A DNA stretch of 30,127 bases from positions 1-30,127 of IMG/VR virus record IMGVR_UViG_3300003267_000536; one strand, 5' to 3'. Position numbers and translations under genes: made by a program. The notes beneath the pieces are model-generated. The model was not told the origin of the DNA. It saw only the letters and a program-made list of their open reading frames with translations, and searched no databases. This DNA is from a virus. The first letter of the stretch is position 1. The number at the start of each line of letters is the position of its first letter. Shown here piece after piece: positions 1-30,127 of this stretch.

Positions 1-1380
1 ACCCCACCCGACCGGGTCGTAGTAGCACAGTAGCAGCGCGTCGCCGGAGTCCGGGCTACGTCCCAACCGCTGTTTGGTGTCCTCTTTCGGTTCGATCTTG
101 ATCCGACCTTTAGAGTCGAGGGTGAACCGGGGGGCGGTCAGGTCGGCCACGGTCTCGTCGTCGACCCGGCGCAGATCCCACAGCCGTTGCCGGGCGGACT
201 CCCGGCCTATCTCCCACCACAGTTCGGCGCGCAGATTGGCGTGTTTCTTCGGCAGGCTCGAGTTCTGCGCGACGTTCACCCGGACGATCTGGGCGTCGTG
301 TTCACCTTCCCGCCCGAGTTCCTCGAGCCGGCCTGCCACCCCCCACCCCCAACCGATCACGTCGATCTTCACCTTGACCGCACCAGTCTCTCGGATGGCG
401 ACCAACACCTCCCCGACGAGTTGCATCGGGTCGTCGTGTTTCGAGGTCCACTGCCGCCCCAACACTGGACCTTGTCGCTCCCAGATCACCGACCGGTCGC
501 CACCCGCGCCGACATCCACCCCGAGTTGGATCTCGCCCGGGCCGAGTTCGATCTCTCGGCATCGTTGTAACATCGACAGCGGGATCACCCCGTCGTCGGC
601 GTCGGTCGGGAACTCCCCCAGCACTTTCGAGACGTAGAGCGGGGAGTTTTCACCCCATTCGAGTTTTTTCGCCGCGGCCCAGCCAGGGTCGATCAGCGAC
701 AGTTGCAGCAGTTCGGGCACTTTCTCGCCGGTGAAGTTCGGCGTGTCGTAGGCGGATATTTTGATCGTATGCCAGCCCGATCCGGGGGCGCACACCCTCG
801 AGAACCGGCCGTGTGGGTCGTCCGGGTTGCCGATCGCCAGTTGCCGGCCGTACCGGTTCGAGGTCAACGTGGAGGCGGCTTCCCACAGTTCGTCGGGCAC
901 GCCGCACGATTCGTCCATCACCACCAGCACGTACAACGCGTGGATCCCTTGGAACGAGGTCGGGTCGTAATCTCTCGGTTTGCGTCCGATGGCGACCAGT
1001 TCGTTGCCGATGTACCATTCGGTGAGGTTGACCCGACCGGCGAGTTTGGCGCTGCGGTGCAGTTTGCCGATCTCGCGCCACAGGATGGCTTTCACCTGGT
1101 CGCCGGTGGGGGCGGTGGTTACGACGAACGCGGTGCCAGCGGGGTGGGCGTCGAGCCACCAGGCGGTGGCCAACGCGGCGCTGAAGCTTTTACCGGCCGA
1201 GTGGCAAGATTGGACGGCGGTCTGTCGGTTGTCGACCAGCGATTGCAACAGTTCGCGCTGTTTCGACCACAGGTGCACACCGACCCGTTCTTGTGCCCAC
1301 AGGGCGGGGTTGTCGGTGTACGGGTTGGGTGGGGGGCAGATGATGTCGGCCGCGGCGGCCCACGGGTTGGCGGCGCTCAT
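1..1380 (-). CDS. terL: Terminase large subunit (3' end cut by window edge)
   Basis: This is the DNA-packaging motor that pumps and cuts phage DNA at the portal. The frame is open from an ATG at 1380 to the left edge, giving 460 residues without a stop. The N-terminal ATPase domain has a Walker A motif SCHSAGKS at residues 58-65 and a Walker B LVVMDES with D156-E157. The nuclease domain starts around residue 285 (GVDVGAGGD) and has a late acidic motif DSGD at 444-447. These features fit the RNase H-like terminase nuclease fold. The ATG overlaps the stop of the upstream 45-residue gene (ATGA), and a probable small subunit lies one gene further upstream. Only the extreme C-terminus seems to be missing. 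Confidence 0.93.
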   Translation of the reverse strand, partial: MSAANPWAAAADIICPPPNPYTDNPALWAQERVGVHLWSKQRELLQSLVDNRQTAVQSCHSAGKSFSAALATAWWLDAHPAGTAFVVTTAPTGDQVKAILWREIGKLHRSAKLAGRVNLTEWYIGNELVAIGRKPRDYDPTSFQGIHALYVLVVMDESCGVPDELWEAASTLTSNRYGRQLAIGNPDDPHGRFSRVCAPGSGWHTIKISAYDTPNFTGEKVPELLQLSLIDPGWAAAKKLEWGENSPLYVSKVLGEFPTDADDGVIPLSMLQRCREIELGPGEIQLGVDVGAGGDRSVIWERQGPVLGRQWTSKHDDPMQLVGEVLVAIRETGAVKVKIDVIGWGWGVAGRLEELGREGEHDAQIVRVNVAQNSSLPKKHANLRAELWWEIGRESARQRLWDLRRVDDETVADLTAPRFTLDSKGRIKIEPKEDTKQRLGRSPDSGDALLLCYYDPVGWG

Positions 1381-1514
1381 TTAGGGAGTAGTGGGCATTT
1401 GACATGGTGGATCACGTCCACCCAGTGCCACCAGCCCATTAGAACGAGCAGCGCAATGAACGCTATCGTTCCAGCGTAGATCAGCGCGCGGTCGGTTTTC
1501 TCTAGATCGTCCAT
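1377..1514 (-). CDS. Small single-span membrane protein (45 aa)
   Basis: A 45-residue frame lies between the two terminase genes. It has an acidic/basic N-terminus (MDDLEKTDR), a hydrophobic stretch at about residues 11-33, and a short His/Lys-containing tail. Its ATG overlaps the stop of the upstream gene (TGATG) and its stop overlaps the terL start, which supports it as a translated gene. I do not recognise a family. A membrane peptide between terminase genes could be an unrelated cargo gene. Confidence 0.6.
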   Translation of the reverse strand: MDDLEKTDRALIYAGTIAFIALLVLMGWWHWVDVIHHVKCPLLPK

Positions 1515-2023
1515 CACGCAGGCAACGCCAACAGGTGGCGGCGCACGATCTGCGGCGCAACCGCCGCCTGCTCCGCGGTCAACTCGAGTTCACCCAACAC
1601 CGCTTGGATCACCTGGGCGATCATCTGCCCTTGCTGCTCCGCGAGGTGCACCATCCGCTCCGCTACGCCTGCGCCGATCGCGGTGGCGGCAGCTTTCACC
1701 AGCCGGTCGCGCTCTTCGCCGTACAGTTTCGCCCACATCGCCTGTTCGAGAGGGTCGCCGCCATCTGCGATCTGCTGGCGGCAGTATTCGACCGCGCCAG
1801 CGGTCTGGTGCACTACCGACAGGATCGCTTGGGCGGGGTCGACCTCGAGGGCGTCACCGAGCGAGCGGATCATCTCACGGTTCGCCGCGATCTGGTGGGC
1901 GGGTGTCCGCCCGTAATGCCACACACATTTTCCCCATCCGGGGTGGTCGGTGCGGTAGCCGGCGGGGTTGCGGCAGGTGGTGCCGTCTTGCCGTTCCGCA
2001 CCGCATAACCTCCCATCAGCCAC
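1514..2023 (-). CDS. Putative terminase small subunit
   Basis: The 169-residue product begins with a CCCH zinc-knuckle-like segment (C7, C17, C33, H36 in GWGKCVWHYG). The rest is helical and polar and resembles terminase small subunits and related DNA-binding proteins of actinophages, which recognise the packaging site. Its place just upstream of terL supports the role. I chose the GTG at 2023, preceded by GGGAG but at very short spacing, because the longer frame from an ATG at 2119 would overlap the 62-residue upstream gene by more than 80 bases. The start is uncertain. The function is inferred from position and the Cys/His motif, not from a diagnostic fold. Confidence 0.6.
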   Translation of the reverse strand: MADGRLCGAERQDGTTCRNPAGYRTDHPGWGKCVWHYGRTPAHQIAANREMIRSLGDALEVDPAQAILSVVHQTAGAVEYCRQQIADGGDPLEQAMWAKLYGEERDRLVKAAATAIGAGVAERMVHLAEQQGQMIAQVIQAVLGELELTAEQAAVAPQIVRRHLLALPA

Positions 2024-2036
2024 GCTCCCGATTGTA

Positions 2037-2225
2037 TCACCAGGCCCACCAGTGTTGACGATTGTGGGCGTCCAGTTGGCAACCGAAGTGCGGCCCACCG
2101 TGCCCGTAGCGGCGCACACAGGGCAGGCCAGGCGACCGTGGTTCCACTTTGATCTCGCCCCGGTTCAGGCAGCGGGGTCCCTCCTGGTCGGCGTCGGGTG
2201 GCCGTGTCACTCTCTTCACGGTCAC
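2037..2225 (-). CDS. Small Cys/His protein (62 aa), unknown
   Basis: The protein has two to three cysteines spaced with His and Gly (CLNRG, LPCVRRYGHGGPHFGC), which suggests a small metal-binding knuckle, and an aromatic end HWWAW. The GTG start at 2225 overlaps the previous stop (GTGA). I know no function. It belongs to the run of tiny genes upstream of the terminase genes. Confidence 0.6.
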   Translation of the reverse strand: MTVKRVTRPPDADQEGPRCLNRGEIKVEPRSPGLPCVRRYGHGGPHFGCQLDAHNRQHWWAW

Positions 2226-2419
2226 TGCATCCGCCCCACTTTACGAGCCAACCGTTGCGATGCCCGGTTTGGCGCAGCGACCACCGGGTCGCCCAGATCG
2301 GGGTCCAGTTTGCTGTTCGCTTCGGCAATCTCCGCCTCCGCTTGGGTGGCGAGCGCCTCGAGGATCCGCACCACCGGTTTTGCCAGGTTCTCGATCACCG
2401 CCACTATGCGGTCGTCCAC
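2222..2419 (-). CDS. Small helical protein (65 aa), unknown
   Basis: The product is charged and alanine-rich and probably almost wholly helical (AEAEIAEANSK). The GTG at 2419 shares its G with the TAG stop of the upstream 30-residue membrane peptide. A longer frame from 2458 would overlap that peptide, so the short start is preferred. No family is recognised. Confidence 0.55.
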   Translation of the reverse strand: MDDRIVAVIENLAKPVVRILEALATQAEAEIAEANSKLDPDLGDPVVAAPNRASQRLARKVGRMQ

Positions 2420-2511
2420 TATAGACCTCGGTTCCGTCGTTTCTCGTACACCCACCACACCGCTGCTGCGATCGCCACCAGCCAGCTGAGGATGACGATC
2501 GAGAGGGTCAC
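2419..2511 (-). CDS. Very small membrane peptide (30 aa)
   Basis: A 30-codon frame encodes a hydrophobic segment (residues 2-21, with WLVAIAAAVWW) followed by a basic tail (YEKRRNRGL), giving a single-span peptide with a cytoplasmic positive end. Its GTG overlaps the upstream TGA and its TAG overlaps the next GTG. It is too short for default gene calling but fits the local overlap pattern. Confidence 0.5.
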   Translation of the reverse strand: MTLSIVILSWLVAIAAAVWWVYEKRRNRGL

Positions 2512-2699
2512 GGCCCGCCGACCGGTTGGTTCAACAGCCGTTCCAGTTCGACCGTCTTCTGGTAATCGGCCACCAGCGCCTGGCAGTCCCGGATGTACTG
2601 GGTCGGGTTAAAAGCGTAAGCAGGCGGGCGGGCTACGGTGGGGTTGTCGTGGGGGAGGTGCAGCCCGGTGGCGACCACCGCCAGCAGTAACAGTTTCAC
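2508..2699 (-). CDS. Small exported or membrane-anchored protein (63 aa)
   Basis: The N-terminus (MKLLLLAVVATGL) is a short basic-hydrophobic segment like a signal peptide. The remainder is polar, with one Cys (RDCQALVADY) and a helical end. The GTG start at 2699 overlaps the stop of the methyltransferase gene. Function is unknown. It could be secreted or a small lysis accessory, but nothing in the sequence decides this. Confidence 0.55.
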   Translation of the reverse strand: MKLLLLAVVATGLHLPHDNPTVARPPAYAFNPTQYIRDCQALVADYQKTVELERLLNQPVGGP

Positions 2700-3409
2700 C
2701 CGGCTAGTTTACAAGCTAGGCAGGTGCGGTGCCACATCTGCTCCATCCGGGTTGCGCCGGTTCCCGCCCCGACCCCGTTTCGTTGCCGGCGGAACGGTTG
2801 GAACGGTAGCCACGCGGCTGGTTCCTGTTCACAGACGATCACCTGGCCGCGCCGTGATCGTGCCCACCGGGCGAGTTCGCTGTAGTCAGCGATTTGTAAA
2901 TCCCGGCCGTACCGTTTCCCGCCGGTCTCCCACCCGGGCAGCAGGTCGGGTTGGTAGGGCGGGTCGATAAACCAGGTGGCGTGGATGTCCGGTGCGGTTT
3001 GGGCGTCGGCACATCTGATGTCCCACCGGCGGATGTGCGGGAGCAGCTGTTCGGTCCGTTTCCGCTGGCGGGGCCAGGCAGCGACCATCCGGTCGGTAAC
3101 CTGGCGGCTTTTGCCGCGCAACACCGCTATTCCCTGTTCGGCGCTGCAGGCGGCGATCAACGGTTCGACTGTACGCTCGCCTTTCACCGGGTCAGGGATC
3201 GCCCACAGTTCGTCGACGGTCATTCGCTGCAGCCGATGCCAGAGTGCAACCAGTTCGGGGAACGTGTCGAGCAGGATCACCTGTTCGACCTGGTCGGCCC
3301 AGTAACATGAGTATCCGGCTGCGCCTGCGTATGGTTCAACGATGGTTTGGTGTTCGGGTGGCGGGTAGTACCGGGCGAGCGCGTGTTTCGCCCCGAAATA
3401 ACCGAACAT
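2696..3409 (-). CDS. D12-class N6-adenine DNA methyltransferase
   Basis: The 237-residue protein has the hallmarks of Dam-like (D12 class) methyltransferases. There is an N-terminal FGYFGAK segment, an S-adenosylmethionine-binding motif EPYAGAAG at about residues 25-32, and the catalytic DPPY at residues 149-152 (WFIDPPYQ). It would transfer a methyl group to the exocyclic N6 amino group of adenine in a short DNA site. The length is slightly under the usual 260-280, with a Cys-rich end (MWHRTCLACKLAG). The ATG at 3409 directly follows the TAG of the dUTPase fusion. No cognate restriction enzyme is next to it, so it is more likely protective or regulatory. Its presence near a PurZ-like gene is unusual, because the substrate base may be 2-aminoadenine. 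Confidence 0.88.
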   Translation of the reverse strand: MFGYFGAKHALARYYPPPEHQTIVEPYAGAAGYSCYWADQVEQVILLDTFPELVALWHRLQRMTVDELWAIPDPVKGERTVEPLIAACSAEQGIAVLRGKSRQVTDRMVAAWPRQRKRTEQLLPHIRRWDIRCADAQTAPDIHATWFIDPPYQPDLLPGWETGGKRYGRDLQIADYSELARWARSRRGQVIVCEQEPAAWLPFQPFRRQRNGVGAGTGATRMEQMWHRTCLACKLAG

Positions 3410-4213
3410 CTATAGTCCGCTCGAGCCGAACCCGCGGACACCCCGCTCCGACCCGCCCAGTTCCGCCACCTGCACAGTGGCCAAATCGGCCAGCCGGATC
3501 GGAATCAACTGGGCCAAACGGTCGCCCTCGCGCACAACCGCCGGGTCATCAGCCAAATTCCACGCGCCAGCGAACAGCGGACCTCGATACCCGTTGTCGA
3601 TCACAGCGGCGTTCACCAGCAGTTTGCGGGTGCGCAGGGTCGAGGACCGGCCGATCAGATACCCCCAATAGCCGTGCGGCAGTTCGACCGAAATACCACA
3701 CGGGATGTCGGCGTACGACCGGCCGGGGATGGTGGTGGTTTCGGACACGGTGAGGTCGTAGCCGGCGTCACCCGGATAGGCCCGGTAGGGTGCTTTCCCG
3801 CCCCCGGTCCAGCGCAGTTCGCCCGGCGCGGTGCGTGCCGGCTGTTCGTCCCATTGTTGCCGCAGTGATTTCACCGCCAACTCCGGGTCGTCAAACTGCG
3901 CCACCCGTTCGCGCAACGCCCACGACCCCGCGCCGCCCCACACCACACACGGTTTGCCTTGTCCGAGTGCCCGTTCCAGTTCCATGCCGACGCCGATGGT
4001 GCGGATCGACACTGGCAGCCAGGCGTACAGGGTGTCGCATTGGTCGAGCACGTGGTTATTCGCCACCTGGTCACACCCGCCGTACCACGCTTCAGCCGGA
4101 TCGTACACTACGAACCCGGCCGCGGTGAGCAGGTCGATCGCTTGTTGCCTGCCTACGGCGAGGTCGGCGTCGGCGGCGAAATCGACAGGGTGGGCGAAAT
4201 AGCAGCTAGGCAT
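3410..4213 (-). CDS. Nucleoside 2-deoxyribosyltransferase-like / dUTPase fusion
   Basis: Two enzyme domains are fused in 267 residues. Residues 1 to about 95 resemble the nucleoside 2-deoxyribosyltransferase / DNPH1 family: a start CYFAHPVDF, an NxxxLDQCD segment, and GVGMELERALGQGKP, in which E78 would be the nucleophile that cleaves the N-glycosidic bond. Residues from about 130 on form a complete trimeric dUTPase with all five motifs: DAGYDL (149-154), GRSS (188-191), AVIDNGYRG with catalytic D206, RLAQLIP (232-238), and the Gly-rich tail RGVRGFGSSG. It would convert dUTP to dUMP and may hydrolyse or exchange the base of a deoxynucleotide. The ATG at 4213 overlaps the preceding TGA. An in-frame upstream start is possible but would overlap that gene. 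Confidence 0.85.
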   Translation of the reverse strand: MPSCYFAHPVDFAADADLAVGRQQAIDLLTAAGFVVYDPAEAWYGGCDQVANNHVLDQCDTLYAWLPVSIRTIGVGMELERALGQGKPCVVWGGAGSWALRERVAQFDDPELAVKSLRQQWDEQPARTAPGELRWTGGGKAPYRAYPGDAGYDLTVSETTTIPGRSYADIPCGISVELPHGYWGYLIGRSSTLRTRKLLVNAAVIDNGYRGPLFAGAWNLADDPAVVREGDRLAQLIPIRLADLATVQVAELGGSERGVRGFGSSGL

Positions 4214-4404
4214 CAGATGGTCTCGATGTACGGTTTGGGTTCGGGGATGGTGTAGCACCGTTCGTTGCACGGCTCGAGGTGGGCGTGCGCGTGGATAGTC
4301 TGAATCAGCGGTTTACCGTCCCGGCCAGTCACGCTCGCCGCCAACCGGGCGCTCCGTTCCACGTCACGCCTCGCACCTTCCCACGATATGTAACTGTCAG
4401 CCAT
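4213..4404 (-). CDS. Hypothetical protein (63 aa)
   Basis: A small soluble protein with an acidic N-terminal half and a His-rich middle (IHAHAHLEPCNERC). The two cysteines and several histidines could bind a metal. ATG at 4404 directly follows the stop of the upstream gene, and the TGA overlaps the start of the dUTPase fusion. No family is recognised. Confidence 0.6.
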   Translation of the reverse strand: MADSYISWEGARRDVERSARLAASVTGRDGKPLIQTIHAHAHLEPCNERCYTIPEPKPYIETI

Positions 4405-4818
4405 CTAGGTCCACCGTCCGGTCTCTCGCACTTTCAATGCCATCGACGCATAGATCCGCAGGTCGTAGATCGTGTCCACGTCGGGCATGCGGTGTTCGGT
4501 ATACGCGCCCATCATACGGGCCAACTTCCCGAGTGCGTAGAACCAACAGGCGATCTCCACGCCGACACCGTTCGGCTGGTCGCGCCAACCGAGAAGTTCG
4601 AGCATCGCTTCGCCCATCAACTCGAGGTCGGCCCCGCCGTAGTTCTCCGCTTTGGCGATCACCCCCGCCAGTTCGCTGCGTGCCTGGCCGATCCACCACC
4701 GTCCCAGTTCGCTGGTCGGTTCGTCGTTGTCGCTGACCGCTTCCAACTGGGCCATCGCCTGTTTCGCCTCCGCCAACCCGGGTAGTTCCTGATCTACATA
4801 GTCGTCGTGGACCGGCAT
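4405..4818 (-). CDS. Small all-helical phage protein, candidate nucleotide-pool enzyme (137 aa)
   Basis: This 137-residue helical protein contains AKAENYGGADLELMG and a later EIACWFYALGKLARM followed by a polar helix (VDTIYDLRIYASMALKVR). The pattern recalls a family widespread in actinophages, loosely like MazG or Nmad1 (DUF1599) helical bundles. I do not see a convincing MazG ExxE...ExxD metal site. It lies six bases downstream of the PurZ-like gene, so a role in dNTP metabolism (for example the MazZ step that makes dGMP) is conceivable but unproven. The ATG at 4818 is the obvious start. Confidence 0.65.
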   Translation of the reverse strand: MPVHDDYVDQELPGLAEAKQAMAQLEAVSDNDEPTSELGRWWIGQARSELAGVIAKAENYGGADLELMGEAMLELLGWRDQPNGVGVEIACWFYALGKLARMMGAYTEHRMPDVDTIYDLRIYASMALKVRETGRWT

Positions 4819-4824
4819 CGCTAC

Positions 4825-5832
4825 CTACCGGTCTCGCAGGTCGACCAGCGACCCGGGTCCGGTGCCGACCAGCACGATCGGCGCGCCGATCTCCCGGTCC
4901 AGCTGCCGCAGCACATCCCAATGTTCGATCTTGAGCTTCTCCGGTTGGGTTTCGCCGGCCAACTCGGGATACCAATAGTCGAACTGCATCAACGCCACCC
5001 GACAGGCCCGGCCGCCGTTCGCCCGGATCGCCTCCGCCGCGAGTTGGGGGTCCCACTGGCCGACCCGGCGCATCTTCTGGGTGACCGTGGTGTACTCGGG
5101 TTCTAACCCGAGCGCGTCCCACGTCGTCTCGTCCCGTAGCGGGCCTGAGTTGCCGGCGACCCGGATCGGGTAGGTGCGCAGCACCACCCACGGGGTCACC
5201 CGGTGTTGCCAGGGGGCGATCCCGGCCATGGCGCAGAAGTCGACCGCCCGGCAGTCGCTCGAGGTCACTTGCGGGTAGTAGCGGGTGTGCAGCCCGAGTC
5301 CGTAACCTTGGGTGCCTTCGATCACCACCTGTCCGTCTTCGGCCAACCAGTCGTTCAACAGGTCGGTGGTGTCCACTCCGCCGTTGCCGTAGGTGGGTGC
5401 GGTGCGCATGATTCGGGCGGCACGGGCTGCTCCTACACCTTTGCCGGTCGATCCGATCCGGTCGCGCAGCCCGACATCCGCTTCGTGTTGCCGGTCGGCG
5501 GCGATGATCACGGTTGCGCTGCGGTCGATGAACAGCCGGTTGCGGATCGAATAGCCGGAATATTCTAGCGTCAGGATCTCCTGGTCGAGCACGTCGAGGT
5601 CGATCTCCGACCCTTGGGCGATCACCAGTTGGGCGCGGGGGTTGGTCACCGCGGCGACGGGGATCTGCCGTAGCGCCCATTTCCGACCGTCGGGCGCGAC
5701 CACCGAGTGTCCTGCGTTCGGCCCGGCGACGCGTACGGCCATTACGTTGCGGCCTACTGCTAGGTAACCGGCAACATGGCCTTTAGCTTCCGATCCGTAC
5801 TGGCCGCCACACACTATGTCGATCTGTCCCAT
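4825..5832 (-). CDS. purZ: PurZ-like adenylosuccinate synthetase homologue (2-aminoadenine pathway)
   Basis: The 335-residue protein is clearly of the adenylosuccinate synthetase family but has the short, archaeal-like length of phage PurZ rather than the roughly 430 of bacterial PurA. Seen are the first loop GGQYGSEAKGH (residues 9-19), PNAGH with H42, STGKGVG, IEGTQGYGLG, YPQVTSSD, TVTQKMRRVG and GTGPGS near the end. In cellular PurA the first loop reads WGDEGKGK with a catalytic Asp; here that position is Ser (S14). This change is known for PurZ enzymes, which join aspartate to dGMP on the way to 2-aminoadenine deoxynucleotides. A PurA scavenging role is the alternative. The gene has an SD-like AGGA, and a promoter whose -10 ends six bases before the ATG. 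Confidence 0.85.
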   Translation of the reverse strand: MGQIDIVCGGQYGSEAKGHVAGYLAVGRNVMAVRVAGPNAGHSVVAPDGRKWALRQIPVAAVTNPRAQLVIAQGSEIDLDVLDQEILTLEYSGYSIRNRLFIDRSATVIIAADRQHEADVGLRDRIGSTGKGVGAARAARIMRTAPTYGNGGVDTTDLLNDWLAEDGQVVIEGTQGYGLGLHTRYYPQVTSSDCRAVDFCAMAGIAPWQHRVTPWVVLRTYPIRVAGNSGPLRDETTWDALGLEPEYTTVTQKMRRVGQWDPQLAAEAIRANGGRACRVALMQFDYWYPELAGETQPEKLKIEHWDVLRQLDREIGAPIVLVGTGPGSLVDLRDR

Positions 5833-5838
5833 CAGCGC

Positions 5839-5868
5839 ATCCTACCCTGCAGTTTGCTCTTGTCGCAA
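5839..5868 (-). promoter_or_regulatory. Promoter of the purZ-like gene, probable leaderless mRNA
   Basis: -35 TTGCGA (5863-5868), 18-base spacer, -10 TAGGAT (5839-5844). The -10 ends six bases before the ATG at 5832, so the transcript would begin at or next to the start codon. It lies inside the end of the RuvC-like gene. The -10 matches those before the polymerase, primase, Sak4-like and Cas4-like genes. Confidence 0.5.
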
Positions 5869-6249
5869 GTACCAATGGGCGAGGTGTAGCCGGGCGGACC
5901 AGGCGTGCGGTCCGCACCCTTTCGGTTTGGTCACCCCCCGGGCTTTGAGGATCGCCCGGGTGGGTCCTTGGATCGACGCCGGTTGCAGTTCACAGGGGAT
6001 CTCGGCTTTGCGACAGAGGTATTCGATCACGCCGATCAGTTTGACGGTCTCGAGCCGACTGTAGCCCTGGGCGCGCACTTTGTCGGCGTAAAGCCGGAAA
6101 TCTTCACAGACCACTTGGGTGTAGCGGGGCAGGTGTTGTTCGAGCCACCGGATCGCCCCGTCGGGGTCGGTTTCCCAACTGTGGGTGGTGTCGCCCCCCT
6201 CGGCCATTCCGACGTGAGCCGCGCCAGGGTCGATCGCAAGCACCCTCAC
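5842..6249 (-). CDS. RuvC-like Holliday-junction resolvase or nuclease
   Basis: The 135-residue protein begins with a RuvC-type RNase H strand, LAIDPGAAHVGMA, with D7. It has a second acidic position in VVCEDF (E49) and the conserved helix ETVKLIGVIEYL. Such enzymes resolve branched DNA made during phage replication and recombination. The C-terminal motif usually carries one or two Asp (as in HxxDA). Here it reads GPHAWSARLHLAHW, so the expected acidic residues are missing or displaced. The protein may therefore be a weak or altered nuclease. The GTG at 6249 overlaps the stop of a 33-residue gene. A second in-frame GTG at 6243 is possible. Confidence 0.75.
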   Translation of the reverse strand: MRVLAIDPGAAHVGMAEGGDTTHSWETDPDGAIRWLEQHLPRYTQVVCEDFRLYADKVRAQGYSRLETVKLIGVIEYLCRKAEIPCELQPASIQGPTRAILKARGVTKPKGCGPHAWSARLHLAHWYLRQEQTAG

Positions 6250-6347
6250 GGAATTAACACCGTAAGCGATGACGCCTTCCGTGGCCTTCCTTTGACCAGA
6301 CCCCTATCGACCCCCGTCGCGACCCGCCCGTCAAACCTCCGGGCCAC
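6246..6347 (-). CDS. Small basic protein (33 aa), tentative
   Basis: A short frame between the polymerase and the RuvC-like gene encodes a very basic peptide (GRPRKASS is AT-hook-like). Its TGA overlaps the GTG of the RuvC-like gene in the GTGA arrangement common in this genome. That overlap is the main support. An alternative GTG at 6368 would overlap the polymerase stop. Without the gene this 110-base stretch would be an unexplained gap. Confidence 0.4.
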   Translation of the reverse strand: MARRFDGRVATGVDRGLVKGRPRKASSLTVLIP

Positions 6348-6360
6348 CGGGACGCCACCG

Positions 6361-8187
6361 CTAGCCACCGAACGGGCCGATCTCGACCGGGATCTCCACG
6401 TCGAACAACTCCCGGGCCAGCCGTTCGCCGATCTGCTGCGCCCGCACCGGCACCCGCTCGTCACCCACCTCGAGCACCGCCGAATCGTGCACCGTCAACA
6501 ACAGTACCCCCGGCAGCTCCCGCTCCACCTCCACCAGCCACCGTTTCAACAACACCGCCAACGACCCCTGCACCATCCGACTCCACGCCGTGTTGGTGTA
6601 TTCGTGGGCGGCGAAATACGACCTCGAACCGTCGACCAGTTTGATCGATCCTTTCGCCCGGGCCACCGCCTCCGCCCGGCGGTACGCAGCCATGAACTCC
6701 GGATATTCGGTGCGCCACCCCCACACGATCTGCTGCGACTCATGCAACGGCAACTCGACCCCGGTGAACTTGCGGATCGTGGCTTGGAACGTCACCGGTC
6801 CCACCCCGAAGATGCACGAGAAGTTTGCCCGTTTCGCCACATCCCGGTCCCGTTTCCAATTGGGCGACTCCCGAGGGGTCCCGATCACCGTCTCGCAGGT
6901 TATCCCGTGCAGGTCTGCCCCCTGCTCGAGCATCGCCAGCATCTTGCGGCAACCGGCGAACTTGGCCGCCACCCGCAGTTCGGCCTGTTGGTAGTCGAGG
7001 TTGTACAACTGCTTGCCGTCCGCCGGCCGGAACAGCGACCGCACCGACGGCACCCCGTCGACCTCGGCCCGTTTGTCGTCTTTCGGGATCGCCTGGAGTT
7101 GCACCCGCTCTACCGACATCCTGCCCGACACCACCTTGGTCTGGCGGTACGAGGTTCTGAGCCGGCCGTCGCTCCCTACCCGGTCGGGGTAGGTGTCGTA
7201 GTGCATCGACAGGGTGGCGTCGATCTTGCGCCACTCGAGATATTCCGCCGCCCACTGCACCCCGTCGTTCACCATCTTACGGGCGATCTCTTCGTCCAAC
7301 CGGGTCGCGCCGTGTTCGGTCACCGCGTACGGCAGCAGTTCCGGCCCACCCCCACCTTTACCGAAGAACCACGCCTTAGCCTGGTTGATCCCCGGGTCGA
7401 ACGGCAGCATGCGCTCGAGTTCGGCTTGGCGTTCCCGCAGGAGTTTCGCCGCCTGCCTGCACCGTTCGCTGTCGAATCCGATCCCGCGCCGTTCCATCCG
7501 GTACAGCACCTGGGACAGTTCGAGTTCCGATGCGATCTGCCGGCGTAGTTGCGGCCCGTCGTCGCGTGCGGCCAGTTCCGCCTGTTGGTGGTGGTACAGC
7601 CGGAGGGTGAGTTCGGCGTCCATCGCGGCGTACGGTCCGATCACCTCCCACGGGACGAGGTCGTAGCGGCCTTGGCCGACCCGCGCCCGGCGCAGCCAGG
7701 TTTTAACGTCGGTCTCTTTGTCCCGTTCCCCGCCGTCCTTCCCGAGCAGTCCGAGTCGTTCGGCGGTGGGTTTCAGGCTGGTCGGGTGGGTGGGCCACAT
7801 CTGGTGCGAGGCGATCATGGTGTCCCAGTACAGTTGCTGTTCGAGTTCCCGCCCGGCCCAGTGCCGGGTCCCGACCCGCAACATCGACTGGTCGAACTTG
7901 GCGTTTTGGTAGATCAGTTTCCGCCCGGCGAGCCACTCGAGCAGCGCGTCCCATTCGCTCCGGGGCAGGTTGAGTTGGTCGTCGCCGGCGAACAGTTCGG
8001 CCTGGTCGAGTTTGTCCCGCCGGCCTTGGTCATAGGGCCACGCCCAACTTTCGATCTCGCCGTCGCGGAACGGGTCGTCGTAGGCGACCGATACGATCGA
8101 CACCCGTGCGCCGTCGTCCGGGAACAATCCGGAGGTCTCGGTGTCCACCGCTACGATCGGTATGTTCGGTAGCTGGCTGGGGAGCAT
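6361..8187 (-). CDS. Family A DNA polymerase with 3'-5' exonuclease domain (DpoZ candidate)
   Basis: The 608-residue replicative polymerase has an N-terminal proofreading domain: Exo I VDTETSGL with D15 and E17, Exo II YQNAKFDQ, Exo III YAAMDAELTLR. The polymerase core has motif A LDYQQAELR near residue 398, motif B RDVAKRANFSCIFG near 452 and motif C VHDSAV near 567. Compared with Escherichia coli Pol I, the motif B Tyr is Phe and the Glu after HD in motif C is Ser. Family A polymerases with an exonuclease domain accompany PurZ in siphoviruses with 2-aminoadenine DNA (called DpoZ), and this one lies two genes from the PurZ-like gene. ATG 8187 is preferred over GTG 8193 because a promoter -10 ends six bases upstream, which suggests a leaderless mRNA. 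Confidence 0.9.
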   Translation of the reverse strand: MLPSQLPNIPIVAVDTETSGLFPDDGARVSIVSVAYDDPFRDGEIESWAWPYDQGRRDKLDQAELFAGDDQLNLPRSEWDALLEWLAGRKLIYQNAKFDQSMLRVGTRHWAGRELEQQLYWDTMIASHQMWPTHPTSLKPTAERLGLLGKDGGERDKETDVKTWLRRARVGQGRYDLVPWEVIGPYAAMDAELTLRLYHHQQAELAARDDGPQLRRQIASELELSQVLYRMERRGIGFDSERCRQAAKLLRERQAELERMLPFDPGINQAKAWFFGKGGGGPELLPYAVTEHGATRLDEEIARKMVNDGVQWAAEYLEWRKIDATLSMHYDTYPDRVGSDGRLRTSYRQTKVVSGRMSVERVQLQAIPKDDKRAEVDGVPSVRSLFRPADGKQLYNLDYQQAELRVAAKFAGCRKMLAMLEQGADLHGITCETVIGTPRESPNWKRDRDVAKRANFSCIFGVGPVTFQATIRKFTGVELPLHESQQIVWGWRTEYPEFMAAYRRAEAVARAKGSIKLVDGSRSYFAAHEYTNTAWSRMVQGSLAVLLKRWLVEVERELPGVLLLTVHDSAVLEVGDERVPVRAQQIGERLARELFDVEIPVEIGPFGG

Positions 8188-8193
8188 CGTCAC

Positions 8194-8223
8194 ACCCTAT
8201 CTGATCGCTTGCGGATGGTGCAA
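8194..8223 (-). promoter_or_regulatory. Promoter of the DNA polymerase gene, probable leaderless mRNA
   Basis: -35 TTGCAC (8218-8223), 18-base spacer, -10 TAGGGT (8194-8199), six bases before ATG 8187. An iteron (8233-8240) lies ten bases upstream of the -35, so an origin-binding protein could also act on this promoter. Confidence 0.5.
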
Positions 8224-8232
8224 TCTCGGGCC

Positions 8233-8465
8233 GTCACAACATTCGGGGGGAACGCACCCCCCCTAGATGTCGCCCCGCACGCGCGTGCGTCCCCCGCGCG
8301 TACGATGTACGTTCTGGACGCGAATGTTGTGACGCGAACGTAACTTACGTTTGTTGTTATGTTGTGACAGATGTTGTGACGCGGTGGTGACGGTCACAAC
8401 TCCACACAACATTCTATTAACATCGTTAATGCCCGTCACAACACCTCCATCCCCCCCGTCACAAC
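8233..8465. repeat. GTTGTGAC iteron array
   Basis: The octamer GTTGTGAC or its complement GTCACAAC is found seven times exactly: 8233-8240, 8326-8333, 8361-8368, 8373-8380, 8393-8400, 8435-8442 and 8458-8465. One further copy with a mismatch is at 8403-8410. A longer 13-base copy (ATGTTGTGACGCG) recurs at 8324 and 8371. Copies occur in both orientations, so a dimeric or multi-site binding protein is likely. Confidence 0.75.
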
Positions 8466-8473
8466 GGGTCGGG

Positions 8474-8490
8474 GTGACGCGGAGCGTCAC
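8474..8490. repeat. Inverted repeat over the prim-pol/helicase stop codon
   Basis: GTGACGC, three bases, GCGTCAC forms a seven-base stem that covers the TGA of the upstream gene. It resembles the flanks of the iterons (GTGACGC). It lacks a T-run on either strand, so it is more likely a binding site or a transcript-end hairpin than a Rho-independent terminator. Confidence 0.45.
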
Positions 8491-11021
8491 TGGTGGGACC
8501 TTGCGATCACTGCGAGTGACACGTCGGCGGGCAACATCCAATACCACAACCGGCGGTCCGTCATAACACTGTCACCACCCGCCCCCGGGTGGTACAACCG
8601 CGCCTGACGCCGGCCCTCACCACTCCTGGCGCTACCACACCCCAACGCCTGCGCCTGCTCCTGAATCGCCGCCGCAGTCTCGGTCCGCTCCGACACCCGC
8701 CCATGGTGCAACTCCCGCAACCACGCCTCGCACGACGCCGGGTGGAACAACACCGTGTCGTCATGGATGAACACCGGGGTGGCGGGCCACCGGCCGTTCG
8801 GCACCTGCGGCACCGTCTGCCACCCGGTGCGGGCCAGAAGCTCCGGTAGGATCGATAGGGTCAACGCGTTCTCTTTACCCGGATCTTCGTTGGCCGCCAC
8901 CCACCGGTCGACCAGCGGCACCCATTTCGACTGATGGGACAGTTCCGACAGCAACCGGGCACCCAGCCGCAGGATCGCCATCTTGTCACCCCACCGACCC
9001 CCGCCCGATTCGACCGGGGTGTACGACCGCAGATCGTCCACCAGATCGGCCTGTTGCAACGCCAACTGCACCACGGTGCCCGCCCAGTCGCACAGATCGG
9101 GGAACTGCAGGTTGAACTCGACAATGTCCTCCCACTGCGACCGGTTGCGGGAGAACGAACGCCGGCCCACCGGCGACGGCACCTCGAGTTGGATCGACCG
9201 GTCCAGCAGGGCTTTCTGATTCGCCAAACCCAACCCTTCACCGGACAGGCACAACGGCGCGACCAGTTGCACATCGACCTGGGTGGTGTTGTCCTGCCCT
9301 TTCTTCGCCATCCCACCGTCGGCGGTCAACGACCGCACCAGGCCGAGCAGGTGTTCGGTGGTGTTCGGATCGTCCACCCACACGATCCCCGACTGGTGCG
9401 CACTCAGAAAATCGCGCAACGCCGCCTCGGTCGGGATCACCGGCGGCCGACTCCGACCTCCCAACCGCATCAACATGGCGAAGAAACCGGTGGTCTTGCC
9501 CGATTCGGACGGAGCCTGTAGCGCCATGATCGGGAACATCGACGTACGGGCGGTGATCTGCGGTTTCAACAGGCAGGCGGCCCACCACGCGCCGAACACT
9601 GCGCACACTGTCTCGTCGTGGAAGGTCAACACCTGGCGTAGGATGTGGCGGGCGGCGTCCGGATCGCCCATCCCATACCGGTAGGGTGCCCACGACCGTC
9701 GTTGCGGGTCGAGCACCCGGCCGTCGAGCGGTTTCAAACCGTCCCGGGTGATCACCCCTTCGTGGCAGATGAACCCGTCGCCGTGCCAGCCGAGCGAGTC
9801 GACCACCTGGAACTTCGGCGGGTGTTGCGACTCGAGGTAGCGCGACAACCGTTCCGACATCCCGCCACTTTTCGGCCACATCTTCTCGGGCGGGATCACC
9901 GACACCCCGAGGTTCAACAGCCACGCTAGGAGAAGGTTCCGGTTGGCCAGCACCGCTGCGGGCAGGACCGCCCGCCGCTCGTCCCGGAACCGCTGCCGGC
10001 GTACGATCACATCGTAGGCCCGGGCGGCGTTCTCATCCTCGACCACCCCGACCGCGACCAGGTCGAAATCCGACCACGCCTCGAGGTACAGGTCGCCACC
10101 CCGATCTTGGGCTTTGCGGCACACCGCCAAGATCTGGTGGTCACCGGAGACCAGCCAGCCGGTGTCCGGGCCGGCCAACCCCACTTTCGCGCCGACCTGC
10201 TCGAGCGGCTGGGCGTGTTCCGCCTGCCAGATCGACCGGGTGACCTTCGCCACCTCGCTGTCGTCGAGCGGGGTGCCCAACAGTTGGTTCGCCTGCGCCA
10301 CCTCGAGTTCGTACAGGTCGTAGGCGTCCCGATCCCGGCGGGCGTAGTGGCCGGCCACCTGGGTGAGCCAGTCGTTGCGGCCACCCTCGCCCGGCGGGGT
10401 GGTCAGAAGTTTGGAGAGCATCGACCGGGGGCTATTCTGGGCCGTCGCGTTTGAACCGCGGCCCCGGGAGGGCCACAGAACGGCCTCCGGGGCCACTACG
10501 AGACTATCGGGACCCCGCCCTTCGGCCCACTGGTAGCGGCCGCCGTCCGGGTGGGACGACGGCGGGGCGACCACCCCACCTCCGTCGCATTTCAAATCCC
10601 ATTGGAGCCGGTCCCGGTGCAACGCCCGGTTAGGTCCGCCCCGCTCCACCTGGAACCACAGGTGGACCCCCCGCCCGGTGGTGGAACGGGCGGTCGACCG
10701 GGCGAGATCGCCCAGCCGGTCCTCCCACCACGCCAACGCTTCCGGGGTGTCGCAGTCGACCACCGCCAGCCGGGACACCGCCCCGGTGACGATGAAGATA
10801 CCGGTGGCGGTCTGCGGCGCGTCCGGTTCGAACCACTGCCGGATCTGATCCACATCGGGCGGTTTCTGCTGGTATTGCCGCCAGGTGCGCAACGCCGGCG
10901 TCTTGCCCAGCGCGGGCAGGACACACCAACCCCGGCGGGCGTAGTTGAGTGCCGCCTCGAGCAACTCGGACAAACCGGTCTCCCATGGCTCTCGGAAACA
11001 GACGATCGGCCCGGCACCCAC
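8487..11021 (-). CDS. Prim-pol primase fused to SF3-like helicase
   Basis: This 844-residue protein primes and unwinds DNA at the fork. The N-terminal bifunctional primase/polymerase (prim-pol) domain shows AVVDCD with D89 and D91, STTGRGVHLWF with H120, and KCDGGGVVAPPSS with D146. A middle region of unknown fold leads to an ATPase with P-loop PSESGKTT (near residue 507) and Walker B GIVWVDDPN (near 545). The layout is prim-pol plus helicase, as in many phages and plasmids. The listed start is GTG 11021. A TTG at 10973 has a better GGGAG site and would drop 16 residues. A hairpin of seven-base arms covers the stop codon. Next downstream is the iteron region and the polymerase gene. Confidence 0.88.
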   Translation of the reverse strand: MGAGPIVCFREPWETGLSELLEAALNYARRGWCVLPALGKTPALRTWRQYQQKPPDVDQIRQWFEPDAPQTATGIFIVTGAVSRLAVVDCDTPEALAWWEDRLGDLARSTARSTTGRGVHLWFQVERGGPNRALHRDRLQWDLKCDGGGVVAPPSSHPDGGRYQWAEGRGPDSLVVAPEAVLWPSRGRGSNATAQNSPRSMLSKLLTTPPGEGGRNDWLTQVAGHYARRDRDAYDLYELEVAQANQLLGTPLDDSEVAKVTRSIWQAEHAQPLEQVGAKVGLAGPDTGWLVSGDHQILAVCRKAQDRGGDLYLEAWSDFDLVAVGVVEDENAARAYDVIVRRQRFRDERRAVLPAAVLANRNLLLAWLLNLGVSVIPPEKMWPKSGGMSERLSRYLESQHPPKFQVVDSLGWHGDGFICHEGVITRDGLKPLDGRVLDPQRRSWAPYRYGMGDPDAARHILRQVLTFHDETVCAVFGAWWAACLLKPQITARTSMFPIMALQAPSESGKTTGFFAMLMRLGGRSRPPVIPTEAALRDFLSAHQSGIVWVDDPNTTEHLLGLVRSLTADGGMAKKGQDNTTQVDVQLVAPLCLSGEGLGLANQKALLDRSIQLEVPSPVGRRSFSRNRSQWEDIVEFNLQFPDLCDWAGTVVQLALQQADLVDDLRSYTPVESGGGRWGDKMAILRLGARLLSELSHQSKWVPLVDRWVAANEDPGKENALTLSILPELLARTGWQTVPQVPNGRWPATPVFIHDDTVLFHPASCEAWLRELHHGRVSERTETAAAIQEQAQALGCGSARSGEGRRQARLYHPGAGGDSVMTDRRLWYWMLPADVSLAVIARSHQ

Positions 11022-11035
11022 CCACCGGACCGATC

Positions 11036-11064
11036 ACCCTACTACCCCGGAAACGGCCTGTAAA
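11036..11064 (-). promoter_or_regulatory. Promoter of the prim-pol/helicase gene
   Basis: -35 TTTACA (11059-11064), 17-base spacer, -10 TAGGGT (11036-11041). Transcription would start near 11029, eight bases before GTG 11021. The -35 lies within a CGGCCT-GTAA-AGGCCG hairpin (11054-11069). Confidence 0.45.
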
Positions 11065-11069
11065 GGCCG
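11054..11069. other. Short hairpin between DUF669-like and prim-pol genes
   Basis: CGGCCT-GTAA-AGGCCG gives a six-base stem within the 54-base gap. Followed by TTT on the minus strand it could slow or end transcription weakly, but it overlaps a likely -35, so its function is unclear. Confidence 0.35.
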
Positions 11070-11075
11070 GTCACG

Positions 11076-11567
11076 CTACGTGAACAGATCGTCATCCGGG
11101 TTTTTACCGGGAGTGGCCGAGCCACCCTCCGAGCCTGCCCCGCCAGCTGCCCACGGGTCGCCGTCGTACGGCATCAACGAATCGACCTGGTTCACCACCT
11201 GGCCCTCCCGCTGCCCGCCTTGCGCCACCCGGTGTGAGACTGCCGCCACCGCCAACCGGCCACACAGGTCGTCGGTGTCGTCGGTGGTCTTGCCGCCGAA
11301 CGCGGTGAAAGCCTCTTTCAACTTCCAGTCGGCCTTGTCCGACAACGAGGTGGTCGCCCACAGGTTGGTGCCTTCGAACGCGCCATTGACCGTACCGTCC
11401 GCCTCGAGCCGCCCGACCGACGAAAGCTCCCACGACCAGTATGGACCTTTCGCCCCCGAACCGCTGCCGTCCACCCCCCGCAGCATCACCACGTACAACC
11501 CGTCGGGCAAAAGCCCACCCGACGCCTCTTCCACCCGACGCGCCTTGTCGTCACTCAGCTTCGGCAT
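11076..11567 (-). CDS. DUF669-like protein, probable single-stranded DNA-binding
   Basis: The 163-residue protein has a beta-rich body (GLYVVMLRGVDG, GPYWSWELSSVGRLEADG, FEGTNLWATTSL), then a disordered Gly/Ser segment and an acidic tip NPDDDLFT. The tip is like the partner-recruiting tail of single-stranded DNA-binding proteins. DUF669 proteins are usually beside Sak4-type recombinases, as here: the ATG lies 17 bases inside the end of the ATPase gene. It probably coats single-stranded DNA during phage recombination or replication. The family assignment is from overall pattern. Confidence 0.65.
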   Translation of the reverse strand: MPKLSDDKARRVEEASGGLLPDGLYVVMLRGVDGSGSGAKGPYWSWELSSVGRLEADGTVNGAFEGTNLWATTSLSDKADWKLKEAFTAFGGKTTDDTDDLCGRLAVAAVSHRVAQGGQREGQVVNQVDSLMPYDGDPWAAGGAGSEGGSATPGKNPDDDLFT

Positions 11568-12402
11568 TACCGTCCCCTTCGCTAGTTTCGCTCTTGCTCT
11601 GCGCTGCCAACTGCTCCCGGCGTGCCCGGGCCGCCTGCAACTCCGGGTCGGTGTCTCGCGACAGCGAACCGTCGATGTAAGAAAGCACGCGGTCGAACGT
11701 CGGGGCGACCAACCGGCGGGGTAGCGCCCCGAACCGGTCTTTGCCTTGGTACTTGCCGACCGGACGGAACAGACCGTGGAACTCTTCCGCCGCCCCCACT
11801 AGTTCGGTGGAGGTGTGGCACACCACATCCATGTAGCCGATCAGGTCGTTCTGCAGGGCGGGGGTGACCCCAGGCTGGTACACCACCTTGCCGTCGTCGT
11901 CCTGCTCCCTGCGCTCGAGCGCAGCCATCCCGAAATGACAGGGAAGGTCCCGGTAGCGGCGGATCAACAGGCGCATCTGGTCGGTCATCACCCCCCAGTC
12001 GCCCCGTTCGATGAAAAACCGGTCGCGTTCCTTCCCTTGGCGCTGAGCTTTCGCCACCCCGGCGATAACCACGTCGTCGAGGAACGCCTTGTGGATCTCG
12101 GTGACCGAATCCCACACCGTACCGGCCCACGAATCGGGGTCGGCGGCCAGATCCGATTTGATATCCCAGAACGCCTGTTCGAACGGGGCGAAACCGACCG
12201 TCACGTCGAGGATCTCGATGTTGGCGGTTTTCACCCCCAGCCGCTCGAGCGGCCCCCGTTTGATCCCCGATTCGGCGTCGACGTACAACACCCGGCCGAG
12301 GTTCGCCATGAACGCCAGGTCGGTGGTCTTGCCGGTGCCACCGGGGCCGTAGTACAGGATGTTGAGCGTGTCGCGCTGTTCAGTTAACGGTTTGGTCTCC
12401 AT
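11551..12402 (-). CDS. Sak4-like RecA-fold ATPase (AAA_24)
   Basis: The 283-residue protein has a P-loop GPGGTGKTT at residues 19-27, a beta-strand LYVDAESG, a Walker B-like TVWDSVTEIH and a polar C-terminus rich in Glu, Ser and Gln. This matches phage nucleotide-binding proteins of the Sak4 group, which are small RecA-like ATPases that help anneal or exchange single strands. The ATG at 12402 has GGAG four bases upstream and is preferred over longer in-frame starts. A promoter (TTGCAC, 17 bases, TAGGGT) lies in the 76-base gap upstream. Confidence 0.8.
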   Translation of the reverse strand: METKPLTEQRDTLNILYYGPGGTGKTTDLAFMANLGRVLYVDAESGIKRGPLERLGVKTANIEILDVTVGFAPFEQAFWDIKSDLAADPDSWAGTVWDSVTEIHKAFLDDVVIAGVAKAQRQGKERDRFFIERGDWGVMTDQMRLLIRRYRDLPCHFGMAALERREQDDDGKVVYQPGVTPALQNDLIGYMDVVCHTSTELVGAAEEFHGLFRPVGKYQGKDRFGALPRRLVAPTFDRVLSYIDGSLSRDTDPELQAARARREQLAAQSKSETSEGDGNAEAE

Positions 12403-12449
12403 AGTTCTCCGTTCGCATTTCGCAGTGCCGGCGCACCGCCGACCCCCGC

Positions 12450-12478
12450 ACCCTACCACGTCCGTGCCAGCGGTGCAA
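12450..12478 (-). promoter_or_regulatory. Promoter of the Sak4-like gene
   Basis: -35 TTGCAC (12473-12478), 17-base spacer, -10 TAGGGT (12450-12455), with about 40 bases of leader before the GGAG site and ATG 12402. Both hexamers are identical to those of the polymerase promoter. Confidence 0.5.
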
Positions 12479-13309
12479 CTACCGTTCGTCGTACCCCTGT
12501 GTATAGCCGGCCGACCGCAGGTAGGACCCGATGTCGGTGCCTTTCGAATGGGCCAGACACGGTTCGGTGTAGTCACACCGGTACCGGCAGTGCGAGTTCG
12601 CCCCCGACTGGATGTGCTTCGGCGGATCGTCGATCTCAGCGGCCAGCCGGCGGGCGGTCTCGGTGTAGTCGCGGGCGAGCCGTTCCAACTCGAGGTCGGT
12701 GCGGTACAGCCGGTAGCGGCCGTAACGTTCCGCCACCGGTATCGGGGTCTTGTGTCGGTAGGTGCGGACCGCGTTGCACACCTGCCCCCACACCTCCTGA
12801 CCGAGTTGGCGTAGACCCCAGGTGTACAGGCCGAACTGCGGGTCGAGGTCGAGCATCACCTCGTTCGGCAGGTCCTTGCCGGTTTTGTGGTCGACCAGCC
12901 ACACTTTATTGAACGTGTCGCGCACCACTAGGTCGACCCGCATTTTCAACGCGATGTCGTCACACAGCGGCACGATCGCGGTGTGTTCCACCGCGAGCAC
13001 GGTCCAGTCGAGTTCCGCGCCGTACCGCTCGAGATAGCCTTCGTACATCCAGCACAGCAGTTCGCTGTCGTTATCGTCGATCTCGAGCAGGGCGCGCATA
13101 CCGGCTATAGTTTGGTCGGTGTCAACATCGCCACCGTTTTGCGCCTGTTGGATGCCGCGGTAGTGCGTGGCCATGATCTCGTGCCAGCGGATACCTCGGG
13201 CGAGCGCCGGCGGTTTGGTCGGTGGCTGCCACCGATCGCGGTATTCGAGCGCCCATTTGAACGGGCACTGGCGGTAGGCTTCGAGTTCGCTGAATGACAC
13301 GGTGAGCAC
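12479..13309 (-). CDS. Cas4/RecB-like PD-(D/E)XK nuclease
   Basis: The 276-residue protein opens with SFSELEAYRQCPFKWALEY, a Cys-containing start typical of the RecB/Cas4 family. It continues with RGIRWHEIM, the catalytic MRVDLVV...WLVDHKTGK (D, then DxK), a QxxLYTWGL helix, and a C-terminal Cys cluster (HCRYRCDYTEPC). The first Cys plus the cluster could hold an iron-sulfur centre. It is likely an exonuclease acting with the Sak4-like and DUF669-like products. GTG 13309 starts five bases after a TAGGAT -10 element. A longer in-frame start exists but runs through the upstream gene. Confidence 0.82.
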   Translation of the reverse strand: MLTVSFSELEAYRQCPFKWALEYRDRWQPPTKPPALARGIRWHEIMATHYRGIQQAQNGGDVDTDQTIAGMRALLEIDDNDSELLCWMYEGYLERYGAELDWTVLAVEHTAIVPLCDDIALKMRVDLVVRDTFNKVWLVDHKTGKDLPNEVMLDLDPQFGLYTWGLRQLGQEVWGQVCNAVRTYRHKTPIPVAERYGRYRLYRTDLELERLARDYTETARRLAAEIDDPPKHIQSGANSHCRYRCDYTEPCLAHSKGTDIGSYLRSAGYTQGYDER

Positions 13310-13314
13310 ACCGC

Positions 13315-13343
13315 ATCCTACTACCGGTGTGTCACCCCGGCAA
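13315..13343 (-). promoter_or_regulatory. Promoter of the Cas4-like nuclease gene
   Basis: -35 TTGCCG (13338-13343), 17-base spacer, -10 TAGGAT (13315-13320), five bases before GTG 13309. The close placement again suggests a leaderless or nearly leaderless transcript. Confidence 0.42.
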
Positions 13344-13550
13344 ACCCGGTTCGTCAATGAAACGCACCACCGCGGTCCACGCCGACGGGCGGCTGTTTGC
13401 GTCGGCGTGCATCGCGTAGAAGATTTTCGCGCAGATCTCGCAGAGTCCATGTGGGCGGCCGCGGGAATCGATCGAGTTCAACTCCTGCTCGTTCAACCGG
13501 GTTAGATGTCCACAGGCGAACTGGGCGAGCACCCCGGGCGGTTGTTTCAC
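13332..13550 (-). CDS. Small zinc-knuckle protein (72 aa)
   Basis: The product contains FACGHL and CEICAKIFY, a CxH...CxxC arrangement that could bind one zinc ion. The GTG at 13550 overlaps the stop of the upstream coiled-coil gene. No enzyme family is recognised. It ends 22 bases before the Cas4-like gene. Confidence 0.65.
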   Translation of the reverse strand: MKQPPGVLAQFACGHLTRLNEQELNSIDSRGRPHGLCEICAKIFYAMHADANSRPSAWTAVVRFIDEPGLPG

Positions 13551-13837
13551 TTTACGTCGCCTAGCGCCTGCTCGATGCGCTCCCGCAACATGGAGAACTC
13601 TGTTCGGTCACGCCAGGTGACCCTGCTGGGGATACAGCGCGAGTCGAGCACTTCCCGCAGCAGCGCCCGCAGTTCCTCGTTCTCGGCTGCGAGCCGGTCG
13701 GCCCGCTCCTTCACTTCGTTGCACTGTTCATACCAGCGGTCACGTTCCGATTCGAGTTCGGCGATGCGCCGCAATGCGGCATCGAGTTTGAATCCCGTTT
13801 CCGCTCGTGTCGGACCCCAATGGCTTGTATCCGTCAC
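13547..13837 (-). CDS. Coiled-coil protein (96 aa), unknown
   Basis: Residues from about 15 to 65 form a strong heptad-like helix (ALRRIAELESERDRW, ADRLAAENEELRALL), so the protein probably makes a coiled coil. The GTG at 13837 shares bases with the TGA of the upstream gene; an in-frame extension to 13972 would overlap it heavily and is rejected. Function is unknown. Confidence 0.65.
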   Translation of the reverse strand: MTDTSHWGPTRAETGFKLDAALRRIAELESERDRWYEQCNEVKERADRLAAENEELRALLREVLDSRCIPSRVTWRDRTEFSMLRERIEQALGDVK

Positions 13838-14157
13838 GTCACTTCCTCTTTCAGGTCGCCCAGCGCAGCGAGCACCTTGCGGATGCGGCTTATTAGTTCG
13901 GACGCTTCTTGTTTCCAGCGTTGCTCGCCACCTTCGCCTCGATACACGGCGAGGCCAAGCTGCCCGTCGCATTGGCGCAATAAGTGGCTCAGTTCAACAA
14001 ACCGTTCGTCGGTTGCCAGGAACGAAAGAATGGCGGGCACAACGACTTCAGCAATCTGTTGTGCGTTGGCTTCTCGTCCTGGTGAACCGCCACCGTATTT
14101 CTGTAACAGAGCTTCCCGTACATGGGCCAACAGTGCTGACCGCAGGTCGGCATTCAT
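13834..14157 (-). CDS. Hypothetical helical protein (107 aa)
   Basis: A charged helical protein with a central segment AEVVVPAILSFLATDERF and a C-terminal amphipathic helix ending GDLKEEVT. The ATG at 14157 overlaps the previous TGA. There are no cysteine clusters, no membrane span and no recognisable family. Confidence 0.65.
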   Translation of the reverse strand: MNADLRSALLAHVREALLQKYGGGSPGREANAQQIAEVVVPAILSFLATDERFVELSHLLRQCDGQLGLAVYRGEGGEQRWKQEASELISRIRKVLAALGDLKEEVT

Positions 14158-14570
14158 TCCACCCTGCTCTCGACGTTCTCTACAGGCAGGTGCATCGGAG
14201 CATCTTCCGGTTCGGCGCAGTAAGCACAGAACTCGTGCTCGCCATCTCTAGATAGAACGAACTCGTGCGGCTTTTGTCGATTGCCTGGCAGATTTACCAC
14301 CCACAACTTTTCGGGCGTAAGAATCTTCGTGGCCCAAGTGTGTTGGACGAGCACGCCCGCTTCGATCAACACCTCCACCATCTGCTTGAAGTCGTAGGGC
14401 CGTATCCCCGCCCCGTAAGTGATCTCAGCCATACGAGCAACGTCGGCAGGGTCGTGGTCGTCGCTGGCGAGGAAAGCGTCGACAACCCTGCCTATCGCTT
14501 CCTTCACTCCATAGTTCCAAGGCTGGGCCTTGCGGAGGGCGTCCGCTGCGGCTTCTCTCGCCCGGCTCAC
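14154..14570 (-). CDS. Hypothetical protein with C-terminal Cys/His motif (138 aa)
   Basis: The N-terminal half is helical (AREAAADALRKA, AIGRVVDAFLAS) and the middle resembles a winged-helix-like order of helices and strands (YDFKQMVEVLIEAGVLVQ). Near the end is FCAYCAEPEDAPMH, a CxxC...H pair that may bind zinc. GTG 14570 overlaps the previous stop. Function is unknown. Confidence 0.65.
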   Translation of the reverse strand: MSRAREAAADALRKAQPWNYGVKEAIGRVVDAFLASDDHDPADVARMAEITYGAGIRPYDFKQMVEVLIEAGVLVQHTWATKILTPEKLWVVNLPGNRQKPHEFVLSRDGEHEFCAYCAEPEDAPMHLPVENVESRVE

Positions 14571-14779
14571 TTCGTCGCCTCCTTCACGCAGCGGGCGAAC
14601 CGGGCCGGATCGCTGGTCGCCTGCGCACAGGCCCGGACAGCGGTGCGGTAACTGTCGAGCCGTTGTTGGGCGTCGGCACGGTCGGACAGTTCACCCCACC
14701 AGAAGATGCCCATCATCATCGCAACGATCGTCATAGCCAGCGCGAGCGGAAATGCCCAGTCCCGATCGTTGGCGTTCAC
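14567..14779 (-). CDS. Single-span membrane protein (70 aa)
   Basis: Residues about 9-29 are hydrophobic (FPLALAMTIVAMMMGIFWW) and are followed by a polar domain with two Cys (VRACAQA, RFARCVKEATK) that could form a disulfide. The GTG at 14779 overlaps the stop of the zinc-ribbon gene (GTGA), which argues against the longer start at 14812. Function is unknown. Confidence 0.62.
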   Translation of the reverse strand: MNANDRDWAFPLALAMTIVAMMMGIFWWGELSDRADAQQRLDSYRTAVRACAQATSDPARFARCVKEATK

Positions 14780-14922
14780 GTCGACCACCACGCGAAGAAC
14801 GTGAACAGGCATTGGGTGCAGACGCCAATCTTGAGCATCACACGGTTCTCCCGTCCACAGGTGGGGCAGTGGCCGGCGACCTTGGCTACGAGCGGATGGA
14901 CCCAGGTCTGGTTACGCGCCAT
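14776..14922 (-). CDS. Small zinc-ribbon protein (48 aa)
   Basis: The 48-residue product contains HCPTCGRE and, 16 residues on, CTQCL, the two CxxC halves of a zinc ribbon, then an aromatic tail (FTFFAWW). The ATG at 14922 lies within the end of the upstream gene, and the TGA overlaps the next GTG. It is short but both junctions and the CxxC pairs support it. Confidence 0.6.
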   Translation of the reverse strand: MARNQTWVHPLVAKVAGHCPTCGRENRVMLKIGVCTQCLFTFFAWWST

Positions 14923-15124
14923 TGTCATCGCGGATCCAACCGGGGATATTCTCCGGCAACACCATGCCGACAGTGCGCAGAACCTGGTAGAACTCGTTGT
15001 TGGGTAGGCTGCGGATCTCGATCAGCACATCTTCCACGGACACGCCGCCCCGGGGTTGGTATTTCCGGTCTCGGATCCGCTTGCGCAACATCTGCGCTGT
15101 GATGCGGACCCGTTCGTCGGTCAT
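14912..15124 (-). CDS. Hypothetical protein (70 aa)
   Basis: A basic N-terminal helix (MLRKRIRDRKYQPRGG) precedes an acidic-aromatic C-terminal half (VEDVLIEIRSLPNNEF, ending WIRDDNGA). It may bind nucleic acid, but this is only a charge argument. The ATG at 15124 overlaps the previous TGA (ATGA). Confidence 0.6.
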   Translation of the reverse strand: MTDERVRITAQMLRKRIRDRKYQPRGGVSVEDVLIEIRSLPNNEFYQVLRTVGMVLPENIPGWIRDDNGA

Positions 15125-15327
15125 CGCGTGTCCCTCTGCCGGACACTGAATTCACCGATAAACCGCGCCCCGCTAAAAACTTGGACAAACCGTCCGCTCT
15201 TGCTGATAATGAGGTGGACCTCCCCGTTCGGCATGGTTACGGTTGCTCGTTTCCGCCCCCGATTCTTGCGATAAGTGAGGTCTTCAAGTGTGACTGACCA
15301 CTCTGCGTGCAACTGTTCGTCGGTCAC
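15121..15327 (-). CDS. Hypothetical beta-rich protein (68 aa)
   Basis: The product has alternating hydrophobic stretches (ATVTMPNGEVHLIISKSGRF, VQVFSGARFIGEFSV) that suggest a small beta sheet, after a basic segment TYRKNRGRKR. The GTG at 15327 overlaps the preceding stop. No family is recognised. Confidence 0.6.
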   Translation of the reverse strand: MTDEQLHAEWSVTLEDLTYRKNRGRKRATVTMPNGEVHLIISKSGRFVQVFSGARFIGEFSVRQRDTR

Positions 15328-15578
15328 GACTGCTCCGCCTGGTTGATGCCCCAATAGGCGTTGATGTCGCCGGTCAGATTGAGCGCCCGTACCTTGTCGA
15401 TGAGCGTACGCAGATCACTGTAAGGGTACTCCATGTCGAACCCCGCGTCCTCGAGGACAGCGTCGAGGTCTTCGTAATCGTCGTCGCAGCAGCGGCCGAC
15501 CAGGTCGGCCAGGTCGCACACTACCAGTCCGTACGGGCCGGGGACGAACACGTGGACATTGACTAGGTCGACGCTCAC
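15324..15578 (-). CDS. Hypothetical acidic protein (84 aa)
   Basis: A strongly acidic protein (CCDDDYEDLDAVLEDAGFD) with two adjacent Cys and a short predicted helix at the end. Its GTG at 15578 overlaps the stop of the superinfection-immunity-like gene. Small acidic phage proteins can mimic DNA or block host factors, but nothing here proves it. Confidence 0.58.
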   Translation of the reverse strand: MSVDLVNVHVFVPGPYGLVVCDLADLVGRCCDDDYEDLDAVLEDAGFDMEYPYSDLRTLIDKVRALNLTGDINAYWGINQAEQS

Positions 15579-15766
15579 CGGTAGCCACCATTGCGGGTGA
15601 CCGTGCACGCCCAGACGATCGCCACCAGCCAACCGATCAACGTCCAACCGCCCAACCAGTTCAACACGATAATGGCAGTCATGTTGTGATGGTTGCGGGC
15701 GAGCGCCACCCAGGTCGGGATGAAATAGAAGACCAGAGCTACGAGAACAATCAGCGCGGCGATCAT
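15575..15766 (-). CDS. Superinfection-immunity-like membrane protein (63 aa)
   Basis: The protein resembles the Imm_superinfect family (T4 Imm-like), small membrane proteins that stop DNA entry of a second phage. It has a hydrophobic N-terminus, FYFIPTWVALARNHHN, then NWLGGWTLIGWLVAIVWA, in which the lnxxxGWTllGW core is the family signature. Two membrane spans are likely (about residues 3-19 and 34-52). The ATG at 15766 overlaps the upstream TGA; the in-frame extension to 15847 is unlikely. Related proteins also occur in bacterial genomes, so the exact role is uncertain. Confidence 0.75.
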   Translation of the reverse strand: MIAALIVLVALVFYFIPTWVALARNHHNMTAIIVLNWLGGWTLIGWLVAIVWACTVTRNGGYR

Positions 15767-16080
15767 TGCGTTGGCCCATCGTAGTACAGCACGCAACCGG
15801 CCACGTGATACGCACAACCGGCCCATGCAGTAACCTTGGCCACCCATCGATTGCGTGACCGGGCAGGCAGTTCGGGGATCGCAACGCTACCCAAGCAGAC
15901 CATGACCCAGGCGGCGTCGACAATCTCCGGATTCGGGGTGACGTCGCGCCGCTTCGGTCGGCCGAAATCGAACAGCAGCTGACCGATCCGATCGTCACTG
16001 TCGTCACCTTCGCGGAATTGCTGCTCTAGCCAAGCGGCGCGGGAAACGCCACGACGGAATGGTAGAACTCGGGCGCTCAT
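15763..16080 (-). CDS. Hypothetical protein (105 aa)
   Basis: A basic N-terminus (LPFRRGVSRAAW) leads to a polar body and a C-terminal hydrophobic patch with two Cys (GCAYHVAGCVLYY). One membrane-associated helix is possible. The ATG at 16080 overlaps the preceding stop. No family is recognised. Confidence 0.6.
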   Translation of the reverse strand: MSARVLPFRRGVSRAAWLEQQFREGDDSDDRIGQLLFDFGRPKRRDVTPNPEIVDAAWVMVCLGSVAIPELPARSRNRWVAKVTAWAGCAYHVAGCVLYYDGPTQ

Positions 16081-16523
16081 GCGGGCACCCGGACCATGTT
16101 GATCTTGCCGTTGGCCATGGTGTAGCGGACCACCGCTTCGTTCCCGACCACCCGCACTACCTCGCCCTCATACTCCCAGCGGCCGATCTTCACCGTCCGC
16201 TTCTGGCCGAGCAGCGCCTTCGACCGTTCCCGCTTCGAGTTCGGGAGCGTGCGGATCTTGCGGGTGGATGCGCCCGGGATGTACGGCTTGGTGAGCAGAT
16301 CGACCCAATAGCCGCCCATCGCGGTGGCCAACTCGAGGGCGGGCCGCTGTTCCCGACCGTTACCCCGGTCGATGGTGATCAGTTCGCCGGCCCGGTGGGC
16401 GCGCAACAAAATACTCTTGTAGCGGGCGTCGTGGCCGGGCAGGAACTTGCGCTTCTCGTTGGTGAGCTTGTCGCCACACCCACACCAACACAAACCGGGT
16501 TGCTGTTTTAAAACTGTGGACAT
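16077..16523 (-). CDS. Cys-cluster protein with basic C-terminal domain (148 aa)
   Basis: It begins CWCGCGDKL followed by FLPGHDARYKSILL, a pattern seen in many small actinophage proteins that probably bind one zinc ion. The rest is basic, with a beta-rich end (WEYEGEVVRVVGNEAVVRY). The ATG at 16523 has AAAGGA six bases upstream and a promoter-like pair about 45 bases upstream, so it seems to start its own transcript. A nucleic-acid-binding role is plausible from charge only. Confidence 0.68.
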   Translation of the reverse strand: MSTVLKQQPGLCWCGCGDKLTNEKRKFLPGHDARYKSILLRAHRAGELITIDRGNGREQRPALELATAMGGYWVDLLTKPYIPGASTRKIRTLPNSKRERSKALLGQKRTVKIGRWEYEGEVVRVVGNEAVVRYTMANGKINMVRVPA

Positions 16524-16565
16524 CGGTTTCCTTTCGCAGTCCGGGTGACGCCCGGGCGTTTTGTC

Positions 16566-16594
16566 AGTCAAACACAACGTTGCCGTCGTGTCAA
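16566..16594 (-). promoter_or_regulatory. Possible promoter of the 148-residue Cys-cluster gene
   Basis: -35 TTGACA (16589-16594), 17-base spacer with GGCAAC, and a weak -10 TTGACT (16566-16571). The arrangement matches the GGCAAAC-box promoters at 17579 and 21070, but the -10 is poor. A 12-base palindrome (16548-16559) lies in the leader. Confidence 0.38.
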
Positions 16595-16596
16595 GT

Positions 16597-16872
16597 TTAA
16601 CGTTCACGTTCGGCGCGGATGATCACCCCGTTCGACGCGATCAGTTCGAACTCGCCGTACCGTTCGAGTTCGGCCACCAACGTGGGTGGGATGGCGGCGA
16701 GCCAGTCGTCGGCCATGCCGACCTGCGCGTTGAGCCGGATGTCGTATTCGGCGCAGGCGGTGCGCACCAGCGCCGGGTCGATCGGGTCGGCAGGCCGGTC
16801 GAGGTCGTAGAACAGGCTGATCTGGTACAGGTCGGTCGGTTGCGGCTGCTCGTCGCCGGTCCAGATCGCCAT
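16597..16872 (-). CDS. Hypothetical acidic protein (91 aa)
   Basis: A mainly acidic, Cys-poor product (LFYDLDRPADPIDP, ELERYGEFELIAS) with no recognisable motif. The ATG at 16872 shares its A with the TGA of the upstream gene. The stop TAA is followed within a few bases by the -35 of the promoter for the 148-residue gene. Confidence 0.6.
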   Translation of the reverse strand: MAIWTGDEQPQPTDLYQISLFYDLDRPADPIDPALVRTACAEYDIRLNAQVGMADDWLAAIPPTLVAELERYGEFELIASNGVIIRAERER

Positions 16873-17087
16873 CACACACCTACCTTGGTTAGCGACGGGC
16901 AGTCGCAGAGTTGACAGTGGAATACGGCGGGCCGATAGTTCGGGTGGCGGAGTTCTACGATCTCGCCGTAGACGATGACCCAGGTTGACGCCCATTCGCG
17001 GTGCTCAAACGCTGAGTGGCCGCACGTACAAAGAATCGCGCCGAGCCGCTCGTCGCGAGCAGCGTCACGCAGCGCACGACCAATCAC
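16872..17087 (-). CDS. Small zinc-knuckle protein (71 aa)
   Basis: Two Cys/His groups are present, LCTCGHSAFEH and FHCQLCDC, spaced about 35 residues apart, which fits a small zinc-binding protein. GTG 17087 overlaps the preceding stop. Such knuckles recur in the neighbouring genes. Function is unknown. Confidence 0.62.
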   Translation of the reverse strand: MIGRALRDAARDERLGAILCTCGHSAFEHREWASTWVIVYGEIVELRHPNYRPAVFHCQLCDCPSLTKVGV

Positions 17088-17350
17088 CGGAGGAACCCCG
17101 CAACTTCATCAGCCACCTGGCCGAGCGGGATGCCGAGCGAATTGCGCTGGTCGATGTGGCCGGCGATCCAGTCGACCAACACCACGCGAATGTACGGGTC
17201 GCGCCCGGACAGTTCGACCGCGTTGTGGGCGAGGTCGCGCACTGACGGGCTGGCAGCTTTGCCGTCTTCCCACAACTGGTAGGACACTTCCCATGAACGG
17301 AGGATGCTTGTCGCCAACATCTGACGGGCGAGTATGGTGTGTTTGCTCAT
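17084..17350 (-). CDS. Hypothetical helical protein (88 aa)
   Basis: It starts MSKHTILARQML, shares the MSKH opening with the gene just upstream, and is helical (LATSILRSWEVSYQLW). The ATG at 17350 overlaps the preceding TGA; a longer frame to 17434 is less likely. No family is recognised. Confidence 0.62.
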   Translation of the reverse strand: MSKHTILARQMLATSILRSWEVSYQLWEDGKAASPSVRDLAHNAVELSGRDPYIRVVLVDWIAGHIDQRNSLGIPLGQVADEVAGFLR

Positions 17351-17571
17351 CACGCGTATCGCCCTTCGGTGCGCCAAACCTTCACGATTTGGACGGGGTC
17401 GCCGGGGCCGAACGCGGCGACGTAGTGGCCACATGCGAGCCGATCAGCGCCGTAGGGGTCGTGTCGCGGGCCGAATGTCCCGCCGCCCACCACACGCTGT
17501 TCGCCGTGCTCCGGGCAAACTTCGGTCTCGGGTGCGGATTCCCAATCATCGTGGTCAATGTGTTTGCTCAT
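17350..17571 (-). CDS. Small Cys/His protein, first gene of the leftward small-gene operon (73 aa)
   Basis: The product has EVCPEHGE and LACGHYV, two Cys/His groups, and an acidic N-terminus. The ATG at 17571 lies seven bases after the TAAACT -10 of a strong promoter, so the mRNA would start at or next to the ATG without a leader. It opens the long leftward operon of small genes and faces the repressor gene. Confidence 0.68.
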   Translation of the reverse strand: MSKHIDHDDWESAPETEVCPEHGEQRVVGGGTFGPRHDPYGADRLACGHYVAAFGPGDPVQIVKVWRTEGRYA

Positions 17572-17578
17572 ACGGCAA

Positions 17579-17607
17579 AGTTTACCACAGGTTTGCCGCA
17601 ACGTCAA
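17579..17607 (-). promoter_or_regulatory. Promoter/operator of the leftward small-gene operon
   Basis: -35 TTGACG (17602-17607), 17-base spacer containing GGCAAAC, -10 TAAACT (17579-17584), seven bases before ATG 17571. A second box (GGCAAA, 17574-17579) is at the start of the transcript. The layout closely matches the promoter at 21070-21098. The -35 lies seven bases from the -35 of the divergent repressor promoter. Confidence 0.65.
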
Positions 17608-17614
17608 GATATGT

Positions 17615-17644
17615 TTGCCACGACGGCACCAGCCGTGTTACAAT
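17615..17644 (+). promoter_or_regulatory. Promoter of the repressor-SNF2 pair
   Basis: -35 TTGCCA (17615-17620), 18-base spacer, -10 TACAAT (17639-17644), then a leader with GGGGAGG before ATG 17686. The GTTTGCC at 17613-17619 overlaps the -35, so binding by the repressor could also control its own synthesis. Confidence 0.6.
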
Positions 17645-17685
17645 ACCGGGTAACCAGCCACCAGCAGGCGAACTGGGGAGGTGAC

Positions 17686-17907
17686 ATGACCAACCGTGAA
17701 ATCGGTGAGCAGATCGGATGTACCCATTCGGCGGTGAGCCGGATCCGGCGCGGTGTGCGCCTCCCCAGCTTCGCCCTCGCCCGTAGAATCGGAGAGGTGT
17801 ACGACATCCCGCTCGACGACCTGGTGAACGCGTTCGAGATGGGACCCGCCCGATTCGGTGAACTGTTCCGGCACTATATCGACCGGCACGCCCCCGTAGC
17901 CGCTTGA
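17686..17907 (+). CDS. XRE-type helix-turn-helix repressor-like protein (73 aa)
   Basis: A compact regulator with a helix-turn-helix at about residues 3-27: TNREIGEQIGCTHSAVSRI, followed by RRGVRLPS. The rest completes the five-helix XRE bundle. It has no peptidase or dimerisation extension. The ATG has a strong GGGGAGG site. The promoter for this gene overlaps divergently with that of the leftward operon, whose spacer carries a GGCAAAC box, so this protein is the obvious candidate for binding there. It is cotranscribed with the SNF2 gene (TTGA overlap). Being a phage repressor need not mean the phage is temperate, since no integrase was seen. Confidence 0.78.
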   Translation: MTNREIGEQIGCTHSAVSRIRRGVRLPSFALARRIGEVYDIPLDDLVNAFEMGPARFGELFRHYIDRHAPVAA

Positions 17908-19211
17908 GCTACGAATATCAGCAGGCCGGCACCGAGTTCCTGCGCAACCACCCCCGCGCCATGCTGGGCGACTCCATGGGGTTGGGGAAGAGCAAACAAG
18001 CGCTCGAGGCGGCTGAAGGTCGCACCCTGATCATCGCCCCCGCCATGGCCCACGCTGCAGGTGTCTGGGTCGGTGAGATCGCCAAATGGCGACCCGAACT
18101 CGACTACACCTTGGTCGCCTACACCTCGCTCTGCCAACGGCAGAAAGTGGCCAACGGCAAGACCAAAGTACTGCCCACCCCCCGGCCCGAATACGCCGGC
18201 CGGTGGGACACGGTGATCTGCGACGAAGCGCACTACCTCAAAGGGCGTGCCACCACCTGGACCCGAGCGGTCGAGAAACTGAAAACTGACCGGCTGTGGC
18301 TGTTGACCGGCACCCCCATCCCCAACTGGGCGCACGAACTGTACATCCCGGTCCGACTGCTACACCCTGGCGACCGGGAGTTCACCTCCTACTGGCGGTG
18401 GATCGACCGCTGGTTCGAAACCTGGAAACCCCCGTGGGGTGGCACCAAGATCGGCAAACTCCGATCCGGGACCACCTGGGCCGAATTCCACCAGGCCAAC
18501 CTCGGTGAACTGTTCCTGCGCCGCACCTGGGACGACGTGCCCGACCAGCTGCCGCCGGTCACCATCCAAACCTTCGAAATCCCGATGCACCCGATCCAAC
18601 GCCGGGTGTACGACCAGTTGAAGAAAGATTTCATCGCCACCGTCGGAGACCACGAGATCGTCGCGTTGAGCCAGGCGGCGCAAATCACCAAACTGGCCAA
18701 ACTGGCGACCGGCCTCGAGGTCGAGAACCCGTTGATGACCGGATCGGGGAAACTCGAAATGCTCGCCGGGCTGCTGGCGGAACGGACCAACCCGGTGATG
18801 GTGATGGTCCATTTCAAAGCTGCCGGTCACGCCGCCGAACTGGTGGCGAAGAAAGCGGGGTGTACGGTGGCGCGGATCGATGGTGACACGCCGGCGGGCA
18901 CGATCGGCCGCACCGTGCAGCAGTTCCAGGCCGGTCAGTTCGACGTGCTGGTAGGTACGCTCGACAAACTGGCCGAATCGTTGACGTTGACCCGGGCCGA
19001 CACCCTGGTGTTCCTCGAGCATTCGTGGAAACCGTACCGGAACGCCCAGGCGATGCGCCGGATCCACCGGATCGGACAGCAGCGGCCGTGCCAGGTGATC
19101 CGGCTCTACACGGCCGATTCGATCGACCAGAACATCCAGCGCACGCTGGAGGCGAAAACCGAGCAGCGGGTGGCGGCGTTGACCGGCGCGCAGTTCAAAC
19201 AGCTACTCTGA
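17904..19211 (+). CDS. SNF2-family helicase
   Basis: The 435-residue protein is a superfamily 2 DNA translocase. It shows motif I MGLGKSKQAL (about residues 25-34), motif II DEAH (about 106-109), motif III LTGTPIPNW, and in the second RecA lobe RIDGDTPAG and motif VI RRIHRIGQQRP. It is short compared with cellular SNF2 proteins and lacks extra domains. The TTG start overlaps the repressor TGA, so the two are probably translated together. A role in replication, transcription switching or defence against host systems is possible. The end overlaps the methyltransferase gene by nine bases on the other strand. Confidence 0.88.
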   Translation: MSYEYQQAGTEFLRNHPRAMLGDSMGLGKSKQALEAAEGRTLIIAPAMAHAAGVWVGEIAKWRPELDYTLVAYTSLCQRQKVANGKTKVLPTPRPEYAGRWDTVICDEAHYLKGRATTWTRAVEKLKTDRLWLLTGTPIPNWAHELYIPVRLLHPGDREFTSYWRWIDRWFETWKPPWGGTKIGKLRSGTTWAEFHQANLGELFLRRTWDDVPDQLPPVTIQTFEIPMHPIQRRVYDQLKKDFIATVGDHEIVALSQAAQITKLAKLATGLEVENPLMTGSGKLEMLAGLLAERTNPVMVMVHFKAAGHAAELVAKKAGCTVARIDGDTPAGTIGRTVQQFQAGQFDVLVGTLDKLAESLTLTRADTLVFLEHSWKPYRNAQAMRRIHRIGQQRPCQVIRLYTADSIDQNIQRTLEAKTEQRVAALTGAQFKQLL

Positions 19212-20156
19212 CGCCGCCAGACGGCGGGCGATCCATTCGACGACCGGAACCGCGACCGCGTTGCCGAGGCACCTGTATCGGGCCGAGTCGGACAGCTGGT
19301 CGGTCCACCCGTCCGGGAATCCTTGTAAGCGCTCACATTCCAGCGGTAGAAGTCTGCGCACCGACGCTTCGGCCAGTACGTGCGGCCGTAGGGTGGCGTC
19401 CGATGCCGAAATGGTCTTGCCGTAGTTGTGGTGCAGGGTGGGGGTGACCACCAGCGGTTGCTCGGCTGACGACGCGACACCTTTACCGTCGCGGCTTTTG
19501 ACCGCCGAGGGAATGAAGGTCATTCTATCTGTGTCGCTACACCAGCCACGGTTGCCAGAGCCGCCGCCAAGGGTGGATCCAACCTTTTGCCCCGGTGTGC
19601 GGCGCGCCGGAGGATCCCGGCGCACGCCGTCGCCGTCAAAAAGAACTTCGCAGGCACGTCGCCAGTCGCCACCAGAATGTCCGACAATGAACACACGACG
19701 GCGTCGCTGGGGAACTCCGAAGTATTGAGCGTCCAACACCCGGTAGGCCCACCCAAACCCGAGTTGAGCCAGCGTCCCGACGACGGTTCCCATGTCCCGT
19801 CCGCCGTTGGACGACAGGAGTCCAGGGACGTTTTCGAGTACGACCCATCGCGGTTGCGCCTCGCCAATGAGGCGAGCGTATTCCCAAAACAACCGGCTCC
19901 GGGTACCGTCGAGACCGACTTTGGCACCGGCGACGGAGAGGTCTTGACAGGGGAACCCTCCACACAGCAGGTCGACTGCTCCGGGTTCAAGGTGCAACTC
20001 CTGGATGTCATGAAAGCGGGGGGTGGTAGGCCAGTGGCGTGCGAGCACTGTAGCACAGGCGGGGTCGATCTCGCATTGGAACCCGCATTCCATCCCGGCC
20101 CGGTCGAACGCCAGATCGAATCCGCCGATACCGGTGAACAGCGACCCGTAGATCAC
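19203..20156 (-). CDS. C5-cytosine DNA methyltransferase
   Basis: The 317-residue protein has the ordered motifs of this family. Motif I is SLFTGIGGFDLAF, motif IV is GGFPCQDLS with nucleophile C70, motif VI is LENVPG with E108, motif VIII is QRRRRVFIVG. A target-recognition segment lies around residues 165-240, and motifs IX/X are LLPLECERLQGFP and RCLGNAVAVPVVEWI. It would methylate carbon 5 of cytosine at an unknown site. The GTG at 20156 overlaps the upstream TGA. No restriction partner lies beside it, so an anti-restriction role is most likely. Confidence 0.9.
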   Translation of the reverse strand: MIYGSLFTGIGGFDLAFDRAGMECGFQCEIDPACATVLARHWPTTPRFHDIQELHLEPGAVDLLCGGFPCQDLSVAGAKVGLDGTRSRLFWEYARLIGEAQPRWVVLENVPGLLSSNGGRDMGTVVGTLAQLGFGWAYRVLDAQYFGVPQRRRRVFIVGHSGGDWRRACEVLFDGDGVRRDPPARRTPGQKVGSTLGGGSGNRGWCSDTDRMTFIPSAVKSRDGKGVASSAEQPLVVTPTLHHNYGKTISASDATLRPHVLAEASVRRLLPLECERLQGFPDGWTDQLSDSARYRCLGNAVAVPVVEWIARRLAASE

Positions 20157-20344
20157 CCTTCGAAATCGCGGATCTTCATGAAATGGAGCACCCGGTCGTC
20201 GTCGAGCATGGCGACCACGCTACCAGCCCGGATCAGGATGATCATCGCCTGTTCGACATCGTAGTCCATCAGGCGGCCATCCCAGTTGTGATCGCGCTCT
20301 TGGATCACCCGCACCGCTTCGTCGGTCTGCAATCCTTGGAGCAT
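20153..20344 (-). CDS. Hypothetical protein (63 aa)
   Basis: A small protein with alternating hydrophobic and charged residues (EQAMIILIRAGSVVAMLDDDRVLHFMK), probably a beta-hairpin fold. The ATG at 20344 overlaps the previous TGA (TGATG). No family is recognised. Confidence 0.62.
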   Translation of the reverse strand: MLQGLQTDEAVRVIQERDHNWDGRLMDYDVEQAMIILIRAGSVVAMLDDDRVLHFMKIRDFEG

Positions 20345-20601
20345 CACACCAACCCTTCGAACGGGTCGTCGATCGTCCGGGCGCGAGCTTCCAACTCCGC
20401 CTCCAACAGTTGGGCGGTAAGCTCGCGGGTCGCGGCCGACGGCGGGTTCACGTCGGCCAGAGTGGCGACCATCTCCCACCCGACCGGGGTCAACGCCCGG
20501 GCGGCGGCGGGGGTCGCGTCGTGGGCAATCAACACTTTGACCATGGCGTGCGCTTTGGCGGCGCGTGCTCGCATGATGTGCAGGTCGGCAGCGGCGTCCA
20601 T
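20344..20601 (-). CDS. Hypothetical helical protein (85 aa)
   Basis: An alanine-rich, mostly helical protein (RARAAKAHAMVKVLIAHDA, TAQLLEAELEARART). The ATG at 20601 overlaps the TAA of the zinc-finger gene upstream. No conserved motif is visible. Confidence 0.62.
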   Translation of the reverse strand: MDAAADLHIMRARAAKAHAMVKVLIAHDATPAAARALTPVGWEMVATLADVNPPSAATRELTAQLLEAELEARARTIDDPFEGLV

Positions 20602-20876
20602 TACGACGCCCCCTCGCGCGGCTCACGTGGCTTCAGCCTGCGGCCACCATTGGCGAGCGTGACCGCAAATTGATACCCGCAGCGCAGACCACAGAAATGG
20701 CCGTCGCCGTAGTTGCCAGCATTTTGGTACGCCCGGCGGGTTTTCGGTTTCTCGCCGGCGGCGATGCGGGCTGTGTCGAGCCGTTCGGTGGCGACACGCG
20801 GCCAGCGTAGCTTATTGCCGCACCACAAGCATGTTTCTAGTTTGTTGGTGGCATTGAAAGCTCGCCAGTTAGCCAT
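20601..20876 (-). CDS. Zinc-finger-like protein (91 aa)
   Basis: Two Cys pairs, CLWCGNKL near the N-terminus and FCGLRCGYQF further on, look like a zinc ribbon with a basic linker. A long in-frame extension exists to 21230, but the ATG at 20876 is favoured because it overlaps the stop of the upstream gene by only eight bases. Function is unknown; nucleic acid binding is plausible. Confidence 0.65.
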   Translation of the reverse strand: MANWRAFNATNKLETCLWCGNKLRWPRVATERLDTARIAAGEKPKTRRAYQNAGNYGDGHFCGLRCGYQFAVTLANGGRRLKPREPREGAS

Positions 20877-21063
20877 CTGTCTCAGTCCTCGCCCACCCGC
20901 ACCCGGGACATTCCCAACGGATGGCGGTGGCATATCGCGACCCGGTATAGGGGCGAAGACCGTCGCCATCGACCAGTTCGACCTCGACCTCCCGGGGGAA
21001 CAGCGGGTGGTCGCAGACCGGACAGGGACGGTCGGTCGCAATCTCGTGCGGATATGTTGCCAT
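20869..21063 (-). CDS. Zinc-ribbon protein, first gene of its transcript (64 aa)
   Basis: The protein carries CPVCDHPLF and CPGCGWAR, two CxxC halves about 37 residues apart, typical of a zinc ribbon. The ATG lies six bases after the TAAACT -10 of a promoter that matches the repressor-facing promoter at 17579-17607, so translation probably starts at the 5' end of the mRNA. It opens the group that ends with the cytosine methyltransferase. Confidence 0.7.
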   Translation of the reverse strand: MATYPHEIATDRPCPVCDHPLFPREVEVELVDGDGLRPYTGSRYATAIRWECPGCGWARTETDG

Positions 21064-21069
21064 GTTGCT

Positions 21070-21098
21070 AGTTTAGCACACGTTTGCCAAACTGTCAA
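21070..21098 (-). promoter_or_regulatory. Promoter/operator of the zinc-ribbon to cytosine-methyltransferase group
   Basis: -35 TTGACA (21093-21098), 17-base spacer, -10 TAAACT (21070-21075), six bases before ATG 21063. The spacer holds the perfect 11-base palindrome GTTTGCCAAAC (21082-21092). The -35 includes the stop codon of the holin gene. Confidence 0.65.
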
Positions 21099-21337
21099 GC
21101 ATCGGGAGGTGGCTGTTTCAACACCGCCGGGATCGTCCCCGAATCCTCCAACGCGTTCTGCACAAACGAAATTAGAGCGATCACCCCACCCGCCAACGCC
21201 GAGATGCCAACCTTGGTCGCCCCCGACCAATCCACCACACCCCGGGTCGCCACCCCCGACAGGATCGACGAACCGACCAGGTTGCCTAGGAACCCCTGGA
21301 TGAAAGTGCGGATCGCACGACGGATCGCATCGTTCAC
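21095..21337 (-). CDS. r1t-like holin
   Basis: The 80-residue protein has an N-terminal amphipathic segment (AIRRAIRTFIQGFLGNLVGSS) and a hydrophobic C-terminal span (VGISALAGGVIALISFVQN), as in r1t-type holins that open the membrane to let endolysin out. GTG 21337 is chosen because AGGAGG lies eight bases upstream and the GTG overlaps the previous stop. The TGA at its end is part of the -35 of the next promoter. Other small membrane proteins nearby could also act as the holin. Confidence 0.7.
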   Translation of the reverse strand: MNDAIRRAIRTFIQGFLGNLVGSSILSGVATRGVVDWSGATKVGISALAGGVIALISFVQNALEDSGTIPAVLKQPPPDA

Positions 21338-21798
21338 AAGCAAACCCTCCTGATCTTAACCGTACAACGGGTGGTCGTAGTGGTCGGCGGCGGACGAGTG
21401 GTCGAGGTTGAGGTGGTGTTGGTGATCGAAGTGGACGATACGGTTACCACCGTCGTGCGTCCCGGCGGACCAGCCGGCCCTCGAGGCCCAACCGGGCCGG
21501 AGACACCCCGTAACGTGTCCGCCAACCGTTCGAGATCAGCCTGGGTCACCTGGCCGCCCGCCTCGAGTTTGGTTCGCAACTCGGCCAGTAAACCCAACGC
21601 CTGGCACGCTGCCGATGCCGGTTCACGATGGCGGGTATGACAGGTTTGTTGTCGTTCGAGCAGGGCTGTGCGTCGTTCAGTCGCCCGCAACGCCTGGTGG
21701 CCGTACGACAGCAGACCGAGCGCCAATGTCAACAAGATCGCCCCCGCCAACCGTTTGGTTAACGGTGCCCGCCGGCGGTCATAATAGCGGATGCTCAT
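21334..21798 (-). CDS. Membrane-anchored protein with collagen-like and Thr-rich tail (154 aa)
   Basis: A basic N-terminus precedes a membrane segment (residues about 17-33, GAILLTLALGLLSYG), then a helical, Cys-containing region (CHTRHREPASAACQ) and a collagen-like repeat GPVGPRGPAGPPGR. The end is a long Thr/Ser-rich stretch and a final Cys segment. The topology suggests an anchor with an extracytoplasmic stalk, which could serve as a spanin-like or holin-partner protein. The stop overlaps the holin start (GTGA). No precise family is recognised. Confidence 0.68.
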   Translation of the reverse strand: MSIRYYDRRRAPLTKRLAGAILLTLALGLLSYGHQALRATERRTALLERQQTCHTRHREPASAACQALGLLAELRTKLEAGGQVTQADLERLADTLRGVSGPVGPRGPAGPPGRTTVVTVSSTSITNTTSTSTTRPPPTTTTTRCTVKIRRVCL

Positions 21799-21974
21799 TT
21801 ACGCGGTCCGTCCCGGGTGAACAACGGTGCGGTCACGATCAACCCGAAAATGGTGAGCAACTTCGGCCGCTCCAGATTGTAGGCGAACGTCTCATGTAAG
21901 ATACCCGCCGCACCCACCCCCAACAGGAGTACGTCCCGCACCAGCGGCCACGCATAACGGAACCCCCTAGCCAT
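21795..21974 (-). CDS. Small membrane protein, probably holin-associated (59 aa)
   Basis: Two hydrophobic stretches, VLLLGVGAAGILH and LLTIFGLIVTAPLF, flank FAYNLERPK, so the protein may cross the membrane twice. The pattern resembles small membrane proteins beside holins in actinophages. The ATG at 21974 lies eight bases inside the end of the receiver-domain gene. A longer in-frame start is less likely. Confidence 0.62.
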   Translation of the reverse strand: MARGFRYAWPLVRDVLLLGVGAAGILHETFAYNLERPKLLTIFGLIVTAPLFTRDGPRK

Positions 21975-22320
21975 CGAGATACTCGAGCAGCCGTTCCGGG
22001 TGGCCGGTTTTCTCCAAAACCGCATCCGCCCCCAACTCGAGACACTGTTGGCGGATCGCGTCGGTAACCGCCGCCGACTTGACCACCACCCGCTGCTCCG
22101 GCCGAAGCTCTTTGATCATACGTAGCAACCCTAACCCCGATTCTGAACCTTCGAGGAACAGATCGAGTACGATCAGATCCCACTGGTAGGCGGCGAACTT
22201 CACCCGGGCCGCAGTCGACGCCGTCACCGTCGCCAAGTAGCAATGCGGCTCGAGGAAAAACCGGGTCAGCGCCGCCTGGCCCGGGTTGTCCTCCACCAAT
22301 AGAACCCGAGGTTTATTCAT
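21967..22320 (-). CDS. Stand-alone response-regulator receiver domain (117 aa)
   Basis: A CheY-like receiver domain: VEDN with E10 and D11, the phospho-accepting D53 in LIVLDLFL, S82 at the Thr/Ser position, K104 in VLEK, and a final helix. There is no output domain. The Asp-pocket residues are present, so it could be phosphorylated. The ATG at 22320 overlaps the stop of the 28-residue membrane peptide gene, and the EAL gene follows just upstream. A receiver domain in a phage lysis region is unusual. It may interfere with a host two-component or c-di-GMP pathway. Confidence 0.85.
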   Translation of the reverse strand: MNKPRVLLVEDNPGQAALTRFFLEPHCYLATVTASTAARVKFAAYQWDLIVLDLFLEGSESGLGLLRMIKELRPEQRVVVKSAAVTDAIRQQCLELGADAVLEKTGHPERLLEYLDG

Positions 22321-22403
22321 CTGCCCCACCGATCGATGAGCCACTGTTCAATTGCGACTGCTACGCCGCCGAGGACGAAGACGATCGCAAGCCAGAAGAA
22401 CAC
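22317..22403 (-). CDS. Very small membrane peptide (28 aa) between the signalling genes
   Basis: A 28-codon frame encodes FFWLAIVFVLGGVAVAI, a single membrane span, with a polar end EQWLIDRWGR. The GTG is two bases after the EAL stop and has an AGG-rich leader, and its TGA overlaps the receiver gene ATG. It may be a lysis or signalling accessory. Support is the span and the tight junctions. Confidence 0.5.
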   Translation of the reverse strand: MFFWLAIVFVLGGVAVAIEQWLIDRWGR

Positions 22404-22405
22404 CC

Positions 22406-23104
22406 TTATGTTGCCTCCGGCAACGGGCCTGGTACTCCTAAGAACCAACCTTGGCCGGCGTCACACCCCAGCGACCGCAAACCGTCCCTCTGTTGTTTCG
22501 ACTCGATCCCCTCCGCGATCGCCAACACATCCAAAGCGTGGGCCATCGCGACAATCGCCGCGACGATCGCGTCGAATCGCTTGTCTTCCGGCACTTTCTG
22601 GGTGAACCGCCGGTCGATCTTCAACGACTCCGGCTCGAGTTCCAGCACGTGAGCCATGGAAGAGAACCCGGCCCCTAGGTCGTCGATCGACAGGGTGACA
22701 TTGATCTCCTGTAGCCGGGCCATCGCATACCGCAGAGCGGTATAGCTCGCCACCGTTTGTGTCTCCGACAGTTCAACCACCACCTGGACATCGAGACCGT
22801 CAGGCTGTAGCAACTCGAGCAGACCGTCGTCCAACAGCGACGATGGGCTGGCATTCACCGCCAGGTAGCCCAAACCGGGACGAAAATGCTCGATTGCCCG
22901 TTGGATAGCGGCGAACTCGAGCAGTAGACCGAGACCTTCGGTCCAGGCCGCGTCGAACCACAGATTGGGCGGTTTACCGTCCGGGAACCGGGCGAGCGCC
23001 TCGTACCCTTGAATAGTGTCGTGCGCGCCTAACGCGACAATTGGCTGGTAGACGATGTCCGGACCGCCCGCGGCGATAACATCGCGGATCGCGGTCGGGG
23101 TCAC
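22406..23104 (-). CDS. EAL-domain c-di-GMP phosphodiesterase
   Basis: The 232-residue protein is almost only an EAL domain, which hydrolyses cyclic di-GMP to pGpG. The signature is intact: EAL at residues 35-37 (GYEALARF), VNASP with N84, VELSE (E111, E114), IDDLGAGFSS with D141-D142, LKID with K162, AEGIES with E198 and E201, and GQGWFLG with Q218. No receiver, PAS, GGDEF or membrane part is fused. It is probably active. The GTG at 23104 overlaps the endolysin TGA. The neighbour two genes on is a lone receiver domain, as if a regulator had been split. Lowering host c-di-GMP during late infection is a guess. Confidence 0.92.
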   Translation of the reverse strand: MTPTAIRDVIAAGGPDIVYQPIVALGAHDTIQGYEALARFPDGKPPNLWFDAAWTEGLGLLLEFAAIQRAIEHFRPGLGYLAVNASPSSLLDDGLLELLQPDGLDVQVVVELSETQTVASYTALRYAMARLQEINVTLSIDDLGAGFSSMAHVLELEPESLKIDRRFTQKVPEDKRFDAIVAAIVAMAHALDVLAIAEGIESKQQRDGLRSLGCDAGQGWFLGVPGPLPEAT

Positions 23105-23790
23105 GCAACAACTCTTAGCCTGACCACCGCCGGTTGATTGGGTGCCCACCCTTCGACACTGACCACAGTGTTGGACCCGTCAGGCGCTAGACCCACTTTG
23201 CCGATCAGCACCTGGTGGTCCGCATCGGGCCGCAAACCTTGAGGTAGGGCGGCAAGGATCTTGTCGATCGGGTAGTGGACCGTAGCCCAACCTTTGCCAT
23301 CGCCTCCGGTCGGCATGGTCACGTCGACGTTGGTTACGTTCAAACTGGTCACCTCGTAGGGTTCGCCGACGTGAATAGAGCCGGACGGTGTCTGCTGCTG
23401 AGTCCAACGAATGAAAACGCCTTTGTTTACAGATACGTGGACGTGGTTATGGTGACCTTTGATCACCTCCGGCCCGTAGGTGTACGGCTTGCCGTTCTTG
23501 ATACACTGGTGGCCGGCGTAGATCAATTCGTACAGTTGCGGCGCGACCCGGTGCAGCGCCGCCCAGATCGCCTCGAGTTCGGGCGTGTCCACCCCGCCAT
23601 GCGGGCCGGTGAAATCAACCGCCAACCCTTTGCCGTCGGTTCCAGGCGCACAGTGGCGCGAATCGGGCACGTGCGGGTAGCACGGCTGGCTCGCGGAACG
23701 GTACTCCCCGAGTGTAGCCGAGATGAAATGGGGAACCTTCGAGTCGTCCATATATTGCAACAGCGCTGCCACTTCACGGCTGCGGGTCAC
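23101..23790 (-). CDS. Endolysin, M15-like peptidase
   Basis: The 229-residue protein has a zinc-peptidase signature of the VanY/M15 type: SRHCAPGTDGKGLAVDF with H46 and D59, and GHHNHVHVSV with H116 and H118, which would hold the metal. It would cut peptide bonds in the host cell wall. The C-terminal 90 residues form a separate beta-rich domain (VDVTMPTGGDGKGWATVHYP) that may bind the wall; I do not recognise it. The GTG at 23790 overlaps the tail gene stop. No signal peptide is seen, in keeping with a holin-dependent exit. Confidence 0.78.
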   Translation of the reverse strand: MTRSREVAALLQYMDDSKVPHFISATLGEYRSASQPCYPHVPDSRHCAPGTDGKGLAVDFTGPHGGVDTPELEAIWAALHRVAPQLYELIYAGHQCIKNGKPYTYGPEVIKGHHNHVHVSVNKGVFIRWTQQQTPSGSIHVGEPYEVTSLNVTNVDVTMPTGGDGKGWATVHYPIDKILAALPQGLRPDADHQVLIGKVGLAPDGSNTVVSVEGWAPNQPAVVRLRVVA

Positions 23791-24050
23791 GCCAAAGCTC
23801 CCACCACGATCGGGTCGCCCCCGGCGATCTCGACCACCACTGTATCATTTAAAACCGGGGTGTACCAGTAGTAATAGCGCACCCCCGGTACGGTCACCCC
23901 GCCGATGTCGACATCGACTGTGAGCGGTGGTGCGCCCGCGATCGCGACGATAACCCCCCACCGCCGGCCGACCAAAACCGACGGCCCGTCCGGCGGGTCC
24001 GACAGACGTTTCCCCAACTCCCGGATCGGATGGCTCAACGGGTCGGTCAT
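23787..24050 (-). CDS. Small OB-fold-like tail protein (87 aa)
   Basis: The product has RRWGVIVAIAGAPPLTVDVD, VPGVRYYYWYTPVLNDTVVV and GGDPIVVGALA. These are the strands and conserved VPGVRY-xxYTP-xxGD pattern of small phage tail-tip OB-fold proteins. It probably forms part of the tail hub or cell-puncturing tip with the next upstream product. ATG 24050 overlaps the stop of the hub gene. Confidence 0.75.
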   Translation of the reverse strand: MTDPLSHPIRELGKRLSDPPDGPSVLVGRRWGVIVAIAGAPPLTVDVDIGGVTVPGVRYYYWYTPVLNDTVVVEIAGGDPIVVGALA

Positions 24051-25126
24051 GTCGCCCTCCGTGCCGTGGTGGTGAACTGGATCGGGCTATGCAGCACCGG
24101 GTCGAACTGGAACCGGTCAAGCACCGTGTAAGTGTCGATCGCGAGCAGCGGGTCTTGCAGTTGCACCACGTCGCCGCCGTCGAGCGCCGGGTGGGGCGCG
24201 GCGCTGAACTCTGCAATCTCCGAACCGCCTGCCGACCGTAGCAGCAGACCGTCCGCCGCCTGCTGGGCTTGGGTGACATCGGTGATCAACTGGGAGACGA
24301 AGAACACCGGACGCCGGCCGAACGGTCCGGCCGGGTAGATCGGGTTGTCCGGGTCGGTTATCTCCGCCGTCGCCCGTACCGGTGGTGAGATCTCGGTACC
24401 CTCGCCTGACGCCACCGCTACGTTGCGTACATCGCGGGAGTTGAACCGGTCCGAGGTTTCGATCACCAGCGAACTCTCGCCCGGGGTGAACATCCACACC
24501 ACCGGGTCGACCGTCGGGTCGGGCACCGGCCGGATCACCACCGTCCCGTCGGCGTCGAAAAACACCTCGAGACCGGCGGCGGCGGCGAGATCCCGGGCGT
24601 TGGTCCACGGGTCGCCCGACCGGTCACCCTCTTCGTACACGGTCAACGGAACGGTCAACGCCGAGGTGGTCGCCTGGTAGGTCAAACCGATCATACGGCT
24701 GTTGATCAACGATTCGATCGCGGTGATCACGTTGGTGCCGCTCGCGATCGTATATGGCTCTTCGAACCGGGCGGCGGCGACCACGATCGACCGGTCGGAA
24801 CCGGCGATTTCGATCTTGCCGCTCGAGGTGGATTGGGTGTCTTCGATCCGGAACACCCCCACCGGGACGGTTTCGATCGTCCCGTCGGGCAGTTCGAACC
24901 CGGAGCGGATCACCAGCTCCGAGCCGAACGGGGCGAGCGGGTCAGCTGCGGTTTTCGGCACCAGCGCGGTGTCCTCCACCTGTAGGGTGACCCGGCAGGT
25001 GCGCCTAACCGCCGCGGTCTGATCGACGGTGATCGTCGACCCGGACATGACCGGCAGGTCGGTCGCTAAAGTGTCGCCGCCCCGCTGGGCGTCGGCTAGG
25101 ACGACGGTGGGCGCGCCGGTCACCAC
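24047..25126 (-). CDS. Tail hub / minor tail protein (DUF5047-like)
   Basis: The 359-residue protein resembles hub proteins of siphoviruses. The N-terminal part has ADAQRGG, MSGSTITVDQTAAVRRTCRVTLQ and PVGVFRIEDTQS. The middle is GTNVITAIESLI, AAAAGLEVFFDADGTVVIRPV. The C-terminal part carries DVVQLQDP. Proteins of this kind usually form a trimeric hub at the tail tip. The first in-frame start is GTG 25126, but homologous-looking residues continue upstream in frame (QPRSAAFDLAVV) without a usual start, while a GTG overlapping the upstream stop at 25166 is in another frame. A sequence error or an unusual start near 25160 is possible. Confidence 0.82.
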   Translation of the reverse strand: MVTGAPTVVLADAQRGGDTLATDLPVMSGSTITVDQTAAVRRTCRVTLQVEDTALVPKTAADPLAPFGSELVIRSGFELPDGTIETVPVGVFRIEDTQSTSSGKIEIAGSDRSIVVAAARFEEPYTIASGTNVITAIESLINSRMIGLTYQATTSALTVPLTVYEEGDRSGDPWTNARDLAAAAGLEVFFDADGTVVIRPVPDPTVDPVVWMFTPGESSLVIETSDRFNSRDVRNVAVASGEGTEISPPVRATAEITDPDNPIYPAGPFGRRPVFFVSQLITDVTQAQQAADGLLLRSAGGSEIAEFSAAPHPALDGGDVVQLQDPLLAIDTYTVLDRFQFDPVLHSPIQFTTTARRAT

Positions 25127-25162
25127 CGCCAGGTCGAACGCGGCGCTGCGCGGTTGGATAGC

Positions 25163-26053
25163 TCACCCGCCGATCGGCTGCTCTATGAACACGGCCCACA
25201 CGTTGATCGCGCTGGCCGCGGTCGCGTTGACGTAGACCTGATCGCCTGCGTTCAACACCGCGATCAGCCCGCCGAACAACGTCAGGGGGGAAGCGTTGGC
25301 GCTGATAGCGAACCGGTCCATCCACGTGATCGCGCCGCCCGAAGGCTTGATCTTGTGGTCGAGACTTACCGACCCTCCCGACGTGTTCGAGAAAAAACCG
25401 CGAGTCCCGAACAGGGTGTTCAACCCGACGATCACCTGCTTGCCCGCTGGACATTCGTAGAGGAACGTGTCTGCGTTGGGCACTTGGCTCAGCGTCGCAA
25501 GAACCAGCGGTTCGCTCGCGTCCATCACCAGCATGGCTAGGTGAATGTTCAGCCCCGCTCCAGACGCGCTCAGCCATATCGAGTCGCCCGCCTGCAGCAG
25601 CCCACCGTTGAACGACACTAGGCTGTTCGCGCCCACTGCCACCGCGTTGGCGAACTGGTTGTTGACCGAGGTGCTGCCGCCCGACGGGACGATGTTTCCC
25701 GAGTAGGTGAGACCGCCAGCGGTGGTGTTCTGTACGAACATGCTCAGCGGGATCGCTTTCTTGCCCGCTGGGCAGGTGTAGACCGACGTGAGCGAGGTGG
25801 GCATCGCTTGGGTGACCGGACTGAACGTCCACCCCAGCTGGTTGAAGTCGCCCATGAGGGGGTTCTTGCCGCCGAAACTGGCCAACCGTTCGTCAAGCGT
25901 GTCGAACACCCCAGTAACCCCGGAACCGAGCGCTTCGATCACATCGCGCAAGAACGTATTCGTGTCGTTGTGTGCGTTCGGGTGGGTGTCGAGATTGTCC
26001 GTACCATTACGGAAATTAGTGGACAAAAGCGACGGGTCAGGTAGTGAAGGCAC
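25163..26053 (-). CDS. Tail appendage protein with duplicated beta domain
   Basis: The 296-residue protein has a helical N-terminus (NTFLRDVIEALGS), then two related units of roughly 95 residues. The first starts VYTCPAGKKAIPLSMFVQNT, the second FLYECPAGKQVIVGLNTLFG, and each has a Gly/Ser-rich middle and an ending (AGDSIWLSASGA, AGDQVYVNATAA) of the same pattern. This duplication suggests a trimeric beta-structured appendage, possibly a receptor-binding or neck part. The GTG at 26053 has AGGAG five bases upstream. The exact role is unknown. Confidence 0.75.
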   Translation of the reverse strand: MPSLPDPSLLSTNFRNGTDNLDTHPNAHNDTNTFLRDVIEALGSGVTGVFDTLDERLASFGGKNPLMGDFNQLGWTFSPVTQAMPTSLTSVYTCPAGKKAIPLSMFVQNTTAGGLTYSGNIVPSGGSTSVNNQFANAVAVGANSLVSFNGGLLQAGDSIWLSASGAGLNIHLAMLVMDASEPLVLATLSQVPNADTFLYECPAGKQVIVGLNTLFGTRGFFSNTSGGSVSLDHKIKPSGGAITWMDRFAISANASPLTLFGGLIAVLNAGDQVYVNATAASAINVWAVFIEQPIGG

Positions 26054-26061
26054 GTTGTCTC

Positions 26062-29000
26062 CTACGGGCTGGGGGTTGCAACCTGCCGGGCGTCGACCAC
26101 CACCCGCCGGAACTGCTGTTTGTGCATATCGTCATAAGTGACACGGGTGGTGCGACGATTGGACCCGAGCCGGATCCAGAACTGCTCCTGGCCGGCGTCG
26201 TCGCCGCCCATCGTACCGTCACCCATACTACAATCACCGAACGTCGAACAACCAGCCCCGGTCTCGCCGTAGCAGGTCTGTAGCAACACCGGGGTGCGCA
26301 ACGCCCGAATCTGTTCGAACAGTCGATATTCGCTGTCGTTGTGGAAAAAGAACGCCACGCCCTGTTCGAACACTTCGGAATGCAGCGCGCCGCCGTGCAC
26401 GATCGGGGCGGTGCGGCTGTTGGCGTAGAACACCCCGAGATCCTCCGCCGAAGAGGATTGGAAGTTGCGCTCCTCGTGGCACAGCGCCAAGTCCAACTCC
26501 GGGTGGCCCGGCACTTTCAACCAGGTGTGGTCGTCGGCGTCGAGCACCGCCGCCGCCTCGTCGCTGTACACCGACGCCAGCGCGACCAGTTTGGCGTGAC
26601 CCAACATCCGGGCGCGGTACAACAGGCGGGTCGCCCGGGGGGCGGTATGATCGTAGGCGGTGACAGTCTGGGTCAGCGGGTCGACCTCGACCTCGGACAG
26701 GTCGGTCACCACCTCCCAGGTCTGGCCGTCGTCCGCCGACCGGGAGATCTCCACCGCATGGTGGTAGTCATCGGTGGCGACGTACGTGTCGGAGTCGGAC
26801 CCTTCGTGGAGCGAGATCGAGTCGATCCGGTGTTTCTCCCCCGCCCCCGCCGTGCCTTGGATGCGGTGGCGGACGTTGATCTTCGCCGTGCCGGGCGGCG
26901 CGTAACCCGTGGCGGTGTTCACCGTCCACGTTCCGTTGCTCGAGCCGTCGACGAACAACACCCGGGCGGTGTGGATCACCGTCCCGTCGACATCGAGGAA
27001 CTCGATCCCACTGTCCGAGGTGCGGCCGTTCGCCACGCCCTTATAGGCGGCGAACATGGTGTAACGACGACCGGGGGTGGCGACGATCTTGTCGACCAGG
27101 TCGACCCCGATGTCGCCCGCGGCGACCGAGGTCAACTCGAGGCTGCGGGTGCCCGAATCGGAATCGGTGTCGACCACCGCCATGGTGGTGTTGGCGGTCG
27201 GGGTTACGCCAGCAGCGTTGCCGTCCTCGAACTCCGATGCGTTCTCCGGCAGCAGGTTCGGGCCGCCAGCCAGCCCGGCCCGGAAGAACTCGTAGTAGAA
27301 CCGGTGGGTGGTCCCGTGGAGATCCCACCGCACACCCTGGGCGTCTTCCCAGTACGGCACGTCCGGGTCGATCAGCCGGGGGTCGACCGACCCGACCAGC
27401 ACGCCGTCATAGCGGATCTCCGCGCCATACAGCAGGCCGTTCATCGGGAGTGTGCCGGCCGATCCGGCCTGGTTGTTCACCTGGACCGGAGCGGTGCCGT
27501 CGTAGATAGTGGCAGCCGCGCCGGTCTGGTCGGTGCCGAGCGGGGTCCAGTTCACCCCGTCGCTCGAGGTTTCGAACCGGACGACCCGGTTGCCTGCGCC
27601 GTCGTCCATAAGAGCGAGCACTCTTAGGTGATGGCGAGTGCCGTCGGTAAACCCGGTCGCCACCGACGATGTGGCAGCGGTCGCGCCCGCGCCGCTAGCG
27701 CCGGTGAACCATTCGAAGAACAGTTTGCCGTTGGTGAGGATAGCGAAGAAATACGACGTCTCGACTACGGCGGCGTCTTCCTTGTCGATAAACACCGCTG
27801 CCGTGCTAGGCGTCCAATCTTCGAGTTGCACGTCGACCCGCAGGTCGACCACCGTTCCGATCTCTACCCCATAGGCGGGGGTCAGGCGGTCAGCCGAGAT
27901 CCAATCGAGGCTGGTGCCGTTGAACCGGATCGCTTCGACCACCGGCCGTCCTGGGCCGGCGTAGATCTGGTCGACATAGTGGAACTCGGACGCCGCGACG
28001 TTGAACAGTTCGAACCGGAGCTTATACCCGACCGCGTCGGCCGGGCACACCCCGCGCACTGCCAGTTGGGTCCAGGTGACCCCCTCGAGGATGGTCTCGC
28101 CAACAGTGGAGATGGTGGCCGAGGCGAGCGTGCCCTTGTCGTCTTTGTACCAGAACAGGGTGAGCCGACCGCTGCGGGCGGTCGCGCCGTTCCGTGCGAC
28201 CCACAGGTAGTGCGCCACCTCCTGTCCCGGTTCGGCCCGGAACACCCACCGGTTGGCCGACGGGTGGTCGAGCGCCGAGGCGAAGTCGACCTGGACGGTG
28301 CCAGTGGTCGACGCCCGGGTAACCCGCAGCGAGGTGGGACCGTCGAGAAAGGCGGTAGTCGACCCGACAATGGTGGTACCCGACCCGGCCGCGGCGACCT
28401 GGCTGACCCCGGTGACCCCGATCGGGTCTTCGATATAGAACGGGAGTTGGTTGTCCCGCCCCTGCACTTTCACCCGCACTCGAGCTTCGGCCGGGATCGG
28501 CAGTAACTCGAGGGTGGGCGGTGCAGGTTCCTGTACGGCGATTTGGAAGAACACCGACGCCCACGCCGAATAGGTGGTGCCGTCGTGGACTTTGATCGCG
28601 ATCTTCCAGTAGCCGTTGGGGATCGGCACGTCGATGGTCGGGTTGAAACTCGCGCCGTTCGCCACCGTACGGGCCACTTCGCCTGAGTCGAACGCGGCGG
28701 AGGTCGGGTCGTCGAAGCTGCCGGTGTAATCACCGGGGAACACCCGCAGGACATATTTCGCCATCGGGTCGCCGTCAGCGTCGGCGTAAGTAACCGCGAC
28801 CGTGGGCTGCGGGTTGGCGGTTTCAGTTGAGTTGGCGACCGGCGCGGTGATCGTAGCGGTCGGCGGGGTGTTGAACTGGTAGTCGAAGTAGATCGCCATG
28901 ATATCTACTTCGCTGGTGTTGCCGGAGAATACGGTTTCCTGCGCGACCACCGACAGTTGGTTCAGCGCGGTCTGGGTCCAGGCGCTGCCGTCGAACTGGG

Positions 29001-29364
29001 TAGGGAAGGTAGGCCCGGTGTAGTCGGTGATGGTCGAACCACCGGACATGTCGCAATCCCACAGTTGGGATTCGCCGGTTTGGTGCCGCACCCGGATCCG
29101 TAGGGTTTTCTCCGGACCCCACCCGCTCGGTGCTTGGGCGCGCACCCGGGGGGTAACCGACAGGATCTCCACTCCGGCGGCGAGGGTTACGGTTTCCATC
29201 TTCAACAGGATGGTGGTTTTGGTCGACAGCGCGCCGGGGTATTTGGCGTAGGTGGCGTCGCTGTTGTCCCGGGTGGCGGCGGAATAGTCGGCCGCGCCGC
29301 CGACGTTCACCCAGTTTGCGCCGATCGAAGTGTCCGTCGCGGGCCGTAACGTACCGGTACTCAC
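26062..29364 (-). CDS. Large minor tail protein (1100 aa)
   Basis: The 1100-residue protein has a beta-rich N-terminus (LRPATDTSIGANWVNVGG) and a fibronectin/Ig-like segment (PPTATITAPVANS, PQPTVAVTYADADGDP). The centre contains concanavalin/laminin-G-like modules (SLRVTRASTTGTVQVDF, TRHHLRVLALMDDGAG) and the end shows Gly/Asp-rich and Cys residues (CYGETGAGCSTFGDC). It is likely a structural tail-tip protein that may bind host polysaccharide. Enzymatic residues are not evident. The GTG at 29364 overlaps the stop of the tape measure gene. Confidence 0.8.
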   Translation of the reverse strand: MSTGTLRPATDTSIGANWVNVGGAADYSAATRDNSDATYAKYPGALSTKTTILLKMETVTLAAGVEILSVTPRVRAQAPSGWGPEKTLRIRVRHQTGESQLWDCDMSGGSTITDYTGPTFPTQFDGSAWTQTALNQLSVVAQETVFSGNTSEVDIMAIYFDYQFNTPPTATITAPVANSTETANPQPTVAVTYADADGDPMAKYVLRVFPGDYTGSFDDPTSAAFDSGEVARTVANGASFNPTIDVPIPNGYWKIAIKVHDGTTYSAWASVFFQIAVQEPAPPTLELLPIPAEARVRVKVQGRDNQLPFYIEDPIGVTGVSQVAAAGSGTTIVGSTTAFLDGPTSLRVTRASTTGTVQVDFASALDHPSANRWVFRAEPGQEVAHYLWVARNGATARSGRLTLFWYKDDKGTLASATISTVGETILEGVTWTQLAVRGVCPADAVGYKLRFELFNVAASEFHYVDQIYAGPGRPVVEAIRFNGTSLDWISADRLTPAYGVEIGTVVDLRVDVQLEDWTPSTAAVFIDKEDAAVVETSYFFAILTNGKLFFEWFTGASGAGATAATSSVATGFTDGTRHHLRVLALMDDGAGNRVVRFETSSDGVNWTPLGTDQTGAAATIYDGTAPVQVNNQAGSAGTLPMNGLLYGAEIRYDGVLVGSVDPRLIDPDVPYWEDAQGVRWDLHGTTHRFYYEFFRAGLAGGPNLLPENASEFEDGNAAGVTPTANTTMAVVDTDSDSGTRSLELTSVAAGDIGVDLVDKIVATPGRRYTMFAAYKGVANGRTSDSGIEFLDVDGTVIHTARVLFVDGSSNGTWTVNTATGYAPPGTAKINVRHRIQGTAGAGEKHRIDSISLHEGSDSDTYVATDDYHHAVEISRSADDGQTWEVVTDLSEVEVDPLTQTVTAYDHTAPRATRLLYRARMLGHAKLVALASVYSDEAAAVLDADDHTWLKVPGHPELDLALCHEERNFQSSSAEDLGVFYANSRTAPIVHGGALHSEVFEQGVAFFFHNDSEYRLFEQIRALRTPVLLQTCYGETGAGCSTFGDCSMGDGTMGGDDAGQEQFWIRLGSNRRTTRVTYDDMHKQQFRRVVVDARQVATPSP

Positions 29365-30127
29365 GAGCGCCTGCCGGCCCGCTCGAGCACCTGGGTCAAC
29401 GCACCGGCGAACTCTTCCCGCGCCACCATGCGCATGGTAGCTACCGTCTGCATATCGGCGTTGCCCTGGACCAACACGTCGACCTTGACATCGCCTATAG
29501 AAACATTTGCTCCAGTCGGACCGAGCGGTATCACCTGCCCGCCCACATTGGGCCGGAACAGTTCGACCTGGCGCGGGCCTTCGTTGATCTGGTACACCCG
29601 GCCTGCAGTCACCGGACCGCCGTATTGTCGGTTATTGCCGGTTAGCGCGCGGTTGATGATGTTGGCGATACCCTGGGCACCGCCAGTGGACACAGGCGGC
29701 GCGTTAGGTGCGCTAAGACTGGCTAGTGCGCCGGTCAGCAGCGCAGCGAGCTGCTCAGGACTGCGAGATTTGATGTTCTTCTCGAACTGATCGTTGAGAT
29801 TGCGCAAGCCGACGAGCAACGGGAAGTTGTTCGGGTCCAAACCCTGCATCTTCAACTGGTCGATAATCGGAGATAGCAGTGTCAACAGCGACTTGGCCTG
29901 GCCGATCGGAATGTTGGCTAGGAGATTGTTGACCGCTTCCGACGTGTCGACAACCTTACCTTGAGCTTCCAACACCCGTAGATGCGCCTGCTCGACCCCG
30001 AGCAGCGCCGCTTTGACATCCGGCGCTTGTTTGATCGACTCGACGCGGTGTCGCTCGAGGCCGATCCGGCGGCGCTCACCGCGACCTGCGCGGACGCCGA
30101 CCGCGGCGCGCTGGCCGTCGCGGCCCT
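29361..30127 (-). CDS. Tape measure protein, C-terminal part (5' end cut by window edge)
   Basis: The frame stays open from the stop at 29361 to the right edge, showing 255 residues, so the start lies outside. The region has long helices (VNNLLANIPIGQAKSLLTLL, DQFEKNIKSRS) and ends with YQINEGPRQVELFRPNVGG, the kind of closing motif seen in tape measure proteins that set siphovirus tail length. It lies just upstream of the minor tail genes, where tape measure genes normally are. A possible internal GTG at 29975 is not needed. Confidence 0.8.
   Translation of the reverse strand, partial: GRDGQRAAVGVRAGRGERRRIGLERHRVESIKQAPDVKAALLGVEQAHLRVLEAQGKVVDTSEAVNNLLANIPIGQAKSLLTLLSPIIDQLKMQGLDPNNFPLLVGLRNLNDQFEKNIKSRSPEQLAALLTGALASLSAPNAPPVSTGGAQGIANIINRALTGNNRQYGGPVTAGRVYQINEGPRQVELFRPNVGGQVIPLGPTGANVSIGDVKVDVLVQGNADMQTVATMRMVAREEFAGALTQVLERAGRRS

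Follow-up and report, generated by a model that had tools for sequence, protein, structure and literature searches.

We asked whether a PurA-like gene in an uncultured virus (IMG/VR record IMGVR_UViG_3300003267_000536) encodes an enzyme of the PurZ kind, and whether the DNA of this virus can be expected to contain 2-aminoadenine (Z) in place of adenine. The whole stretch analysed, 30,127 nucleotides, is referred to below as the window.

The PurA homologue of the window groups with phage PurZ0

An earlier note, made from the DNA letters, had described the gene as a PurA homologue of 335 residues, within the length range of archaeal PurA and PurZ, with Ser14 at the place of the catalytic Asp and H42 retained. 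All of this was borne out. The reading frame runs from an ATG at 5832 to a stop at 4827-4825 on the minus strand, which the note had left unstated, and the plus-strand reading of 4825-5832 contains several stops. The product matched Pfam PF00709 (adenylosuccinate-synthetase fold; E 5e-41, above cutoff) and PHROG 1211. We aligned it with 21 further PurZ/PurZ0 sequences from phages and with PurA of Salmonella and of Pyrococcus horikoshii. Ser14 falls in the column of the catalytic Asp (Asp13) of both PurA proteins, and this column holds Ser in all 21 other phage proteins. His42 is invariant throughout the alignment, and Asp285 corresponds to the guanine-contacting Asp that is kept in PurA and PurZ0 but is Asn in most of the aligned PurZ proteins.

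On NCBIfam models, the window protein scored 328 bits against PurZ (NF038379; curated cutoff 300), compared with 217 bits against archaeal-type PurA (cutoff 368) and 150 bits against PurA (cutoff 396). These family scores rule out a chance resemblance and, together with Ser14, led us to reject a cellular-type PurA. A phage-borne PurA, which would act on IMP and boost the ordinary adenine supply of a virus with normal A in its genome, shares the fold, has the next best profile in archaeal-type PurA, and would fit the fact that phages can carry purine genes. We nevertheless consider it highly improbable, given the change of the catalytic Asp to Ser, scores below every PurA and archaeal-PurA cutoff, the position of the protein among PurZ0 sequences in the tree, and the neighbouring genes for DpoZ and for DmtZ-DutZ, the latter removing dATP and dAMP.

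The tree of PurA and PurZ that the earlier note had proposed as a check placed the protein with phage enzymes. Among 66 sequences, the window protein lies inside the PurZ0 clade (100/99), apart from PurZ and the cellular homologues, and six PurZ proteins form a separate clade (100/99). In a smaller tree of isolates only, it is sister to 12 isolate PurZ0 proteins (91/94). The sole sequence of supposed cellular origin inside the PurZ0 clade, L106, comes from a contig binned as Verrucomicrobia that is itself a PurZ0 phage contig in a bacterial MAG, with ORF137, DmtZ, DutZ and PurB genes. Among solved structures, 7VF6 (the PurZ0 enzyme from Gordonia phage Archimedes) is the closest. Identity is highest, at 51-52%, to isolates from Microbacterium phages such as Milani; it ranges from 42-52% across actinobacterial PurZ0 phages and is about 33-34% to PurZ phages such as S-2L and phiVC8. 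The earlier description of the gene as PurZ-like thus stands by score, tree and a complete gene cluster (see below), but the type is PurZ0 rather than that of phiVC8 and S-2L. The phiVC8/S-2L system was rejected since its PurZ proteins form the separate clade and no DatZ or MazZ was found in the window. Judged by sequence, the protein is of the PurZ0 subtype, and the cluster is a new, divergent member (at most 57% identity) of a known PurZ0 kind.

Since the guanine-type Asp285 is kept, GTP is the predicted phosphate donor. PurZ0 reportedly uses GTP and PurZ ATP, as Tong et al. are said to have described in 2023. In the main text of a 2026 paper (PMC12884076), one sentence prints the two donors reversed, and the introduction gives ATP for PurZ.

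Used alone as the query against viral contigs, the window PurZ gave no match, whereas the family alignment returned 251 contigs. Relatives therefore occur in at least 251 uncultured viral contigs, compared with about 136 isolate records, which greatly understate the spread of the PurZ0 strategy.

The Ser signature is common among cellular homologues

The earlier note had treated the Asp-to-Ser change as separating PurZ from PurA. This proved insufficient by itself. A profile search of bacterial and archaeal genome contigs with the PurZ0 alignment returned 300 contigs, of which 80 were kept; the residue at the catalytic Asp position was Ser in 73, Asp in 5 and Gly in 1, a biased frequency because the search patterns favour PurZ0-like sequences. 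Apart from L106, the cellular homologues placed in the tree fell in clades outside PurZ0, and the three Ser-type proteins that were scored reached 221-252 bits on the NCBIfam PurZ model, below the cutoff of 300. In 62 of the 80 cellular loci, flanks of up to ~6 kb held none of the ORF137 family, DutZ, DmtZ, DpoZ, PurB, DatZ or MazZ. Ser14 alone was accordingly rejected as proof of PurZ. As far as these alignments indicate, Ser at this position is necessary but insufficient for PurZ0, and it does not by itself mean Z-DNA, since bacterial Ser-type homologues are widespread at loci with no Z genes close by. A signature this common on bacterial chromosomes is unsafe as a lone criterion for calling a Z genome.

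The same homologues raise the possibility that the window enzyme, like those on bacterial chromosomes, makes a free modified nucleotide for defence, counter-defence or signalling rather than supplying Z genome-wide. We regard this as very unlikely: the wide occurrence of Ser-type homologues away from Z genes speaks for it, but the chromosomal proteins belong to other clades, the three that were scored stay below the PurZ cutoff, and in the window a dedicated polymerase and dATP-removing enzymes adjoin purZ.

The cellular loci were of at least two types. One (L107-L185, e.g. L112:2365-4130, L109 and L113) consists of ~345-aa Ser-type PurA homologues on bacterial chromosomes. In 27 of 39 such loci the gene immediately after it resembles a dCTP deaminase, and in about 10 a deoxynucleoside kinase is encoded farther along; these loci possibly serve nucleotide-based defence. 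In the other, of ~540 aa, a P-loop kinase domain is fused to the Ser-type PurA (L133, L138-L141, L145-L152, L183 and others). DUF7002 is the next gene in 35 of 39 such loci and an IrrE peptidase gene precedes in 24 of 39; a representative of this peptidase also matches DarG, the macrodomain antitoxin, and the neighbourhood resembles a DarTG-like module. PADLOC had no model for the PurA part of the fusion. Separately, on a Bacteroidetes MAG contig (L120:3958-9734), the neighbours of a Ser-type PurA include PurB, a family-A polymerase and a gene resembling DutZ; this may be a further Z-DNA phage lineage, distinct from both PurZ and PurZ0.

purZ0 lies in a Wayne-type Z-DNA gene cluster

We then examined the genes around purZ0 (Table 1).

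Table 1. Features of the purZ0 cluster in the window, in minus-strand 5'->3' order.
Feature	Position	Strand	Evidence or context
Cas4-like nuclease	13450-12479	minus	
RecA/Sak4-like ATPase	12576-11551	minus	
Primase-polymerase/helicase, 844 aa	8487..11021	minus	PF09250 Prim-Pol E 1e-25, PF08708; place corresponds to Wayne gene 45
DpoZ, family-A DNA polymerase with 3'-5' exonuclease domain, 610 aa	6361..8193	minus	NCBIfam NF038381
RuvC-like resolvase, 135 aa	5842..6249	minus	Family profile with Archimedes RuvC-like gene; between DpoZ and purZ0
purZ0, succino-2-amino-dAMP synthetase homologue, 335 aa (S14, H42, D285)	4825..5832	minus	NCBIfam, PHROG, structure, tree, residue columns
ORF137, conserved PurZ0-linked protein, proposed dNTP pyrophosphohydrolase	4405..4818	minus	Directly downstream of purZ0
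ORF63, small ORF	4213..4404	minus	Between ORF137 and dmtZ-dutZ; overlaps next start (TGATG)
dmtZ-dutZ fusion, 267 aa	3410..4213	minus	N-terminal NDT-like DmtZ, C-terminal dUTPase-like DutZ
D12-class (Dam-like) DNA methyltransferase, 237 aa	2696..3409	minus	PF02086 E 2.5e-7; PADLOC MTase_II 128 bits

The polymerase scored 365 bits on NF038381 (cutoff 350), a model on which the Wayne and Ghobes enzymes reach 1145 and 434 bits, while the phiVC8 polymerase matches the other DpoZ model. Its identity by tblastn was 35-37% to PurZ0 phages and at most 27% over comparable lengths to the others sampled, and its exonuclease and polymerase motifs are intact. Both PurZ0 and DpoZ are divergent, as each clears its cutoff by a small margin (328/300 and 365/350).

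The fusion protein matches the fusions of Arthrobacter phages along its full length at 33-37% identity. Its C-terminal half is a dUTPase-family DutZ (PF00692, E 1.7e-23), and its N-terminal half keeps each of the six DmtZ residues that were mutated or modelled in PMC12884076 (Ghobes Y6, D12, P57, N77, E103 and W124). A Wayne-like Z-DNA cluster is expected to combine DpoZ with dutZ, expected in every PurZ0 genome, and dmtZ, expected in most and usually fused; the window has both the polymerase and the fused gene.

The RuvC-like protein of the window gave nothing above cutoff in Pfam; in many IMG/VR loci, similar genes separate DpoZ from purZ. The position of ORF63 is held by a small hypothetical gene in Wayne (gene 52), Theresita and Parvaparticeps. 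The D12 methyltransferase was not found in 80 other PurZ0 loci, or by tblastn in PurZ0 isolates, and was rejected as a standard part of the cluster. Among phages, its closest matches came from a spring siphovirus and from an uncultured phage of 735 kb. Because N6 of Z is still an amine, the enzyme could in principle methylate Z; alternatively, it may act on host DNA or on early A-containing DNA. The window also encodes a C5-cytosine DNA methyltransferase (19203-20156, minus; PHROG 116, E 6e-91), and more than one type of modification may therefore be present in the phage DNA.

No PurB was found within the 30-kb window, so the host supplies this enzyme or the gene lies outside. The record is probably a fragment; isolate Z phages of the PurZ0/Wayne type have genomes of about 40-45 kb. 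The first 20 kb matched no phage by megablast, so at the DNA level this virus is new in the collection searched.

The gene identities, key residues, gene order, phylogeny and strict PurZ0-ORF137 linkage are established here. We are highly confident that these genes form a module for nucleotide supply and replication in an uncultured siphovirus-like phage of the PurZ0/Wayne type with a Z genome. That 2-aminoadenine is present in its DNA is likewise very probable, since PurZ0 sits in a complete Wayne-type Z-DNA cluster; the decisive evidence is this whole cluster, not Ser14 alone. Three observations run against this reading: PurZ0 and DpoZ clear their cutoffs by small margins, the Dam-like adenine methyltransferase in the operon would be odd if the DNA lacked adenine, and a phage-encoded PurB was not found in the window.

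A proposed route to Z-DNA

The pathway proposed for the window phage is modelled on the published Wayne, Ghobes and phiVC8 enzymes. PurZ0 would join dGMP and aspartate, with phosphate from GTP, into succino-2-amino-dAMP (dSMP), which a host PurB lyase and host kinases would convert to dZTP. According to the main text of PMC12884076, DutZ of Wayne and Ghobes hydrolyses dATP and dGTP, and their DmtZ hydrolyses dAMP and transfers deoxyribose phosphate onto the Z base; these are the activities that removal of A and supply of Z require. By analogy, the DutZ domain of the window fusion would convert dATP to dAMP, removing A, and dGTP to dGMP for PurZ0, and the DmtZ domain would destroy dAMP or move its deoxyribose phosphate onto the Z base, thereby recycling Z. 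DpoZ, helped by its proofreading domain, would favour dZTP over dATP and place Z opposite T. ORF137 would most likely act as a further dNTP pyrophosphohydrolase, sharing the dGTP and dATP conversions with DutZ, at a place that Arthrobacter phages fill with DUF5664-1 and S-2L fills with MazZ. The main text of PMC12884076 assigns the PurB step to host enzymes and does not name PurB. A PurB-like lyase lies near purZ in many PurZ0 phages (L005, L006, L007, L019, L020 and L022, and ~34 of 80 IMG/VR loci).

ORF137 is strictly linked to PurZ0

A tblastn search of 50,697 phage records with ORF137 gave 31 matches, only in PurZ0 phages and, by genus counts, equal to all 31 PurZ0 isolate records outside Arthrobacter. 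None of the 105 Arthrobacter PurZ0 records matched, and the Arthrobacter loci that were read hold DUF5664-1 at the ORF137 position. The ORF137 family directly follows purZ in 80 of 80 IMG/VR PurZ0 loci, and the gap is at most 30 bases in most when an N-terminal extension is left out of the count. In a reverse search with two subgroup alignments of the family, purZ lay directly upstream in 25 of 26 loci; at the 26th, the contig ends upstream, and DmtZ-DutZ lies downstream. An ORF137-like gene is undiscussed in the main text of PMC12884076. We put at about even the chance that ORF137 represents an unreported family, an obligatory PurZ0 partner in Z-DNA phages and a further independently recruited dGTP/dATP-clearing enzyme. 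On this reading the family occurs in every examined PurZ0 lineage except the Arthrobacter Korraviruses, where DUF5664-1 has taken its place, and ORF137 would be a one-gene marker for PurZ0 viruses.

The ORF137 protein of the window alone matched no family in Pfam, NCBIfam, PHROG or PADLOC. Its AlphaFold (AF2) model is all-helical (pLDDT 87) and had no significant fold match in the PDB; after family members, its fold neighbours in BFVD include several DUF6378/'nucleotide modification associated' (Nmad) proteins, at E above 0.1. K56, Y60, K98, R101, D115, D119 and Y123 are invariant in the family, and the K-x2-R and D-x3-D-x3-Y patterns are invariant in both this family and DUF6378. Pfam DUF6378 matched one family member (E 0.037) and not that of the window, and phrog_474 weakly matched 8 of 44 members (best E 0.0015). 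The phrog_474 proteins (e.g. L216, L217, L218) are of the DUF6378 family though labelled 'phosphofructokinase', a label that looks wrong. By hhalign, ORF137 against DUF6378 gave P 0.05, with a marginal score of 17.4 (the best of 60 shuffles reached 15.6). Identity as DUF5664-1 or MazZ-2 was tried and dropped, as profile comparison lent it no support.

From these sequence and model comparisons we slightly favour ORF137 as a diverged MazG/DUF6378-like dNTP pyrophosphohydrolase. Somewhat short of an even chance is the alternative that it is a partner of PurZ0 or a dedicated enzyme of some other kind, such as a dSMP- or dZMP-handling protein, rather than a pyrophosphohydrolase. This would suit the want of a convincing Pfam or PDB match, the blank profile comparisons with MazZ-2 and DUF5664-1, and a DUF6378 score barely above the shuffles. 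It fits less well with the position of the gene, which coincides with DUF5664-1 in Wayne and with MazZ in S-2L, with its being missing exactly where DUF5664-1 is present, and with the invariant residues, phrog_474 matches and fold neighbours that point to DUF6378. A pyrophosphohydrolase role thus remains our preferred prediction.

Comparison with known Z phages

The Z-DNA kit of some actinobacterial phages was known already; what is new is the conserved companion gene ORF137, which probably helps building-block supply. It is a conserved, uncharacterised gene whose role would complete the PurZ0 pathway, and the window extends, by one divergent lineage, a rare chemistry in which adenine is exchanged for another base across a whole genome.

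Arthrobacter phage Wayne (Korravirus, KU160672) has the gene order of the window in its genes 41-53 and shares the fused DmtZ-DutZ, the NF038381 subfamily of DpoZ, and the Ser and guanine-Asp in a PurZ0 that is 45% identical. In contrast to the window, Wayne has DUF5664-1 rather than ORF137 downstream of purZ, an HNH gene rather than a RuvC-like gene upstream, and lacks the D12 methyltransferase. The Gordonia phages Ghobes and Archimedes resemble the window in PurZ0, an ORF137-family gene directly after purZ, DmtZ and DutZ (the Archimedes PurZ of structure 7VF6 is 46% identical), but their DmtZ and DutZ are unfused and their PurB is phage-encoded. In the Microbacterium phage Milani/Goodmanvirus group, whose PurZ identity of 51% is among the highest of the isolates, the ORF137 family also follows purZ, whereas only DutZ is present and the DmtZ domain is absent. 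Phages of the PurZ type (phiVC8, S-2L, SH-Ab 15497) have Ser for the catalytic Asp and the overall strategy in common with the window, but belong to another clade (100/99), mostly have Asn at the guanine position, and carry DatZ and MazZ instead of DutZ and DmtZ. DutZ, DmtZ and DpoZ also accompany purZ in IMG/VR relatives, two of which (L026 and L027; PurZ0 55-56% identical) carry DpoZ, RuvC-like, ORF137, DmtZ and DutZ genes in the order of the window, with DmtZ and DutZ unfused and no D12 methyltransferase.
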